From assembly GCA_022775005.1 (NCBI GenBank), contig JALFJR010000059.1:1-63818 (forward strand): a stretch of DNA of 63,818 bases. The letters are read 5' to 3'. Every line of letters begins with the position of its first letter. The first letter of the stretch is position 1. The DNA is from Parabacteroides sp. GTDB lineage: Bacteria; Bacteroidota; Bacteroidia; Bacteroidales; Tannerellaceae. Shown here piece by piece: positions 1-63,818 of this stretch. Under the pieces are notes generated by a model that had not been told where the DNA came from, did no database searches, and saw only the letters and a program-made list of their open reading frames with translations. The translations under genes and the position numbers were made by a program.

Positions 1-828
1 ACCACTTTGGCCGAATACAGCGCGATCCTTGATATGAAGCACCTTGATGCGATCCTTGTGTTTCTGCATATACTCCACGGGGTCGTTCTGTCCCATGACT
101 GTCCAATAAACGTCCATCTCGAAATAGACCTTTGAAGGATCCGTGTCACGCAACATGAGGTCGTAGATCTGATCACCTACCTTCATGAAGGCAGCGAACG
201 GATTGCCTTTCATCTTCGCCTTCTGCTCCTCTGTAGCAACACGGTTGAACTCCATGTTGTGGTTGTGATAACCAAAACCTGTAGCGATACCCTCTGCCTT
301 AATCACGTCAGCAGCCTGGTTGAAGACATCGCAAACCAACTTAGCAGCATCATGATCCGGAATGTTCGGCATCATAGGCTGGATCAGATACTTACAACCC
401 AACTTCGCATGGTCAGCCGCAGTAGCCTTCCAATACTCCATAATTTTCGGAGTGAGTTCTTTCGTATAGTCACGCACGAAAGGAACCCCCTCCACGCTCG
501 GATTCACGTGTGAGCTGACAATCTTCAAGCCGGCATCCTCTGCCATCTTCTTGAACTCCATCATGTCAACTTTACCGATCTTACCCTTGCCATAGCCAGC
601 CAACTCCAAACGCTCATAGCCCATGGCTTTCACCTCTTTCAAACGAGCAGGCAGATCGTTATACAACTCCTGTTGCAAAGAGTAAATCTGCAAGCCAAAG
701 CTCTTTGATGCATTAGGCATAGGAGCGGGCTCTGCTCCAGTAGCTGCTACCGCTGCGCTCGCCTTGCCTGCCAGCAAACCACCGGCAGTCATCAACGAGA
801 TATTTTTCAAGAAATCTCTTCTAATCAT
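1..828 (-). CDS. Tat-exported sugar phosphate isomerase/epimerase (3' end outside window)
   Basis: The frame is open from the ATG at 826-828 to the first base of the window, giving 276 residues without a stop; the C-terminus lies outside. The N-terminus IRRDFLKNISLLMTAGG carries a twin-arginine motif and a hydrophobic stretch ending near ASA, so folded export through Tat is predicted. The body resembles the xylose isomerase-like TIM-barrel family (AP_endonuc_2): GYHNHNMEF, EMDVYW and VLHIKD look like the usual metal or substrate ligand strands. The next gene upstream on the same strand is a Tat-exported oxidoreductase, so both probably act on a sugar in the periplasm. The substrate cannot be read from the sequence. 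Confidence 0.85.
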   Translation of the reverse strand, partial: MIRRDFLKNISLMTAGGLLAGKASAAVAATGAEPAPMPNASKSFGLQIYSLQQELYNDLPARLKEVKAMGYERLELAGYGKGKIGKVDMMEFKKMAEDAGLKIVSSHVNPSVEGVPFVRDYTKELTPKIMEYWKATAADHAKLGCKYLIQPMMPNIPDHDAAKLVCDVFNQAADVIKAEGIATGFGYHNHNMEFNRVATEEQKAKMKGNPFAAFMKVGDQIYDLMLRDTDPSKVYFEMDVYWTVMGQNDPVEYMQKHKDRIKVLHIKDRAVFGQSG

Positions 829-869
829 AATTCTGAATGAAATAAAATAGTAGTGGTTGATGATTAAAA

Positions 870-925
870 ATTATGGATTATGAATACATACACCCGAAGG
901 TTATCTATGATTCATAATCCATAAT
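870..925. repeat. Perfect 16-bp inverted repeat between two genes
   Basis: ATTATGGATTATGAAT at 870-885 is repeated as its exact reverse complement at 910-925, with a 24-nt loop. It sits in the 127-nt gap between the oxidoreductase stop and the isomerase start. There is no T-run after it on the minus strand, so it is a weak terminator candidate. It may be an mRNA-stabilising hairpin or a dispersed repeat. Confidence 0.7.
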
Positions 926-955
926 GATATTAGTTAACTGCGAAGCAGCGATGGG

Positions 956-2407
956 TTATCCCTTGCAGCAATACGGCAACTTATACGGGTTGCGATATTG
1001 ATACCAATACAGGCGGTGGTTCTCAGCCTCCTTGTCTCCATCGAAGCTCAATGTAGCCGGATTCCATTTAACCGGACGACCCAACTCACGAGCGATGTTC
1101 TGCAAGCAGCAGAGTGTGTTCGTGCTGCAACCAACCTCTACCGGAGCGATCGGATTCTGACGAGAGCGAACGCAATCTACGAAGTTCTGCATGTGCGGAG
1201 CACTTGTCTCGAAGTTCTGCGGAGCCTTGCCACTCTTCTGGCTCTCTTTCAACTTCTTCATATACTCCTCATACATCTTCTTGCGCTCCTCCGGAGTCAT
1301 CATTCTCGGACGCTTCTCGATCAAGTTCTTCAAATCAGCGGGGATCTTAGACTGATCAGAGCAGTTGATATAGCCACGAGCTACCTCAATCCAACCCCTA
1401 TCACCCACGAACTTGATACCCTGTGCATCTGGATTATCCTCCAAGTAGGGCTGCTCTGTCATGATGATACCATTCGCATAGCGCATGGTTGAATACTTCG
1501 TACCATTGTATCCCTTCGGCGTGAACTCAACTGGGCCTGAACCATCCATACCGATAGCAGCCTGTGCAATATCAAACATGTGCGCACCCCAGTCTGCGGT
1601 GTAACCGTTACCTGTTTCCTGATACCAACGCCATGCACCCCACAACTTCTCATTCTCTTCCGGATCCAAAGAGATGGGAGGACACAAATCGGGATGATAG
1701 TGGATCTTCGGATCATTCAACGGACCCATCCACTGGTTGAAGTTCAAGTTAGCAGGAACCGGCATCTCCGGGAGGCTCAGTGGCGTAGGCGGCTCACCGA
1801 CACGTGCATAAATCTTCTCAACGTGGCCAATAGCACCCTCTTGACACATCTTGATCGCTGCCTGGAACTCAGCGCTTGAACGCTGCTGGCTACCTACCTG
1901 CAGCACACGGCCATTTGCACGTACAGCTTTCACCATAGCCAAACCCTCAGTGATAGTGTAAGCCAACGGCTTCTGGCAATATACATCCTTACCTGATTGG
2001 CAAGCATGGATAGTAGCCAAAGCATGCCAGTGGTCAGGAGTAGCTACCTCAATAGCGTCAATATCCTTACGAGACAACAGATCCTCATAGAACTCATACT
2101 TATCACATCTCTCATTCATTCCCTTTTGCTTCTGCCACTCAGCGACACGACGACGGAAACGCTCAGTCTTCATCGTATCCACATCACAACATGCAGCTAC
2201 CTGCACACCCGGGCATGCGGCAAAGCCCTTGAAATCAGACAACGCCTGCTGACCTAAGCCGATAAAGCCTAAGACAACGCGATCGCTCGGTGCGATACGG
2301 ACACCATCCATTTTCCAACTGGGAAGAATTGTTAAACTTGCCAAACCTAAAGCGGAAAGGCCTAAGAATTCACGGCGGCTTACGCCTTTCTTCGTGCTAT
2401 CCTTCAT
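956..2407 (-). CDS. Tat-exported Gfo/Idh/MocA-family oxidoreductase
   Basis: 483 residues. A twin-arginine signal (VSRREFLGLSALGLA, about residues 9-23) precedes a Rossmann fold with the dinucleotide loop GFIGLGQQA and the family's catalytic-lysine strand written as CQKPLAYT. The usual motif is EKP, so Q replaces E here. A DWGAHMFD segment follows in the C-terminal half. Members of this family oxidise or isomerise sugars with NAD(P), and Tat export allows the cofactor to be carried across already bound. The pairing with the isomerase gene downstream suggests one periplasmic sugar-processing step. Substrate unknown. Confidence 0.88.
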   Translation of the reverse strand: MKDSTKKGVSRREFLGLSALGLASLTILPSWKMDGVRIAPSDRVVLGFIGLGQQALSDFKGFAACPGVQVAACCDVDTMKTERFRRRVAEWQKQKGMNERCDKYEFYEDLLSRKDIDAIEVATPDHWHALATIHACQSGKDVYCQKPLAYTITEGLAMVKAVRANGRVLQVGSQQRSSAEFQAAIKMCQEGAIGHVEKIYARVGEPPTPLSLPEMPVPANLNFNQWMGPLNDPKIHYHPDLCPPISLDPEENEKLWGAWRWYQETGNGYTADWGAHMFDIAQAAIGMDGSGPVEFTPKGYNGTKYSTMRYANGIIMTEQPYLEDNPDAQGIKFVGDRGWIEVARGYINCSDQSKIPADLKNLIEKRPRMMTPEERKKMYEEYMKKLKESQKSGKAPQNFETSAPHMQNFVDCVRSRQNPIAPVEVGCSTNTLCCLQNIARELGRPVKWNPATLSFDGDKEAENHRLYWYQYRNPYKLPYCCKG

Positions 2408-2459
2408 GGTAAAACTCCTTTTTATTGTTAATACTAATTATGGTCTGAGAATTATGCGC

Positions 2460-2494
2460 CAAAGATAAACATAAATCTAATATGTTTATCTTTG
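2460..2494. promoter_or_regulatory. 14-bp-arm palindrome with TATCTTTG on both strands
   Basis: CAAAGATAAACATA (2460-2473) and TATGTTTATCTTTG (2481-2494) form a perfect inverted repeat with a 7-nt loop. Each outer end is a TAnnTTTG -7 element, so one copy faces the oxidoreductase gene (minus) and one faces away. No -33 TTG is visible at the expected 20 nt. It could be a promoter/operator for the gene at 956-2407 or an end-of-transcript hairpin for the gene ending at 2510. Confidence 0.5.
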
Positions 2495-2509
2495 TGACGC
2501 ACTTTTTTT

Positions 2510-3316
2510 TCAAAAAGCATAACCAAAACCTACATTTAGGTAGATGGGATACATGCCAAAAGTGATTGTGTCAAAACCAGCCTGAAAAATATCGTTAAGT
2601 CCCCATGCCAAATCAGCAAAGACAATCAAGTGCAGAAAAGCACGCCATTCCGCACCTGCCTGCAACCCCCACTGAAACCTACGCACATCTTTAGAAAAGT
2701 CATAAGAGGCTTGATTATCCCCTGTGAATTCCACCTTCGTTCCGGTAGGATTGATCTCTCGCAAATACCCCTCATAAACATAACCAGAGAATCCACGACT
2801 GGTAGCAACAGAAAAATAGGGACCTGCAGAGAAAATAATCCGTTGATTCAACCGATATAAGGCCGTCAATGGCACTGTGAAATAGGAAATCTCCACCTTC
2901 GTTTGCACACCACCAGTCCAGTTTCCACGTAGTTTCTCTCCACCATTGCCTATAATCTCCATGCCATAGTTCTTCACTGTGGCCTTAGTCTGCATACCTT
3001 TGTTCTCCAGACGTAAGCCCAACATCACACCCCAACGCCGTTCCGCTCCAAGCCATTTCTTTATATCGCCCTCCAACAAAATACAAAGCATCGGATTATA
3101 GCTATCTATCGAACGAATCTCACGGGGCAAAGGCAACGGAGAGGTTCCTCCTACATTCAAGCCAGCTTTCACAGTATATTCCCAACCATATTCAGCCGAC
3201 CAAGCTACCGCCTTGTTACGTTCTTGCTGGGCATAAGCCTTAGTTAGGCACAACCATAATGCTATACCTATATATATAATATGCAATGCTCGTCTCATCA
3301 TCATCTTCTTTTGCAA
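2510..3316 (-). CDS. Outer-membrane beta-barrel protein (porin-like)
   Basis: 268 residues with an N-terminal signal peptide (hydrophobic IIYIGIALWLCL, then cleavage near AYA-QQ). The rest is rich in alternating aromatic and polar strands such as YTVKAGLNVGG, FSAGPYFSVA and the C-terminal YPIYLNVGFGYAF, typical of small outer-membrane barrels ending in an aromatic residue. Several Met codons near the start (residues 1, 5, 6, 7) leave the exact start open. It begins 2 nt after the stop of the PCMD-containing gene, so the two are almost certainly translated from one transcript. Specific role unknown. Confidence 0.7.
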   Translation of the reverse strand: MQKKMMMRRALHIIYIGIALWLCLTKAYAQQERNKAVAWSAEYGWEYTVKAGLNVGGTSPLPLPREIRSIDSYNPMLCILLEGDIKKWLGAERRWGVMLGLRLENKGMQTKATVKNYGMEIIGNGGEKLRGNWTGGVQTKVEISYFTVPLTALYRLNQRIIFSAGPYFSVATSRGFSGYVYEGYLREINPTGTKVEFTGDNQASYDFSKDVRRFQWGLQAGAEWRAFLHLIVFADLAWGLNDIFQAGFDTITFGMYPIYLNVGFGYAF

Positions 3317-3318
3317 CT

Positions 3319-4707
3319 TTATTCGTTATTCTCCGCATGTATAATCTCTACTTCGTCAATCCAAAGCGTACTACCTTCCGCTCCGCTAAACACATCGCCC
3401 TCTTTGCTGGAGGAAAAAACGATAGATAGTTGATAACCACCCTGCTCCAGTTTCTTCTTATCTATCACCTTTCCCGGCTGCATCACGAAGGGGATATAGA
3501 AATGAGTCCACTCATCAGTCTCTTTCTGATCACTGATCTGTGCGATAGAAACCAGATTCGGGCTCGTCATGAAATTAAAACCATCCAAATACTTCACCTC
3601 ATCATCCGTCTCAAAAAAGATCGCATAGATATTGCACTGATCTCGTTTACCCTTGACCTCCTCGCCTCCAGACATAAACTTTTCACCTGCCTTATATTTA
3701 TAGTAACCACTGAGGTAAGTCGGTACAGATTCAAAAGGTCGCCCCATCTTAGAAGCACGACGACCATCAGGAATCGCACTCAACACATCAAAAGTACCGA
3801 TAAACAGATTGCCGGCAGCCATCGGCATATTCAACATGCTACCGAAGTCGCCTGTACTACGCGTAACCAACTTTGCGCATTTCCCTTTGTAGCCATCCTC
3901 ATCCTGCATGGTTGGATAATCATACACGCCTAAATTGATATTGGTCAATGCAAAACCGGCATTACCACTCGCCCAACTGATGGAATCACCATTTGACAAA
4001 ATATCATAAAAGATCTGGTAACGCCCATTGGTTGGCTCCATGGTAATCTGCTCAAAATGGTATTCGGTACTAACGCCAGACACAACGCAGCGCACTTGAT
4101 AAGTCTTACTCCATTGCTTGTCTTCTGAGGTAACAATATAGGTTTGAGGCGTAGAAAAGTCGCGTGCGGTCCCGCTTTCCGGACTGATTGTCGCACCCTC
4201 TGTCAAGGTAAATTGAGGTGCCAAATTAGAAATATCCACATTCGCCATTACCGTCAAAGTCACAGATTCATTGGTGATCTCAGGCTCAGTCTTTAACACC
4301 TCACCAGGCACAACACATGTCAATATATCCGCCTCTGCGTTAGGAGCCTCCGAACGAATACAACCAGAAAGTCCCCAAAAACAGAGTAATCCACATGCCA
4401 CTTGATCCCACGGATACCGCCGTTTAGGATTACGAGGGAACCATCCCTTATGCACCCGTCCCTCTTGCTCAAAAAGCTCTTTGATTGTCCAGAATGAAGA
4501 AAAGGAGAACACGCCACAGAGCGCGGAAAGCATCAAGTTTTCCACAAAAAGCGAGGCGGCAGAACCAGCTAAACCCAGCAACAAGAAGATCCACCAACAA
4601 CGTGTACCCCAATAATACTCAGCTTTCACCACTACAGGATGGAACAACCCAATAATCAAAAAAGTCGCTATCCCTATCAAAAGGCCATCAAAATGCAATA
4701 AATCCAT
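3319..4707 (-). CDS. DUF4491 membrane domain fused to a PCMD-domain lipoprotein
   Basis: 462 residues in one uninterrupted frame. Residues 1-97 resemble a complete DUF4491 protein with three membrane segments (about 8-27, 38-55, 58-75) and a basic tail GWFPRNPKRR, where I recall free-standing family members ending. The frame then runs directly into QVACGLLCFWGLSGC, a lipoprotein signal with lipobox LSGC (Cys116). An Ig-like segment and a PCMD (putative carbohydrate metabolism) region at about 210-460 follow. The basic DUF4491 tail acts as the n-region of the signal. A GTG codon at V103 (4399-4401) could in principle start a separate lipoprotein. The outer-membrane barrel gene follows directly. 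Confidence 0.75.
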   Translation of the reverse strand: MDLLHFDGLLIGIATFLIIGLFHPVVVKAEYYWGTRCWWIFLLLGLAGSAASLFVENLMLSALCGVFSFSSFWTIKELFEQEGRVHKGWFPRNPKRRYPWDQVACGLLCFWGLSGCIRSEAPNAEADILTCVVPGEVLKTEPEITNESVTLTVMANVDISNLAPQFTLTEGATISPESGTARDFSTPQTYIVTSEDKQWSKTYQVRCVVSGVSTEYHFEQITMEPTNGRYQIFYDILSNGDSISWASGNAGFALTNINLGVYDYPTMQDEDGYKGKCAKLVTRSTGDFGSMLNMPMAAGNLFIGTFDVLSAIPDGRRASKMGRPFESVPTYLSGYYKYKAGEKFMSGGEEVKGKRDQCNIYAIFFETDDEVKYLDGFNFMTSPNLVSIAQISDQKETDEWTHFYIPFVMQPGKVIDKKKLEQGGYQLSIVFSSSKEGDVFSGAEGSTLWIDEVEIIHAENNE

Positions 4708-4734
4708 ATCGTCACATTTACATTACAGTAACAA

Positions 4735-4769
4735 ATAAAGGCCATGCCTTGTTCAGACACAGCCTTTAT
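4735..4769 (-). terminator. Terminator-like hairpin after secG
   Basis: ATAAAGGC (4735-4742) and GCCTTTAT (4762-4769) pair around a 19-nt loop. Read on the minus strand, the stem lies just after the secG stop and is followed by TTTGTTAC, a short T-rich tract. It separates secG from the DUF4491-PCMD gene. Confidence 0.5.
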
Positions 4770-4794
4770 CCATTTATTCTTCGCAAAGGAAATC

Positions 4795-5172
4795 TTAGTT
4801 CTTATTCTCGTCAGCAGAAGCATCGGGAGCCTCCTCAACGGGAGCTGCCGGTTGTTGCGCTGTGCCAAAATCAGGAGCAATTGTATTAGGATCAATTGCA
4901 ACTGCGTCATTGACCTGCTGCTTAATCTCAGACTGATTCGTATTTTCCGAGCGAGGAATGAAGGCTGTGATGACGATGCTCAACACAACTACAACCCCTG
5001 CCAATGTCCAAGTTGCCTTCTCCAAGAAGTCTGTGGTCTTACGCACACCCATGATTTGGTTAGAAGAAGAAAATCCTGAAGCTAAGCCTCCACCTTTTGA
5101 ATTCTGGATCAACACGATCAAGATCAACAGGATAGAAGCGATCAAGATTAAAATAGAAATAAATACGTACAT
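4795..5172 (-). CDS. secG: Preprotein translocase subunit SecG
   Basis: 125 residues. Two membrane segments (about 3-22 and 53-72) flank the conserved cytoplasmic loop IQNSKGGGLASGFSSSNQIMG, the SecG hallmark. A hydrophilic, acidic tail rich in Ala, Pro and Glu follows, longer than in E. coli SecG but common in Bacteroidota. SecG is the small accessory subunit of the SecYEG channel in the inner membrane. The neighbours upstream on the same strand, a TPR protein, lptE and a sigma-54 activator, form an order I recognise from Bacteroidales. Confidence 0.95.
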   Translation of the reverse strand: MYVFISILILIASILLILIVLIQNSKGGGLASGFSSSNQIMGVRKTTDFLEKATWTLAGVVVVLSIVITAFIPRSENTNQSEIKQQVNDAVAIDPNTIAPDFGTAQQPAAPVEEAPDASADENKN

Positions 5173-5181
5173 TTTTGTTTA

Positions 5182-5946
5182 TTATTTTTTAGTGTTAATA
5201 ATCAGTTTTTCCAAGAACCTAATTTGGTCTGCAAAGTAACTATTTTTTTCTGGATATTTCAAGCGTAAGTTTTGAATTATTTGCAACGCCTTCTCATATC
5301 GCCGCTGTTTGATGTAAATCCGGGCTAATGTCTCGGTCAAGCACGACTCTTCCAAGCTTTTGGGTTGCTCTTCCAATTGACGAATCGATTCAGGCAATAC
5401 CTCCTGCGCCTCTCCTTTTTCCTCCATCACATTCCGATTACTTACTAAATGAGGTTCATTGGCGATAAAGGAATCGATCAATTCCTGATGGCGCAACTTG
5501 GGTTCATCGATCTCTTCCCCTTCAACAACCGTGGATTGTTGCTCCCGCAACAGCGACCAATGCAGATAATCTGACGATGCAGAAGGTTGAAAAAGCAATG
5601 GAGCATTCGATTGCTCCTCTTCCGCATGATCCGTCAAGAAGGCGTCAATCAAGGAAAAGCTATCCGACGCAGGAGATTCTGCCAAAGGCTGCTCTACGAC
5701 CTCCTGCAAGGTCTCTTCCCCTGTCATCCAAAGGAACAGGCTTCGTCGATCAGGCACACGAATAGCCAAACGACCCAACGCCTGCGAGAATGAGGAATCC
5801 TGTAATTTCTCCAAGTTCTTCAGATAGAGCATTGTAGCTAAAGCGAAATAGGGATAATCCTCTACCAAAGCATGTAACTCCGGCAATGTCTCCACCGATA
5901 AAGCCGAAGGCTCCTCCAAATAGTGATTAAATGCCTCTCCCGTCAT
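5182..5946 (-). CDS. TPR-containing protein of the secG-lptE locus
   Basis: 254 residues with no signal peptide or membrane segment. The N-terminal part (LHALVEDYPYFALATMLYLKNL) is a helical region seen in the conserved Bacteroidales protein found beside secG. A variable acidic middle follows. The C-terminus (about 205-250: LARIYIKQRRYEKALQIIQNL, then KYPEKNSYFADQI) is a clear tetratricopeptide unit. It lies 9 nt before secG and 3 nt after lptE, so it is part of one operon. The role is not known; TPRs usually scaffold protein contacts. Confidence 0.75.
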   Translation of the reverse strand: MTGEAFNHYLEEPSALSVETLPELHALVEDYPYFALATMLYLKNLEKLQDSSFSQALGRLAIRVPDRRSLFLWMTGEETLQEVVEQPLAESPASDSFSLIDAFLTDHAEEEQSNAPLLFQPSASSDYLHWSLLREQQSTVVEGEEIDEPKLRHQELIDSFIANEPHLVSNRNVMEEKGEAQEVLPESIRQLEEQPKSLEESCLTETLARIYIKQRRYEKALQIIQNLRLKYPEKNSYFADQIRFLEKLIINTKK

Positions 5947-5949
5947 GCT

Positions 5950-6456
5950 TTACCAATTGGCTACCGTCGCATTATACACCTGGTCCACAATCTCCTCTAT
6001 AATCTCCGCACACAAAGAGCTCTCCACCTGCTGCAACATTAAATTGCTATCAAACTCACGATAGGCAGAAAAAGATTGTTCAAAATCCTCATCAGGATTG
6101 GTATTATTCATGTAACGCACACGCACCGTGATGGTCAAACGAGTTTGAGAGGCTATCGCATCCTCTTTAACTGCCATCGGCGTAAAATCATAGCCCGTCA
6201 CCTCTCCCTCCAAAGCCAAATCCCCATTCGACTTCACCTGCTCCAAACGAGTCTGACGGATATAAATATCTTTCAACTCTTCAGTGAACTCAGGAGCCAA
6301 AGTCGGATTTACATATGACGCTTGGTTCGTAAAATCACTAATCATGATGGTTTTAACCTTCGTATAGTCTATTGAAGCACCATTAAACTTATACGAGATC
6401 GAACAAGCGGTCGCCATCAGCCAACCTAAACATACCAAAAAGTTACGCATACTCAT
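5950..6456 (-). CDS. lptE: LptE-family LPS-assembly lipoprotein
   Basis: 168 residues. A short hydrophobic signal ends in MATAC, so Cys18 is the likely lipidated residue. The fold pattern SYKFNGASIDYTKVKTIMI followed by LAPEFTEELKDIY and QTRLEQV matches the Bacteroidota LptE family, which plugs the LptD barrel during LPS insertion into the outer membrane. The start overlaps the stop of the sigma-54 activator by 4 nt (ATGA), indicating coupled translation. An alternative start two codons downstream is possible. Confidence 0.85.
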   Translation of the reverse strand: MSMRNFLVCLGWLMATACSISYKFNGASIDYTKVKTIMISDFTNQASYVNPTLAPEFTEELKDIYIRQTRLEQVKSNGDLALEGEVTGYDFTPMAVKEDAIASQTRLTITVRVRYMNNTNPDEDFEQSFSAYREFDSNLMLQQVESSLCAEIIEEIVDQVYNATVANW

Positions 6457-7673
6457 TCCAGGTTATATTCCTTTATTTTCCGGTATAAAGTACGCTCGGA
6501 AATCTTCAGATCTGCTGCGGCATTTTTCCGGCGCCCATTATGCCGCTCCAATGCCTTCCGAATCATATCTTTTTCCACCTCTTCCAATGATAATGTTTCT
6601 TCCTCCACATCTTCCGCATCCTGTATTGTCGAATGGATGGTATGTACCGGAGCCTGAATCGGCTGCGAGAACGATGTAGGTGTAGCCACGTGAGAAAGAT
6701 TACCTACTGACGATAGATCATGCACATCCGACGTCATCGGGATTTGCCCACTCATGATCTCATGCACCAACTTCTTCAATTCGTTCACATCTTTGCGCAT
6801 ATCAAAAAGTACCTGATAAAGGATCTCGCGCTCACTATTGAATTGCTTTTGCTCTTGCTCCGTCTTCACCAAAACAGGGAACTTCTCCACTGATACATTC
6901 GGTAAATAAAGGCGTAAAATATCCGCAGTAATCTCACGTTGCTCCTCAATCACAGAAATTCGTTCCGTAACATTTTTCAACTCGCGCACATTACCTGGCC
7001 AACGGTAGGAAAGCAACAGCTGACGAGCATCCTCCTCCAAACGCACCGCTGGCATCCGATACTTCTCCGCACAATCACTGGCAAATTTACGAAACAACAG
7101 AATGATATCCTCATTACGCTCACGCAAAGGGGGCACCTGAATAGGCACGGTGTTCAATCGATAATAAAGATCCTCTCTAAATTTGCCCTCTTGCACTGCC
7201 TGAACCAAGTTTACATTGGTAGCCGCCACAATCCGGACATTGGTCTTTTGCACCTTCGAGGAACCCACCTTGATAAACTCGCCAGACTCCAACACACGGA
7301 GCAAGCGTGCTTGCGTAGGAGTTGGCAACTCACCCACCTCATCCAAGAAAATCGTACCCCCATCAGCCACCTCAAAATAACCTTTGCGATCAGCCAAAGC
7401 TCCCGTGAAAGAGCCCTTCTCATGGCCAAACAACTCGGAATCAATCGTACCTTCTGGAATGGCACCACAGTTCACCGCTATGTATTGCCCATGTTTCCGC
7501 TGACTGAACTGATGTATGATTTGCGGAAAAGTCTCTTTTCCCACACCGCTCTCACCAGTTATGAGCACCGACAGATCCGTTGGTGCCACTTGCAACGCCA
7601 CATCAATGGCTCGATTCAAGCCATTGTGATTACCTATGATACCAAATCGTTGTTTTATCAGTTGAATATCCAT
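6453..7673 (-). CDS. Sigma-54-dependent transcriptional activator without receiver domain
   Basis: 406 residues. The AAA+ domain starts almost at the N-terminus: Walker A GESGVGKE, the sigma-54 contact loop written GSFTGA (canonical GAFTGA, A to S), Walker B GGTIFLDE, and the sensor region RIVAATN. The C-terminus (about 365-406: MIRKALERHNGRRKNAAADL and ERTLYRKI) is a Fis-type helix-turn-helix. There is no receiver, PAS or GAF domain, so activity is not controlled by a built-in phosphorylation site. It is the first gene of the lptE-TPR-secG group, 43 nt after the acyltransferase stop. Targets cannot be inferred. Confidence 0.9.
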   Translation of the reverse strand: MDIQLIKQRFGIIGNHNGLNRAIDVALQVAPTDLSVLITGESGVGKETFPQIIHQFSQRKHGQYIAVNCGAIPEGTIDSELFGHEKGSFTGALADRKGYFEVADGGTIFLDEVGELPTPTQARLLRVLESGEFIKVGSSKVQKTNVRIVAATNVNLVQAVQEGKFREDLYYRLNTVPIQVPPLRERNEDIILLFRKFASDCAEKYRMPAVRLEEDARQLLLSYRWPGNVRELKNVTERISVIEEQREITADILRLYLPNVSVEKFPVLVKTEQEQKQFNSEREILYQVLFDMRKDVNELKKLVHEIMSGQIPMTSDVHDLSSVGNLSHVATPTSFSQPIQAPVHTIHSTIQDAEDVEEETLSLEEVEKDMIRKALERHNGRRKNAAADLKISERTLYRKIKEYNLE

Positions 7674-7716
7674 CTGTATCCCCTCCTATTATGATTTACA
7701 AATACACATGACTCCC

Positions 7717-8544
7717 TTAACGCTTCGCCTCATAGGTACGCGCATACAGGAAGTCAGCCAACTCCTCATCCGTTGGGATCGCAGCGATCACCTCCGGTGA
7801 GATCGGCTCACCGATATAGACATGAGCTGTCTGTCCCCGCTTATTGAAAGCCTCGGTAGGGATGCGCAACGTACGGATCTTCCAGCTCACACGTCCTAAC
7901 CAATAGAAAAACGAACTGTTCTTACAGTCAAAATAGACCGGATAAACCGGTACTTTCGCCTTGCGCACCAGACGAATCACGCTGCGTGCCCACGTCAAGT
8001 CGCGAATATCTTTCGCCTCCTTATTATAGAAAGAGATAGCTCCAGCCGGGAAGAAACCCATCGGATGCCCCTCCTTCAAGCGTTGCAAAGAGAGACGCAC
8101 GCCATTGACGTTCGCCGGATTAGCCCCTCGTTTATGAGAATCAGGCACCACGGAGATGAAATTGTCCTCCATAGCCCCGATCTTGGTCAGCACACCATTG
8201 ACCATCACCTTGAAGTCGGGACGACGACTGGCAAAAATATCAATCAACATGATGCCATCCAACGAACCAATCGGATGATTAGACACGGTGATGAAAGCAC
8301 CTTCCGGCAGGCTGTCTAACAATTCCGCATGATGCACCTCATATTTCAGATCTATCACCGAATCCCGCAGAAGGGCAGTAGTAAAAGCAGAACCACGCAA
8401 GTCGCAATGGCGAGCATGTACTCCATTCACAGTCTCCACATTCAGCCACTTCAACAATTTCTTGCCTAACCAGGTGCCTACTCGCCCCTTGAAAAAGGGA
8501 ACCATCTCCTGCAAGTCGTAAATGTCAACCACACTCTGCTTCAT
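7717..8544 (-). CDS. Lysophospholipid-type acyltransferase (PlsC/OlsA-like)
   Basis: 275 residues. The acyltransferase motif NHPIGSLDG (H and D of HX4D) lies near residue 87, and FPAGAISF stands where glycerol acyltransferases have their EGTR-like block. This pattern fits the OlsA/hemolysin-like branch that acylates lysophospholipids or amino-acid lipids. It is the last of four closely spaced genes (cytidylyltransferase, SDR, CDP-alcohol phosphotransferase, acyltransferase; gaps 7-16 nt). A role in making or remodelling a polar membrane lipid follows from that context. The acyl acceptor is unknown. Confidence 0.82.
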   Translation of the reverse strand: MKQSVVDIYDLQEMVPFFKGRVGTWLGKKLLKWLNVETVNGVHARHCDLRGSAFTTALLRDSVIDLKYEVHHAELLDSLPEGAFITVSNHPIGSLDGIMLIDIFASRRPDFKVMVNGVLTKIGAMEDNFISVVPDSHKRGANPANVNGVRLSLQRLKEGHPMGFFPAGAISFYNKEAKDIRDLTWARSVIRLVRKAKVPVYPVYFDCKNSSFFYWLGRVSWKIRTLRIPTEAFNKRGQTAHVYIGEPISPEVIAAIPTDEELADFLYARTYEAKR

Positions 8545-8560
8545 ACCCCGACTCCGCTTT

Positions 8561-9451
8561 TCAACGATTCAAGAAAGAGGCGCACATACGCTCATGTTGC
8601 CGATTCACCCAAATCAATACGCCATTCAGCAACACTATCTCAAACAGGTAATAGGCCCAAACCTGCCCCCACAGCACAATAGCAAACATCACCAACGTAC
8701 GTCCATTGAAGGTCATAAGGTCGATCGTGTGCATCAACTGACGGCTCTGACGACGAAAATCCAGTCGTACAGACTCCGGGATATCATCGCCATAACGATT
8801 ATGTAAATGACTGAGCATTTGTTGCAGGATAGGTGTCATTCGCACCTGCAACGTCGTGTACCAACGATACAGAAAAAAGAAGAACTTATCCACCCCGTAT
8901 GTCATCTCCTTATGCTGTGCCTTCACCTGATCTAACGACTGAAACTCCACCCCCTTGTCTTTACTAATAAAATAGAGATGAAGTGTCTTGTAATAGTCGG
9001 TCAAATTGGCCTGCGTCAAATGGGAGAAACCACTGGCAAATGCAGGCACGAAGAACCAATAACTGCCATATTCATTGGCTAAACGTAATGCAAAAGCCAC
9101 ATAGATACAGGTAAACCAAATGTCACCCGCAAAACCATCCAAGATACGCCCGATCTTCGATTTGATCCCCGTCAGACGAGCCAACTGCCCATCCACGCAA
9201 TCCAGGATATTGGCACACACTAAAAAAAGAATACCGTAAATCGCATGACGTAAATCAGGATAATAAAACATAAAACCGGCGGCCGCACCCACAAAAATAG
9301 AAACCACCGTGACCATATTCGGGGTAATCCCCGTGCCACGCAACAGACGTGCAATCTGGAATCCAATCGGACGATAAAAGATCCGATCCACAACATTTTC
9401 CGTCTCAATCGACTTCAACGATGCTTCATATTCCTTATTCAATTCACCCAT
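8561..9451 (-). CDS. CDP-alcohol phosphatidyltransferase family membrane enzyme
   Basis: 296 residues. The family signature D-x2-D-G-x2-A-R-x8-G-x3-D-x3-D is complete: DCVDGQLARLTGIKSKIG then RILDGFAGD (about residues 85-113), with membrane helices before and after it. The N-terminal segment VVDRIFYRPIGFQIARLLRG resembles enzymes that use CDP-polyols as donors, such as the archaeal CDP-inositol enzymes. A charged stretch after residue 180 precedes two more membrane helices. The neighbouring cytidylyltransferase would supply the CDP-alcohol. The exact donor and acceptor are inference only. Confidence 0.87.
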   Translation of the reverse strand: MGELNKEYEASLKSIETENVVDRIFYRPIGFQIARLLRGTGITPNMVTVVSIFVGAAAGFMFYYPDLRHAIYGILFLVCANILDCVDGQLARLTGIKSKIGRILDGFAGDIWFTCIYVAFALRLANEYGSYWFFVPAFASGFSHLTQANLTDYYKTLHLYFISKDKGVEFQSLDQVKAQHKEMTYGVDKFFFFLYRWYTTLQVRMTPILQQMLSHLHNRYGDDIPESVRLDFRRQSRQLMHTIDLMTFNGRTLVMFAIVLWGQVWAYYLFEIVLLNGVLIWVNRQHERMCASFLNR

Positions 9452-9460
9452 TATATATCT

Positions 9461-10189
9461 TTATTTATACGCATAGCCGCCATCTACAACGACTATCTCT
9501 CCATTAAAATAGCTATTCTCAATCAACATTTTATAGACTTCCGCCAGCTCATCCGGATCGCAGAACCGGCCCAAGGCCACCTTTCGCTCAATATTCTGAC
9601 GGATCTCTTTCGGTTTGGTCTTTTGCCATTCGGTGTCCACAAAACCGGGAGCTACCGCATTGACGCGCAACCCATAAGGAGCCATAAACTTCACCAGGTT
9701 CTTCACCAACGCATGGACAGCGCTCTTCGTCACGCCATAAGCCAGTGAAACAGAATGGGGCTCAATACCCATCAAAGAGCCGGTGAACACAACACTACCT
9801 TTCTCATTCAGCAAATCGACTATACGCTGCAACAGGAAGACCGGGAAATGCACATTGGCTTGAAAAACACGCAGCCAATCGGCCGGCTGTATCTGCTCAA
9901 ACGGATCACGACAGGTAATACCCGCGTTCAGCACCACGGCATCCAACCGACGCTCTTCTGCTCGTAAAAAGGTGTCAATCTCCTCCACAGCATGAGGATC
10001 TGTAATATCGGCCTTCAGCAATTCAACCATCACCCCATACGCTTGGCGCAATGCCATGCAGGCCTCCTCTGCAGCCACCGTATCGGAGGCATAGGTCAAG
10101 ATCAATTGATAACCAGCTTTTGCCAAACAATTTGCGACAGCTTTACCAATCCCCTTCGTACCACCCGTAATCAATACCCATTTATCCAT
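9461..10189 (-). CDS. Short-chain dehydrogenase/reductase (FabG-like)
   Basis: 242 residues, the normal length for a classical SDR. The cofactor motif TGGTKGIGK is at residues 8-16. LNAGIT follows in the fourth strand, the catalytic Ser is in VVFTGSLMG, and Tyr/Lys are in SLAYGVTKSAV. The C-terminal VVDGGYAYK replaces the common DGG end. It sits 9 nt before the CDP-alcohol transferase and 7 nt after the cytidylyltransferase, so it probably reduces or oxidises the alcohol part of the same product rather than working in fatty acid synthesis. Confidence 0.85.
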   Translation of the reverse strand: MDKWVLITGGTKGIGKAVANCLAKAGYQLILTYASDTVAAEEACMALRQAYGVMVELLKADITDPHAVEEIDTFLRAEERRLDAVVLNAGITCRDPFEQIQPADWLRVFQANVHFPVFLLQRIVDLLNEKGSVVFTGSLMGIEPHSVSLAYGVTKSAVHALVKNLVKFMAPYGLRVNAVAPGFVDTEWQKTKPKEIRQNIERKVALGRFCDPDELAEVYKMLIENSYFNGEIVVVDGGYAYK

Positions 10190-10196
10190 CTGGCAC

Positions 10197-10667
10197 TTAT
10201 AATTTCTCGGAGAACCCTTTGACCGACTCAGGCTTAGCCTGTCGTTGGCACTTCAGATTCGCTTCATACGTATCGTGAATGGTCTTCTTCAAGTTCGTGG
10301 AAGAGACACCGGTACCATACGGGAAATAAAAAACCTGTACACCTAAGTCCTTCAAATAATCATATTTACCATACCAGTCATCACCCACCACGAACGCATC
10401 AATATTCAGTTTTTTCACGATCTCCGTGTGATCCAACGAATGTTGCGGGATAACGATATCCGGTGTTTTCAATGCCTCGATAATCTGCAAACGCTCATGA
10501 AAGGGAATGATCGGTTTAGCTTTGTAAGAGGAAACCAACTCATCCGTGCTCACTCCGACAATCAAGATGTCCGCCAAACTACGGGCATAATTGATCATGC
10601 GTAAGTGATTATAATGGAACATGTCAAATGTACCCGATGTATATACGATTGTCTTGTCTTTAAACAT
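10197..10667 (-). CDS. Glycerol-3-phosphate cytidylyltransferase-like enzyme
   Basis: 156 residues. The nucleotidyltransferase motif TSGTFDMFHYNHLRMINYA (residues 10-28, GTFD and HxxH) opens the protein. DDWYGKYDYLKDLG and YFPYGTGVSSTNLKK follow, the latter containing the conserved SST segment of TagD/GCT-type enzymes. These enzymes join a polyol or alcohol phosphate to CMP. It is the first gene of the four-gene lipid-like cassette, divergent from the DUF3843 gene. The alcohol may be glycerol or another polyol; the sequence alone does not tell. Confidence 0.85.
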   Translation of the reverse strand: MFKDKTIVYTSGTFDMFHYNHLRMINYARSLADILIVGVSTDELVSSYKAKPIIPFHERLQIIEALKTPDIVIPQHSLDHTEIVKKLNIDAFVVGDDWYGKYDYLKDLGVQVFYFPYGTGVSSTNLKKTIHDTYEANLKCQRQAKPESVKGFSEKL

Positions 10668-10793
10668 AACTGTCTTTTTTTCTTTTAAGTCGCGAACTTA
10701 CTCAAACTTTTCCTTTCTCAAAAGTTTCCAGACAAAAAGCAGTTCGCCAAGGATAGAAAAAGCGTCAGATAGGCAAGAATCGAACCTTTTTAT

Positions 10794-10801
10794 TATTTTT
10801 G
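10794..10801 (+). promoter_or_regulatory. Bacteroidota -7 element for the DUF3843 gene
   Basis: TATTTTTG matches TAnnTTTG and lies 29 nt before the start codon at 10831. No clear -33 TTG is seen. Confidence 0.55.
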
Positions 10802-10830
10802 CACTCTCAAAGAATGAAAAGAGATAAATA

Positions 10831-12099
10831 ATGAAGAATATCAAGATTTTCCCAAAAGACTGGTTGCAGTTGCACCCTTATAAGCAGAGCAATCCAGTGG
10901 ATTCTTACTACACAGGAATCGCCAACCGCATCTACAGCATCATGGAGCAAACCGAGTTGATCAACTCATTCGAGGGCGACGAGGCGAAACAGATAGCCAT
11001 TCGCATTGCGGCCTATTTCGAGGATGTCATATCCGAGTTAGGCATCTGGCGAGCCTTCCTGCTGAAAAACAAGAAACTCTATGGCAAATACATGCCGTTC
11101 TACACGCCCGACGATCACTACTACGATGACGAGGTGAACGCCGAGGATGTGCGCTTCCTGCTCTGGCACTTCACGCAGCAATATCATGGTTTCCGCAAAG
11201 GGACAGTAGTCAGCCCCGACAATTACGCCAATGAGGCGACCGCCTTGATGATTTATAAGCTCTTCTGCGACGAGTGGACAACTGCCCCTGAGAATCCGCG
11301 GATGAAGAAACTGTTCGATGCGGAGACACGCTACGAGAACCAAGAGGCTTACGAGCCGTTGCTGTTCTGGTTTCACTACAATAGCTACCTCTTCACAGAT
11401 AACAACCAGACATTGACTGCCGCCGTGCAGCAGCTCTGGCAGACACAAGCCACCAACACCCAAGAACAGGTGAACGACCTGATCATGAACACGCATCAAC
11501 GATTGGCCTATACCGCCAAGAACGTAATGCTGGCTCTGACCTCACCGGAATGGCTGGCACTGATCTTACCGGAGTCGCATCCCGACCATGCCTTCTTCCA
11601 AGAGATCGCAGAGGGATCCAAGGCCGTGATACCCGAAGAGGTGCAAAAGGAAAACGCAGACAACTACGAGCAATTCCGCCAAGCAGCCGGCGACAAGCTC
11701 CTGCTCTATTTCGAGAAGGGAGCAGACGTGAAGACCTTCTTGACGGAGACCGCCCATATCATCGCACCGGAGGAGTTCAAGATGCCTCGTGAGTTCTCAG
11801 GCCGTCATTTAGCGGTGTATGCCACTCCCCAAGAGGGCGTACAGGTCATCTTCAACGATGTAGAGTGCATCAAGGATGAGCACAACCCCTATTACGATGC
11901 GGAAGTTGCGGCTAAGCAGGCTATCTCTTTCTTTATCGTCAAGCATTGCAGCGTCTATCTGCTTGTCGAGATGATGAATCGAGGCATGTTGGCCGATGCC
12001 CAAGCCAAGAGCTTGCTGGGCGATGAGCGCAGCAAGGACATCATCCAAGAGAACTGGCCCTTCTTAATTCGCTACTTCATCCGTGAATACGCCAAATAA
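10831..12099 (+). CDS. DUF3843 family protein
   Basis: 422 residues, with no signal peptide or membrane segment; probably cytosolic. The N-terminus IKIFPKDWLQLHPYKQSNPVDSYY is the conserved opening of the DUF3843 family found in Bacteroidota. The protein is mostly helical and acidic with many aromatic residues. No catalytic motif is recognisable. It stands alone between the divergent cytidylyltransferase gene and a hairpin at 12136-12176. No function is proposed. Confidence 0.75.
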   Translation: MKNIKIFPKDWLQLHPYKQSNPVDSYYTGIANRIYSIMEQTELINSFEGDEAKQIAIRIAAYFEDVISELGIWRAFLLKNKKLYGKYMPFYTPDDHYYDDEVNAEDVRFLLWHFTQQYHGFRKGTVVSPDNYANEATALMIYKLFCDEWTTAPENPRMKKLFDAETRYENQEAYEPLLFWFHYNSYLFTDNNQTLTAAVQQLWQTQATNTQEQVNDLIMNTHQRLAYTAKNVMLALTSPEWLALILPESHPDHAFFQEIAEGSKAVIPEEVQKENADNYEQFRQAAGDKLLLYFEKGADVKTFLTETAHIIAPEEFKMPREFSGRHLAVYATPQEGVQVIFNDVECIKDEHNPYYDAEVAAKQAISFFIVKHCSVYLLVEMMNRGMLADAQAKSLLGDERSKDIIQENWPFLIRYFIREYAK

Positions 12100-12135
12100 A
12101 TTAGGTAGTTAAAAGCTGGTGAAATAGAAAAACAA

Positions 12136-12176
12136 AGGGGGAACCCACACGGATACAGTCCGACTGGCTTCCCCCT
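12136..12176 (+). terminator. Hairpin downstream of the DUF3843 gene
   Basis: AGGGGGAA (12136-12143) pairs with TTCCCCCT (12169-12176), with a second inner stem CGGA/TCCG (12050s region at 12150-12153 and 12159-12162). The following sequence is CTGATTTG, so it lacks a strong U-tract. It lies between two convergent genes. Confidence 0.5.
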
Positions 12177-12280
12177 CTGATTTGCCAACTAAATTAATCA
12201 TGCCTCTTTATTTATAAATCTCCCGACAGCACTTGATACCCCTAGATAGGAGGAAGAGTAACGCACACGTCCGTGAAACC

Positions 12281-12856
12281 CTACTCGATCACCTCTTCCA
12301 CTATGCCATCCTGCAAGTGGTAAAGCTGGCCGCTCTCCGGGCAACGGGCAAAGCCGGAAGCATCAAAGGTGAGACGGTGGCCATAGGCACTCACCCACCC
12401 CACTTGGCGAGAGGGATTGCCAACCACCAACGCATAAGGAGGAACATCTTTCGTAACCACCGTACCGGCCCCTACCAGGGCATAGCGCCCAATCGTATGG
12501 CCACAAACAATGGTAGCATTCGCACCAATGGAGGCGCCTCGCTCCACCCGGGTCTCGCGGAACTGCTCTTTGCGCACAATCGCACTACGCGGATTGATCA
12601 CATTGGTAAACACACAGCTGGGACCCAAGAAGACATCGTCCTCACAGGTCACACCCGTGTAGATAGAGACATTGTTCTGCACCTTCACGCCGTTCCCCAG
12701 CACAACACCCGAAGAGACAACCACATTCTGCCCGATGTTGCATCGCTCACCGATGCGACAACCCTGCATGATATGACTGAAATGCCAAATACGGGTGCCC
12801 TCTCCTATCTCACACCCGGCATCCACCACCGCTGTTTGATCCACTTGATAGGCCAT
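12281..12856 (-). CDS. Left-handed beta-helix N-acetyltransferase (WbpD/WlbB-like)
   Basis: 191 residues. Repeated hexapeptides run along residues 8-150 (for example VVDAGCEIGEGTRIWHFSHI, IGERCNIGQN, VGAGTVVTKDVPPYALVVGNP). The IWHFSHI segment and the PRSA extension match the WbpD/WlbB group that N-acetylates UDP-3-amino sugars for surface glycans. No glycan biosynthesis genes surround it here, so the substrate is only suggested. It lies 10 nt after the stop-to-start junction with the RsmI-like gene on the same strand. Confidence 0.8.
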   Translation of the reverse strand: MAYQVDQTAVVDAGCEIGEGTRIWHFSHIMQGCRIGERCNIGQNVVVSSGVVLGNGVKVQNNVSIYTGVTCEDDVFLGPSCVFTNVINPRSAIVRKEQFRETRVERGASIGANATIVCGHTIGRYALVGAGTVVTKDVPPYALVVGNPSRQVGWVSAYGHRLTFDASGFARCPESGQLYHLQDGIVEEVIE

Positions 12857-12866
12857 ACGCTTATAC

Positions 12867-13571
12867 CTACTTATATATAAGGAAAATGGTTGGACGTTTA
12901 CTCAGATCGGGCAACTTACCCGCCCACTCCTTGACTGGACGTGTCCGAATGAACTCATCTGCACAAGTCAGGTTGGAGGCGATACAGAGTTTGGTAGAGG
13001 GGCAACAAGTGCGAATCAGCTCTTCCGCTAATTTATTGTTGCGATAAGGTGTCTCAATGAAAAGCTGCGTCTGGCTCTCCGTGTAGATACGTCCCTCTAA
13101 TTTCTTGATCATCGCTGTTCGGGCACCCGCCTCAATGGGTAAATAGCCATGGAAAGCGAAACTCTGCCCATTAAATCCCGACCCCATCACGGAGAGCAAA
13201 ATGGAGGAAGGCCCCACTAAAGGAACCACAGGATAGCCTTTCCGTTGCGCAATAGCCACTACATCCGCTCCCGGATCCGCCACCGCCGGACAGCCAGCCT
13301 CAGAGATCACCCCTATAGACTCACCCTTCGCCAAAGGAGCTAAATAGCTCGCTACTTGGTCGGGCGAGGTATGTTTGTTCAACTCATAAAAGGTCAGGTC
13401 GTCAATCACAAGCGAGGGTTCTTCTCGCTTCAAGAACCGACGAGCTGTCCGCACATTCTCCACAATAAAATGACGAATCGAAAGAATCACCTCCCGGTTA
13501 TATGCCGGAAAGACACGATCGTGCGCCGTATCTCCCAGCGTGGTAGGAATCAAGAAAAGAGATGCATTCAT
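12867..13571 (-). CDS. RsmI-like SAM-dependent methyltransferase
   Basis: 234 residues from the ATG at 13569-13571; an upstream in-frame ATG would add 29 unlikely residues and run into the divergent gene. The tetrapyrrole-methylase fold is visible: SLFLIPTTLGD, IGVISEAGCPAVADPGADVV, VPLVGPSSILLSVMGSGFNGQSFAFHGYLP and ETPYRNN. This subgroup is related to RsmI, which methylates the ribose of 16S rRNA C1402, but is a shorter Bacteroidota form, so the target RNA is not certain. The gene is divergent from the RsmF-like gene across 55 nt. Confidence 0.85.
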   Translation of the reverse strand: MNASLFLIPTTLGDTAHDRVFPAYNREVILSIRHFIVENVRTARRFLKREEPSLVIDDLTFYELNKHTSPDQVASYLAPLAKGESIGVISEAGCPAVADPGADVVAIAQRKGYPVVPLVGPSSILLSVMGSGFNGQSFAFHGYLPIEAGARTAMIKKLEGRIYTESQTQLFIETPYRNNKLAEELIRTCCPSTKLCIASNLTCADEFIRTRPVKEWAGKLPDLSKRPTIFLIYK

Positions 13572-13597
13572 ATACGCAATATTTTGCGCGAAAGTAG

Positions 13598-13605
13598 TAT
13601 TTTTG
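13598..13605 (+). promoter_or_regulatory. -7 element for the rRNA methyltransferase gene
   Basis: TATTTTTG (TAnnTTTG) is centred in the 55-nt divergent gap, 21 nt before the ATG at 13627, which supports that start. Confidence 0.5.
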
Positions 13606-13626
13606 CGGCAAACAAACCGAATAAGA

Positions 13627-15027
13627 ATGGCACTTCCTACAGATTTTGTGACCCGCACACAGGCTTTATTGGGCGAAGCTTATCCGCTCTTTGAGGCCGC
13701 TCTCCAAACGACACCTCCCGTGAGCCTCCGTATAAATAAGGCTAAAGGCACCACGATTCCACAAGGAGGAAACCCGGTAGCCTGGTGCGAGACTGGCTTT
13801 TACCTGCCTGAGCGCCTTACCTTTACGTTTGACCCTCTGTTTCATGCGGGCGCTTATTATGTGCAAGAGGCCTCTTCGATGTTTTTGGAGCAGGTGATAC
13901 AGGCTTATGTAAAAGAGCCTGTTCGTTGCCTTGATCTTTGTGCCGCACCGGGTGGGAAATCCACGCTTTTAGCCGGATGCCTCCCGAAGGGAAGCCTTTT
14001 GGTCAGCAACGAGGTGATTCGCTCGCGCAGTTATGTCTTGGCGGAGAATATGGCCAAATGGGGAAATCCCAACTGTGTAGTGCTCAACAATGATCCTGCA
14101 GCTATCGGAGAAGCATTGCCTCACTTCTTTGATCTGGTTGTAGCCGATGTGCCCTGCTCAGGCGAGGGTATGTTTCGGAAGGATAGCGATAGTACGGGTG
14201 AATGGAGTGTGGAGCATGTACAGCTGTGTGCCGCCCGGAGCCGGCGTATCATACATGATGTGTGGGAGGCTCTGAAACCCGGCGGGCTACTCGTATATAG
14301 CACCTGCACCTACAACACGGAGGAGGATGAGGAGAACATCCACTATTTAGTGGAAACGTTTGGCGCTGAATCGTTAATAGTCCCAATACCGGAGGCTTGG
14401 CAAATCTGCGGCCCCTTACGCCACGAGCACCCTGTCTATCGTTTCTTCCCACACCGCATTCCAGGCGAGGGGTTCTTCTTAGCAGTCTTACGCAAAAAAG
14501 AGGAGGAGATCAGCCCTCGCAAAACTAAACGGAAAAAGGAGAAGGGCAAAGCGACACCCGCCATTCCCGCTCAAGCGACACACTATCTGCAAGAACCGGA
14601 ATGTTTCCAATTCGTTTGGAGAGGTACTCAGCTGATCGCCTATCCCAAAGCCTTGGCTGAACCGATTCAACAACTAATAGATAGTTCACTGCGTCCCCTA
14701 TCCATGGGTATTTTCCTTGGTGAGCTGAAAGGGAAAGACCTAATTCCATCCGAAGAATTGGCCCTTAGCACCGCCCTCAACCCGGAGGCATTCCCGAAGG
14801 TAGAGTTGACTTGGGAAGAGGCCATTCGATACCTACGCAAGGAGGCGATTACCCTGCCTTTGGAGGTTCCAAGAGGCAATGTGATCGTAAGCTACCAAGG
14901 CTATCCGTTGGGATTTGTCAAGCATTTAGGGAATCGTTCCAACAACCTCTATCCTGCTGAGTGGCGTATCCGCAGCAGTCACCTGCCCGAGGAGGTGAAG
15001 CTCTTTGATGCGGATGAAACAAAATAG
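13627..15027 (+). CDS. rsmF: rRNA (cytosine-C5) methyltransferase, RsmB/RsmF type
   Basis: 466 residues from the ATG at 13627 (MALPTDFVTRTQALLG); the longer in-frame start at 13540 would overlap the divergent gene. Motifs of m5C methyltransferases are all present: SAM loop LDLCAAPGGKS, the first catalytic block ADVPCSGEGMFRK, and the second Cys in YSTCTYNTEEDE. A C-terminal RNA-binding region (about 390-460) ends in FVKHLGNRSNNLYPAEWRIRS, as in RsmF-like proteins. It likely methylates 16S rRNA. Confidence 0.88.
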   Translation: MALPTDFVTRTQALLGEAYPLFEAALQTTPPVSLRINKAKGTTIPQGGNPVAWCETGFYLPERLTFTFDPLFHAGAYYVQEASSMFLEQVIQAYVKEPVRCLDLCAAPGGKSTLLAGCLPKGSLLVSNEVIRSRSYVLAENMAKWGNPNCVVLNNDPAAIGEALPHFFDLVVADVPCSGEGMFRKDSDSTGEWSVEHVQLCAARSRRIIHDVWEALKPGGLLVYSTCTYNTEEDEENIHYLVETFGAESLIVPIPEAWQICGPLRHEHPVYRFFPHRIPGEGFFLAVLRKKEEEISPRKTKRKKEKGKATPAIPAQATHYLQEPECFQFVWRGTQLIAYPKALAEPIQQLIDSSLRPLSMGIFLGELKGKDLIPSEELALSTALNPEAFPKVELTWEEAIRYLRKEAITLPLEVPRGNVIVSYQGYPLGFVKHLGNRSNNLYPAEWRIRSSHLPEEVKLFDADETK

Positions 15028-15052
15028 CGTGTTTCTATTTGGGCTGAAAGGC

Positions 15053-15083
15053 TTGCACATCCAAATTCTTTTCAGTACGTTTG
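15053..15083 (+). promoter_or_regulatory. Bacteroidota promoter of the esterase gene
   Basis: TTG at 15053-15055, exactly 20 nt, then TACGTTTG at 15076-15083 match the -33/-7 consensus. The start codon is 53 nt further on. Confidence 0.7.
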
Positions 15084-15136
15084 CGGCACTTTAGACTAAG
15101 TTTATTTTATTATTCACAAACAATTTTATCTGTTCT

Positions 15137-16333
15137 ATGATGAAGAAGTTAACTTTTTGGGCACTTTTCACATTCCTCAGTGCCACTTCGTTTGCCCAGC
15201 AAGCGCTGTTTGGTGGACAAAACGTCATCTCTCCGGAGGTGCATCCGGACAATACCGTGACATTCCGTTTCGTGGCTCCCAAGGCCGTGAAAGTACAAGT
15301 AACCGGTGACTTCCTGCCGACACAGAAGACAAAGACCCCCTTTGGCACCGCTGACGTGCCGGGAGCCGTTGACCTCAAAGAGGGAAAAGATGGCCTTTGG
15401 GAATACACAACACCCAGTCCCCTTCCCTCTGAGTTGTACAGCTACTCATTCATCGTGGACGGTTTGAAAACCACCGACCCGAACAATGTCTATCTGAATC
15501 GTGATGTCGCTTCCGTGACCAACATTTTCATCACGAAGGGTGGCCAAGGTGATTATTACAGTGTAAACAAGGTACCTCATGGCACGGTAGCTCGCCGCTG
15601 GTATGACAGCCCGACATTAGGAATGAGCCGTCGAGTAACCATCTACACCCCGGCAGGCTATGAGACCAGTGGCAAGAAGTATCCGGTCTTCTATCTGTTG
15701 CATGGCATGGGTGGCGATGAAGAGGCTTGGATCGCTTTGGGCCGTACTGCACAAATCATGGACAATTTGATCGCACAGGGTAAGGCAGAGCCCATGATCG
15801 TGGTGATGACCAACGGCAACGCAGACCAAGAGGCCGCTCCGGGTGAGTCCAGTTTAGGTCTGTACAAACCAAACATGCAGTTGCCCAAGACAATGGAGGG
15901 TACTTTCGAGACGGCATTCCCCGATGTTGTGAAGTTCGTCGAGAGCAACTACCGTGTAGATAAGAAAAAAGCGAAACGTGCGATCGCCGGCTTGTCGATG
16001 GGCGGTTTCCACTCTCTCCATATCTCTAAGCAATACCCGGATCTGTTCGACTATGTAGGCCTCTTCTCGGCTGCTATCCTGCCCAGAGAGGACTCAGAGT
16101 CTCCTATCTATCAAGATTTGGATGGCAAGTTAAAAACACAGTTTAGCAAAAAGCCCAAACTCTATTGGATCGCTATCGGAAAGACAGATTTCTTGTATAA
16201 GAACAATGTGGATTACCGCAAGAAACTGGATGACAACGGTTACAAATATGAGTATTACGAGAGCGAAGGTGGCCATATTTGGAAAAACTGGCGCATCTAT
16301 CTGACAGAGTTTGCTCCGAAACTCTTTAAATAA
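15137..16333 (+). CDS. Exported esterase with N-terminal CBM48/Ig-like domain
   Basis: 398 residues. Signal peptide MMKKLTFWALFTFLSATSFAQ, then an E-set/CBM48-like domain (about 30-125: VTFRFVAPKAVKVQVTGDF) and an alpha/beta-hydrolase esterase domain. The nucleophile elbow is GLSMGGFHS and the oxyanion region YLLHGMGGDEEAW. The C-terminal SEGGHIWKNWRIYLTEF carries the catalytic His. This layout is that of the esterase D/feruloyl-esterase-like group in polysaccharide utilisation. The substrate is probably an acylated plant sugar but cannot be fixed here. Confidence 0.85.
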   Translation: MMKKLTFWALFTFLSATSFAQQALFGGQNVISPEVHPDNTVTFRFVAPKAVKVQVTGDFLPTQKTKTPFGTADVPGAVDLKEGKDGLWEYTTPSPLPSELYSYSFIVDGLKTTDPNNVYLNRDVASVTNIFITKGGQGDYYSVNKVPHGTVARRWYDSPTLGMSRRVTIYTPAGYETSGKKYPVFYLLHGMGGDEEAWIALGRTAQIMDNLIAQGKAEPMIVVMTNGNADQEAAPGESSLGLYKPNMQLPKTMEGTFETAFPDVVKFVESNYRVDKKKAKRAIAGLSMGGFHSLHISKQYPDLFDYVGLFSAAILPREDSESPIYQDLDGKLKTQFSKKPKLYWIAIGKTDFLYKNNVDYRKKLDDNGYKYEYYESEGGHIWKNWRIYLTEFAPKLFK

Positions 16334-16341
16334 GCCCCTCG

Positions 16342-16369
16342 GTAGAGACGTAGCACGCTACGTCTCTAC
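16342..16369. repeat. 28-bp palindromic repeat (copy 1)
   Basis: Arms GTAGAGACGTAGC and GCTACGTCTCTAC flank a 2-nt centre. The unit begins 8 nt after the esterase stop. Degenerate copies of ACGTCTCTACTnCCTT follow at 16383 and about 16407, with a period of 23-24 nt. The same palindrome recurs at 40182-40209 with one base changed. Confidence 0.75.
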
Positions 16370-16436
16370 TACCTTCTGCGCCACGTCTCTACTGCCTTAC
16401 AATGCGACATCTCCACTGTCTCTTGCCATGCGGGAG

Positions 16437-16465
16437 TTATCAACAATTCGAGCGATTTATCAACA
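16437..16465 (+). other. Two TTATCAACA motifs (DnaA-box-like)
   Basis: TTATCAACA occurs at 16437-16445 and 16457-16465, 20 bp apart and in the same direction, in the leader of parA. Each differs from the DnaA box TTATCCACA at one position. Two boxes alone do not make an origin. Confidence 0.3.
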
Positions 16466-16514
16466 AAACCAGCAATGTTTCGATCTAACCCTGTGTGGTT
16501 CGTGTTTTAATGCG

Positions 16515-16522
16515 TAGTTTTG
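16515..16522 (+). promoter_or_regulatory. -7 element of the parA operon
   Basis: TAGTTTTG fits TAnnTTTG and lies 23 nt before the parA start. No -33 TTG is seen at 20 nt. Confidence 0.5.
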
Positions 16523-16545
16523 TCCCATGATTTAATAGGTATTGT

Positions 16546-17310
16546 ATGGGAAAGATTATCGCTTTAGCAAATCAAAAGGGCGGAGTCGGAAAGACAACCA
16601 CAACCATTAATTTAGCCGCCTCTTTAGCTGCTTTAGAAAAAAAAGTGTTGGTAGTAGATGCAGATCCACAAGCGAATGCCTCTTCCGGTTTAGGTGTGGA
16701 TATCCGCAATGTCACACTTTCGATCTATGAATGCTTGGTCAATGGAGAGAACGCCGAAGGAGCTATCGTCCAAACTGAGGTGGAAGGCTTGGATGTTATT
16801 CCCTCACATATCGATTTGGTTGGCGCAGAAATCGAAATGCTGAACTTAGAAAATCGGGAACGCATCTTAAAACAAATGCTCGCACCTCTGAAAGAACAAT
16901 ATGATTATATTCTTATCGACTGCTCACCTTCCTTAGGGCTGATTACTGTCAATGCATTGACAGCAGCTGATTCGGTGATCATCCCCGTACAATGTGAGTA
17001 TTTCGCCTTAGAGGGAATCAGCAAATTATTGAATACCATCAAAATCATCAAATCAAAACTCAACCCAGGTTTAGAGATTGAAGGCTTTTTGATGACCATG
17101 TACGACTCCCGCCTACGTTTGGCCAATCAAATCTACGAAGAGGTCAAACGTCCTTTCCAGGACTTGGTCTTTACAACCGTGATTCAGCGCAATGTAAAAC
17201 TAAGCGAGGCCTCCAGTTATGGAAAGCCTGTTTTGCTGTATGAACCAGACTCTAGAGGTTCGATCAACCACATGCAACTGGCAAAAGAGATTATTGCAAA
17301 AAACAAGTAA
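16546..17310 (+). CDS. parA: Chromosome-partitioning ATPase ParA/Soj
   Basis: 254 residues. The deviant Walker A KGGVGKTTTTINL starts at residue 11, then DADPQANASSGLG (Walker A') and YILIDCSPSLGLITVNAL (Walker B) follow, as in chromosomal Soj proteins. It lies 22 nt before parB in one operon. ParA drives segregation of origin regions by moving ParB-parS complexes. I did not see a convincing parS site next to the pair. Confidence 0.95.
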   Translation: MGKIIALANQKGGVGKTTTTINLAASLAALEKKVLVVDADPQANASSGLGVDIRNVTLSIYECLVNGENAEGAIVQTEVEGLDVIPSHIDLVGAEIEMLNLENRERILKQMLAPLKEQYDYILIDCSPSLGLITVNALTAADSVIIPVQCEYFALEGISKLLNTIKIIKSKLNPGLEIEGFLMTMYDSRLRLANQIYEEVKRPFQDLVFTTVIQRNVKLSEASSYGKPVLLYEPDSRGSINHMQLAKEIIAKNK

Positions 17311-17332
17311 ATTAAACTGAAAGAAAGAGATT

Positions 17333-18235
17333 ATGGCAGCATTGAAAAGACCGGTATTGGGACGAGGATTAGATGCCTTAATTGCCTTGGATGACTTAAA
17401 GACAAGTGGATCCTCTTCGATCAACGAGATTGAATTAAGCAAGATACAACCTAATCCAGAGCAGCCTCGTTCGGTTTTCGAGCAGGAGTCATTGGAAGAG
17501 TTGGCAACCTCCATCCGTTCGATGGGTGTTATACAGCCTATTACGCTTAAAGAAATCAATGAGGAGCAATACCTCATCATTTCAGGAGAGCGTCGTTACC
17601 GAGCTGCCTTAATGGTCGGTCTTGAGCGCATACCTGCCTACATCAAAACAGCAGCAGACGAGCATATCATGGAGATGGCTTTGATTGAGAACATCCAACG
17701 TGAAGATTTAAACTCCATAGAGATTGCTTTGGCTTACCAAAAATTGATGGAGAATTACGGGCTGACTCAAGAACAGCTAAGCGATCGAGTGGGCAAAAAA
17801 CGAACTACGATCGCCAACTACCTACGCCTTTTAAAACTCCCAGCTGAAATACAAATGGGATTGAAAGATAAAAAGATAGACATGGGCCATGCTCGTGCAT
17901 TAATTCCCGTGGACGATCCTGAAGTGCAGTTGGCATTCTACGAGCAGATCATAGAAGAGGGATTATCCGTGCGCAATGTCGAGGAGATGGTTCGCCAGAT
18001 CACTGAGAAAAAAAAGTTTTGTAATGAGGAGCAAACAGGAACGACTGATCAGAAGTCACCTCGAAAGCCTATGCTTCCCGAAGAGTTCAAGATTCTTAGA
18101 GATCATTTATGCCGATATTTCCACACAAACGTGCAACTCACCTGCGACGAAAAAGGAAAAGGGCGTATCACCATTCCTTTTAATTCTGAGATAGAACTTG
18201 AAAAATTAATCGGTATTTTGGATTCCCTCAAATGA
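17333..18235 (+). CDS. parB: Chromosome-partitioning protein ParB/Spo0J
   Basis: 300 residues. The N-terminal ParA-stimulating stretch RPVLGRGLDALI is followed by the CTPase/nuclease-like ParB domain (about 32-120) containing QPRSVFEQESLEELATSI and the box ISGERRYRAA. A helix-turn-helix follows (LTQEQLSDRVGKKRTTIANY, about 145-165) and a C-terminal dimerisation part. It overlaps the next gene by 4 nt (ATGA). Works with ParA at the replication origin region. Confidence 0.95.
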   Translation: MAALKRPVLGRGLDALIALDDLKTSGSSSINEIELSKIQPNPEQPRSVFEQESLEELATSIRSMGVIQPITLKEINEEQYLIISGERRYRAALMVGLERIPAYIKTAADEHIMEMALIENIQREDLNSIEIALAYQKLMENYGLTQEQLSDRVGKKRTTIANYLRLLKLPAEIQMGLKDKKIDMGHARALIPVDDPEVQLAFYEQIIEEGLSVRNVEEMVRQITEKKKFCNEEQTGTTDQKSPRKPMLPEEFKILRDHLCRYFHTNVQLTCDEKGKGRITIPFNSEIELEKLIGILDSLK

Positions 18236-18951
18236 ACTATCAGGTCCTGCTGTTTCTGGTTGCACTCTTATGTTGCACCCCATTAGCCGCACAAGAGATT
18301 GCTACGGGAGAGACTCCTACCGCTGCATTTGTCGTGAAAGACTCCACCCTACAAATGGCAACAGACTCTACCGTACAGACCGTGTTAGTAAAAGCTGACT
18401 CCATCGGAGTGCCGGACGTGAAACTTGATGTTAAACAGGCCTTTAAACCTAATCCAACCAAGGCTGTATTATTAGGATTGGTACCTGGATTGGGACAAAT
18501 CTACAATCGAAAATACTGGAAACTTCCCATTGTCTATGGAGGTTTGATGGGGTGTATGTATGCCATAACCTGGAATAACCGTAACTACAAAGATTATTCA
18601 GAGGCTTATAAAGACATCATGCATGATGCGGCTGCCAATCCTAATAACCCAGAAGCTTGGAGTCAAACTTGGCAAGTATTAACCTCTTTGGATCCTTCCA
18701 GCGTCATCAAAGACTCCAACTTCAAAGATCGACTGAAACGGCAGAAAGATTACTATCGCCGCTATCGAGATCTGAGTATCATCATTACCGCAGGTGTGTA
18801 TGCCTTAACGCTGGTCGATGCGTATGTCGATGCCCAATTATTTGATTTTGATATTTCCCCGGATCTATCTATGCGGGTAGAACCCGTGGTGACTCCTAAA
18901 ACAAGCGTAACACCTCGCTCTTATGGATTAAATTGTTGTTTGAAATTCTAA
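18232..18951 (+). CDS. DUF5683-family membrane protein
   Basis: 239 residues. Signal-like N-terminus (VLLFLVALLCCTPLAAQE), then a segment PTKAVLLGLVPGLGQIYNRKYWKLPIVYGGLMGCMYAI that carries a short membrane hairpin, followed by a charged region and another hydrophobic segment (LSIIITAGVYALTLVDAYVDAQLFDFDIS). This is the DUF5683 pattern found after parB in Bacteroidota. It overlaps parB by 4 nt and precedes mltD by 6 nt. The function is unknown; its position suggests a link to cell envelope or division. Confidence 0.75.
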   Translation: MNYQVLLFLVALLCCTPLAAQEIATGETPTAAFVVKDSTLQMATDSTVQTVLVKADSIGVPDVKLDVKQAFKPNPTKAVLLGLVPGLGQIYNRKYWKLPIVYGGLMGCMYAITWNNRNYKDYSEAYKDIMHDAAANPNNPEAWSQTWQVLTSLDPSSVIKDSNFKDRLKRQKDYYRRYRDLSIIITAGVYALTLVDAYVDAQLFDFDISPDLSMRVEPVVTPKTSVTPRSYGLNCCLKF

Positions 18952-18957
18952 TGTCGC

Positions 18958-20496
18958 ATGAAAAAATTGTTATTTCTCCTTATAGGTCTGGGTACCTTGT
19001 TGCAGACTCTCCAAGCGGAAGAGATTAAGCCAGAAAAACAAGACTCCATAAAAACACTTGAGAATGAGATTGGTTTGATTCCAGAAAGTTTAGATGCGAA
19101 TGTCGATAGCCTGCTCCATTCCTGGCATGTAGAATACTTCACGAAGCAAGAAGATTTCTGTCATGACGATGATGCCAATATCTTCTTTCCCGATTCTGTT
19201 TACGCCGATCGCCTCAACCGTCTCCCAAGTGTCATCTCCCTACCCTACAACCACATTGTCAGAGATTGTATCGACCTCTATGCAGAACGCAAAAGAGATT
19301 TAGTACGTTACATGTTAGGCATGGCCGATTTCTACTTTCCTATCATCGAGGAGGTATTAGACAGACACGGCCTTCCCCTTGAATTAAAATATTTAGCAGT
19401 GGTCGAAAGTGCCTTGAATCCGGTTGCTCTTTCCAGGGTAGGTGCCAGTGGATTATGGCAATTCATGCTTCCTACCGGAAAAAGTTATGGTTTAGAGATC
19501 AATAGTTTAATAGACGAACGAAGAGACCCTAAGCGTGCAACGGAAGCTGCATGTAGTTATTTTAAGGACATGTATGCCATTTATGGTGATTGGAACCTTG
19601 TAATGGCAGCCTATAATTGTGGTCCAGGAAATGTCAACAAGGCTATACGAAGGGCCGGAGGTAAACAGGATTTTTGGGCCATCTTTCGTTATCTACCCCG
19701 TGAAACACGTTCCTATGTGCCACTATTCATTGCGGCAAGCTACATTATGAATTACTATTGCGATCATAACCTTTGTCCTTTGCAGACCAGTCTTCCGTTG
19801 GCAACAGATACGGTCATGGTCAACCAAGCCTTACATCTGCAACAGGTCTCAGAGGTATTGCAATTAGATCTGGCCACCTTGCGTGCCCTCAATCCGCAAT
19901 ACAGACGTGACATTATTCCAGGGAATACCCGTCCTTCAGCCTTAAAATTGCCAGCCGCAGCCACCTACGCATTCGTTGGGCAGGAAGATACTATTTATAA
20001 ACATCGTATGGAGGAATACTTGGCGAACATTCCTATTCACAATGAAGAGGCTCAAAACAGCAAGGCCACGACTCGAGAACGAATTACCCATGTCGTGTTG
20101 CAAGGAGAGAATCTCTACACCATTGCCAATCGTTATGGTGTGACCGCCAAGGACATTCGCAAATGGAATGGCTTGGGATCAAATCGAGTGGCTAAAGGGA
20201 AACGGTTAAAACTTTATGTAGATAATGGAGGCATAGCCTTCGCCGCCGCTAAGCCAACCACAAGCACCACAAAAAGTACGGCCTCCTCTTCCACTGCTAA
20301 GACGGCGATCACAACAAAAGCAGCAATCTCTACCAATGGCAAAGAATTCATAGCCTATACCGTGAAATCGGGAGACTCGTTGTATTCAATAGCCAAGAAG
20401 TATCCCGGTGTCTCCACGAAAGACTTGCAACAGGCCAACGGATTAAAAGGTTCTGACATCCGACCGGGACAGGTTCTGAAAATACCTGTAGGATAG
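18958..20496 (+). CDS. mltD: Membrane-bound lytic murein transglycosylase D-like protein with two LysM domains
   Basis: 512 residues. A signal peptide (FLLIGLGTLLQTLQA) precedes an SLT-type catalytic domain at about 130-290: catalytic Glu in VVESALNPVALSRVGASGLW, then LPTGKSYGLEINSLIDERRDP and NCGPGNVNKAI. A Ser/Thr-rich linker (about 430-455) separates two LysM modules, THVVLQGENLYTIANRYGV and YTVKSGDSLYSIAKKYPGV. Such enzymes cut peptidoglycan glycan strands. It is the last gene of the par operon. Confidence 0.92.
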   Translation: MKKLLFLLIGLGTLLQTLQAEEIKPEKQDSIKTLENEIGLIPESLDANVDSLLHSWHVEYFTKQEDFCHDDDANIFFPDSVYADRLNRLPSVISLPYNHIVRDCIDLYAERKRDLVRYMLGMADFYFPIIEEVLDRHGLPLELKYLAVVESALNPVALSRVGASGLWQFMLPTGKSYGLEINSLIDERRDPKRATEAACSYFKDMYAIYGDWNLVMAAYNCGPGNVNKAIRRAGGKQDFWAIFRYLPRETRSYVPLFIAASYIMNYYCDHNLCPLQTSLPLATDTVMVNQALHLQQVSEVLQLDLATLRALNPQYRRDIIPGNTRPSALKLPAAATYAFVGQEDTIYKHRMEEYLANIPIHNEEAQNSKATTRERITHVVLQGENLYTIANRYGVTAKDIRKWNGLGSNRVAKGKRLKLYVDNGGIAFAAAKPTTSTTKSTASSSTAKTAITTKAAISTNGKEFIAYTVKSGDSLYSIAKKYPGVSTKDLQQANGLKGSDIRPGQVLKIPVG

Positions 20497-20597
20497 ATGC
20501 GTTTCGTTATTGTATCATACTTTTTCGTTTTTGCGTAGCCAGCTCCAAAAGCAGTACGAAAAATGTGTTTCTTTGCAGTAACAAAGAAAGAAAGACT

Positions 20598-21614
20598 ATG
20601 GGCGTATTAGATAATGATTACATTCGAATCAAAGAAAAACCGTGGCTGATTAGCTTGGTCTGCACCATTTTCGTGGTTTATCCCAATGTGGCTTGGCTAT
20701 ATTGTGAATTGACATTCCTTTCCCACCAAGAGCAGCTGAACTTTATCTTGTTCACACTCTTTCGATTCCTGTTCTTTTGGGCGTTTATTTGGGGAGCCAT
20801 TCGCTACAACTTCATGCGACTCTCGACCCCTCACTTTCTCCGCCGGTTAGGTTGGAACTCACTGATCACCCTCGTTGCGTTTCTGGTTTATATGGTGATT
20901 ACCCACCTGACTCAAAACTACGACCGCTTTCTGAGCATCCTTGTCTTCCAGTTCATCGTGATGTGTTTGTTGAATACCTTGGTAGGCTATATCACCCTGC
21001 TCTACTCCCTGCAACGGGAAAAAGATCAAGAGATTGAGCAACTGCGTATCGAGAACCTGCAAAGCCAATGTAACGCATTGACCAACCAGATCAACCCTCA
21101 TTTCTTCTTCAATGCGCTCAATGGCATCAGTGCCTTGATCCGTAGGAAGAATGACGAATCCACCCTGCTGTACGTGACCAAACTATCCGACATTTTCCGC
21201 TACACATTGCAAAGCGAGAAGAAAGGCTTAGTCACGCTGGAGGAGGAATTAGCTTTTGCGGAAGCCTTCAGCCATGTCATGGAGGTGCGCTTTAGTGGTA
21301 AATTCTTCGTCCATTTCGAGGTACCGGAAGACAAACGGAAATTAAGAATCCCTGTGCTCTCGCTGCTGCCCCTTATCGAGAACACAACCGTGCACAATGC
21401 GATCGACCGTGAGAATCCCATGCATATCTATATTCAGCTCAATGAAGAGGATGAATTGATCATTTCCAATTCCATTTGTCCGAAGCTGACTCCTCCCGAC
21501 ACGAACGGGACAGGATTGAACAACCTGCGCAATCGCTTCAAACTACTTATGAACAGTGATATTCGTGTCGTAAATGATGGGAAAACCTTTTCTGTTTATT
21601 TACCATTAAAATAG
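20598..21614 (+). CDS. LytS-type sensor histidine kinase
   Basis: 338 residues from the ATG at 20598 (MGVLDNDYIRIKEKPW); an in-frame ATG 33 nt upstream is less likely. Four membrane segments fill residues 15-140. A coiled coil (LQREKDQEIEQLRIENLQSQ) leads into the His_kinase domain with NQINPHFFFNALNGI, the phospho-acceptor His being in NPHFFFN. The C-terminal ATPase domain has NTTVHNAI and GTGLNNLRNRF. It sits 5 nt before the LytTR regulator. The signal is unknown. Confidence 0.9.
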   Translation: MGVLDNDYIRIKEKPWLISLVCTIFVVYPNVAWLYCELTFLSHQEQLNFILFTLFRFLFFWAFIWGAIRYNFMRLSTPHFLRRLGWNSLITLVAFLVYMVITHLTQNYDRFLSILVFQFIVMCLLNTLVGYITLLYSLQREKDQEIEQLRIENLQSQCNALTNQINPHFFFNALNGISALIRRKNDESTLLYVTKLSDIFRYTLQSEKKGLVTLEEELAFAEAFSHVMEVRFSGKFFVHFEVPEDKRKLRIPVLSLLPLIENTTVHNAIDRENPMHIYIQLNEEDELIISNSICPKLTPPDTNGTGLNNLRNRFKLLMNSDIRVVNDGKTFSVYLPLK

Positions 21615-21619
21615 GCATC

Positions 21620-22375
21620 ATGAAAATACTGATCGTTGAAGACGAGACCACCGCATACGAGAATTTGGTCGAGATATTAGCAGAAGTAGCCCCTGAGGCT
21701 GAGGTGTTAGACAATACCGAGAGCATTCGTCAAACCGTTCGTTGGCTGCAATCTCACCCCAAACCAGATTTGATTTTGATGGACATCCATCTTTCGGATG
21801 GCTCCTCCTTCGCTATCTTCGAGCACACAGAGGTAGAGTCTCCCATTATCTTCACCACGGCTTATGATCAATATGCTATCGATGCATTCAAGGTGAATAG
21901 CATTGATTATCTATTAAAGCCGATTAAGCCGGAAGATTTACGCCGCGCATTAGACAAATATAGCAGACTGAACAATCAAGATATATTGAGCTATTTAGCC
22001 AAATTAAACCAACTCTCGGAGGCCCCCAAATACAAGGATAAAATCTTGATTCCCTATAAAGACAAATTACTTCCCATCAATATGCGGGAGATTGCCTGCT
22101 TTTACACAACGGATAAAAACACCTGTGTTTATCTCACAGATGGCCGTAGTTACCCCTATACAAAAACACTCGACCAAATCTATGCCACACTTAATCCGGC
22201 AGAATTCATCCGTGCGAATAAGCAGTATATTTTATCTCGTAATAGCGTGAAAGAGATCACGATATGGTTTGATAGCCGCCTGTTGATTAACTTAACAATC
22301 GATGTTCCTGAGCGCATCTACGTTAGCAAGAATAAGGCTTCCGAATTCAAGAACTGGATCGTAAACCAAGAATGA
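21620..22375 (+). CDS. LytTR-family response regulator
   Basis: 251 residues. The receiver domain has the acidic pair E7-D8, phospho-acceptor Asp55 in LILMDIHL, and Lys in YLLKPIKPEDL. The C-terminal LytTR DNA-binding domain spans about 145-245 (KDKLLPINMREIACFYT, then FIRANKQYILSRNSVKEI). It is paired with the LytS-type kinase and ends 18 nt from the convergent arsC-like gene. Target genes cannot be deduced. Confidence 0.9.
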   Translation: MKILIVEDETTAYENLVEILAEVAPEAEVLDNTESIRQTVRWLQSHPKPDLILMDIHLSDGSSFAIFEHTEVESPIIFTTAYDQYAIDAFKVNSIDYLLKPIKPEDLRRALDKYSRLNNQDILSYLAKLNQLSEAPKYKDKILIPYKDKLLPINMREIACFYTTDKNTCVYLTDGRSYPYTKTLDQIYATLNPAEFIRANKQYILSRNSVKEITIWFDSRLLINLTIDVPERIYVSKNKASEFKNWIVNQE

Positions 22376-22393
22376 ATTATTTGATGGTTCAAT

Positions 22394-22918
22394 TCACTTC
22401 CGTTCTTCCATCTCGCAATAGAGCTGGAAAAAGTCTCGATCAATATCGTCGCGGATGCGTCGGAACTCATTGAGCACATGCTCGTAGGAGCCAGTTGCTT
22501 TGGACGGATCCTCATAACCCATGTGAATCTGATGCTTTACGTTGCCATGAAAGACAGGGCAGGTTTCCTTAGCGTGATCACACACCGTGATGACGTAATC
22601 CCAATCCTCGTTGAGGTATTCATCCACTTGACAAGGCTTGTGGTCACTGATGTCAATTCCTCGCTCACGCATCACCATGACCGCCTTGGGATTGACTCGT
22701 TTTTCCGCTCTCACACCACCGGAATAGACCACCACGTCCTTACCATAAGAGGCCAATAACCCGTGAGCCATTTGGCTGCGGCAGGTGTTACCTGTGCATA
22801 GGATTAATACTTTGATGCCGTGTTTTCCAGCTGTCTTCGGTTCATTCGCAAAGGTTGTCGCACTGAGCAACAACAGACTCATGCAGGCCATGAGCAAGCC
22901 ACAAACATGTCTTTTCAT
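22394..22918 (-). CDS. arsC: Arsenate reductase (thioredoxin-coupled, LMW-phosphatase fold) with export signal
   Basis: 174 residues. Residues 1-24 are a signal peptide: basic MKRH, a hydrophobic core VCGLLMACMSLLLLSA, cleavage after TFA. The catalytic P-loop CTGNTCRS starts at Cys41 (C-x5-R47). The redox pair Cys113 and Cys120 in CDHAKETC matches the S. aureus-type C82/C89 spacing, so the three-cysteine thioredoxin mechanism is intact. No in-frame start codon exists between the signal and the P-loop, so a cytosolic form is unlikely. It is the last gene of the arsR-aquaporin-GTPase-porin group. A periplasmic site of action is inferred; a phosphatase-like role is an alternative. Confidence 0.82.
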   Translation of the reverse strand: MKRHVCGLLMACMSLLLLSATTFANEPKTAGKHGIKVLILCTGNTCRSQMAHGLLASYGKDVVVYSGGVRAEKRVNPKAVMVMRERGIDISDHKPCQVDEYLNEDWDYVITVCDHAKETCPVFHGNVKHQIHMGYEDPSKATGSYEHVLNEFRRIRDDIDRDFFQLYCEMEERK

Positions 22919-22949
22919 TTCTGTGAATTTTTAATGGATGATTAATTGA

Positions 22950-24221
22950 TTAAATGCCCACTTCGAGTACAAAACGGAACTGCCAGCGGTCATAGCCAGC
23001 GAGTGCTTCCGTGCGATGATTATAGGAGGCATCGGCTTGCACCTTGAAGTTGTGTCCCATCAGGTATTTAGTGATCCCGAGCGTCGTCTGGTTGAACTGT
23101 TTGTAGCCCACCACTGGACGGATCTCCTCCTCAGGAAAGAGTGTGGCGTTACGCAGGGCCAAACTCCAATGTTTCGGCAACATGTAGCTGGCTTGCACAT
23201 TGACACCCTTGCCGGCGAAAATGGCCGTCTCAGGTGCTGCGTCAAACAGTGGATCAGAGCAGGCTCGTCCCATGAAATCGGCAGCGAAGGCAAAACCTCT
23301 GTATTTGAAGACCAAGTCGGCGAAGTAGCTCTTTAAAGAACGGGTCTCACCATTAAGGAGGAAATCTCCCGTCTGCCCATTCAGGCGGGTCGCCTTATCG
23401 TTGTAGGAGATGCCTCCGCCCAACATCAATTTAGGCTGTTCCTCATGCTCGTAGTCTCCCTCGAATGCCTCACCTTTACCTTTGAAGGAGCCCAAAGGAA
23501 AGAGTTCCAAACGACCGGAATAAGCAAATCCGCTTTGGCTACTGCTTTTGCCCCAGTTGCGTCCCTCGCCCATCGTGATAGAGGCTTTAGCCGCCACGTC
23601 AAACGGGCCAGCTACCGTATGATAAAACTCGCCAAAGAAACCGAAATCACGGTCTAACTGAAACTGTCCATCCACGATGCTACGATCCACGAACTCCAAG
23701 GCACTCGACGAGGTGCTATGCGCCCGATTGACCTTGATCTTTGCCTGTCCTACACCGAAGTTCCAATGGTTGTTGGGCTTATAAAAGAGAATAGCGTTAC
23801 GCACGACATTGGAATTACCATTAGGCGCAGTCTTCATATCATTAGGTGCAAAGCCCAACTGGATGGAGTAAATCAATTTGGGCGAGAGCACATAACCCTC
23901 GAAGTTGAGGCGGATGCGTTTCACTTCCGCATCGGTCATCGTATGGTGGAAATCCTCATCGAGGTCAAACTCCAACAGACTCTGCATACGGGCACGCATT
24001 GTCATCCCGAAAGTTTTGTTGCGTGCCTGGAAGGAGACACCCTTGCCCACCTCGATAAACGGCATGTTCTTCAATTGCTCCATCAGCTCATTAGATTCGC
24101 TGACACGGATACCACTGAGTTGCTTCTGCTCTTCCTGCGAAAAGGCTACGGTAGCGATACCGCAGAGCAGGCCAAAGGTCAGCAGGGCCTTGCGCCCTGC
24201 ATGTCGTCTCACATCCATCAT
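22950..24221 (-). CDS. Phosphate-selective porin O/P-like outer-membrane protein
   Basis: 423 residues. The N-terminus is basic (MDVRRHAGRK) with a signal ending near AFS-QEE. A short acidic helix-like segment precedes the barrel. Long beta strands with alternating aromatics run from MTMRARMQSLLEFDLDEDF to the C-terminal FRFVLEVGI. FEGYVLSPKLIYSIQLGFAP and VNRAHSTSSSALEFVDRSIVDG are typical of the OprO/OprP-like family. Its start overlaps the GTPase stop by 4 nt. In this operon it could admit phosphate or arsenate anions, which is inference. Confidence 0.82.
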   Translation of the reverse strand: MMDVRRHAGRKALLTFGLLCGIATVAFSQEEQKQLSGIRVSESNELMEQLKNMPFIEVGKGVSFQARNKTFGMTMRARMQSLLEFDLDEDFHHTMTDAEVKRIRLNFEGYVLSPKLIYSIQLGFAPNDMKTAPNGNSNVVRNAILFYKPNNHWNFGVGQAKIKVNRAHSTSSSALEFVDRSIVDGQFQLDRDFGFFGEFYHTVAGPFDVAAKASITMGEGRNWGKSSSQSGFAYSGRLELFPLGSFKGKGEAFEGDYEHEEQPKLMLGGGISYNDKATRLNGQTGDFLLNGETRSLKSYFADLVFKYRGFAFAADFMGRACSDPLFDAAPETAIFAGKGVNVQASYMLPKHWSLALRNATLFPEEEIRPVVGYKQFNQTTLGITKYLMGHNFKVQADASYNHRTEALAGYDRWQFRFVLEVGI

Positions 24222-25318
24222 TGAATTGGAACAATTTCAGTGAAACGGTGAGTTGGATTCGGACGGCCCGGTTGCAGGAAGCGCCAAGCCAAAACCTCCT
24301 CGCGAAGTGTATCGCCCAAGAGCTCCGTCAAGACCTCTTTGATCAGTCGGTTCAGTTCCTCCGGGGTGGTCTCCACACGGGCATTGAGAATCAGTTTCAG
24401 GTCCTCACCCGCTCCCGCATGTCCTCTGAGGGTGAGCGTCTCTCGTGTGCCGGTTAGATTGCCCACGGCATACCCCTTGCCATTCTCTGCGATGGCCTTT
24501 ACATGACCCACAGCATACCCCTTGGCATCAAAGCGAGTCGCCAATGCCTCCATCAGTCGGCGAAGCCAAGCATCCCAATCGGCACAGGTGCCATGCAGCA
24601 TTAGCGTACCATTCAACCAACCCAAGACCGCCTCACCATGTGCGTAGGTATCGTAGTCGATCTCTAACAGTCGCTTGCCGGCATCGATGCGACTCATTAC
24701 CGCCTCCAACCATTCGGTCAAACCGGTACCATGCAGTGCACTGGCCGCTAAGATGGTGGCTTGTGGGAAGGCGGCTGTTGTGCGTGCTTTCAACTCTGCC
24801 AAAGCCTCCTCACTCAGCAGGTCGCATTTGTTGAGCAGGATCAGGTCGCTCTCCTCCAACTGCTTCCGGAAGATGTAGGCGGCATCGGGATGCAACCCCG
24901 CTGATTCGCCAGATAGGATGGCGTTCAATCGCATCGGATCAGCCAGCACCGTCAACGGGGCGATGCGCAACTCGGCATTCCAATAGTGTTTCAGTGGTTG
25001 CATGATGGTGGCGGAGAGGTCGGTGCAGCTACCCACCGGCTCTGCCAAGATCACATCGGCGGCACCCTCTGCTTTGACTCGCTGAAAGGCCTCTACGAAG
25101 CCATTGAAGTTGCAACAGAAGCAGCTGCCACTCACTTCGGCCACCTGCAATGCCTGCCGACGAAGCAACTCACTATCCACCAACTCTGGTGCTTGATCGT
25201 TGGTAATCAAACCGACCCGCAGGCCTTGCTGCATGAGTCGGATGGCGCTTTCCCACAAAAGGGTGGTCTTTCCTGCGCCAAGGAAACCCCCTACCATGAT
25301 CAGTCTTGTCTGTTTCAT
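24218..25318 (-). CDS. COG0523 (CobW-like) metal-chaperone GTPase
   Basis: 366 residues. Walker A GGFLGAGKTT at residues 10-19, the family's metal-binding motif SCFCCNF (C-x-C-C), the guanine-specific NKCD and a C-terminal CobW_C domain (about 215-366). COG0523 GTPases deliver metals such as Zn, Co or Ni to target proteins, or act in metal stress. Here the gene lies between an aquaglyceroporin and a porin in an ArsR-controlled group, so a link to arsenite or to thiol/zinc damage by it is plausible but unproven. Confidence 0.88.
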   Translation of the reverse strand: MKQTRLIMVGGFLGAGKTTLLWESAIRLMQQGLRVGLITNDQAPELVDSELLRRQALQVAEVSGSCFCCNFNGFVEAFQRVKAEGAADVILAEPVGSCTDLSATIMQPLKHYWNAELRIAPLTVLADPMRLNAILSGESAGLHPDAAYIFRKQLEESDLILLNKCDLLSEEALAELKARTTAAFPQATILAASALHGTGLTEWLEAVMSRIDAGKRLLEIDYDTYAHGEAVLGWLNGTLMLHGTCADWDAWLRRLMEALATRFDAKGYAVGHVKAIAENGKGYAVGNLTGTRETLTLRGHAGAGEDLKLILNARVETTPEELNRLIKEVLTELLGDTLREEVLAWRFLQPGRPNPTHRFTEIVPIQ

Positions 25319-25341
25319 ACGGATATATGGTTTAATTGCGA

Positions 25342-26151
25342 TTAATTACAGCCACAGGATGTGTCTTTGCGCTTGATTAGCGGTTCGATGCCATAGGTCA
25401 AGGCATAAGCAGCCAATGTGCCACCCAACAAGGGTGAGAAGATATAGACCCAGAAGAAGCCGCCGCTACCCGGCTGCGGGAAAGCAGCCTCTCCCCAGCC
25501 CATCAACCAAGCTACCAAACGGGGTCCAAAATCACGTGCGGGATTCAGGCCGGCCTGCGTCAGCGGAGCTACCAAGAAGATGATGGAGGAAACCGTCAAA
25601 CCGATGAAGAGCGGAGCCAACGCATCGCTGGGACGGCCCACATTGCAGCCCTCTGTCAAGGCAAAGATGAACATGACCAACAGGAATGTGCCAAAGCCCT
25701 CGGCAAACATCGCGAGCGGCATAGAAACCACCGCTCCCGTATCCCCCGGATTGGGATAGAACTCACCGAACATACGGGCGGTATCAACGGAGGCCGCCGT
25801 ACCTCGCACGATCTGATGCGCCGATTCGTAGGCGGCGATGGAGGGGGCGAAAAGCAGGTAGAGCACCAAACCTGCAGCGAATGCGCCAAGCAGTTGTGCC
25901 GTGATATAAGGTAATAATTTGTTTGCCGACATCCGTTTACTCAAGACCATCGCCAAGGTGACCGCCGGATTCAGGTGGGCACAAGAGAGATAACGGGTCA
26001 AATAAATCGCCAAGGTGACGGCTGTTCCCCAGATCAACCCGACCTGAAAGATGCCACTATATTCACCAAACAAAATCGCCACGGCTACGGATCCGCAGCC
26101 AAACAGGGTCAGCACAAAGGTGCCGATACCCTCTCCTACAAATGCTTTCAT
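25342..26151 (-). CDS. Aquaglyceroporin (GlpF/AqpS-like MIP channel)
   Basis: 269 residues with six predicted membrane helices and the two NPA boxes: HLNPAVTLAM and GLNPARDFGPR. The Asp after the second NPAR is characteristic of glycerol-conducting rather than water-only channels. The C-terminal tail ends in DTSCGCN, with a Cys-x-Cys pair. GlpF-type channels also pass uncharged arsenous acid; in Sinorhizobium AqpS replaces the ArsB pump. The arsR gene upstream and the arsC-like gene downstream support the same use here. A plain glycerol role is possible, but no glycerol kinase is nearby. Confidence 0.9.
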   Translation of the reverse strand: MKAFVGEGIGTFVLTLFGCGSVAVAILFGEYSGIFQVGLIWGTAVTLAIYLTRYLSCAHLNPAVTLAMVLSKRMSANKLLPYITAQLLGAFAAGLVLYLLFAPSIAAYESAHQIVRGTAASVDTARMFGEFYPNPGDTGAVVSMPLAMFAEGFGTFLLVMFIFALTEGCNVGRPSDALAPLFIGLTVSSIIFLVAPLTQAGLNPARDFGPRLVAWLMGWGEAAFPQPGSGGFFWVYIFSPLLGGTLAAYALTYGIEPLIKRKDTSCGCN

Positions 26152-26202
26152 TTTCTACGCTGTTTTGGGATGGAATGTTCCATCGGATGATTTCTATGTG
26201 CG

Positions 26203-26210
26203 CAAATGTA
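26203..26210 (-). promoter_or_regulatory. Second -7 candidate before the aquaglyceroporin gene
   Basis: Minus-strand TACATTTG fits TAnnTTTG, 51 nt before the start codon at 26151. No -33 TTG lies at 20 nt. Confidence 0.35.
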
Positions 26211-26302
26211 GGGATAACCGCCTTAATCGGCCCGGTAAAAAGGGAGGAAAACGAAAAGAAAAGGAGGTAAGACGAAAAGCGTAACTCGTTGTTTTATAAT
26301 CG

Positions 26303-26380
26303 CAAAACTACGAATAAAGGCTTTCGAAAATCGGCGAACAACGATTTTATTATCCGAGACTAACGCCCGGATAAATCGTT
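26303..26380 (-). promoter_or_regulatory. Candidate ArsR operator/promoter and alternative hairpins before the aquaglyceroporin gene
   Basis: On the minus strand TAGTTTTG (26310 to 26303) is a -7 element. About 17 nt upstream lies an inverted repeat AAAATCG (26327-26333)/CGATTTT (26342-26348) that would cover the -33 region. A second inverted repeat pairs CGGATAAATCGTT (26368-26380) with 26340-26356 after a small bulge. Both use the 26342-26348 block, so the hairpins exclude each other. The site lies just after the arsR stop, fitting either a repressor site or an attenuator. Confidence 0.45.
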
Positions 26381-26716
26381 TTAATCATCGCAACAACTGC
26401 GTTTCTTGCTGACGCAATCCGCAAAAAACTCAGCCAAAAGTTGGCGGGCAATCTCCCAGTTTTCTCGATTGATACAATACTTCACCTTGGGCGTTTCGAT
26501 CTCGCCTTGAATCAATCCGGCCTCCTTTAACTCTTTGAGGTGTTGCGACACCGTAGCTTTGGCAATGGGTAGCTCCTCGTGGATTGCGCCGAAGTAGCAA
26601 ACCTCCTGGCGGGCCAGGAAGTGAAGGATCGCGATGCGGGCAGGATGTCCCAACGCTTTGGCAAAGCGGGCGATCCGTTCCTGCTGTTTGGTGTAATCGT
26701 TTCGTTTTTCGTCCAT
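26381..26716 (-). CDS. arsR: ArsR-family metalloregulator
   Basis: 111 residues of winged helix-turn-helix: [18 protein letters not shown], then the recognition helix [17 protein letters not shown] and the wing [11 protein letters not shown]. The E. coli-type CxC motif is absent (only Cys40 in EVCYFG). The C-terminus has Cys101 and the vicinal pair Cys108-Cys109 in [12 protein letters not shown], close to the C-terminal arsenite site of the Acidithiobacillus ArsR. It lies 17 nt after the lrp-like gene and 229 nt before the aquaglyceroporin gene, which has its own candidate promoter. Confidence 0.9.
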
Positions 26717-26733
26717 GTTTGTCTCTTTAACTT

Positions 26734-27204
26734 TTAAATGTGAATACCATAGGTTTGTTTGATCTCATCCATGACGAATGTGCTGCGCAGGGAGCCAAGG
26801 CTCTCGATCGTGCCCAGCACATTGAGGATGAACGCTTGGTAATATTTCATGTTTGGTGCATGAATCTTTAGCAGATAGTCGTAGTCTCCAGAGATGTTGT
26901 AGCACTCCGTTACCTCCGGAATATCTTGGATGATCTGAGTGAAATTTTCTGCGATCTCCTTGTTGAGGCGGCTCAGCTTCACGCTACAAAAGACAATGAA
27001 GCCCTGATTCAGCTTCGTTGCGTTGAGCACGGCGATGTATTTCTTGATGTACCCTTCCCTCTCCAACCGCTTCAACCGCTCGAAAACGGGTGTAGAGGAG
27101 AGGCTAACCCGAGAAGCCAACTCCTTGGTGGTCAACCGAGCGTTCTCCTGCAAGATCCGCAGGATCTGCAAATCGATCTTATCCAGTCTCTCTACTGTCT
27201 CCAT
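26734..27204 (-). CDS. Lrp/AsnC-family transcriptional regulator
   Basis: 156 residues from the ATG at 27202-27204 ([13 protein letters not shown]); the longer in-frame start would run deep into uxaC. The N-terminal helix-turn-helix is [40 protein letters not shown], written here as two blocks, and the C-terminal RAM ligand domain includes [17 protein letters not shown]. It starts 5 nt after uxaC, so it is probably co-transcribed with the uronate genes. Its ligand could be an amino acid or a sugar-acid intermediate; unknown. Confidence 0.88.
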
Positions 27205-27209
27205 GCCGC

Positions 27210-28613
27210 TTACCATTCGAAATAACGCTTTGCATTGTAATAACAAATATCCTCCACCATCTGAGCAATGAAGGGCAACTCTGAAACCGGCAACTCGCCT
27301 CGCTCCACCTCCTGCCCCAACAGGTCGCACAGGATACGGCGGAAATACTCATGCCGCGGGTAGGAAAGGAAACTACGCGAATCGGTCAGCATACCCACGA
27401 AACGGCTCAACAAGCCCAAGCGAGAAAGCGCATCCAACTGTCGACGAATGCCATCCTGCTGATCGAGGAACCACCAAGCGGCCCCATATTGCATCTTGCC
27501 TGGCACGGAGCCATCGTTGAAATTGTAGGCATTAGCCACCATCAACTCATTGTCCTTCGGATTGAGGTTATAGACAATGGTCTTCGCCAAAAGCCCCTCG
27601 TTGTCCAATCGGCTGAAAAAGGCGTTCATCGACGTAGCGATAGGTTGGTCATCGATGGCATCAAAACCAGCGTCAACGCCTAACAAGTGGAACATGCGAC
27701 GGTTGTTGTTGCGGTTAGCGCCTATATGAAACTGCTGCACCCAACCGCTCCGTGCGTCCATCGCCGCCAATTCATAGAGCACCGCCGACTTGAACTTGCG
27801 TACCTCCAGTTCGGTCAACGCCTTACCCATACGTGCCTTCAGGAAGATCACCTCCACGCCCTGCTGCGTATATTCCTCGGTGTAGAAGGTGTCTAACCCA
27901 TGGTCAGAAAGCGAGCAGCCGTGGGCGGCGAAATAGTCGTGCCGCTTCTGCAACGCTTCGATCAGCTGCCTGAAGGAGAGGATAGTCATATCGGCCGCCT
28001 TCTCCAATTGCGCAAGGTAGCTATCGAATGCCTCAAGCTTGTCGATCGCCAAAATTCGGTCAGGGCGCCAAGCCGGCAGTACCTTCACTTTGCAATCGCT
28101 CTGACGGATCGCCTGATGGGCAGCGAGGTCATCCACAGGATCATCGGTCGTGCAGACCACCTCCACGTGCATTCGTTCCATCAACGCCTGCGCCCGGAAC
28201 TCAGGCGTTTGCAGCAAGAGGTTAGCCTCCTCGTAGATCTCCGCAGCCGTCTGCGGATTAAGCACCTTGTTGATGCCGAAGATACGGCTCAGCTCCAGGT
28301 GTGTCCAGTGATAGAGCGGATTGCGCATGGTGTAGGGCACCGTCTCCGCCCATTTCATGAATTTCTCGAACGACGGTTTATCGCCGGTGATATAGACCTC
28401 ATCAATGCCATTGGCGCGCATCGCCCGCCATTTATAGTGATCTCCACCCAGCCAAGCCTCCGTCAAGTCCGTGAAGGCATGATTCTCTGCAATCTCTTTC
28501 GGATGGAGGTGACAGTGATAGTCAATGATCGGCATCACGGCGGCATGTTGGTGATAGAGCTCCCGTGCCGTGTCCGTATGCAATAAAAAATCCGCGTCTA
28601 AAAAGGGTTTCAT
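27210..28613 (-). CDS. uxaC: Glucuronate isomerase UxaC
   Basis: 467 residues, the usual length. The amidohydrolase-like metal motif DYHCHLHP (His33, His35) is near the N-terminus. [41 protein letters not shown] and [24 protein letters not shown] are family blocks. It converts D-glucuronate to fructuronate or D-galacturonate to tagaturonate in the cytoplasm. Its start overlaps the kdgA stop by 4 nt. The later reductase and dehydratase steps are not in this window. Confidence 0.95.
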
Positions 28614-29284
28614 ACGTTACGTGTTTTTTCAATAATGGATAATGCGGAGCGGCACAAGTCGGTGATGGCTTGCCACTCCCCTTTGGCGATCGCCTCCTTG
28701 GGGAAGAGCTTCGAGCCCATGCCCACGCAGGTGACACCCGCCTTGAACCATGCCGTGAGGTTCTCCTCGGTCGGCTCCACCGCTCCGGTGGCCATGATGA
28801 GCGACCACGGCATCGGGGCTTTCATATTCTTCACGAAGGAGGGGCCGCCCACATTGCCCGCTGGGAAGATCTTGCAGAGGTCACAGCCAGCCTCCTGCGC
28901 AAAACCAATCTCCGAGACGGAGCCACAGCCCGGCGTGTAGGGGATCAACCGGCGGTTGCACACCTTGGCGATCTCCGGGTTGAACAACGGGCCTACCACG
29001 AAGTTGGCGCCCAACTGGATGTAGAGCGCAGCCGTAGCCGGATCGACCACCGAGCCTACGCCCAAGATCAACTCCGGACATTCCTTCGCGGCGAATTTCA
29101 CTAACTCTCCAAATACCTCGTGGGCGAAATCGCCCCGGTTGGTGAACTCAAACGCACGGACACCGCCCTCGTAGCAGGCCTTCACCACCTGCTGCGCAAC
29201 AGTCACATCCGCATGGTAATAGACAGGCACCATACCCGTACGGATAATCGCCTGCAACGTCTGTATTTTATTGAATCGTGCCAT
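28610..29284 (-). CDS. kdgA: KDPG/KHG aldolase
   Basis: 224 residues from the ATG at 29282-29284 ([10 protein letters not shown]); an in-frame ATG 39 nt upstream is less likely. The TIM barrel shows [38 protein letters not shown] and the Schiff-base Lys in [14 protein letters not shown]. It cleaves 2-keto-3-deoxy-6-phosphogluconate to pyruvate and glyceraldehyde-3-phosphate. It sits between kdgK and uxaC in one operon, the end point of hexuronate breakdown. Confidence 0.92.
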
Positions 29285-29297
29285 GATATACGCTTTT

Positions 29298-30341
29298 TTA
29301 ACGAGCGACACGCCCCGAGGCATCGCCCTTCATCAGTTTCTCCACCTCCTCAACCGTCACCTGGTTGAAGTCGCCATAAATCGTATGTTTCAAGCAGGAA
29401 GCTGCCGCCGCAAACTCCAGCGCCTGTTGATCGTCGCCCGGATAGGTCAGCAAGCCATAGATCAAACCGCCCATGAAGGAGTCGCCTCCGCCCACACGAT
29501 CCACGATGTGCGTGATGTCATAGCGACGTGAGGCGTAGAGCTGATTGCCATCAAACAGCACGCCGCCCCAAGTGTTATGGTTGGCATTGATCGAGCCGCG
29601 CAGGGTGATGATCACCTTCTTCGCCCGTGGGAAACGGGCCATCAGCTGTGTGCAGACCGAACGGAAAGCGTCCGCCTCTACCCGTCCTTCCGTAGCCGTC
29701 GCATCGAAGCCCTCCGGACGAATGCCAAACACCTTCTCCGCATCCTCCTCATTGCCTAAAATCAGGTCGCAACCAGCCACCAACTCCGGCATCACCTCCG
29801 ATGCAGTCTTGCCATATTTCCACAGATTCTTTCGGTAGTTGAGGTCGCAAGAGACGGTGATGCCCATTCGGTTAGCCGCCTGGATCGCCTCCAAACAAAC
29901 CTTTGCAGCCCCTTCGGAAATGGCTGGCGTGATACCCGTCCAATGGAACCACGTAGCGCCCTCGAAGACTGCCTCCCAGTCGATCATGCCCGGCTGGATC
30001 TCTGCGATCGCGGAGTGTGCCCGGTCATAGACCACCTTGCTGGCCCGCGCCACCGCTCCCGTCTCCAGGAAATAGATACCGAGGCGATCTCCGCCGTAAA
30101 CGATTTTCGAGGTGCCAACGCCCTGCTTGCGCAGTTCCATCACGCAGGCCTGTGCGATGTCGTTTTTCGGCAATCGGGTGACAAACTCCGTTTCAATCCC
30201 ATAGTGTGCCAATGAGACGGCCACATTGGCCTCGCCACCGCCAAAAGTGGCACTGAAACGGTCGGCTTGGCTGAAACGCAGGTAGTCCGGCGTGGCCAAG
30301 CGGAGCATAATCTCTCCAAAAGTGATGACTTTCTGACTCAT
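29298..30341 (-). CDS. kdgK: 2-keto-3-deoxygluconate kinase (PfkB family)
   Basis: 347 residues from the ATG at 30339-30341 ([12 protein letters not shown]); the upstream open frame has no coding character. PfkB motifs are [16 protein letters not shown] and the C-terminal [17 protein letters not shown], in which the usual GAGDSF reads GGGDSF with the catalytic Asp kept. It phosphorylates KDG to KDPG, the substrate of the aldolase 13 nt downstream. Its promoter is not clear; TATCTTCG at about 30389-30396 (minus) is one mismatch from a -7 element. Confidence 0.92.
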
Positions 30342-30677
30342 AATATCGTAGATACGAAGATGATATTCTGTAAAAATTGTAACGCTCGCGAAGATACGGC
30401 TATTTTTCAAACGAGGTTTACTCCCACCCGCAAAATTCTGAGCCATCAGACAGCGCCTACAAGATCGAGAATCCCAAAACAGTTCAAGACATGCGTGGAG
30501 CGTTTCCGAAAGAGCGGAATGCAATCAGTCCGATACCTTGGAATAGCCAAAATAAAATTAGAACCTGCTTCCATACTGGTATGAAATACTGAAATAGTTC
30601 TTTATCGTACTTCCAAACAGTTCAGAAAGCAGGTTTTAATTTTAAAATGGCTTATTCGAATCTAAAGATCCGCTCTT
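30342..30677. other. Intergenic region between kdgK and bioD
   Basis: 336 nt. The kdgK-proximal part has only a weak -7 candidate. The bioD-proximal half holds a foldback element at 30541-30657. Open frames crossing this region show no family resemblance. Nothing else is recognised. Confidence 0.6.
30541..30657. mobile_element. Foldback (MITE-like) element
   Basis: The core arms at 30553-30570 and 30627-30644 are 18 bp and match at 17 positions (AACCTGCTT facing AAGCAGGTT). The pairing continues outward through GAATAGCC (30541-30548) and GGCTTATTC (30649-30657) and, more loosely, inward, so most of the 117 nt can fold on itself. There is no reading frame inside. It may be a non-autonomous transposon remnant or a strong hairpin ending the bio operon. 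No target-site duplication is evident. Confidence 0.5.
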
Positions 30678-31343
30678 TTACAGCAAAGGAGTAACATCAA
30701 TAGTCGGTTCCTCGGCCAAATCGCCCAACAGCAAGAGGGGGATCTCGGGGAACTTGATGCGCAGGTATTCCAACGTATTTGCCTCGATTAACGCATCCAC
30801 ATGCGGATATTGATTATAGACGATGGCTTGCACAGGGATGCCATAATGCTGCGCCGCATAGAGGCTGAGCAACGTGTGGTTGATGCTGCCTAACTTGCCA
30901 GAGGTGACCAACACCAAGGGATAGCCCTGCTCACGGATGTAGTCGATGGTGAGCGATTGGAAATCGTTGGGCACCATCAAGCCCCCAGCCCCTTCGAGCA
31001 AGACAAACTCATACCGTTCACGCAGATTTTCCGTGGCTTGGGTGATCACCTTCAGGTCAATGGTTCGCCCATCCTTCTCCGCCGCCATGTGAGGCGAACA
31101 GGGATAGGTGAAGATGTAGGGGCAAGTCAAGCCGGCCTTGTCCTCCTCGGTGAAGGGAATGCCCTGGATGCGCCGGTGCTCCTCGATGTCTTCCGACACC
31201 TCCACACAGCCCGTTTGAATCATCTTTTGGGTAATCACTTGCTTTCCTGCTTTCGCCAATGCTTTGGCGATGGCTCCGGTGGCCGCGGTCTTACCCACGC
31301 TGGTATCGATGCCGGAGATAAATAATACTTTTCCTTTTTCCAT
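30678..31343 (-). CDS. bioD: Dethiobiotin synthetase BioD
   Basis: 221 residues from the ATG at 31341-31343 (MEKGKVLFISGID). The P-loop is GIDTSVGKTAATGAIAKAL, the Lys segment QVITQKMIQTGC, and LLEGAGGLMVPN the second conserved block. The enzyme closes the ureido ring of dethiobiotin with ATP and CO2. It is the last gene of the bio operon, 19 nt after bioC. Confidence 0.94.
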   Translation of the reverse strand: MEKGKVLFISGIDTSVGKTAATGAIAKALAKAGKQVITQKMIQTGCVEVSEDIEEHRRIQGIPFTEEDKAGLTCPYIFTYPCSPHMAAEKDGRTIDLKVITQATENLRERYEFVLLEGAGGLMVPNDFQSLTIDYIREQGYPLVLVTSGKLGSINHTLLSLYAAQHYGIPVQAIVYNQYPHVDALIEANTLEYLRIKFPEIPLLLLGDLAEEPTIDVTPLL

Positions 31344-31362
31344 GTTTCTATCTGTTTTTAGG

Positions 31363-32124
31363 TTACTGTTTACTGGCCAATAGATAAAGGGGCGTGTAAG
31401 TGAGTGTGACTTTTCCCTCTGAGGTGGCGAACCGCTCTCGATAGGCCTCGCAGAAATGGGCTTGCTTGCCTTTGGTCCATACACCCGTCGCATTGGCGGT
31501 CACACCCGTATATTTGAGGTGGCGCAGCACCTCCATCGGATCGGAGAAGGTGAGGACTATCCGCTCCTCCTCCATCTGCCAGATGTGATAATCCTTTGCG
31601 AGCCATGACTGCACCTCCGCTGGTGTGGGATAGTTCAGCCCTTGCCCACTGATTGCTTTGACTTCCAAGAGATTTTCGGGTGTAAAAAGGTTGAATAGCA
31701 AGAGCCCTTGCGGAGCCAATGCGCTGGATAGACGATGCAAGAAAGCGGGTAGCTCCTTCATCCATTGCAAGGCGTTCGCTGAGGCAATCAGGTCGAATGA
31801 GCCGGGGAAAGCCATTTGCTCCGCATCACCAGCCAACCAGTGCCAATGTTCGCCCGCCATCCGTTTGATCAATTCCGGAGACCAACTCTCGCACAGATCG
31901 TTTAAGCACCATTCGCCGACCACGCCCTCCGCTTGCAGCAAATGGGTGAAGCCCCCACTGCCACAACCTATCTCCAACACCCTGGAGAAACAGAGCGGAT
32001 GCTTCCGCTTCAGCATCGCCAACAGGTGCGCACAGATACGCTGCTGTGCGGCCGCATGTTGATCATAGGTCTGTGCGGCTGCCGTGAAGCGTTGACTGAC
32101 TCTTTTTGCTTCGATTACCTCCAT
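31363..32124 (-). CDS. bioC: Malonyl-ACP O-methyltransferase BioC
   Basis: 253 residues. The N-terminal VSQRFTAAAQTYDQHAAAQ is the BioC signature, followed by the SAM motif VLEIGCGSGGFTHLL and SANALQWMKELPAFL. BioC methylates malonyl-ACP so that it can be extended to pimeloyl-ACP methyl ester. It overlaps bioG by 10 nt, which links the methylation and demethylation steps on one message. Confidence 0.92.
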   Translation of the reverse strand: MEVIEAKRVSQRFTAAAQTYDQHAAAQQRICAHLLAMLKRKHPLCFSRVLEIGCGSGGFTHLLQAEGVVGEWCLNDLCESWSPELIKRMAGEHWHWLAGDAEQMAFPGSFDLIASANALQWMKELPAFLHRLSSALAPQGLLLFNLFTPENLLEVKAISGQGLNYPTPAEVQSWLAKDYHIWQMEEERIVLTFSDPMEVLRHLKYTGVTANATGVWTKGKQAHFCEAYRERFATSEGKVTLTYTPLYLLASKQ

Positions 32125-32774
32125 ACACTCGCCGTTAGTTCCGGTTGATAAAAGGGGAGATGGGAGGCCTCGATCGTATGTATCTCAGCCTTCCCCGTCC
32201 AATAGGTCTGTTGATTAGCCGTGGGGAAGATACGATCGGCGGAGCTGATGATCGCCCGCTTCCAGAAGGCTGTCGCCTGTTGCGGATCAATCTCCGTGGT
32301 ACCGATCGCTTGATGGAGCGCCCGAAGTTCTTCAGCCTTATCCGCATCTGGAATCGGTCTCAGCTGTTGATAGCGTTGCAAAGTAGCTCGATCGCCACAC
32401 ATACGACGATCAAAGCGGCGGAATCCATCCGCATCCAAGTGCGCCAAGGTTCCCTCGAAGATGGCTTGGGGTATGCCCCACTCCGCATGAATAGGGAAAG
32501 GGGTGCCATTGATCGCTGTGGTGGAGGTGAAAGGAGATGCGCTTCCCCACAAGGCGGTAGCTACCCACACACCCAATGACCAAGCGATCAGGTGCAGCTC
32601 CTCAAACCTTGCCAATGACTCAGGGAAGGCAAGCGACCGGTAATCATAACCGACCCAAACATCGGCACCTGCTGGCAAAGGCAACGCCTCAAACAGTTTG
32701 GGAGCGGCCGACCAGCCATTGAGGATCAGATAGAGCTTGCGCCCTTCTCCTTGTTGTAACTGATGTATCTTCAT
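32115..32774 (-). CDS. bioG: Pimeloyl-ACP methyl ester esterase BioG
   Basis: 219 residues from the ATG at 32772-32774 (MKIHQLQQGEGRK). The family (DUF452) shows LYLILNGWSAAPKLF and the nucleophile elbow LIAWSLGVWVA (A-W-S-L-G), then FPIHAEWGIP and the C-terminal EASHLPFYQPE with the catalytic His. BioG removes the methyl group from pimeloyl-ACP methyl ester, replacing BioH. It overlaps bioF by 4 nt (ATGA) and bioC by 10 nt. Confidence 0.9.
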   Translation of the reverse strand: MKIHQLQQGEGRKLYLILNGWSAAPKLFEALPLPAGADVWVGYDYRSLAFPESLARFEELHLIAWSLGVWVATALWGSASPFTSTTAINGTPFPIHAEWGIPQAIFEGTLAHLDADGFRRFDRRMCGDRATLQRYQQLRPIPDADKAEELRALHQAIGTTEIDPQQATAFWKRAIISSADRIFPTANQQTYWTGKAEIHTIEASHLPFYQPELTASVWR

Positions 32775-33922
32775 GAGCGCTCCTCCCCAATCACTTGGAT
32801 TAACCGATCTATCTCTTCCGGCTGGATAGCCGCCGTCAAGGAGAAACGGATGCGTGAAGTGCCTTGTGGCACCGTAGGCGGACGAACCGGCAAGCAATAG
32901 AAGCCTTTGCGCTGCAACTGCTCCGCCGTCAAGACACAATCTCGACTATCCCCCACGATAAAGGGCACGATATGGCTGTCGCTGATCTCGCCGCCTCTTC
33001 CCTGCAACGCAGCGGCTAACCGACGGCTTTGCGTGCGTAGCTGCTCCCGTTCGGCTTGCCAATCAGGCAACCGCTCCCACAGGAACTGTGTCCATGCGAT
33101 CTGCAAAGGGGGCAAGGCCGTGCTGAAAATCAGTGGGCGCATCTTGTTGATCAAGTAACTACGAATCACCTCGCTGCAAACCACATAAGCCCCCATCGAG
33201 GCCAATGCCTTACCAAAGGTGCCGACCAGGAGGTCGATCTGCTCGATACAGCCACACTCCTCTGCCACACCCAAACCACGTTCACCTCGCACACCAATGG
33301 CATGTGCCTCATCCACGTAGAGCATCACGTTGGGGTATTGCCGCTTCAAAGCGACCAAGCGAGGCAGATCCGCCACGTCGCCATCCATGCTAAAGACACT
33401 CTCTGTCACCACAATGATGGTCTCGTAGGTCGAAGCATTTTTGGCCAACAGACGCTCCAACTGCGTATAATCGTTGTGCCGATAGCGGGAGAAGGATGCC
33501 TCTCCTAACCGAATGCCATCAATCAAACTGGCGTGCACCAACCTATCCGCCAAGATCAGGGTCTGTTTATCCGCCAAAGCCGGTAAGATGCCGGTGTTGG
33601 CATGGTAGCCGCTATTGAAGAGCAGGGCCGCCTCTCGCCCAAAGTCCCGTGCGATGCGCTGCTCCAAGGCCGTATAAACTGTAAAGTTGCCCGTCAAGAG
33701 GCGAGAGCTGGAGGAGGAGAGCGGCCAACGCTGTGCCGCCTCACTCGCCAAGAACTCCGCTTGCAGGTCTGAACGGGTCGCTAATCCCAAGTAGTCGTTG
33801 GAGGAGAGATTGAGCATCCGCTGCCCTTCTCGCTCGATCCATCGCCCCTCATGCGTGACTTCAGGCAATCGCCTCAGATTGCCCGAAGCCGCCAACTCAC
33901 TCAATATCGTTTGATATTTCAT
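32771..33922 (-). CDS. bioF: 8-amino-7-oxononanoate synthase BioF
   Basis: 383 residues from the ATG at 33920-33922 (MKYQTILSEL); an in-frame ATG 51 nt upstream is weaker. Family blocks are LNLSSNDYLGLA, LFNSGYHANTGILPAL, YVDEAHAIGVRG and the PLP Lys in LLVGTFGKALASMGAYV. It condenses pimeloyl-ACP with alanine. A 226-nt gap with tandem repeats separates it from bioA upstream, unlike the overlapping genes elsewhere in the operon. Confidence 0.94.
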   Translation of the reverse strand: MKYQTILSELAASGNLRRLPEVTHEGRWIEREGQRMLNLSSNDYLGLATRSDLQAEFLASEAAQRWPLSSSSSRLLTGNFTVYTALEQRIARDFGREAALLFNSGYHANTGILPALADKQTLILADRLVHASLIDGIRLGEASFSRYRHNDYTQLERLLAKNASTYETIIVVTESVFSMDGDVADLPRLVALKRQYPNVMLYVDEAHAIGVRGERGLGVAEECGCIEQIDLLVGTFGKALASMGAYVVCSEVIRSYLINKMRPLIFSTALPPLQIAWTQFLWERLPDWQAEREQLRTQSRRLAAALQGRGGEISDSHIVPFIVGDSRDCVLTAEQLQRKGFYCLPVRPPTVPQGTSRIRFSLTAAIQPEEIDRLIQVIGEERS

Positions 33923-34000
33923 CGTTTCTTTTGCTTGTTTCGATCCTCTTCTCTTTACTAAAATCTCTTGCATTCGTATTGAAATGTTTGTTCCACTGTT

Positions 34001-34070
34001 CGGAACGGCCGTTCGGCTCAGTCGGATGTACGTTCAGCACAGTGGAACGGCCGTTCAACTCAGCCGAACG
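34001..34070. repeat. 21-22-bp tandem repeat block inside the bio operon
   Basis: About three and a half units of 21-22 bp lie between bioA and bioF. The palindrome GAACGGCCGTTC occurs twice (34003-34014 and 34045-34056, 42 bp apart), with a diverged unit between. Units end in CTCAGT/CACAGT/CTCAGC. Translated on the plus strand this gives heptads of the ERPFxSx kind, but I treat it as a non-coding repeat. Confidence 0.65.
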
Positions 34071-34148
34071 AAGATTTCATAACGTATGCTTGCCTTTTCT
34101 ATGCCTACTCCGAAACCAGTTTCTGCCTATTGACCGAACATGGGTTGC

Positions 34149-35426
34149 CTAATCGTTGAGCACCCGAAGCAAACCGCTCGTCAATTTCGTCAGCTGATCG
34201 GGACGGATAATGAAAGGAGGCATCAGATAAACCAACTTACCGAAAGGCCGCACCCAGATCCCCTCCTGCACAAAACGTTTCTGCAAACGAGCCATGTTCA
34301 CAGGCTCCCGCATCTCCAAGACACCGATCGCCCCCAAGACACGTACCTCAGCCACGGATGGCATGTCCGCAGCCGGGGCTAACTCTGCCTTTAACTGCTG
34401 CTCTATACGCCGCACGTTGGCTTGCCAATCGCTTTCCAACAGCAAGGAGACCGAAGCCGAGGCGATGGCACAAGCCAAGGGATTCCCCATAAAGGTAGGG
34501 CCGTGCATGAAGCAGCCCGCCTCTCCGCCACAGATCGTGTCGGCAATGGGCTGGGTCGTGATCGTGGCAGAGAGGGTCAAATAACCTCCGGTCAAGGCCT
34601 TGCCGATGCACATGATGTCCGGCTCCACGCCTGCATGTTCCCAAGCGAAGAGCTTGCCGGTGCGTCCGAAGCCCGTAGCGATCTCATCGAAGATCAGCAA
34701 CACCTGGTATTGCTCGCAAAGGGCACGGGCCCGCACCAAATAGGTGGGCGAATAGAAATACATACCTCCTGCACCCTGCACAATCGGTTCCAAGATCAAC
34801 GCCGCGATCTTGTCGCCCTCCTGCTTCAACAGATCCTCCAACGGACGGATCGCCTCCTCCTGCCAAGGTTCGGCGAACTTCACGGCAGGTTGTGGCAAGA
34901 AGTATTGCACCGGCAGACTTCCCGCAAACAAGCCGTGCATACCGGTGACGGGATCGCAGACAGACATGGCATGCCATGTATCGCCATGATACCCGCTACG
35001 GATCGTCGCAAAACGATGTTTCTCCGTCTTCCCCTGCGATTGCCAATACTGAATGGCCATCTTCATCGCTACCTCTACCGCCACAGAGCCGCTATCGGCA
35101 TAGAAGATCTTATCCATCGAAGGCGGCAACAGGGGCAGCAGCTTCGCACCCAGCTCCACGGCAGGTTCATGGGTAAAGCCTCCGAACATGATGTGGCTCA
35201 TCTTCTCCAATTGAGCCTTGGCCGCCGCATTGAACACGGGGTGATTATAGCCATGCACCGCTGCCCACCACGAGGACATGCCATCAATCAGCTCCGTACC
35301 ATCCGCCAAGGTGATGGTCACGCCCTCCGCCTTCGCCACGGGATAGACCGGCAGCGGATCAATCGTCGAAGTATAGGGATGCCACAAGTGATCCCGATCA
35401 AATTGCAGTAATTCCGTCGTGTTCAT
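34149..35426 (-). CDS. bioA: Adenosylmethionine-8-amino-7-oxononanoate aminotransferase BioA
   Basis: 425 residues. [24 protein letters not shown] is the BioA opening. [35 protein letters not shown] and the PLP Lys in [17 protein letters not shown] follow. It transaminates KAPA to DAPA with SAM as amino donor. Its start overlaps the bioB stop by 4 nt. Confidence 0.95.
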
Positions 35427-36409
35427 CCTACCCAGTCTGTTTGTTCGGTTAATGAATAGCCTGCTTCGGTGAAGAGCCGTTTATCCTCCTCTACCTTACT
35501 GCCGATAGTGGTCAGCAGGTCGCCGATGATCGCCGCATTGATGCCCACATAGAGCGATTTCCGTTGCAAATCCTCACTCAATTGCGCCCTTCCGCCAGAG
35601 AAACGCAAGTAGGCCGTCGGGTTGATCAAGCGGAAAAGGGCAATCGTGGTGAGCCACTCCTCCTCGCTCAAAGCAGGAGTGTCCTGCAGCGGGGTGCCCG
35701 CGATCGGATGCAACAAATTGATGGGGATAGAATGGACTCCGTTCTCCCGGAGGAAACTGGCCATCTCGATCCGCTGTTCCATACTTTCGCCCATGCCAAT
35801 GATGCCTCCGCAGCAGATGCGGAAGCCGATCTCCCGTGCCATGCGGATGGTCTCCATCTTCTGAGCGATCGTGTGGGTGGAGCAGAGCTTGCCGAAGTAA
35901 GAGGGAGCTGTCTCGATGTTGCAATGGTAGTTCTCCACCCCGCTGTCGAACAGGGCTTGCAGTTGCTCCCGCTTCAACAATCCCATCGAAGCGCAGCATT
36001 TGATGTCCGACTGCTGCTTGATGGAACGCACCGTGTCGGTAATCTGTTGCATCTCTTTATCCGATACCCGCTTGCCACTGGTCACCAAGGCAAAACGGCC
36101 AATGCCCTGCTGACGGTTATAGACCGCATGACGCACACACTCCGCCGCAGGGAGAAGAGGATAGAGCTGTACCTTCGTGGCATAATGGCCCGACTGGGCA
36201 CACCATTTACAATCCTCACTGCAATTGCCACTCTTGGCATTGATGATGGAACAGGTATCAAACTTATTCCCCATAAAATGACGAGTCACTTGATGAGCCG
36301 CCTCATAAAGCGCCTCTTTATTCGGATTGTTCGCCAACCGCAAAGCCTCCTCCGCCGAGAGGGGCTGACCGGCCAACACCGCATCCGTCATTTCTTGCAT
36401 AGTTTTCAT
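35423..36409 (-). CDS. bioB: Biotin synthase BioB
   Basis: 328 residues from the ATG at 36407-36409 ([14 protein letters not shown]); the open frame continues upstream but the extension has no BioB character. The radical-SAM cluster motif is [12 protein letters not shown] (C-x3-C-x2-C), followed by [34 protein letters not shown] and RFSGGRAQL. It inserts sulfur into dethiobiotin. The stop codon of the small upstream gene overlaps the bioB start as ATGA, so the first bio gene may depend on translation of that reading frame. Confidence 0.95.
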
Positions 36410-36840
36410 GCTGTATAATATATATAGGTATAAACACAAAAAGGCGGGAAGAGACCACTTGGGTCCATTCCCGCCTTCCTTTTCTTGAATACGTTTCTTG
36501 CGCTCACCCACGCCGGGCAAGCTACCACTTGTTTTTGGGAAAGGAGGAGCAGCAAACGTTCCTGCTCCGCTAACGGCAGACTGGCCTGCTCCCTTTCGAG
36601 GGCCTGCTCCTTCTGCTCCGCTTGTTCCCGAAGGCTCTCCACCCAATGGCCAACGCCACGGTGCAGGGAGAGTCCTTTTTGATAGAAACGATCGGCCACG
36701 GCCGCAGCCAAGCAACCGATCGTCACGGTATGCTTCCGACTGACAAATGCCGCATACCCCTTCCGACTCCATCTACGGAAACGGAGCGTGGATCGCACGG
36801 GGCGAACCGCAGAGAGGGAATGTTGCTGTTGCATAGTCAA
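36406..36840 (-). CDS. Small basic protein with conserved RWSRK motif, upstream of bioB
   Basis: 144 residues. The N-terminal 55 residues ([20 protein letters not shown], then HTVTIGCL) match a short motif I recall from small Bacteroidota proteins and from the N-termini of some TonB-dependent receptors. A Gln/Glu/Leu-rich helix (about 70-105) follows. The last 25 residues are encoded by a terminator-like hairpin and AT-rich sequence, so the real protein may be less constrained there. It lies 14 nt after the POT transporter and overlaps bioB (ATGA). Function unknown. Confidence 0.55.
36441..36477 (-). terminator. Strong hairpin with T-tract just before bioB
   Basis: AAGGCGGGAA (36441-36450) pairs with TTCCCGCCTT (36468-36477), with an inner GACC/GGTC stem. 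Read on the minus strand it is followed by TTTTTGTGTTTATA, a good intrinsic terminator layout, only 32 nt before the bioB ATG. It lies inside the small upstream reading frame, so translation could affect it. It may be an attenuator. Confidence 0.6.
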
Positions 36841-36854
36841 TCGATCTTATTCGT

Positions 36855-38354
36855 TTAGCAAACCTTGTTCAACTTCTTGATGATCGCAAAGATGAAGAGC
36901 GCCGCTACCACACAGATGCACATCAACGTACCCCAAACGATCGTGAGGTCCATATCCCACATGTGACCCGGGATAGACACTAACTTATTACCCAAAGCTG
37001 TAGCCACAAACCAAGCACCCATCATCATACCCTGATACTTCGGAGGAGCCACCTTCGTCACCAAAGAGATACCAATCGGCGAGAGCAACAGCTCCGCAAA
37101 GGTCAATACCAGATAGGTAGATACCAACAGGTTCGGAGTCACGTCAGCTACATGGTTGGGGTGATCCGAAGCGGGCAAACCGATACAAGAGACGGTCATC
37201 AGCAGGTAAGCAGCCGCAGCCACCAACATACCCAAACCAATCTTCACCGGAGCCTTCGGCTCTTTACCCTTCTTAGCCAACCATCCAAACAACGCAATGC
37301 TGACCGGTGTCAACATCACCACGAAGCAAGCGTTGAACTGCTGGAAGATCGGAGCGGACAGCGATACCTCCGGAGCCAAGTTCGCATAGTTATAACCCAA
37401 AATAGCCACACCGGCAGCGATCACCGCCGCATAGATGCCCTTCGCCTTAGAGGTTGTGCTCTGGAACACACCGAACAGACCATACACCAAGAAGATACAA
37501 GCCACCAAGTTAGTCACGTCAAACTGCATAGATTCAATGCCTGAAGACTTCGTAGCCGTGAACTCGTCGGCGAACCAGGTCAAAGTCAAACCATTCTGGT
37601 GGAACGCCATCCAGAAGAAGATCACCACGGCGAACACCAAGAGCAAGCAAACGATGCGCTCACGGGTCTCAGCGGGCGACATCTCCTCAACCGGCTTCGC
37701 ATCCGCCTTCTTCTCCTTCTTCACAGCAAGTACCTGTGCGAAGGTTGATTTACCCAAGTTATAGATACAAATGCTGGCGATCACGGAGATACAAGCCACG
37801 GCGAAGGCGAAGTGATAAGAGTCAGCCTTGGAGTAGCCCAAGCTATTCTGCGCCCATTCCATAGACTTGATTGCTGCCGTCGGGGCAAACAACGCACCCA
37901 CATTGATCAACATATAGAACAAAGAAAAGCCGGCATCTCGTTTATCCGCATACTTCGGATCGTTGTAGAGGTTACCGACCATCACCTGCAAGTTTCCTTT
38001 AAACATACCGGTACCCATGCTGACCAACAGCAGAGCCGCACCCATCGCAATGACAGCGATCGTGCCACTACCCAGAGGGATAGCCAGCAGGAAGTAACCC
38101 GCAAACATAATAAAGATACCGATCACCACCATGCGGGAATAGCCCCACTTATCGGCAGCCATACCACCAAAGAGCGGCAGGAAATAGACCAGTGTCAAAA
38201 ACCAAGTGTAGATCTCAGAAGCTACTCCGGCCTCGAAACCGAAGTTCTCACCGAGAAACAGCGCAAATACCGCAAGCATGGTGTAATAACCAAAGCGCTC
38301 GCCCGTGTTGGCCAAAGCCAACGACCAAAGTCCTTTAGGTTGTCCTTCAAACAT
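36855..38354 (-). CDS. POT-family peptide transporter
   Basis: 499 residues with about 14 membrane segments. LALANTGERFGYYTMLAVFAL corresponds to the POT ExxERFxYY motif, but the first Glu is replaced by Asn (NTGERFGYY). FSLFYMLINVGALFAPTAA is the second family block. These proton-coupled carriers import di- and tripeptides across the inner membrane. A charged cytoplasmic loop (KKEKKADAKPVEEMSPAETRE) sits mid-protein. The gene follows DUF4831 by 46 nt on the same strand. Confidence 0.88.
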   Translation of the reverse strand: MFEGQPKGLWSLALANTGERFGYYTMLAVFALFLGENFGFEAGVASEIYTWFLTLVYFLPLFGGMAADKWGYSRMVVIGIFIMFAGYFLLAIPLGSGTIAVIAMGAALLLVSMGTGMFKGNLQVMVGNLYNDPKYADKRDAGFSLFYMLINVGALFAPTAAIKSMEWAQNSLGYSKADSYHFAFAVACISVIASICIYNLGKSTFAQVLAVKKEKKADAKPVEEMSPAETRERIVCLLLVFAVVIFFWMAFHQNGLTLTWFADEFTATKSSGIESMQFDVTNLVACIFLVYGLFGVFQSTTSKAKGIYAAVIAAGVAILGYNYANLAPEVSLSAPIFQQFNACFVVMLTPVSIALFGWLAKKGKEPKAPVKIGLGMLVAAAAYLLMTVSCIGLPASDHPNHVADVTPNLLVSTYLVLTFAELLLSPIGISLVTKVAPPKYQGMMMGAWFVATALGNKLVSIPGHMWDMDLTIVWGTLMCICVVAALFIFAIIKKLNKVC

Positions 38355-38400
38355 GTGTTTTAGAGAATATTAGTTGTTAGTAAAATGATAATTCCGTTTG

Positions 38401-39471
38401 TTATTGGATAATCTGTTTGATTGCTCCTGTCTCTGGATAGAAGGTCACTTTCACTGGGGCCTTCTTGTCCTCAAACATCACCGGAGCTAAGCCCTCTTGC
38501 GTACCAAACTGCGTGATCTGTGCCTCACCCTTGTAGAGCGACCGTTTGCCCATCGTGATCTCTACGCTGGCCTTGCCCGGCACGTTATAGATAATGCCTT
38601 TCATCGATTTCTCTTTCTTCTCTGCCTCTTTCGGATCCAACTCAGGCGCCCGTTCAATCGCTTTCAGATCCATATAGACAGGGGCACCGCCCAGATCGTC
38701 CGCATCCACAATGCCTAACTGCTTCGAGAAGCGGAAGATTACCTCCTTCTCCAGCTCATCGGCGGGGATGATATTGACCTCGTAGGTGTCGGTCTCCTTC
38801 TCGGTCGTACCGGTGAACAGATGGGTCAGCGCCTGCTCTTGCGCCTCCAACTGCTGAATGACCAACTTCATCGCATCGCCATCGGGAGGAAGATTATCGG
38901 CCTCACCGGTCAGGATGTCTAAACGGCTCTCCCGGATGCGATAGATCTGCTTAGCAGCTACCTCCGCTTGGCGGGAGGTCGATCCGGCCATCAACAGCTC
39001 CTCCGAGAGCACCGAGGTACCCGAAGCGACCGCTTTGGCCGCCGGTTGCTTTTTCTGTGCGGCATTCGTTTGGGAAGCCTCCGGCGCATACTCTGTATTG
39101 ATCGCACAGAGCAAGCCCTCCTCCGTCAGGTAGGCATAGGGAGCCACCGTGCCCGGCTTGAACTCCACGATATAAGTGTTATCAGGATCGGGAAGTCCCC
39201 GATTGATCAACCGAACTTTACCCAACTCATAATAGACGGCATCCTCTGCGATCACCTCTTTCACGCCCAAGTATTTCTCGGCATATTGGTAATAGGGACC
39301 TGCCTTACAGGTCACCTTCGTCACCTCCGCCTCCACAATCAATGAGGTCTTCGGCAGCGAATAGGTAATTCCGAAATTATTGGCTTTCACAGCGTTCTTC
39401 TTCACCACCTTGGTCTGTGCCATCAGGGGGATTCCGATCAACAGTGCGGCTGCGATGATTAGATTCTTCAT
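38401..39471 (-). CDS. Exported DUF4831-family protein
   Basis: 356 residues from the ATG at 39469-39471 (MKNLIIAAALLIG); a clean signal peptide ends near LMA-QTK, which supports this start over the longer frame. The conserved opening NNFGITYSLPKTSLIVEAEVTKVTCKAGPY and the end VTFYPETGAIKQIIQ fit the DUF4831 family of Bacteroidota. Many Lys/Glu segments and no catalytic motif. Location is periplasm or surface; role unknown. A good promoter precedes it. Confidence 0.8.
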   Translation of the reverse strand: MKNLIIAAALLIGIPLMAQTKVVKKNAVKANNFGITYSLPKTSLIVEAEVTKVTCKAGPYYQYAEKYLGVKEVIAEDAVYYELGKVRLINRGLPDPDNTYIVEFKPGTVAPYAYLTEEGLLCAINTEYAPEASQTNAAQKKQPAAKAVASGTSVLSEELLMAGSTSRQAEVAAKQIYRIRESRLDILTGEADNLPPDGDAMKLVIQQLEAQEQALTHLFTGTTEKETDTYEVNIIPADELEKEVIFRFSKQLGIVDADDLGGAPVYMDLKAIERAPELDPKEAEKKEKSMKGIIYNVPGKASVEITMGKRSLYKGEAQITQFGTQEGLAPVMFEDKKAPVKVTFYPETGAIKQIIQ

Positions 39472-39494
39472 ACTTATTTCTTTTATAACAAGCG

Positions 39495-39543
39495 CAAATT
39501 TAATAACAAGCGCAAAGCTATGAATTTTTTTGCGTTTCACCAA
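39495..39543 (-). promoter_or_regulatory. Promoter of the DUF4831 gene with duplicated -7 element
   Basis: On the minus strand TTG (39543-39541), exactly 20 nt, then TAGCTTTG (39520-39513) match the -33/-7 consensus. A second -7, TAAATTTG (39502-39495), follows inside a directly repeated AACAAGCGCAAA block 18 bp away. The first -7 overlaps the DUF3109 stop codon. Confidence 0.65.
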
Positions 39544-40117
39544 GGCGTTGCTTTTCCCATTCTTGGGCGCATTCGTCCAACGCCTTATACCATTCCTCGC
39601 CAAACTTACGGATCAAAGGCTCTTTCAAGAAACGATAAACAGGCAACTTCTCTCGCTCGCCCAACAGCTCCGCTGCCTTGCAGACCTCCCAGCGATGGTA
39701 ATTAACCGCTTGGAAATCTCGATATTGGGTGATGCGAACAGGGTAAAGATGGCAAGAGACAGGTTTATAGAAATCGGTCTTCCCGGCCCGGTAGGCCTTC
39801 TCGATCGCACATTTGCAGACGCCATCGGCATCGTAGCAGGTGAAAACGCAATCCTTCCCATTGACGATCGAGGTCACCAAGTCGCCCTCCTCATCAATAT
39901 AGGCCACGCCCTGCTTCTTGATGATGGCTTGTGCCTCTGGCGAGAGGTCATCCCAGATAAGTGGCAACACCGCCTGCAGCTTCGACAATTCCGCCTCCTC
40001 CAACGGAGCCCCCGAATCGCCCTCCACGCAACATTGACCTTTGCAATGCGCCAAGTCGCACAGGAAGCAACGCTCCACTACATCTAAACTGACGAGCGTA
40101 TCATCTATTTGGAACAC
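39518..40117 (-). CDS. DUF3109 family cysteine-rich protein
   Basis: 199 residues, cytosolic. The N-terminal CFLCDLAHCKGQCCVEGD, then CVFTCYDADGVCKCAIEKAY and CHLYPVRI give many conserved cysteines, as in DUF3109/YkgJ-like proteins thought to bind zinc or an Fe-S cluster. It is a single gene between the DUF4831 gene and gpmI. The function is unknown. Confidence 0.82.
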   Translation of the reverse strand: MFQIDDTLVSLDVVERCFLCDLAHCKGQCCVEGDSGAPLEEAELSKLQAVLPLIWDDLSPEAQAIIKKQGVAYIDEEGDLVTSIVNGKDCVFTCYDADGVCKCAIEKAYRAGKTDFYKPVSCHLYPVRITQYRDFQAVNYHRWEVCKAAELLGEREKLPVYRFLKEPLIRKFGEEWYKALDECAQEWEKQRLGETQKNS

Positions 40118-40172
40118 AAGATCATTAAATTTAATGGGATCGCATCAAAGTGCATTTTTTGACACAATCCCC

Positions 40173-40225
40173 AATTAATAAGTAGAGACGTAGCGCGCTA
40201 CGTCTCTACAACAGGATTATTAATT
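40173..40225. repeat. 28-bp palindromic repeat (copy 2) within a longer hairpin
   Basis: 40182-40209 is a perfect palindrome (GTAGAGACGTAGC, GC centre, GCTACGTCTCTAC), one base different from the copy at 16342-16369. Outer arms AATTAATAA (40173-40181) and TTATTAATT (40217-40225) extend the fold. The outer arm overlaps the gpmI stop codon, so the structure forms at the 3' end of the gpmI message. Confidence 0.75.
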
Positions 40226-41747
40226 AGTGAATCAAATTCTTACCGGTCATCTCCTTCGGCTGCTCCAAGCCCATGATGTGCAGGATAGAGGGAGCCACAT
40301 CGGCCAAGATACCATTCTCCACCTTCGCCTCCTTGTTCTCGCTGATATAAACAAACGGAACGGGGTTCAATGAGTGAGCGGTGTTCGGTGTGCCATCAGC
40401 GTTCATCGCATGGTCGGCGTTACCGTGGTCAGCGATGATGATAGTCTCATAGCCATTGGCCTTCGCAGCCTCCACCGTGTCGTGCAAGCAAGCGTCGATC
40501 GCTACAACGGCCTTCTCGATAGCGGCATACACACCCGTATGGCCGACCATATCACCGTTGGCGTAGTTCACCACAATGAAGTCATACTTTTGCTCGTTGA
40601 TCGCAGCCACCAATTTATCCTTCACCTCGTAAGCGCTCATCTCCGGCTTCAAGTCGTAGGTAGCCACCTTCGGAGAGGGAACCAAGATACGATCCTCCTC
40701 TGCGTACGGCGTCTCACGCCCACCGTTGAAGAAGAAGGTCACGTGCGCATACTTCTCCGTCTCGGCAATGTGCAACTGGTTCTTGCCCTGTGCGGAGAGA
40801 TACTCACCCAAGGTGTTCTCCACGTTCTCCTTGTCGAACAGGATGTGGACACCCTTGAAGCTGGCGTCATACGGCGTCATGCAGAAATATTGCAAGCCGG
40901 GGATCGTGTGCATACCTGCCTCCGGCATATCTTGCTGCGTCAACACGATGGTCAACTCCTTCGCACGGTCGTTGCGGTAGTTGAAGAAGATCACCACGTC
41001 GCCCTCCTCGATGACAGCGACCGGCTTGCCGTTCTCCACGTGTACGATCGGCTTGATGAACTCGTCGGTCACGCCCTCTGCGTAAGACTCCTCCATCGCC
41101 TTCACCATGCACTCGGCAGCCTTGCCTTTGCCCTCAACCAACAGGTCGTAAGCCTCTTTCACACGCTCCCAACGTTTGTCACGGTCCATCGCATAATAGC
41201 GGCCGATGATAGAGGCGATCTTACCGCCGGTAGTCTTCAAGTGCTCGCTCAAGGTCTCGATAAAGCCCTTACCGCTCTTCGGGTCGGTGTCACGACCATC
41301 CATGAAGCAGTGTACGAAACACTTCTCCACGCCATACTCCTTGGCGATGTCGGTCAGTTTCAACAGATGCTCCAATGAGCTGTGTACGCCACCGTCGGAA
41401 ACCAAGCCCATCAAGTGGATCTGCTTGCCGTTCTCCTTGGCGTAGCTATAGGCCCGTTTGATCTCCGGGTTCTCCATGATCGTGTTCTGGCGGCAAGCGA
41501 TGTTAATCTTCACCAAGTCCTGGTAAACGATGCGACCTGCGCCGATATTCAAGTGACCTACCTCAGAGTTACCCATCTGGCCATCAGGCAAACCTACGTT
41601 CTCGCCCGAAGCCTGCAACTGAGAGTTCGGATAAGTTTCCAACAAAGAGTCCCAATAGGGAGTCGGCGTGCAAGAGATTACATCATCCTTGGCCTTGTCG
41701 CCAATACCCCAACCATCACAGATAATTAAAAGCGCTTTTTTGCTCAT
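40224..41747 (-). CDS. gpmI: 2,3-bisphosphoglycerate-independent phosphoglycerate mutase
   Basis: 507 residues from the ATG at 41745-41747 ([17 protein letters not shown]); upstream frame is not coding. The alkaline-phosphatase fold keeps the Mn ligand Asp11 in CDGWG, the phospho-Ser61 in [46 protein letters not shown] and the C-terminal [11 protein letters not shown]. It interconverts 3- and 2-phosphoglycerate in glycolysis. A -7 element lies 44 nt upstream. Confidence 0.96.
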
Positions 41748-41790
41748 GATTGTATTTCTTAATTGATTATGTTTACTATTTTTACCGCCG

Positions 41791-41798
41791 CAAAGATA
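41791..41798 (-). promoter_or_regulatory. -7 element of gpmI
   Basis: Minus-strand TATCTTTG fits TAnnTTTG, 44 nt before the gpmI start. No -33 TTG is visible. Confidence 0.45.
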
Positions 41799-41846
41799 AT
41801 GAATTCCCTTGATTTCCGCTTTGCGCTCACCACAAGAATTAAGAAA

Positions 41847-42554
41847 ATGACCGAGGAATATCGCATCAACGATCCCGAGCTGGGGTCCATCACGATCCGG
41901 CGATCCAGCCGCCTGAAGCGCTATAAGCTGATCGTGAAGCAGGGGGCTATCTTTGCCAATCTGCCCGCTGTGGGCAACGAGCGGGAGTTGCTGCAGTTCA
42001 TCGAGACCAACCGGCAGCGGCTGCTTGCGGCCATCCAGCGTACCCCCAAGCCCACCGTATGGGACGAGACCACCCAACTCTCCTTCACCACCTTCCGGAT
42101 GCGGATCTGCCGCCATCGGCAAGCCGCTTTCCGGCTGCGCTTGAAAGAGGGCGAGCTACTGATCAGCTGCCCGGAGGAGATCCGCTTCGAGGAAGAAGCT
42201 ACCCAAGAGGCCCTGCGCCGCCTGCTCAAGGCCGCCCTTAGGCACGAAGCTAAACGCTGCCTGCCCCTCCGATTGGCCACGCTCGCCCGCCAGCATGGGT
42301 TCCATTACAACGGCGTCACCATCAAGGATATGAGCAGTCGCTGGGGTAGCTGCAGCAACCGGAGGCACATCAACCTCTCCCTGCTCTTGATGACCCTCCC
42401 TTGGCACCTGATCGACTACGTCTTGCTCCACGAGCTTTGCCACACCGTGGAGCTGAACCACAGCGACCGCTTTTGGGCGTTGATGGATCGGGTCACAGAC
42501 GGCAAAGCCCTCCAACTCCGTCAGGCGCTGAAGAGTTATCCCACGTGTACGTGA
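41847..42554 (+). CDS. YgjP/DUF45-type zinc metallopeptidase-like protein
   Basis: 235 residues from the ATG at 41847 ([13 protein letters not shown]). The C-terminal half has [20 protein letters not shown] and the metal motif [20 protein letters not shown] (HExxH plus NHxxxFW), the hallmark of the YgjP-like family related to SprT. The N-terminal part is a beta-rich SH3-like domain ([20 protein letters not shown]). No signal peptide; cytosolic. Its physiological substrate is not known. It is divergent from gpmI. Confidence 0.85.
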
Positions 42555-42563
42555 CAAGTCGTT

Positions 42564-43328
42564 TTAGTGCATCTCTGGCAAGAAGGCCCAGAAGCGTTGG
42601 GGCATGTGCTGCCGTTGTAGGCGGGGATTGAGCCGTTCCTTGATGGCGATGGATTGGAAATAGGCTTTCCACATCCGTTGGAACAGGAGCTCGTCTTTGT
42701 CCATGATGTCAGGACTCAGTAAGCCATTCTTCAAATGTCCCTCCGGGTCATCGAAGCGCACCTCCATCGTCTCTTTCCCGTCGTAGTAATAGCCATAGCT
42801 TCGCTTCAGGTCGTAGAGCAACCAGCATTGGTCAGCAAAGCGGTCGGTGGCATAAGGAAGCACCAAAGGCAACACGTTGTAGAGCGGAGCGACCGCCGCA
42901 AAGTAGGTGCCATCCGCTGCCTTCTGAAACCGAAAGAATTGCATCGTCCGCTCCCGCTCGTTGTTCACCTTGCGCCACCATTTGCTCACCGCCAACACAT
43001 CCGGGTCGCCAAAGTTCAGCTCGATGGAGCGAGGCGCGTCAATCGCCTTGCGGATATAGCGGAAGAGCAACGCATCCACACCCGGTTGCTCCGAGAGCCA
43101 GACGCAGGTCAATGCCGAGCAGGCCGAGGTAGAGATTTTCTTGCCTAACCCTTTCCATACCCGATCCGCTTTCACGGAATCAGTCACGACCGTCAGTGCC
43201 ACCTCACCAAACAGGGGCGCAGCCTCCTCCTCGCCGAGCAGCCCCTCCGGGAACTGCCGACGGGCGTAGGCATCGAACACAGCGGTCAATAGCCCCTCAA
43301 ACGTCTGGTCATACCGAAAATAGCGCAT
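42564..43328 (-). CDS. TIGR03915-type putative DNA-metabolism protein
   Basis: 254 residues from the ATG at 43326-43328 (MRYFRYDQTFEGLLTAVFDAY). This opening and the end LNPRLQRQHMPQRFWAFLPEM are characteristic of the TIGR03915/DUF4130 family. WRKVNNERERTMQFFRFQ is another conserved block. It starts 19 nt after a radical-SAM gene of the TIGR03916 type, and the two are regularly found together as a putative DNA repair or modification pair. A C-terminal uracil-DNA-glycosylase domain found in some homologues is absent here. Confidence 0.82.
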   Translation of the reverse strand: MRYFRYDQTFEGLLTAVFDAYARRQFPEGLLGEEEAAPLFGEVALTVVTDSVKADRVWKGLGKKISTSACSALTCVWLSEQPGVDALLFRYIRKAIDAPRSIELNFGDPDVLAVSKWWRKVNNERERTMQFFRFQKAADGTYFAAVAPLYNVLPLVLPYATDRFADQCWLLYDLKRSYGYYYDGKETMEVRFDDPEGHLKNGLLSPDIMDKDELLFQRMWKAYFQSIAIKERLNPRLQRQHMPQRFWAFLPEMH

Positions 43329-43347
43329 CCCTCCTATCCTCCTCGAT

Positions 43348-44610
43348 TCATACCTGGGATTCGTCTGCGGCGAAGGGCAGGGAGAGCTGACGCCCCGCCT
43401 CACCTTTGGTCAACAGCTGGCGCAAACGGTCGGGATGGATCTCGTTGATCGTGCGGTTGGGAAGCTCCCGGCAGGTGATGAAATAGCGGGCCTTCTTCAT
43501 CACCACCCCCATCTTCTTCAGCTGGTCGCTCCCTAAGGGGGCAAAACGACGAGAGGTCACGATCAGCTGTGCCGACTTCACGCCGATGCCGGGCACACGC
43601 AGCAACCATTCATACTCCGCCCGGTTGACATCCATCGGGAAATGCTCCGGATGGCGCAGCGCCCAAGCCAACTTGGGATCGACCTCCAAGTCGAGATCGG
43701 GATAGGCATCATCCACCAACTCATCCACCTTGAACTGGTAAAATCGCAAGAGCCAATCGGCTTGGTAGAGCCGATGCTCACGCACCAAGGGCGGGGTCTT
43801 CAAGGCGGGCAAACGGTTGTCATAGCTATTCACGGGGACGAAGCCGGAGTAATAGACCCGCTTCATGGAGGGACGTTGGTAGAGCGCAGAGGAGAGGCGC
43901 AGGATGGTCTGATCCGTGTCTGCGGTGGCCCCTACGATCATCTGCGTGCTTTGACCCGCCGGGGCGAAACGAGGGGCATACCGAAATTGCTTCCGCTCCT
44001 CGGCGCTGCGCAAGACCCCCTGCTGGATGAAGCGCATCGGGGTGAAGACGCTCTGGTAGCTCTTGTCGGGAGCCAGCGTGCGCAAACCCTGCTCATTGGG
44101 AATCTCGATGTTGACGCTCAGGCGGTCGGCATAGCGCCCCGCCTCATCCACCAGCTCCTGGCTGCATCCCGGTATGCTCTTCATGTGGATGTAGCCATTG
44201 AAGCGGTGCACGGTGCGCAGGTCTTTGACCACCCGTACCAACCGCTCCATGGTATAATCGGGATTGCGCACCACACCGGAGCTAAGAAATAGCCCCTCGA
44301 TGTAGTTGCGGCGATAGAACTCGATCGTCAGCTCCACCAACTCGCTGACGGAGAAGGTAGCCCGGGGCAGGTCGTTGCTGCGACGATTGATGCAATAGGC
44401 ACAGTCGTAGATGCAATAGTTGGTCAGCATGATCTTCAGGAGCGAGATGCATCGGCCATCGGCAGCAAAGCTGTGGCAAATGCCCCAACCCGCCGCGCTG
44501 CCGATCTGTCCCGCCTTGTGCTTGCGGGTCGTGCCGCTCGACGCACAAGAGACATCATACTTGGCCGACTCGGCCAGGATCTTCAGTTTTTGTAATACCG
44601 CCTCATTCAT
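43348..44610 (-). CDS. TIGR03916-type radical SAM protein (putative DNA modification/repair)
   Basis: 420 residues from the ATG at 44608-44610 (MNEAVLQKLKILAESAKYDVSC). The cluster motif is CIYDCAYC (C-x3-C-x2-C). GLFLSSGVVRNPDYTMERLV, YIHMKSIPGCS and VNIEIPNEQGLRTL follow. A C-terminal helix-hairpin-helix LLRVPGIGVKSAQLIVTSRR suggests DNA binding. A -7 candidate TACCTTTG (minus, 44644-44637) before the chosen start supports it. Reaction unknown; the partner gene follows 19 nt downstream. Confidence 0.85.
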   Translation of the reverse strand: MNEAVLQKLKILAESAKYDVSCASSGTTRKHKAGQIGSAAGWGICHSFAADGRCISLLKIMLTNYCIYDCAYCINRRSNDLPRATFSVSELVELTIEFYRRNYIEGLFLSSGVVRNPDYTMERLVRVVKDLRTVHRFNGYIHMKSIPGCSQELVDEAGRYADRLSVNIEIPNEQGLRTLAPDKSYQSVFTPMRFIQQGVLRSAEERKQFRYAPRFAPAGQSTQMIVGATADTDQTILRLSSALYQRPSMKRVYYSGFVPVNSYDNRLPALKTPPLVREHRLYQADWLLRFYQFKVDELVDDAYPDLDLEVDPKLAWALRHPEHFPMDVNRAEYEWLLRVPGIGVKSAQLIVTSRRFAPLGSDQLKKMGVVMKKARYFITCRELPNRTINEIHPDRLRQLLTKGEAGRQLSLPFAADESQV

Positions 44611-44719
44611 CTGCTCACTCGTTTTTGGTTGCTCCGCAAAGGTACATAATTTTAAGCGCCCACCTTCACAGGCAGACGCTCTCATCGTTTGTTTTCGGTT
44701 CTAAAACTATACAAAGACG

Positions 44720-45454
44720 TCACAATGTGGCGTCACTAAGGATAGAATGATCGTTAAGCGGCTTATCACCTGCCGTGATCGCCACGATGCTACCGTCGAA
44801 GAGGTGGATGGTGCGGTGGGCATACTGTGCGTCCCGCTGCGAGTGCGTCACCATCACGATGGCTGTCCCCTCCTGGTTCAGCTCCGTCAAGAGCCTCATT
44901 ACCTCGGTGCCGTTCTTGGAATCCAAATTACCGGTCGGCTCATCGGCTAGGATCAACTTCGGATTGGTAACCAACGCCCGGGCGATCGCCACACGCTGCT
45001 GCTGACCTCCGGAGAGCTGCTGAGGAAGGTGCTTGGCGCGATGCCCCATGTTCATACGGCTCAGCATCTCCTCCACTCGCTGTTTGCGCTCAGCCGCCGA
45101 GACATTCAGGTAGGTCAACGGCAACTCCACGTTCTCATAGACGTTCAGCTCGTCGATCAAGTTGAAGCTCTGGAAGACGAAGCCAATCTGTCCCTTGCGG
45201 ATGGCATTGCGCTCCTTCTCGCGCAGGTTGGCCACCTCCTGTCCCATTAGGCGGTAGGAGCCCCTCGTCGGGTTGTCTAAGAGGCCTAAGATGTTCAGTA
45301 GTGTGGATTTGCCACAACCGGAAGGTCCCATGATGGCGACAAACTCCCCTTCGGAGACTTCCATGTTGACGTTGCTCAAGGCAACGGTTTCCACTTCCGT
45401 CATACGGAAGATTCTCTCTATTTGTTTCAGTTCAATGATATTCGACATATTCAC
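44720..45454 (-). CDS. ABC transporter ATP-binding protein (MacB/LolD type)
   Basis: 244 residues. Walker A GPSGCGKST, Q-loop FVFQSFNLIDELNV, signature LSGGQQQRVAIARAL, Walker B LILADEPTGNLDS and switch His in VMVTHSQR are all present, so it should be an active ATPase. The EVETVALSNVNMEV opening is that of the MacB/LolD/FtsE branch, which works with FtsX-like permeases by mechanotransmission. It lies 47 nt after the permease gene. Starts at Met1 or Met3 are both possible. Confidence 0.92.
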   Translation of the reverse strand: MNMSNIIELKQIERIFRMTEVETVALSNVNMEVSEGEFVAIMGPSGCGKSTLLNILGLLDNPTRGSYRLMGQEVANLREKERNAIRKGQIGFVFQSFNLIDELNVYENVELPLTYLNVSAAERKQRVEEMLSRMNMGHRAKHLPQQLSGGQQQRVAIARALVTNPKLILADEPTGNLDSKNGTEVMRLLTELNQEGTAIVMVTHSQRDAQYAHRTIHLFDGSIVAITAGDKPLNDHSILSDATL

Positions 45455-45501
45455 TTTTAAATTTTAAGTTTTGAATTTTGAGATTAATACACTCGGTTGC
45501 C

Positions 45502-47823
45502 TCATTCGTTCTTGAGGCTGACTGTCGGATTCTCGTTGGCGATGTGCCAGCTCTTCCAAAGCACACAACCCACAATCATCGCTAAGTTCACGATGGCCAC
45601 CAAGCCGTAAGCCGCCCAGCTGACAGACACCTTCTCAGTGAAACTATCCACCCAAAGGGAATTCACATAGGCGGCAATGCCTACACCGATCAAGACGGAG
45701 GGCAGCGCTACCTCCAAGACATCGCGGGTCAACAACCGCAGGATATCCATCGCTTCCGCTCCATTCACCTTGCGGATCGCGATCTCCTTGCTGCGCCGTT
45801 GCACCTCATCCGCCGTGTAGCCAATCAGTCCCATCAGCATCACGAAGAACATCACGATGCTCGCCACCGTCGCCGCATTGCGGAAGATGCGTACTGGCTT
45901 GTAGAACTTCTCTTTCTTGGCCTCCAAGGATTGAAAGTTGATATACAGATCTGGATAGGCTGTCTGCATCTCCTGGTTCAGCTTCGCTAAGTTCTCGGCG
46001 AAGGGCTCTTTCAGCTTGACCGAAAGCGTGGGGCCTATTATATTCGGACCATACGTAATGGCCACGAAGGGATAAGGAGGTTCGTAGAAGCCGCCGACCA
46101 CAAAGTCCTTCATCACACCCACCACTTTGTAGGTCTCTCCATCGGCTTTGAATACCTTACCGATAGCCTCGTTGCCCCATCGTTTCTTCTCCACGAAGGT
46201 CTCGTTCACAACAGCTTCATCCGGCTCTCGCATGGGTCGCCCCTCCAACAGAGTCATCCCCATCAGCGCAAAGTAGTTCTCCGAAAGTCGATCGTATTTT
46301 GTGTGCATATTGGATTGACTGCCATCTTCCACCACGGCACCGCTATAACCGTCAAACGGGTCATTCAAGGAACCAGTAACCTCCTCCACATAGGGCAAAT
46401 TCCGAAAGAAAACCCGGAGGTTGTCCGCCTCATTCGGTTGAGAGAAGAACTTCAACCAGGAATTGATGGCGATCCGCTCCGTCGAGAAGCCCATGTCCTT
46501 GTTCATCACGTAGTGGTATTGCGCCGCCACCATCACCATCAAGCCACTGATAAAGGCCACTCCGGCAAACTGCACACAGAGCAGCGGCCGCTTCCAGCCT
46601 TTCTTCCCCTCCGTATAGCGGCGGAACACTTGCGACACGGGTATTTGGGCAAAAAGCCGACCGGGGATCACCCCACCGATCAAGAAGAGCAGTCCTACCG
46701 TAAGGGCAGGCACCCACATCCGCTCCCAAGCGAACAGATTCTCCAACGAGGTAGAGGCGGTCTCCTCCACGAAGTCTTGAAAATCATAGAGCAACACCCG
46801 CATAAAGAGTAAGGCCAAACTGATCAGAATAGCCGTTTCGAGCAGGAACATCCCGAAGATGCGTGCGCTGCTGGCCCCACTGCATTTGTGTACACCGATC
46901 ATCTTTGCCCGTCGGGAGAGCGAGGCGATGGCAATCAACGCATAGTTGAGAGCTGCGATAAAGAGGATGGCGAAGCCCATGATCGAGAGGGTCGTACGCA
47001 TCCGTTTTACCTCTGGATAGTTGCGATAGGTATCCCGCAGTGGAGCGACATAAGTGACCCAGTTCATCCCTTCTGGTAATTTGGAGAGGTATTTGGTATG
47101 GACCAGCTCGTCATAGCGTTGGTTGAGCCGCTCCACATCCACACCTGGCCGCAGGCGGGCGTAGGAATAGTAGGAGTCACCGCCCTTCCAGGAGTAGTTG
47201 CCCAGTTTCCGTGACCACATAGTCGGAAACGAAACCACCACCGCCGGATGGACCGTCGTGTTGTCAGGCACATCGGCGAAGATACCTCGCACCGTGAGGT
47301 CATAGCGTTGGTTATAGCTGATGTGCTGCCCGATCGGATCCTCCTCGCCAAAGATCCGCTTGGCGGTGGAGGCACTGAGGAAGGCTACATCCACCTGTTG
47401 CAGCTCGCTGACCGCATCGCCTCGCAGCACCTCGATACCCATCGTTTGGAAGAAGAGCGAATCAGCAATCAAGATATTCAGATCCGTGAAGCGTTTATCT
47501 CCCCGATAGAAGGGATCACTCCAACCACGAAAGGTACTGGTGGCTGCCTCTACCTCTTCCGGGAAGTTGGTCAGCAACGCCCCCGCCGTAGGCCCCATGT
47601 TCAGCTCGAATGGGCCCCTCCGCTCTCCCCCAATTGTGAAAATCTCCCAAAACTGATAGATCCGGTCATACTCCTTGAAGCAGGTGTCAAAACTTTGTTC
47701 ATACACCACTCGCGAGAAGAGCAGGATGCTCATCGCCAATCCCAACCCCAGGGAGATCACCTTGATCAGGTTTCCGCCCTTGTCGCATAGCAATAGCTTG
47801 AAAACATAATGTAATTGTTTCAT
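45502..47823 (-). CDS. FtsX/MacB-type ABC permease
   Basis: 773 residues. A first membrane helix (about 20-37) is followed by a periplasmic MacB core domain, three helices (about 285-390), a fifth helix (about 425-445), a second periplasmic domain and three helices at the C-terminus (about 670-760). This is the double-FtsX layout common in Bacteroidota. EIAIRKVNGAEAMDILRLL is the permease-ATPase coupling segment. A sigma-54-type promoter lies 38 nt upstream. The exported substrate is unknown; lipoproteins, peptides and antibiotics are all possible. Confidence 0.88.
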   Translation of the reverse strand: MKQLHYVFKLLLCDKGGNLIKVISLGLGLAMSILLFSRVVYEQSFDTCFKEYDRIYQFWEIFTIGGERRGPFELNMGPTAGALLTNFPEEVEAATSTFRGWSDPFYRGDKRFTDLNILIADSLFFQTMGIEVLRGDAVSELQQVDVAFLSASTAKRIFGEEDPIGQHISYNQRYDLTVRGIFADVPDNTTVHPAVVVSFPTMWSRKLGNYSWKGGDSYYSYARLRPGVDVERLNQRYDELVHTKYLSKLPEGMNWVTYVAPLRDTYRNYPEVKRMRTTLSIMGFAILFIAALNYALIAIASLSRRAKMIGVHKCSGASSARIFGMFLLETAILISLALLFMRVLLYDFQDFVEETASTSLENLFAWERMWVPALTVGLLFLIGGVIPGRLFAQIPVSQVFRRYTEGKKGWKRPLLCVQFAGVAFISGLMVMVAAQYHYVMNKDMGFSTERIAINSWLKFFSQPNEADNLRVFFRNLPYVEEVTGSLNDPFDGYSGAVVEDGSQSNMHTKYDRLSENYFALMGMTLLEGRPMREPDEAVVNETFVEKKRWGNEAIGKVFKADGETYKVVGVMKDFVVGGFYEPPYPFVAITYGPNIIGPTLSVKLKEPFAENLAKLNQEMQTAYPDLYINFQSLEAKKEKFYKPVRIFRNAATVASIVMFFVMLMGLIGYTADEVQRRSKEIAIRKVNGAEAMDILRLLTRDVLEVALPSVLIGVGIAAYVNSLWVDSFTEKVSVSWAAYGLVAIVNLAMIVGCVLWKSWHIANENPTVSLKNE

Positions 47824-47860
47824 TCATCTAATGATTTTAAAGTTTCTCTGCTTACCTACA

Positions 47861-47877
47861 TGCCAAAACCGTGCCAA
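47861..47877 (-). promoter_or_regulatory. Sigma-54 (-24/-12) promoter of the permease-ATPase operon
   Basis: Minus strand TTGGCACGGTTTTGGCA has GG and GC separated by exactly 10 nt and differs from TGGCACG-N4-TTGCA by one base. It lies 38 nt before the permease ATG, with an NtrC-type activator gene in the same cluster. Confidence 0.75.
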
Positions 47878-47931
47878 AACGGGTAATGGGTTCTGTCTCA
47901 GCAGAATCACTTTTCTGAGATTTCCCTTTCG

Positions 47932-47970
47932 TGTCAAAAAATTAGACACTGACTGTCTAAGAATTAGACA
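47932..47970. promoter_or_regulatory. Two 17-bp enhancer-like palindromes upstream of the sigma-54 promoter
   Basis: TGTCAAAAAATTAGACA (47932-47948) and TGTCTAAGAATTAGACA (47954-47970) differ at two positions and are 22 bp apart, two helical turns. They lie 55-93 bp upstream of the -24 element. The second overlaps the histidine kinase stop codon. They are the best candidates for binding sites of the response regulator encoded at 49309-50664. Confidence 0.7.
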
Positions 47971-49319
47971 AACTTCATCCGGAAGGTGACCGGAGCACCG
48001 GAAAGTAGGGTGAGACTTCCCCTGGAGAGGTGCATCAGCTGACGAGAGAGACTCAACCCGATGCCACTGCCCTCGGCCTTGGTGGTGAAGAAGGGGGTGA
48101 ACAGGTTGGCGGCTACCTCCGGAGCGATCGCAGGGCCATTGTTGGCTATCTCGATATAGATCGCCTCTTGACTGTCGGCATAGGCGCACACCCGTATCTC
48201 GCCCTGTGGCTGACCGATCAGGGCTTCCTCGGCGTTCTTCAGTAGGTTGGTCACCACCTGCGTGATCAGTGCCTCATCCGCATAGAGCAACAGGTCTTCC
48301 GGCTCCACCTGTAACCGAAAGGTGATCGAGGAGGCCGCATTGACCTGATGCTCGGCCACCTTCAAGGCATGGGTCAGAAAGGGCTTCACATAGAAGAGTG
48401 CGGGTTGCGGTGTCGGAATGCGGGTGAAGTGTCGGTAGTTCTCCACGAAGGTCAACAGCCCCTTGCTGCTGTGGCGGATGGCTTCCAACCCTTCGGGAAT
48501 CTCCGCCGAATGGCACTCGGTGCGCACCAAGGGCAACAAGGTTTCGCTGAGGGAGGCGATTGGGGTGACGCTGTTCATGATCTCGTGCGTCAAGACCCGG
48601 ATCAGCCGGATCCAGGTGTCCATCTCCCGCTCGTCTAACTCCGTATGAATATCGTTGAAGGTAAGGATGCGCCGGTGATTCCCTCGCAAGAAGATCTCGC
48701 TCACTTGCACCTGAAGCTGTCTTAGCTCCTTCGGAAGGTGGCAGGCGGTTTGGAAGCGCTCTCCCGCTCGTGCCTCTCGCAAGCGTTGTGCCAAGAGGGG
48801 ATCGTTGGCCTTCAGCTGATCGAGGTGAGTCAGCACCTCCCGCTCCAAGAGGCGCAGGGCCTCGCGGTTGTATTGATAGATCGTCCCCTCATCGCCCACG
48901 ACCAGCACGCCGGTGTGTACCGTCTCTAAGATCAGGGAGTAGTATTTCTCCTGTTGGATGGTGGCTTGCTTCGCCTCTGCTAAAAGTGTGCGGATGCGGT
49001 TGAGGTTTTGACGCAGCGAACGATCCGCAGCGGTGCCTCTCGTTTCGGGAAAGCGAAAAGCCGTGTCGTCGTTCTCGACCGCTTGCAGCAGCTGTTGGAT
49101 CTGACGGTCGGCACGTCGTTGCCGTTTATGCAGGCTCCAAGCGATAAAAAGGCACAAGAGGCCTCCCAAGAGGAGCAGTTGCCAAAAGCCTTTCCCTGTC
49201 TCCTCATGGTCGATCGGGAGATAAGCGGCAAAGCCATACCCCACCAAAGCCGCAGTCATGAGGGCGGCTATCAGCAGATAGCCTTCCGGCAGTCGTTCGG
49301 TGAGACGATCAAAGGCCAT
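47964..49319 (-). CDS. Sensor histidine kinase of the sigma-54 regulator pair
   Basis: 451 residues. Two membrane segments (about 14-33 and 46-61) with a short periplasmic loop, a coiled segment, a PAS-like domain (about 125-220: SLILETVHTGVLVVGDEGTI), the phospho-acceptor box LTHEIMNSVTPI and an ATPase domain with NLLKNAEEAL and GSGIGLSLSRQLM. The layout resembles NtrY-like kinases. The short loop suggests it senses the membrane. It overlaps the response regulator gene by 11 nt. The regulator's likely target sites lie right after its stop. Confidence 0.9.
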   Translation of the reverse strand: MAFDRLTERLPEGYLLIAALMTAALVGYGFAAYLPIDHEETGKGFWQLLLLGGLLCLFIAWSLHKRQRRADRQIQQLLQAVENDDTAFRFPETRGTAADRSLRQNLNRIRTLLAEAKQATIQQEKYYSLILETVHTGVLVVGDEGTIYQYNREALRLLEREVLTHLDQLKANDPLLAQRLREARAGERFQTACHLPKELRQLQVQVSEIFLRGNHRRILTFNDIHTELDEREMDTWIRLIRVLTHEIMNSVTPIASLSETLLPLVRTECHSAEIPEGLEAIRHSSKGLLTFVENYRHFTRIPTPQPALFYVKPFLTHALKVAEHQVNAASSITFRLQVEPEDLLLYADEALITQVVTNLLKNAEEALIGQPQGEIRVCAYADSQEAIYIEIANNGPAIAPEVAANLFTPFFTTKAEGSGIGLSLSRQLMHLSRGSLTLLSGAPVTFRMKFV

Positions 49320-50664
49320 AGCGTTTCATCTTATTATATAAGGTTTGGCGGGTGATGCCCAACTGGGCTGCCACCGCCGAGAGGTTGCCTTCGCATTGCC
49401 GGATGGTGCGTCGGATCAGTTGGATCTCCATCGCCTCCAAGGTGATGGTCTGCTCCTCGTGCAAAGTGGAGGCAGGAGCGATTGAAGCAGGAACGGGAAG
49501 GAACTCTTCGGTTAGTTCGTCAGCCTCGTTGAGGATGATCGCCTTTTCGATCACATGTTCCAGTTCACGGATATTCCCCGCCCAAGGCAACTCCTGCAAC
49601 CTCCTGGCGGCAGCTTCGCTGAGGCGAGGCAATGGTTTCTCATAGTGCTCACTGAAATGGGCCATGAAACGGAGAGCCAACGGCACGATGTCCTCCTTGC
49701 GCTCCCGAAGAGCGGGCAAGTGGAGGTGGATGGTGTTGATGCGATAGAGCAGATCCTCCCGGAAACTGCCCTCAGCGACCATCTTCTGCAAATCACGGTT
49801 AGTAGCCGTGATGAGGCGTACACGGATCGGGATTGGACGATTTCCTCCTACCGGGGTGACACTGCGACTTTGCAAGGCGGTCAATAGCTTCGCTTGCAGG
49901 TGATAGGGCAGATTACCGATCTCGTCTAAGAAGAGTGTGCTCTCATTCGCCGTCACGAATTTGCCTGTTCGGTCGGCATGGGCATCGGTAAAGGCCCCTT
50001 TCACGTGACCGAACAGCTCGCTCTCAAAAAGGCTTTCTGTCAAGGCACCCATATCCACCGTAACTAATTCCTTGTCGCTATGGGCAAATCCCGCATGGAT
50101 CGCTCTTGCCAACAACTCCTTACCCGTACCATTCTCGCCGGTGATCAAGACGTTCGCCTCGGTCTTCGCCACCTTCTCCACTAACTGACGCAGCGACTGC
50201 ATAGCCGGACTCTCGCCCCAGTACATCGTGTGGGTACTTCTCGATGATGGCTTTGGGGCAACGGTTTCCCCTGCACTTTTAGCCTCAGCAGCCACCAAGA
50301 GTGTATCGACCAACTTCTGGTTGTCGTAGGGTTTCACCACAAAATCCGCCGCCCCCTCCTTGATGCCTCGCACCGCCAAGTCGATGTCCGCATAAGCTGT
50401 GAAAAGCACCACGGGCAGCTCCGGGCACATCTCCTTGATGCGATGCAACCAATAAAGTCCTTCGCCACCACTGTTGATGCCCGCCTTGAAGTTCATGTCT
50501 AACAACACCACTCGCCATGCCTTCGTCCGCAACTGTTCGGGTAGGGTGACGGGAGAGTTCAGTGTCACCACCTCCGTAAAGAAGGGACGCAACAGGAGAC
50601 GCACCGCCTCCAGTACCGCCTTGTTGTCATCCACCACCAAAAGATTTCCCGATTGCTTTACCAT
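49309..50664 (-). CDS. NtrC-family sigma-54 response regulator
   Basis: 451 residues. Receiver domain with Asp12/Asp13, phospho-acceptor Asp56 in LLDMNF and Lys in VVKPYD. AAA+ domain with Walker A GENGTGKE, the sigma-54 loop GAFTDA (canonical GAFTGA, a variant I recall from Bacteroidota), Walker B STLFLDE and RLITATN. C-terminal Fis-type helix-turn-helix NLSAVAAQLGITRQTLYNKM. First gene of the regulator-kinase-permease-ATPase cluster. Confidence 0.92.
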   Translation of the reverse strand: MVKQSGNLLVVDDNKAVLEAVRLLLRPFFTEVVTLNSPVTLPEQLRTKAWRVVLLDMNFKAGINSGGEGLYWLHRIKEMCPELPVVLFTAYADIDLAVRGIKEGAADFVVKPYDNQKLVDTLLVAAEAKSAGETVAPKPSSRSTHTMYWGESPAMQSLRQLVEKVAKTEANVLITGENGTGKELLARAIHAGFAHSDKELVTVDMGALTESLFESELFGHVKGAFTDAHADRTGKFVTANESTLFLDEIGNLPYHLQAKLLTALQSRSVTPVGGNRPIPIRVRLITATNRDLQKMVAEGSFREDLLYRINTIHLHLPALRERKEDIVPLALRFMAHFSEHYEKPLPRLSEAAARRLQELPWAGNIRELEHVIEKAIILNEADELTEEFLPVPASIAPASTLHEEQTITLEAMEIQLIRRTIRQCEGNLSAVAAQLGITRQTLYNKMKRYGL

Positions 50665-50692
50665 CTTCTCTGATTCTTATCTATAACGGCGG

Positions 50693-50700
50693 CAAAGGTA
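50693..50700 (-). promoter_or_regulatory. -7 element of the response regulator gene
   Basis: Minus-strand TACCTTTG (TAnnTTTG), 28 nt before the regulator start. It implies the regulator itself uses the housekeeping sigma factor. Confidence 0.45.
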
Positions 50701-50741
50701 AACATTCTTTTCTCCGTCTCACATAGTATCGCAAAAATCCC

Positions 50742-50749
50742 TACTTTTG
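50742..50749 (+). promoter_or_regulatory. -7 element of the S9 peptidase gene
   Basis: TACTTTTG fits TAnnTTTG, 27 nt before the start at 50777. Confidence 0.5.
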
Positions 50750-50776
50750 CAGCACTTATAGCATACAAATTAAATT

Positions 50777-53218
50777 ATGAAGCACATTTTATTCACAACA
50801 GCCCTACTTATGGCGGCCAGTTTGACCAAAGGACTGGCCCAAGACATGAGTTACAAAGAACCACCCAAGGCGATCAAGGAGATCGCTTTGGCCAAGATGC
50901 CTCCCAGCGTATTGGTGAGCGGAGATGGCAAATGGTTGTTAGAGTTGGACGATGTGCCTTTCCTCAGCGTGGAGGAATTGGCGAAGCCGGAATATAAACT
51001 GGGCGGTACCCGAGTGACCGACATCTTTGGTCCGAGCCGTCGGGAGGGCTACTCAGCCGCTCGCCTCCTTGATGTAGCCACGAAGCAGACCTACGAGATC
51101 GCTGGCCTGCCCGCTGACGTAAATATATTGGAGGCTGAATGGGCACCGGGATCGAGCCGCATCGCCTTGATGATCCGTGAGAAGGATGGACTCTACCTCT
51201 GGATGGTCAACGTGGCCGAGAAGCAGGCTAAACAGATCAGCCGCCGAAAGATGAACCGCACGGCCTCCCAACCGGGTCCGTTGCGTGGAGCCAGCCCGGC
51301 CATCCGAGCCAATTGGGTGAACGACTCTGTCTTGATCGTTCCCGCCGTTCCCAATGGGATTGGAGCGATGCCGCTGCCTCCTGCCGCTCCCTCGGGACCG
51401 GTCATCCAAGTGAGCGAGGGAAAGGCCGACGCAGCCCGCACCTATCAGGATCTGCTGAAGAGCCCCTACGACGAGCAGCTGTTTGATTACTTCTTCACGG
51501 CACAGTTAGTCAAGATTGAGCCGAACAAAGAGACTGAGTTGGGCAAACCGGCCATCTATCTCCAGACTCGGCTCTCGCCCGACAAATCCCTGTTGCTCAC
51601 CACAACGATTGAGAAGCCCTACTCCTACATCGTGCCCCGTAGCTCCTTCCCTAAACGAGTGGAGGTGCTTGATCTCGGTGGTAAAGTGGTGAAGGAGATC
51701 AACCGACAACCCATGACGGCTGACATCATGGGCTACGACACGGCCAACCCCTATCCCCGCAACTTCGGTTGGCGTGCGGACGAACCCGCCACGCTCTACT
51801 GGATTGAGGCGCAGGACGAGGGCAATCCGCGCCAGCACAAAGTAGAGTATATGGATGCGGTCTATCAGTGGCAAGCGCCCTTCACGGGCGAGAAGCAGCT
51901 GGTGGTAAAGACTCCCTTCCGCTGCCGCTCGATCGACTGGTGCGACGACCAGTTTGCCTTGGTGACGGAGCACTCGCGGGCTACTCGCCGGATGAAAATC
52001 TCCTCGTTCGTCCCCTTGCAACCGGAGAAGGGTTTGCAAACAATCTTCGATGTCTCGACAGATGACAATTATGCCGATCCGGGCCGTCCCTACAAACGGA
52101 GCAATCAATACCACGAGTCCGTGGTCTATACCAACAAGCAGCACAGCGAACTGCTGATGATCGCTCCGGGGGGATCGCCCGAGGGAGACATGCCCTACCT
52201 GAGCCGCTACGACTTGAAGAAAAAGACAAACACCATCCTGTGGCGCTGCGAGGCTCCCTACTACGAGACTATCCTCGACGTGATCAACCCGGAGAAGTTG
52301 CAACTGATCACCGCCCGTCAATCCACCGACGAGCCAATCAACTACCTCTTCCGAGACGTGAAGCGGAAACGGAGCGAGGCGTTGACAAATTTCCCCAACC
52401 CCTATCCCCAGCTGAAGGAGATGAAGGTGGAGAAGATCGCCTACAAGCGAGCGGACGGATTGGATCTGACCGCCACTCTCTACACACCGGTTGGCTACGA
52501 CAAGGAGAAGGATGGTCGCCTGCCGGTCTTGATGTGGGCCTATCCCAGAGAGTACCGCAACAACGAGGATGCCTCCCGAGTGCGTGGCTCCAAATACCTC
52601 TTCACGGTCATCAACTACCGCTCACCGGTCTTCTGGGTAACCCGTGGCTTCGCCGTGATGGAGAACGTGGAGATGCCGATTGTCGGCGTGAATGGGGCAG
52701 AGCCGAACGATGACTTCATCCATCAGCTGACGATGAACGCCGAGGCAGCGGCTAAGGCCATCTATGATTTAGGAGTAGGCGACACGACCCGTTTAGCCGT
52801 TGGCGGTCACTCCTACGGTGGATTCATGACAGCCAACCTGCTAACCCATACCCACCTGTTCAAGGCGGGCATCGCCCGCAGTGGAGCCTACAACCGTACG
52901 TTGACGCCGTTCGGTTTCCAGACAGAGACCCGTACCTATTGGGAGATCCCGGAGATCTACAATGCCATGTCGCCCTTCATGTATGCGGATAAGCTAAGTG
53001 GCGCCCTGCTGTTGATCCACGGTGATGCCGACAACAACACCGGTACCTTCCCCATCCAGAGCGAACGCCTCTTCGCGGCGATCAAAGGTCATGGTGGTAC
53101 AAGTAAGTTGGTGCTGCTCCCCTATGAGAGCCACAGCTACTCGGCGAAGGAGAACATCCTCCACCTGCTTTACGAGGTAGATGCATGGCTGCAGAAATAT
53201 GTCGCCAAACCGCAATAA
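50777..53218 (+). CDS. Exported S9-family prolyl oligopeptidase-like peptidase
   Basis: 813 residues. Signal peptide HILFTTALLMAASLTKGLAQ, a beta-propeller-like region (about 40-560), then the alpha/beta-hydrolase domain. The nucleophile is Ser679 in GGHSYGGFM, the acid Asp lies in LIHGDADNN and the His in PYESHSYSAKE. A glycyl/prolyl-rich loop (GAMPLPPAAPSGP) is like that of the glutamyl-peptidase branch of S9. It probably trims peptides in the periplasm. A strong terminator follows its stop. Confidence 0.88.
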   Translation: MKHILFTTALLMAASLTKGLAQDMSYKEPPKAIKEIALAKMPPSVLVSGDGKWLLELDDVPFLSVEELAKPEYKLGGTRVTDIFGPSRREGYSAARLLDVATKQTYEIAGLPADVNILEAEWAPGSSRIALMIREKDGLYLWMVNVAEKQAKQISRRKMNRTASQPGPLRGASPAIRANWVNDSVLIVPAVPNGIGAMPLPPAAPSGPVIQVSEGKADAARTYQDLLKSPYDEQLFDYFFTAQLVKIEPNKETELGKPAIYLQTRLSPDKSLLLTTTIEKPYSYIVPRSSFPKRVEVLDLGGKVVKEINRQPMTADIMGYDTANPYPRNFGWRADEPATLYWIEAQDEGNPRQHKVEYMDAVYQWQAPFTGEKQLVVKTPFRCRSIDWCDDQFALVTEHSRATRRMKISSFVPLQPEKGLQTIFDVSTDDNYADPGRPYKRSNQYHESVVYTNKQHSELLMIAPGGSPEGDMPYLSRYDLKKKTNTILWRCEAPYYETILDVINPEKLQLITARQSTDEPINYLFRDVKRKRSEALTNFPNPYPQLKEMKVEKIAYKRADGLDLTATLYTPVGYDKEKDGRLPVLMWAYPREYRNNEDASRVRGSKYLFTVINYRSPVFWVTRGFAVMENVEMPIVGVNGAEPNDDFIHQLTMNAEAAAKAIYDLGVGDTTRLAVGGHSYGGFMTANLLTHTHLFKAGIARSGAYNRTLTPFGFQTETRTYWEIPEIYNAMSPFMYADKLSGALLLIHGDADNNTGTFPIQSERLFAAIKGHGGTSKLVLLPYESHSYSAKENILHLLYEVDAWLQKYVAKPQ

Positions 53219-53234
53219 AGCTTAAGTATTCCAG

Positions 53235-53258
53235 AAAGGCGGCGATTGCCGCCTTTTT
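53235..53258 (+). terminator. Intrinsic terminator after the S9 peptidase gene
   Basis: AAAGGCGGC (53235-53243) and GCCGCCTTT (53248-53256) with a GATT loop, followed by TT; five T residues in all. Confidence 0.75.
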
Positions 53259-53261
53259 GGC

Positions 53262-53269
53262 TATCTTTG
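53262..53269 (+). promoter_or_regulatory. -7 element of the sulfatase gene
   Basis: TATCTTTG fits TAnnTTTG directly after the terminator, 25 nt before the sulfatase start. Confidence 0.45.
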
Positions 53270-53294
53270 CCACTAACTTTATAACTACTATATC

Positions 53295-54890
53295 ATGAGA
53301 CAAGACATTTCTTCCTTTGCCTTCATGGCATCCGCACTGTGGCTTGGTGCCTGTACAAGCAGCCAAGAGCCATCCACCCAGAAACCGCTCAACATCATCC
53401 ACATCATGACGGATGATCATTCCTATCAAACCATTAGTGCCTATGGCCACGCCTTGGGACGCTTGGCACCTACACCGAACATCGACCGATTGGCTGCAGA
53501 GGGCATGCTGTTTCGGCAAGCCTTCGTGGAGAACTCGCTTTCCACACCCAGCCGGGCCTGCCTGATGACCGGTCTCTACAGTCATCAAAACGGGCAACGT
53601 CAATTAGGCAAAGGCATTGACACGACCAAGGTGTTCTTCTCCGAGATCCTGCGAGAGCATGGCTATCAAACTGGCGTTGTTGGCAAATGGCACATGCAAT
53701 GCGAGCCCAAAGGCTTCAACTACTACCATGTGCTTCGCGATCAAGGCGACTACTACAACCCGGCGTTCAAGAGCCCTGAAAGCCATGGGGAATATGTCAA
53801 GGAGGAGGGCTATGCCACCACGTTGACCACCGATCATGCCATTAAGTTCCTGCAACAGCGAGACCCGGAGAAGCCCTTCTGTCTGCTGGTTCACCACAAG
53901 GCCCCGCATCGCAACTGGATGCCCGACTTGAAGTACATGGATCTTTACGAGGATGTTGAGTTCCCCTATCCAGAAACCTTCAACGACGATTATGCCACCC
54001 GCTCCGAGGCTGCCCGAACCCAAGAGATGCGGATTGAGCAAAACATGACCCTCATCTACGACCTGAAAGTGGATGAGCTGAAGACCCAACCGGCTTACGA
54101 GAAGGAGTGGAACGTCCGTGGATGGGATGCCTCGCTCGATCGCATGACCCCGGAACAGCGGGAAGCCTGGATCGCCTCCTACAAGCCCCGCAATGAGCAA
54201 TTCATTGCCCAGAAGCTGCAAGGAGAAGAGCTGGTGAAATGGAAATACCAACGTTACATCAAAGACTATGTGCGCTGCATCAAGTCGATTGATGACGAGG
54301 TGGGCCGCCTGATTGCCTATTTGGAAAAAGAGGGCTTGATGGACAACACCGTGATCGTCTATACCTCCGACCAAGGTTTTTATATGGGTGAACACGGCTG
54401 GTTCGACAAACGTTTCATGTATGAGGAGTCGTTCCGCACCCCGCTGATCATCCGCTATCCCCAGCAGATCAAGGCGGGCAGTGAATGCCAAGCCTTGGTG
54501 CAGAATATTGACTATGCTCCTACCTATTTAGCCTTGGCAGGCATAGAGAAGCCGGAGCAGATGGTCGGCCGCTCCTTGGTGCCGCTGTTCAGTGGAGAAA
54601 CCCCTGAGGATTGGCGAGAGTATCTTTACTACCATTATTATGATTATCCGGCAATCCATCAGGTCCGTCGCCACGATGGCGTCCGGGATGCCCGCTATAA
54701 ACTCATCCATTTCTACGGAGAGGCCAACAAAAAAGACGCAGCAATTAATGCTAATGAGCTGTATGATCTCCAAAATGACCCCAATGAGCTGCACAACCTT
54801 TACGAAGATGCCAACTACGCATCCGTGAGAGATCGCCTGCAAGCCCAACTGGATCGCTTCCGGAAAGAGCAAAAGGTAGATGAATATTAG
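53295..54890 (+). CDS. Ser-type sulfatase lipoprotein (S1 family)
   Basis: 531 residues. The signal ends in WLGAC with lipidation at Cys20. Metal ligands TDDH are at 39-42. The formylglycine site is S83-T-P-S-R, so Ser must be oxidised by a radical-SAM maturase (anSME), which is not in this window. GKWHM, HHKAPHRNW and TSDQGFYMGEHGWFDKR are further S1 motifs. The overall layout resembles GlcNAc-6-O-sulfatases, but the substrate is not certain. It is convergent with the SusD gene; host glycan or glycosaminoglycan desulfation is plausible. Confidence 0.88.
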   Translation: MRQDISSFAFMASALWLGACTSSQEPSTQKPLNIIHIMTDDHSYQTISAYGHALGRLAPTPNIDRLAAEGMLFRQAFVENSLSTPSRACLMTGLYSHQNGQRQLGKGIDTTKVFFSEILREHGYQTGVVGKWHMQCEPKGFNYYHVLRDQGDYYNPAFKSPESHGEYVKEEGYATTLTTDHAIKFLQQRDPEKPFCLLVHHKAPHRNWMPDLKYMDLYEDVEFPYPETFNDDYATRSEAARTQEMRIEQNMTLIYDLKVDELKTQPAYEKEWNVRGWDASLDRMTPEQREAWIASYKPRNEQFIAQKLQGEELVKWKYQRYIKDYVRCIKSIDDEVGRLIAYLEKEGLMDNTVIVYTSDQGFYMGEHGWFDKRFMYEESFRTPLIIRYPQQIKAGSECQALVQNIDYAPTYLALAGIEKPEQMVGRSLVPLFSGETPEDWREYLYYHYYDYPAIHQVRRHDGVRDARYKLIHFYGEANKKDAAINANELYDLQNDPNELHNLYEDANYASVRDRLQAQLDRFRKEQKVDEY

Positions 54891-54920
54891 TGGACGCAGC
54901 AGCGTTCAACCACAAAAAAA

Positions 54921-54948
54921 GGATGCCCCGACGGAGCATCCTTTTTTT
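54921..54948. terminator. Bidirectional terminator between sulfatase and SusD genes
   Basis: GGATGC (54921-54926) pairs with GCATCC (54936-54941), preceded by seven A and followed by seven T, so it can end transcripts from both sides. Confidence 0.8.
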
Positions 54949-54970
54949 ATATAATTCGGATAGGAGGGGA

Positions 54971-56425
54971 TTAGCGTGAACCACCTGCCCACCATACTGA
55001 CTCATCGTAGATGTAGTAGCCATCTCCGTATGCCTCAGCAACCTTCGGGTTGTTGATGACGCTATCGCTACCATACGGCAAACGCTTCGGCAGACGGTTC
55101 AGACCGCTCTGCGTGTTCATTGGGTTGGTCAACTTGATCCAGTTCTCACCCATTGCCTCGCAACGACGTATATCGTTGAACGTCTCTACCTGCTCGTCAT
55201 TGCTCTGAGCCAAATACTTCTGCTCAAACAACTTTTGGAGAGAAGCCTCACCCAAAGAAGCTGCAAAGTCTGCAGCTACGCTGGCATCCTCACCACAGAT
55301 GGTCATGATTTCAGTCACGGAAGAGGTTACACCCTTTTGGAAAGCGGCAGTTGCAGACTTGCCTTGACGCAACTGTGTCTCAGCCAAGATGAAGTAAACC
55401 TCAGATTCACTCAATAAATGAAGCGGCTGTGAACCAGTCTTATACCAAGCCGGATATGCTACGGAAGCTGAAATCTTAGCGGCTTCAGCATCTCCCGGAT
55501 TGTAAGCCTCGCCACCATTCAAGTAGAGAGGTAAACGAGGATCATTATTAGCCTTCATCATCTTGGATACCGTAGAAGAGCTCGCTACATAGCTACGGCT
55601 TTTGATGTAGGCCGTCCAAGGGTGATAAGCACTTGAACCATTGAATTCAGTGATAGTCATACCTGCAAAACCTAAATCAATTGCTTTCTGTGCAGCAGCT
55701 TCTGCTGATGCATAGACACTGTTATCCACAGCAGACTGGTGCAGCAGATAACGTGCTTTCAGACCGTAGGCAGCAGCCAACCATTTTGAAGGATCGCCGT
55801 TATAGACCAAATCTTGAGCACCTGCGTAATTCAGATCTGCATCAGTTGCTTTTTGCAAATTAGCGATTGCGTCCTCCAATGTGTTCATTACTAAAGCGTA
55901 TACATCCTTCTGAGCATCCAACTTCGGTTGCAGAATTTCAGAACCTTTCAGTGCCTCGCTACAAGGAATATCTCCAAACATATCTGTCAAGATGCCATAC
56001 TGGAGCGCTTTAAGTACTTGAGCCATACCTAAGATGTCCACTTGAAGACCTGCACCAGCCACGTCTCCCTCCACCTTGTCAATCATCTGTTGAACGTTCA
56101 TCAAGTTACTGTATGTGCCACTCCAAACGTTATTGAATGTAGAAGAGGCGGTCCACTCAATGGAGTTACGCAACTCTGCTTTCATCAGCTGGTTGTTACC
56201 CATACCGAACTCCTGCTCCGTCCAAGAGGAGAGGTAGAAGGCCAAATCGCCCGATACCGTACTGTAACCAGTGCTCATGATTGCCTCTGTCAACTGCAAT
56301 TTGACAGGAACAATCTCGGGCTGTGGATGGAGCGTATCCTTGTTGATGTCATCCATCGTATCCTCAGAGCATGCCGTGAAACCGAGCATAGCTACTGACA
56401 AGGCTACTAATATATTTTTCTTCAT
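54971..56425 (-). CDS. SusD/RagB-family surface glycan- or peptide-binding lipoprotein
   Basis: 484 residues. The signal ends in MLGFTAC, lipidation at Cys19. The helical SusD core shows NVWSGTYSNLMNVQQMID, QVLKALQYGILTDMFGDIPCSEALKG and LSESEVYFILAETQLRQGK, and ends with a short Trp-rich tail. The pattern fits the SusD-like_2 subgroup. It forms the lid of the SusC channel encoded 32 nt upstream. No glycoside hydrolase is linked here, so peptides or another nutrient are possible cargos. Confidence 0.9.
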   Translation of the reverse strand: MKKNILVALSVAMLGFTACSEDTMDDINKDTLHPQPEIVPVKLQLTEAIMSTGYSTVSGDLAFYLSSWTEQEFGMGNNQLMKAELRNSIEWTASSTFNNVWSGTYSNLMNVQQMIDKVEGDVAGAGLQVDILGMAQVLKALQYGILTDMFGDIPCSEALKGSEILQPKLDAQKDVYALVMNTLEDAIANLQKATDADLNYAGAQDLVYNGDPSKWLAAAYGLKARYLLHQSAVDNSVYASAEAAAQKAIDLGFAGMTITEFNGSSAYHPWTAYIKSRSYVASSSTVSKMMKANNDPRLPLYLNGGEAYNPGDAEAAKISASVAYPAWYKTGSQPLHLLSESEVYFILAETQLRQGKSATAAFQKGVTSSVTEIMTICGEDASVAADFAASLGEASLQKLFEQKYLAQSNDEQVETFNDIRRCEAMGENWIKLTNPMNTQSGLNRLPKRLPYGSDSVINNPKVAEAYGDGYYIYDESVWWAGGSR

Positions 56426-56457
56426 AACTTATATTTCAGAATTTAGATTGTTAATGA

Positions 56458-59400
56458 TTAGAATGTTACCGTTAAACCACCACCGAAGCTGGACGTGTTG
56501 GGCACAGAGAAACGCTCGAAGTAACCACCCATGTTGTTGTTACCCTGAGATGCCTCTGGATCGAAGTTAGGCAGATCGGCCCAGATCAAGATGTTACGAG
56601 CGAAACCATAAACAGACATGTCAATACCACAGAACTTCGGCAACTGATAGGTCAAGGTCAAGTCGCGCAACTTCATGAAAGAGGTGCTATAAACACCCGC
56701 TTCAGTTACGTCATAGTAAGTCATCCAGTAGTCCTGCTTACTAACCTCGATGGTATTTTTCTGGCCGGTTGCCTCGTCGATACCGTCAACCACCATCGTA
56801 CCCTCGTGGTAGGGCAAAGACTCCTTGGTCGCACCGAAGTAGTTCATCGTCATATTGGTACCGTGGTACATCAAACCACCCTGCTGCCAGCTCCAAGTCG
56901 TTGACAAAGAAACACGCTTGTAGCGACCGCCGAAGTTGATACCGGTCGTGAAGTCGGGCGCACAGTTACCCAAATCTACGCTCTCACCAGTTCCTTGGGG
57001 CAGACCATCGAGCAACAGGAGGTTACCTGCCTCGTCACGCTTGAAGGCTGTACCATAGATGTTCGGATAGGTACAACCGGCCTGTGCGCGAATCTGCGGC
57101 TCTACGAAACCACCCAAGAAGATAGACTCTACACCCGGAGCCAATTCGATCACCTTGTTGTTCACGCGAGTGAAATTAACACCCAAGTTCAAGTCATAAT
57201 CCTTTGCCTGGAGGATGGCGAAGTTCAACGACAACTCGTGAGACTTCGTCTCCATCTTACCAGCGTTCGTCTTCATCTGCGAATAACCTGTTGTTACGTC
57301 AATAGGAACTGAGAAGATCTGATCCTTCACGTTCTGCAAACTGTAGGTATATTCTGCCTTGATGCGACCACCGAAGAACTGCAAGTCAGTACCGATCTCC
57401 CAGTTGGTCGTGTTCTGCGGCTTCAAGTTCGGGTCATACAACGTGCTTGATGGAGCGTAAGCAGAGACACCGCTGGGCAACGGGTAATTAACTGTTGTAG
57501 AGGTATAGAAACCACCACCGTAGCTCGGCTGCGTATAATAGGTCTTGTAGTAGGTACCAGCCTGACCTACCTGTGCGAAAGAGGCACGCAACTTACCGTA
57601 GTTCAAAATGTTGTTGTGCTCCTCCAACCAAGGCAGCTTCGTGAACTCCCAACCCAAAGAAACAGAGGGATAGAAGAAGCTGCGGCTGCCACGCGGCATG
57701 GTGGAAACATAGTCGTTACGACCAGTCACCGTCAAATATAGCTGATCCTTCCAATCCACCGATACACTGCCGAAGAAACCAATTGTACGCTCTTGACGAG
57801 AATACTCCTGAGAAGTATAGCTGGTTGCATTGCTAATGATCGGCATACCGAAGAAGTTGAAGTTAGAACCATAGTAGTCCCAAGAACGACTATTCTCATG
57901 GTTCACCTCATTACCAACAACTACATTCACGCCCCACTCCTGCTCAGAACCGAAGTTACCATCGAAATTTACTGTGAACAAGTTGTTGAACACGTTGTGC
58001 TGTGAACCATAGTTCTCGATTGAACCGTCACTCATTTTGTAGCCATAATAAGCATCATAGTAGATCTCATCGACATCGGAATAGTCTGAAGTCCAGATAT
58101 CCAAACCAGCCTGCTCACGGAAACGGAGGCTCATATTCTCTGGCAAGCCCCAACTCTTCGGCTCGTACTCTACGTAGGCGTTACCAAAAGCACGGTTGGT
58201 ATGCTGGTTGTAGCTGTTGTGATCTTTCCACCAATAGGGGTTGTGGAAGGATGCATAACGGAAGTTGATCACTTGTGAGGGATCACCCGGTACATGGCAA
58301 GGAATTCCCTTCAAGTCATACTCAGCCGGTGCGGAGTAAACCACGTTGGTGATACCCGAGTTTGCACCTGGTGCTGAGGTGATCTTGTTGCCTGAATAGT
58401 TCACAGAGAAACCAGACTTCCACTCGCTATTGATCTTCCAGTCCACCAAACCACGGGCACCCCAACGATCCATACCCGTTGAAGGAATGACGCCATTTTG
58501 ATGAGAGTTACTGATGCCTACCGAGTAGTTGACACCGTTCAATGCCTGAGAGATGTTGAAGTTAGTGTTCTCCGTGAAGCCGGTGCCGAAGAAATCATTG
58601 ACATTATCATAGATCTGCGGAGTGGTCCAGCCATCCAAGCCTGCCAATTCACGCTTCGGGTTGTAGTACATGCCCTCATGACGACCATATTCTTGGGTCA
58701 ATGCATTATCTACGTTACCACCATAATTCTTGTCATTAGGTAGATCCGTGATCTTAGGACCCCAGCTCATGGATGATGAGGGATTGTAGGCATTCACGCC
58801 ATTACCCTGTGCATATACTGTCTGATGCTCAAATGGACGTGACACTTTCTGCGCACTCAAGTTGGTAGAAATCGTTACTTTGGGACGACCCATAGCCTGC
58901 TGGTTACCACGCTTCGTGGTGATGACAATCACACCGTTAGAGGCACGGATACCGTAGAGGGCGGAAGCGGCCTGACCCTTCAAGACGTTGATCGTCTCGA
59001 TGTCCTCGGGGTTAATATCAATTGAACGATCGGCATAGTTCGCACCCGATACAGAAGAACCGGTAGAAAAGTCAGCCTGTGTATTGATCGGCATACCATC
59101 GATCACATACAACGGCTGGTTGTTTCCATCGAAAGAACGTGCACCACGAATCGTGATCTGTGCGGAAGCACCCGGTGCACCAGAAGACTGACGAATATCG
59201 ACACCGGTCAACTTACCCTGGATGGCGTTCGCCAAAGAGGTCGTACCGGCCTTGTTCAACTCGTCTGATTTCAAATCCTGGGCAGCGTAACCCAAAGCCT
59301 TACGGTCGCGCTTGATACCCATCGCTGTTACGACCACCTCGTCGAGGTCTTGCGTATCAGCTGATAACGTTACGTTTACTCTCGGTGAAACCATCACCTC

Positions 59401-59649
59401 CTGGCTCTTCATACCCACGAAGGTGATCACCAACTGCTTGCCATTCGCAGGCACATCCAAGGTGAAATTACCGTCATAGTCAGTCACTGTACCTACAGTG
59501 GTGCCCTTAACGACAATGGCTGCGCCGATAACCGGCTCACCATCTTCTGCGATTACCTTACCAGTAACCTTTGAAGTCTGCGCTGAAGCTACTCCTGCGC
59601 TCATCGCGAGCAACAGAAGTCCTGAAGTTAACTTTTTCTTCATAAACAC
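56458..59649 (-). CDS. SusC/RagA-family TonB-linked outer-membrane transporter
   Basis: 1063 residues. Signal peptide KLTSGLLLLAMSAGVASAQ, then a carboxypeptidase-regulatory-like domain (about 27-100, VTGKVIAEDGEPVIGAAIVV), the TonB box region LDEVVVTAMGI, a plug domain (about 120-235, QPLYVIDGMPI) and a barrel ending in SSFGGGLTVTF. It imports a ligand captured by the SusD partner using TonB energy. No ECF sigma/FecR pair is nearby. A consensus promoter lies about 130 nt upstream. Confidence 0.95.
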   Translation of the reverse strand: MFMKKKLTSGLLLLAMSAGVASAQTSKVTGKVIAEDGEPVIGAAIVVKGTTVGTVTDYDGNFTLDVPANGKQLVITFVGMKSQEVMVSPRVNVTLSADTQDLDEVVVTAMGIKRDRKALGYAAQDLKSDELNKAGTTSLANAIQGKLTGVDIRQSSGAPGASAQITIRGARSFDGNNQPLYVIDGMPINTQADFSTGSSVSGANYADRSIDINPEDIETINVLKGQAASALYGIRASNGVIVITTKRGNQQAMGRPKVTISTNLSAQKVSRPFEHQTVYAQGNGVNAYNPSSSMSWGPKITDLPNDKNYGGNVDNALTQEYGRHEGMYYNPKRELAGLDGWTTPQIYDNVNDFFGTGFTENTNFNISQALNGVNYSVGISNSHQNGVIPSTGMDRWGARGLVDWKINSEWKSGFSVNYSGNKITSAPGANSGITNVVYSAPAEYDLKGIPCHVPGDPSQVINFRYASFHNPYWWKDHNSYNQHTNRAFGNAYVEYEPKSWGLPENMSLRFREQAGLDIWTSDYSDVDEIYYDAYYGYKMSDGSIENYGSQHNVFNNLFTVNFDGNFGSEQEWGVNVVVGNEVNHENSRSWDYYGSNFNFFGMPIISNATSYTSQEYSRQERTIGFFGSVSVDWKDQLYLTVTGRNDYVSTMPRGSRSFFYPSVSLGWEFTKLPWLEEHNNILNYGKLRASFAQVGQAGTYYKTYYTQPSYGGGFYTSTTVNYPLPSGVSAYAPSSTLYDPNLKPQNTTNWEIGTDLQFFGGRIKAEYTYSLQNVKDQIFSVPIDVTTGYSQMKTNAGKMETKSHELSLNFAILQAKDYDLNLGVNFTRVNNKVIELAPGVESIFLGGFVEPQIRAQAGCTYPNIYGTAFKRDEAGNLLLLDGLPQGTGESVDLGNCAPDFTTGINFGGRYKRVSLSTTWSWQQGGLMYHGTNMTMNYFGATKESLPYHEGTMVVDGIDEATGQKNTIEVSKQDYWMTYYDVTEAGVYSTSFMKLRDLTLTYQLPKFCGIDMSVYGFARNILIWADLPNFDPEASQGNNNMGGYFERFSVPNTSSFGGGLTVTF

Positions 59650-60052
59650 ACTCTATAAATATAACTATTAATAAAATTGTTTTCACTTATTCTCGTCATG
59701 CGTTCCTCCCTCAAACCGGAGAATCGCACGCTTTCTACACACACTAATACCTATAATCTGCCTATAGAAAATCAAAAACGGTTGCAAAAGTATTAAGAAT
59801 ATGTGAATTGAGCAATAAATTATCACACCAATGTAAATAATTATGCAAATCTTTAAGCCGTGTGGATTGTCAGAATGTTATACATCATCCCTAAAAAGAA
59901 AGCGAAAGGTGCTCCTTCCCCTTTCTAAATGTCCGAAATCAAACGAATCTTGCTCAATCTGTTAAATAAATGTTCTTTTTTATTACATTACTTTAACACA
60001 GTTATTTAACGGTTGTATGACGGCTATTCCGCTCACAGACCTCCTGCTTCTC
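59650..60052. other. 403-nt leader/intergenic region upstream of susC
   Basis: AT-rich. It contains the susC promoter at 59785-59815 and a leader of roughly 130 nt. The part from about 59820 to 60050, after the ATPase stop, shows no gene, repeat or clear hairpin that I recognise. Confidence 0.6.
59785..59815 (-). promoter_or_regulatory. Promoter of the susC-susD operon
   Basis: Minus strand TTG (59815-59813), exactly 20 nt, then TACTTTTG (59792-59785), a full -33/-7 match. Confidence 0.75.
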
Positions 60053-61384
60053 CTACATATCCTCCATGGTCAGCAGTTTCGCTTCAATTTTAAAATCGAA
60101 TAGCAGCTTTTGGCGAATCGTTGCGACCTTCTCTTGAAAGGCTTCGGGTTTGAAATTCTTCCGTTGCCGTTTTACCTCAGCCACCAAGGCCTGTTGATTT
60201 TCTGCGTAGATGGCTACGATGTCTATCTCGCAAGGATCTTTTTCTTTCTTGGCTTGCCACCAAGAACCGATGTTCCTGAATTGCAGGCTTTCTCGCAACT
60301 GCTGGCGGAAATAGATCTCTAACGTCAATCCTGAATAGGTGGGGTAGTCGTTTTTGATCAACGTGCCTAAGAGCGGTAGGTTTCCCATTTCAATCAGATC
60401 GCTATACTTGGTGAAATAGCGAAACCAGAAACGAAGGAAGAGATCGGTGATCTCAAAACGAACAGTCTGCGTGCCCTCCTTGGCAAAGATTGGACGTCGC
60501 TTGGTGATCAATTCATAGTCCTCTTCCAACCGTTTCAAGTGGCCGGTCACACCACTTTCGCCAGTGGCTTGGGTGAGGCGAGGAATCGTATTGTCGCCAT
60601 TGGCAATGGCCGAAAGGATGGCAAAGTAATTTCCATATTTCTTCCCAAACTCTTGGATTAGCAGCGCCTTCCCTTCTGACTGGAAGATGGAGTCGGGTTG
60701 CATCATTTGATCCACCATCTGCTCCATGCTCAGACTGCCGTGATCCACAAAGTTCTCAATATATTTCGGTACTCCTCCCGTGAAGGTATAGAGTGCCAAC
60801 AAATCCTCGGACGAATAATCCGGCTTGTAGTCCGCCAAGATTTCTTTCAGGACGGTTGTCTCGAAAGGCTGTAGTTTCATCAATGCGTCGCAGCGGCCGT
60901 AGAGTGGTTCTTTCATGTCCATAAAGAGGCGGTGCATCAGGGTATAGACTGATCCGCTGGCGATAAAACAGATGTGTGTTTGGTCTTTTAGTCGATCCCA
61001 GCAATCTTGGATTAGGCTGTAGAGCGATGGATTGATGTAGTAGAACTCTTGAAATTCATCAATCACCAAGTTGAAGGCTATCTGTTTGCCTATTTCCATC
61101 AGGATGCGGAAGAGTTCCTCAAAATGATCCACACTTTCCGGTACATAGCAAGTTGGTAACGCCTGCTGAATGACCCGTATGAAACGTCGGCACAGCATTG
61201 CCTCATTCTCCCGGCTCACAAACAGATAGACGGTGGGAGTACTTTCACAGGATCTCAGAATCAAACTGGTCTTCCCGATGCGCCTTCGTCCAGTTAAGGC
61301 AACTAACTGGGAATGATTTTCAAAAGCCACTGCACGTAATTGGTGCAATCGCTCTAACTCCTTCTTTCGATCGTAGAACCTCAT
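60053..61384 (-). CDS. AAA ATPase of the DUF234 (archaeal-type) family
   Basis: 443 residues. Walker A GRRRIGKTSLI at about 31-41, Walker B-like FNLVIDEFQEF, then a winged-helix region (about 255-300). The C-terminal DUF234 segment (about 320-443) has LFLRFWFRYFTKY and the PD-(D/E)xK-like core CEIDIVAIYAENQQALVAEVK, which may be a nuclease fold. No partner gene is adjacent. The role is unknown; such ATPases are often mobile and lineage-specific. Confidence 0.85.
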   Translation of the reverse strand: MRFYDRKKELERLHQLRAVAFENHSQLVALTGRRRIGKTSLILRSCESTPTVYLFVSRENEAMLCRRFIRVIQQALPTCYVPESVDHFEELFRILMEIGKQIAFNLVIDEFQEFYYINPSLYSLIQDCWDRLKDQTHICFIASGSVYTLMHRLFMDMKEPLYGRCDALMKLQPFETTVLKEILADYKPDYSSEDLLALYTFTGGVPKYIENFVDHGSLSMEQMVDQMMQPDSIFQSEGKALLIQEFGKKYGNYFAILSAIANGDNTIPRLTQATGESGVTGHLKRLEEDYELITKRRPIFAKEGTQTVRFEITDLFLRFWFRYFTKYSDLIEMGNLPLLGTLIKNDYPTYSGLTLEIYFRQQLRESLQFRNIGSWWQAKKEKDPCEIDIVAIYAENQQALVAEVKRQRKNFKPEAFQEKVATIRQKLLFDFKIEAKLLTMEDM

Positions 61385-61404
61385 CTTGTTACTTCGTTTG
61401 AATT

Positions 61405-61435
61405 TATAACTGCTGTGATTATAACGGTGGTTATA
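61405..61435. promoter_or_regulatory. TATAAC half-sites before the DUF234 ATPase gene
   Basis: TATAAC at 61405-61410 and 61420-61425 and its inverse GTTATA at 61430-61435 form one palindrome (TATAAC-GGTG-GTTATA) plus an extra half-site 15 bp away, in the 5' leader. A repressor site is possible. Confidence 0.35.
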
Positions 61436-61450
61436 TTTTTAGGTGCTCTG

Positions 61451-61489
61451 CAAAAATAAGACATTCCTTGTGAATAGCCAAGGAATGTC
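61451..61489 (-). terminator. Terminator of the ABC ATPase gene, overlapping a promoter
   Basis: GACATTCCTTG (61460-61470) and CAAGGAATGTC (61479-61489) are perfect arms; the minus strand continues TTATTTTTG. The same bases hold a promoter for the next gene: TTG (61481-61479), 20 nt, TATTTTTG (61458-61451). Confidence 0.7.
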
Positions 61490-61497
61490 CTGTTTTC

Positions 61498-62967
61498 TTA
61501 GTGCTTCACCAACTCAAATTGCTTATCCACGCAAGTCGGTAACTCATGCGGATAGTGGGTGACATAAATCAAGGTCTTGCCCGGTCGTTCGCAAAAACGC
61601 TCGATGATGGCAGCCGCTTGCTTCTTGTGGCTCACATCCAAACCGTGCAACGGCTCATCGAGAATGATCAGGTCGGGATCCTTCACGAAAGCCCTCGCTA
61701 ACAATACCAAGCGTTGCTCACCATTAGAGAGGGTTTGGAACATCCGGTCATGCAGATGATCAATGCCAAACAGCCGCATCCAAGCCAATGCCAATTGCTC
61801 TTGCTCCTCGCTGCATTGCTGATAGAGTCCGATGGAGTCAAAGAACCCGGAGCCGACGATCTTCATGGTCGAGACGTTCTGCCGATAGTAGAGGTGCATC
61901 TCCGGGGAGACATAGCCAATACGCTTCTTGATGTCCCAAATGCTCTCTCCCGTACCTCGCTTCTTGTCGAATAGATAGAGCGTATTGGCATACGACTGGG
62001 GATTATCGGCATAGACTAAACTCAACAGCGTGGATTTTCCGGAACCGTTAGGCCCGAAGAGTGCCCATTTCTCACCGTTCTTGATTTCCCAGTCAATGTC
62101 TTGCAGGATCGTGCGACTGCCATAGCGCACCTTCACCTTCTCCATACGCAAGGTCACCGTATGCGTAGCCGGTTGCTTCTCCGGATCAACGGGTAGCGCC
62201 GGAACTTCCACCGGTTGTGCCTCGGCTAATCCTTCCGTAGGGAAGAGACGATGAACCAAAGCATTGTCGGCCAAGAAGGCTTCTCGGCTCATGGCAGGGA
62301 GCAGGGTTCGATTCACCACGGGCAATACCCGATTCACCATCGCTGGAATGTCTTGCGGATTGGAAAGCAGGAGAATCACCTGTACGCCATGCACCTGCGT
62401 CATTCGTTGCAACATCTCCACCAAGAGTTCACGCGAAGAAGCATCCAATCCGATGAAGGGATTATCAAGAATCAACAGACGGGGATGTTTGAGCAATGTC
62501 CGTACGATCAAGAATTTGCGCAACTCTCCGCTGGAGAGATAGATCACCTTCTTGGGCAGCAACTCACGCACACCGAAAAGGTCGATCAACTCCTCATTCC
62601 TCATTCCTAAATCCTCAATTCCTAACAGCTCGGCTGCCTGGGGTACCTCATCGTTCTCCGTGGCGTGCCAACGCTGTTGGTAATAGGTGTTCTGACAATC
62701 CGCCAATGAATAAATATCCTTGAAAGTAATACACCGCACGAAATCGCTTACCCGTCCGTTAGCAGCGAAGCTCACCTCTCCTGCCTTCAAGGCAAACTTC
62801 CGTTGCAACAGATCGATGAGCAGGCTTTTTCCCGCCCCATTCGGACCAATCACAGCCCATTGCTCACCGGCTTGGATGGTCCAATTCACCGGCTCGGTAA
62901 AGGCCAGTTCCGGCAGGCGAGGTACGGCATTCACAATCTCCGCCACGTAATTCTTTTCTATCTCCAT
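61498..62967 (-). CDS. Double ABC ATPase, ModF-like
   Basis: 489 residues with two ATPase modules and no membrane part. Module 1: Walker A GPNGAGKS (about 39-46), signature-like LSSGELRKFLI, Walker B LLILDNPFIGLD. Module 2: Walker A GPNGSGKST, LSNGEQRLVLLARAF, Walker B LIILDEPLHGLD. This resembles ModF (PhrA), whose role is unclear, and is not a transporter by itself. Residues near 130 (LGIEDLGMRNEE) come from a repeated GGAATGA-type sequence. It lies 84 nt after argB. Confidence 0.85.
   Translation of the reverse strand: MEIEKNYVAEIVNAVPRLPELAFTEPVNWTIQAGEQWAVIGPNGAGKSLLIDLLQRKFALKAGEVSFAANGRVSDFVRCITFKDIYSLADCQNTYYQQRWHATENDEVPQAAELLGIEDLGMRNEELIDLFGVRELLPKKVIYLSSGELRKFLIVRTLLKHPRLLILDNPFIGLDASSRELLVEMLQRMTQVHGVQVILLLSNPQDIPAMVNRVLPVVNRTLLPAMSREAFLADNALVHRLFPTEGLAEAQPVEVPALPVDPEKQPATHTVTLRMEKVKVRYGSRTILQDIDWEIKNGEKWALFGPNGSGKSTLLSLVYADNPQSYANTLYLFDKKRGTGESIWDIKKRIGYVSPEMHLYYRQNVSTMKIVGSGFFDSIGLYQQCSEEQEQLALAWMRLFGIDHLHDRMFQTLSNGEQRLVLLARAFVKDPDLIILDEPLHGLDVSHKKQAAAIIERFCERPGKTLIYVTHYPHELPTCVDKQFELVKH
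62590..62622 (-). repeat. In-frame GGAAT(T)GA-type repeat in the ModF-like gene
   Basis: The minus strand reads GGAATTGA, GGATTTA, GGAATGA, GGAATGA, GGAG in succession, a 7-8-nt unit typical of Bacteroidota dispersed repeats, here translated as LGIEDLGMRNEE. Confidence 0.5.
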
Positions 62968-63035
62968 TTTCTCTTATACCTATTATTATATAGTATATGG
63001 TCTATCACAAAATACCCTATATCTTATTTCCAAAT

Positions 63036-63067
63036 AACCCGGGTCTTTTTCTTAAAACACCCGGGTT
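63036..63067 (-). terminator. Hairpin over the argB stop codon
   Basis: AACCCGGGT (63036-63044) pairs with ACCCGGGTT (63059-63067); the argB stop (63052-63054) lies in the loop. Downstream on the minus strand is TATTTGG, only weakly T-rich. Confidence 0.45.
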
Positions 63068-63818
63068 CCCGTTCCCCGATGAATGTCGGAGGCTTGCGTG
63101 ATGACCACTTGTCGTACACCCGCATCAATAGCTTGGTAAGCGTTCTCTAACTTTGGAATCATACCGCCTTGGATCACTCCCTCCTTCACATAACGGTGGA
63201 ATGCCTCTCGGTCAATCTCCGGAATGACACTCTCGTCATCTTCCGCATCCCGCAAGACGCCCTTTTTCTCGAAGCAATACATCAAGGTCACCTCAAAATG
63301 CTTCGCTAACGCTTTGGCTGCCTCTCCGGCGATCGTGTCCGCATTGGTGTTGAGCAGATGTCCCTGCTTGTCATGGGTCAACGGAGCCAATACAGGCACA
63401 ATACCTTGATGAATCAGTGTAGCTAACAGGTCGGCATTCACCTCCTTCACATCGCCCACGAAACCATAATCCACCTCCTTGACGGGCCTTTTGTCTGAAC
63501 GCATCAGATTCATATCCGCTCCGGTCAATCCCAAGGCATTCACGTCTAAAGCTTGCAAGCCGGCCACAATCTGTTTATTCACCAATCCGCCATATACCAT
63601 CGTCACGACACGCAGCATAGCCTCGTCGGTGATGCGTCGGCCATCCACCATCTTGCTTTCAATACCCAATTGGGCAGCTAATTTCGTGGCCGATCGTCCA
63701 CCGCCATGCACCAAAACCTTATGTCCCTCGATCTTGGCAAAATCCTGTAACAATTGACGAAGCGTCTCCTCTTCCTCCACAATCTTTCCGCCTACTTTGA
63801 CGACTATTAACTTCTCCA
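63052..63818 (-). CDS. argB: Acetylglutamate kinase (first base of start codon outside window)
   Basis: 255 residues when the missing base is added. The last two window bases read TG on the minus strand, directly before EKLIVVKVGGKIVEEEE, so ATG almost certainly starts at base 63819. The amino-acid-kinase fold shows VKVGGKI, VLVHGGGRSATKLAAQLGI, GLTGADMNLM, NVNTNADTIAGEAAKALA-like spacing as LLNTNADTIAGEAA, and GGMIPKLENAYQAIDAGV. It phosphorylates N-acetylglutamate in arginine synthesis. A shorter GTG start at 63780 would cut off the first beta strand. Confidence 0.93.
   Translation of the reverse strand, partial: EKLIVVKVGGKIVEEEETLRQLLQDFAKIEGHKVLVHGGGRSATKLAAQLGIESKMVDGRRITDEAMLRVVTMVYGGLVNKQIVAGLQALDVNALGLTGADMNLMRSDKRPVKEVDYGFVGDVKEVNADLLATLIHQGIVPVLAPLTHDKQGHLLNTNADTIAGEAAKALAKHFEVTLMYCFEKKGVLRDAEDDESVIPEIDREAFHRYVKEGVIQGGMIPKLENAYQAIDAGVRQVVITQASDIHRGTGTRVF

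What the first reader, a model, noticed from the sequence alone, without database searches (positions are those of the whole stretch)
22394..22918. Thioredoxin-type arsenate reductase with an N-terminal export signal
The P-loop (Cys41-x5-Arg47) and redox pair (Cys113, Cys120) are complete, yet residues 1-24 form a typical signal peptide and no in-frame ATG, GTG or TTG lies between it and the P-loop. Known ArsC enzymes of this class work in the cytosol with thioredoxin. A periplasmic form would reduce arsenate before it enters the cell, probably with a TlpA/ResA-like partner.
Basis: partly seen in the sequence, partly recalled or inferred. Interest (0 to 1): 0.8.

Follow-up and report, generated by a model that had tools for sequence, protein, structure and literature searches.

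The report
Exported arsenate reductase of gut Bacteroidales
A gut bacterium carries an arsenic-detoxifying enzyme with an export signal, so it probably works outside the inner membrane instead of inside the cell; a whole family of gut and rumen relatives keeps the signal, often beside an unusual channel and helper protein and mostly without the usual arsenic pumps.

Summary
ORF 22394-22918 (-) is a thioredoxin-type ArsC relative with complete catalytic and redox cysteines behind a signal peptide. In named genomes 21 loci form one clade (bootstrap/SH-aLRT 97/95). All 21 keep an N-terminal signal (by eye 19 signal-peptidase-I-like, 2 lipoprotein-like) and the catalytic cysteines. Other readable relatives nearly all have an ATG a few residues before the P-loop and read as cytosolic. 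In 20 of 21 genomes the exported form is the only detected pI258-type ArsC. A GlpF-like channel and a CobW GTPase lie in the fetched flanks of 11 of 21 exported loci against 0 of 104 other ArsC loci; ACR3 in 0 of 21 against 60 of 104; but ArsR in only 4 of 21 against 69 of 104. Export is well supported. Arsenate reduction in the periplasm, a DsbD-fed reductant and the role of the channel are inferred. One 2013 genome paper (PMC3534657) predicts a periplasmic ArsC in one sentence; my searches, of open-licence papers only and seen as capped listings, showed no account of such a family. I rate it a new variant of a known kind, worth testing.

The parts
22394..22918 (-). Exported ArsC-type arsenate reductase, 174 aa
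   Evidence: 100% identical in Parabacteroides distasonis An897
22847..22918 (-). Signal peptide, residues 1-24 (cleavage expected after Ala24, TFA|N)
   Evidence: a signal in 21 of 21 clade members
22778..22798 (-). P-loop Cys41-x5-Arg47 (CTGNTCR)
   Evidence: same motif in 21 of 21 exported loci
22559..22582 (-). Redox pair Cys113-x6-Cys120
   Evidence: present in 21 of 21 exported loci
22950..24221 (-). Outer-membrane porin, Porin_O_P family, signal-like N-terminus; 31 bases upstream of ArsC
   Evidence: a relative next to ArsC in 2 of 21 exported loci, L071 and L084
24218..25318 (-). CobW (COG0523-type) GTPase with a CFCC motif; overlaps the porin start by 4 bases
   Evidence: orthologue in 16 of 21 exported-ArsC genomes
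25342..26151 (-). GlpF-like MIP channel with a C-terminal CGC tail
   Evidence: orthologue in 17 of 21 exported-ArsC genomes, one of them partial
26381..26716 (-). ArsR-family repressor, first gene of the run
   Evidence: 70-78% identical to ArsR near cytosolic ArsC in five same-genus genomes
20565..21614 (+). LytS-type histidine kinase, convergent neighbour; possible module member
   Evidence: relatives lie near MIP-CobW in L071, L075, L076, L085, L246, L248
21620..22375 (+). LytTR response regulator, partner of the kinase

Best explanation
It is an exported variant of the thioredoxin-type arsenate reductase ArsC. The Sec signal delivers it to the periplasm (in two relatives, to a membrane as a lipoprotein). 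There Cys41 attacks arsenate, Cys113 releases arsenite, and the Cys113-Cys120 disulfide is re-reduced by electrons that DsbD brings through the membrane, directly or through a thioredoxin-like periplasmic protein. Arsenate is thus turned into uncharged arsenite before phosphate transporters can concentrate it in the cytosol. The GlpF-like channel of the same run of genes lets arsenite equilibrate across the inner membrane, which vents the cytosol and lets the cytosolic ArsR sense it; the CobW GTPase protects or repairs metal sites. Shown here: export signal and its conservation, catalytic residues, gene company, pumps not detected, presence of DsbD. Inferred: location in the cell, activity, partner, roles of channel and GTPase.
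For: Signal in 21 of 21 clade members and catalytic cysteines in 21 of 21. One clade, 97/95. Residues 1-31 drift, 8 of 31 identical against 120 of 143 in the rest. Four exported proteins score 113-121 bits on TIGR02691, two cytosolic ones 127 and 117. Only detected pI258-type ArsC in 20 of 21 genomes. ACR3 over cut-off in 2 of 22 genomes, ArsB in 0 of 22. In fetched flanks ACR3 0 of 21 against 60 of 104; MIP and CobW each 11 of 21 against 0 of 104. DsbD_TM in 21 of 22; own DsbD 688 aa with cysteine pairs near both ends. Window ArsR 70-78% identical to ArsR near cytosolic ArsC in five same-genus genomes. In An897 the cytosolic arsC between arsA and acr3 is deleted, 32 bases left, while the exported copy is intact.
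Against: No experiment and no SignalP run. ArsR is in the flanks of only 4 of 21 exported loci, against 69 of 104 others, so a link to arsenic by regulator holds for few. The window's own genome also has a cytosolic ArsC beside arsD, arsA and acr3. A channel admitting arsenite next to an enzyme that makes it outside looks self-defeating unless the arsenite is diluted. MIP orthologues occur in 5 other genomes of the 393 in the order sample, without an exported-type ArsC match. No reductant is encoded in the run. Glutaredoxin-type (R773) ArsC was not searched for, so another ArsC class may be present. Most carriers are metagenome-assembled, so absences may be gaps. Internal start codons exist in parts of the clade. 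No structure model was obtained.
Confidence: 0.6

Rival explanations
1. The protein is exported but its substrate is not arsenate: a periplasmic thiol enzyme or phosphatase of the LMW-PTP fold acting on another oxyanion or on protein phosphates.
For: Pfam finds only LMWPc; TIGR02691 is below its cut-off; ArsR is near only 4 of 21 exported loci; the triplet at the place of a potassium site in S. aureus ArsC (recalled) is TSD in 24 cytosolic rows and in no exported row, which read KPC, TPH, TPQ, KPH or TPC.
Against: Cys113 and Cys120, which phosphatases of this fold lack (recalled), are kept in 21 of 21; a cytosolic ArsC named so by NCBI and the own cytosolic copy also miss the model's cut-off; many cytosolic rows also lack TSD; ArsR heads the run in the window, L071, L094 and L095 and lies next to ArsC in L088.
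Confidence: 0.18
2. The signal is present but a cytosolic form is made in practice, from an internal start or by inefficient export.
For: Start codons lie inside the window's signal (TTG8, ATG10, ATG13, TTG16, TTG17). ATG at codon 16 occurs in 11 of 21 clade loci and ATG at codon 21 in 6 of 21; GTG codons lie in the strand before the P-loop in many.
Against: No internal start is common to the clade, none lies between signal and P-loop in the window protein, L079 has none after the core, and two members carry a lipobox-like end instead.
Confidence: 0.14
3. The MIP-CobW pair is a separate module for another small solute or metal, and exported ArsC merely sits beside it.
For: The pair is found in G080, G626, G628, G717 and G794, where no exported-type ArsC was matched, and often next to a LytS-LytR pair; in 5 exported-ArsC genomes the pair lies on another contig than ArsC.
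Against: Those 5 genomes still keep it; 0 of 104 other ArsC loci have it in their flanks, 11 of 21 exported ones do; an ArsR lies beside it in L244 as well.
Confidence: 0.35

Closest known systems
Thioredoxin-coupled ArsC, pI258 type (S. aureus, B. subtilis ArsC, 1jl3, 1ljl)
   Same: P-loop, redox cysteine pair with the same spacing, DP motif, alignment over residues 37-161
   Different: ArsC is described as cytoplasmic (PMC9751042, passages seen); this clade has a signal peptide
arsR-aqpS-arsC operon of Sinorhizobium meliloti (PMC6205960, passages seen)
   Same: An aquaglyceroporin-like channel stands with ArsR and ArsC where a pump would be
   Different: There the channel lets arsenite made inside the cell out; here ArsC is exported, and a CobW GTPase is added
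Bacteroidales ars operons with ACR3 (own genome C108; Prevotella nigrescens)
   Same: Same ArsC family; relatives outside the clade are 36-61% identical
   Different: ArsC cytosolic, ACR3 pump present, no MIP or CobW among the neighbours annotated
Melioribacter roseus ArsC Mros1065 (PMC3534657, passages seen)
   Same: One sentence predicts a periplasmic ArsC
   Different: No signal peptide or data for it in the passages seen; operon with permease and efflux pump, no MIP or CobW named there
Respiratory arsenate reductase ArrAB (recalled)
   Same: Arsenate reduction outside the cytosol
   Different: Molybdopterin enzyme of another fold; energy conserving

Membership tests
Thioredoxin-coupled ArsC (pI258 type) | P-loop Cys-x5-Arg with CTGN-CRSQ signature | tested here: met
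   window and 21 of 21 clade loci
Thioredoxin-coupled ArsC (pI258 type) | Two further redox cysteines, Cys-x6-Cys | tested here: met
   21 of 21 clade loci
Thioredoxin-coupled ArsC (pI258 type) | Curated score cut-off of TIGR02691 (174.3 bits) | tested here: not met
   120.4 bits; but a cytosolic ArsC named as such by NCBI scores 117.1 and the own cytosolic copy 127.4, so the cut-off does not separate exported from cytosolic forms
Thioredoxin-coupled ArsC (pI258 type) | Falls within the family tree | tested here: met
   clade nested among Bacteroidales ArsC in a midpoint-rooted tree; 19 exported against 95 cytosolic rows
Thioredoxin-coupled ArsC (pI258 type) | Cytosolic location of described members | tested here: not met
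   signal peptide in the window and in 21 of 21 clade loci; prediction, not experiment
Thioredoxin-coupled ArsC (pI258 type) | Arsenate reduction with thioredoxin | not testable with these tools
   needs biochemistry
[quoted passage not shown]
   the pair is present
AqpS-type ars operon | Channel with arsR and arsC, no ArsB/ACR3 in the operon | tested here: met
   in the window; in the clade ArsR is in the flanks of 4 of 21 loci only
AqpS-type ars operon | Cytosolic ArsC feeding the channel | tested here: not met
   ArsC has a signal peptide
AqpS-type ars operon | Channel conducts arsenite | not testable with these tools
   best solved relative is GlpF; conduction not tested
Respiratory arsenate reductase | Molybdopterin subunit ArrA | tested here: not met
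   this protein is a single LMWPc domain with no other Pfam match; the genomes were not searched for ArrA

The most novel reading that the evidence does not exclude
Gut and rumen Bacteroidales use a distinct arsenic strategy: arsenate is reduced outside the inner membrane by an exported ArsC fed by DsbD, no arsenite pump is needed, and a GlpF-like channel plus a CxCC GTPase replace it, with the channel also carrying the arsenite signal inward to ArsR where one is present.
Probability: 0.33. Interest if true: 0.8.

Novelty: new variant of a known kind. Interest (0 to 1): 0.65.

Why it matters
The usual account of arsenate detoxification reduces arsenate in the cytosol and then pumps arsenite out. 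A conserved exported ArsC, in genomes where ArsB was not found and ACR3 rarely, would mean that some gut and rumen bacteria convert arsenate outside the cytosol. That changes how one predicts arsenic tolerance and arsenic release in the gut from genomes, since annotation as plain arsC hides the location, and it makes a periplasmic thiol pathway (DsbD) a testable part of arsenic metabolism. Two strains named in the public records (Parabacteroides An897 and ZJ-118) carry it and make it directly testable.

Tried and rejected
Chance or mis-called start: rejected, because the signal recurs in 21 of 21 clade loci with diverged sequence. Of 48 loci held from the class sample, the order sample and one plasmid, 46 could be read and none met my signal criteria (3 of the 48 repeat loci; these samples gave loci only for their best matches). 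Ten further matches without a locus were fetched and read: all have an ATG 6-9 residues before the P-loop; L289 also has an upstream in-frame stretch that is partly hydrophobic. Lipoprotein for the window protein (LMAC at 9-12): thought unlikely, the core before Cys12 is short and L072 has no cysteine there; not excluded. Redox partner: none in the window's run; of the neighbours that I annotated only one, upstream of ArsC in L077, has a thioredoxin-like domain; not every neighbour of every locus was annotated. Operator repeats: nothing convincing. Plasmids: 950 records with relatives, 0 cover 80% of the query; the best one opened is a cytosolic arsC.

Rows dropped: 7 loci without a readable in-frame P-loop (L034, L048, L050, L105, L122, L127, L130); repeats L001, L031, L032. 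In some searches cytosolic proteins were started at the last ATG, which makes them short by construction; counted from the first ATG, 86 of 97 lie within 11 residues of the P-loop cysteine and 11 of 97 further out, among them L045 with an 89-residue extension that holds a hydrophobic stretch (it also has an ATG 7 residues before the cysteine) and L030, an acetyltransferase-like fusion. The 62-row tree uses 43 cytosolic rows that I picked from the 95. The first neighbourhood map mistook antisense frames for genes and was replaced. The genome-contig scan kept the best 80 of 298 relatives, so exported forms of low identity could be missed.

Full report
What is there. The ORF at 22394-22918 on the minus strand encodes 174 aa from an ATG. 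Pfam finds the LMWPc domain over residues 37-162 (given as 36-161, where the query lacked Met1). The best NCBIfam model is TIGR02691, thioredoxin-type arsenate reductase, 120 bits, below its cut-off of 174. The best solved relatives are 8p5n, named a low-molecular-weight phosphatase family protein by its depositors, and then ArsC entries such as 1jl3 and 1ljl. Cys41, Arg47, Cys113 and Cys120 are all there, and codons 25-40 hold no start codon. The N-terminus MKRHVCGLLMACMSLLLLSATTFA|NEPK has a positive end, a hydrophobic core of mean hydropathy 2.74 and a good cleavage site. Four window proteins that I take as exported score 1.68 to 3.36 and seven that I take as cytosolic 0.42 to 1.93.

Is the signal real and conserved. 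A scan of named genomes returned the best 80 of 298 loci. In 21 of them (L071-L089, L094, L095) the protein has an N-terminal signal: by eye 19 resemble signal peptidase I signals, and L086 and L088 have lipobox-like ends (LHGC, LTGC). In all 21 the P-loop and both redox cysteines are intact. The other readable relatives make 97 rows; in 86 of 97 the first in-frame ATG lies within 11 residues of the P-loop cysteine. Of the 11 others, L030 is a fusion and L045 has a long upstream frame with a hydrophobic stretch but also a normal ATG. Class and order samples of 395 and 393 genomes gave loci for their best matches only: 46 of 48 loci were readable, none with a signal by my criteria (one of the 48 is a plasmid), and ten more that I fetched have an ATG 6-9 residues before the P-loop. 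Between the two Parabacteroides strains residues 1-31 share 8 of 31 positions and the rest 120 of 143. In the rumen members the likely cleavage (NA|QKHGIKVLVL) leaves a mature protein that begins almost where the cytosolic enzymes begin. Internal start codons occur in parts of the clade: ATG16 in 11 of 21 and ATG21 in 6 of 21; none is common to all.

Family tree. With the signal left out, the exported forms fall in one clade: SH-aLRT 95 among 114 rows, bootstrap/SH-aLRT 97/95 among 62 rows (43 cytosolic rows of my choice). It has two well supported halves, one with L071-L086 (99/97) and one with L087-L089, L094 and L095 (100/99). The label changes once on the tree. The root is not inferred, and the bootstrap had not fully settled.

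Gene company. In the window the run is ArsR (26381-26716), MIP channel (25342-26151), CobW GTPase (24218-25318), Porin_O_P (22950-24221), ArsC (22394-22918), all on the minus strand. CobW and porin overlap by 4 bases; porin and ArsC lie 31 bases apart. In the fetched flanks, of unequal length, MIP and CobW each occur in 11 of 21 exported loci and 0 of 104 other ArsC loci; ACR3 in 0 of 21 and 60 of 104; ArsR in 4 of 21 and 69 of 104; a relative of the porin in 2 of 21 and 0 of 104 (Fisher p 1.9e-10 for MIP and 1.9e-7 for ACR3, with no correction for kinship). Genome-wide, the CobW orthologue is in 16 of 21 exported-ArsC genomes and the MIP orthologue in 17 of 21, one partial. In five genomes (those of L074, L080, L082, L083, L084) the pair lies together on another contig than ArsC. 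So MIP and CobW go with exported ArsC, although MIP orthologues also occur in 5 further genomes of the 393 in the order sample, in which no exported-type ArsC was matched.

What was not found. In 20 of 21 exported-ArsC genomes this is the only ArsC of its class at E 1e-20; G494 has one more, cytosolic. The window's own genome has two. ACR3 over its cut-off is found in 2 of 22 genomes, the window's own and An897, with weak matches under the cut-off in three more. ArsB is found in 0 of 22 and ArsP_1 in 12 of 22. Glutaredoxin-type ArsC was not searched for. Many of these genomes are metagenome-assembled, so single absences are weak; ZJ-118 (G001, 99% complete) has none of the three. The window's own genome keeps a cytosolic arsC in an arsD-arsA-arsC-acr3 run on contig C108. 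In An897 the same run lacks arsC: the flanking genes align on both sides and 32 bases of the start remain, while its exported ArsC is identical to the window's.

How it may work. The chemistry is inferred from pI258-type ArsC (recalled): Cys41 binds arsenate, Cys113 attacks, arsenite leaves, Cys113-Cys120 forms a disulfide. In the cytosol thioredoxin would reduce it; in the periplasm electrons must come through the membrane. DsbD_TM proteins are found in 21 of 22 genomes, and the window genome's DsbD is a complete 688 aa frame with a cysteine pair near each end. Thioredoxin_8 matches number 10, 10 and 8 in the three Parabacteroides genomes. Which of them, if any, serves ArsC is unknown. Reduction outside the cytosol would stop phosphate transporters from concentrating arsenate. 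The channel is nearest to GlpF among solved structures; GlpF is a known route for arsenite, and AqpS of Sinorhizobium may replace a pump (PMC6205960, passages seen). Because ArsR is cytosolic and arsenite would be made outside, a channel would also let the inducer in; this is my proposal. The CobW GTPase carries a CFCC motif in the 21 aligned rows; a role in metal-site protection is a guess from what is said of COG0523 proteins (PMC4531530, passages seen).

Against the reading. There is no experiment. ArsR is near few of the exported loci. The channel would also let toxic arsenite in. The triplet at the recalled potassium site is TSD in 24 cytosolic rows and in no exported row, though other cytosolic rows lack it too. 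The TIGR02691 cut-off is not met, but an NCBI-named cytosolic ArsC of Prevotella nigrescens (117 bits) and the own cytosolic copy (127 bits) fail it as well.

What is known. ArsC is described as cytoplasmic (PMC9751042, passages seen). A search for six phrases such as periplasmic ArsC and exported arsenate reductase gave 3 papers, each with one use of the words periplasmic arsenate reductase; I saw only the listing and did not open them. Searches, seen as listings that show 25 of 68, 20 of 42, 20 of 23, 15 of 54, 10 of 28 and 7 of 7 papers, held no title or abstract start on such a family. One sentence in the Melioribacter roseus genome paper predicts a periplasmic ArsC; the passages seen show no signal for it (PMC3534657). 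So the idea has been voiced at least once; the conserved exported clade and its MIP-CobW company I did not find described in these searches, which cover only open-licence papers.

Verdict. It is an exported variant of a known enzyme family with unusual gene company, interest 0.65.

Noticed in passing
window 20565-22375 (+): A LytS-LytTR two-component pair next to the run recurs near MIP-CobW in L071, L075, L076, L085, L246 and L248, the last two without exported ArsC in the stretch; it may belong to the MIP-CobW module.
   Followed up: partly
L072, L078, L088, L094, L248, L253, L254: PQQ/BamB-like beta-propeller genes, in some of these loci with FtsX and ABC transporter genes, lie near MIP-CobW or exported ArsC; meaning unknown.
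   Followed up: partly
L244:5872-7101 and L247:2564-3799: A second, distant CobW GTPase (28-30% identical) precedes the MIP-CobW pair.
   Followed up: no
L256:8044-8075 (An897): Cytosolic arsC between arsA and acr3 is deleted, only the first 32 bases remain, while the exported ArsC is intact.
   Followed up: yes
L038:7643-8356: A small membrane protein that looks like a DsbD/ArsG-type permease (by eye) stands between ArsR and cytosolic ArsC; NCBI names a gene ArsG in a Prevotella plasmid record.
   Followed up: no
L030, frame of ArsC: Cytosolic ArsC in frame behind an acetyltransferase-like stretch (ArsN-like fusion, judged by eye).
   Followed up: no
L046, L047: ArsC-like proteins in two same-genus genomes with the P-loop arginine replaced by leucine (CSDNSCLSQ) and no Cys-x6-Cys pair; probably not reductases.
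   Followed up: no
window 25342-26151 (-), C-terminus: The MIP channel ends in a CxC tail in 15 of 22 aligned rows; absent in L078, L081, L087, L088, L094, L095 and L254. Perhaps a thiol metal-binding tail.
   Followed up: no
window about 23000: G+C rises from about 0.44 to the left of 23 kb to about 0.51-0.57 to the right of it, with a dip at 26 kb.
   Followed up: no
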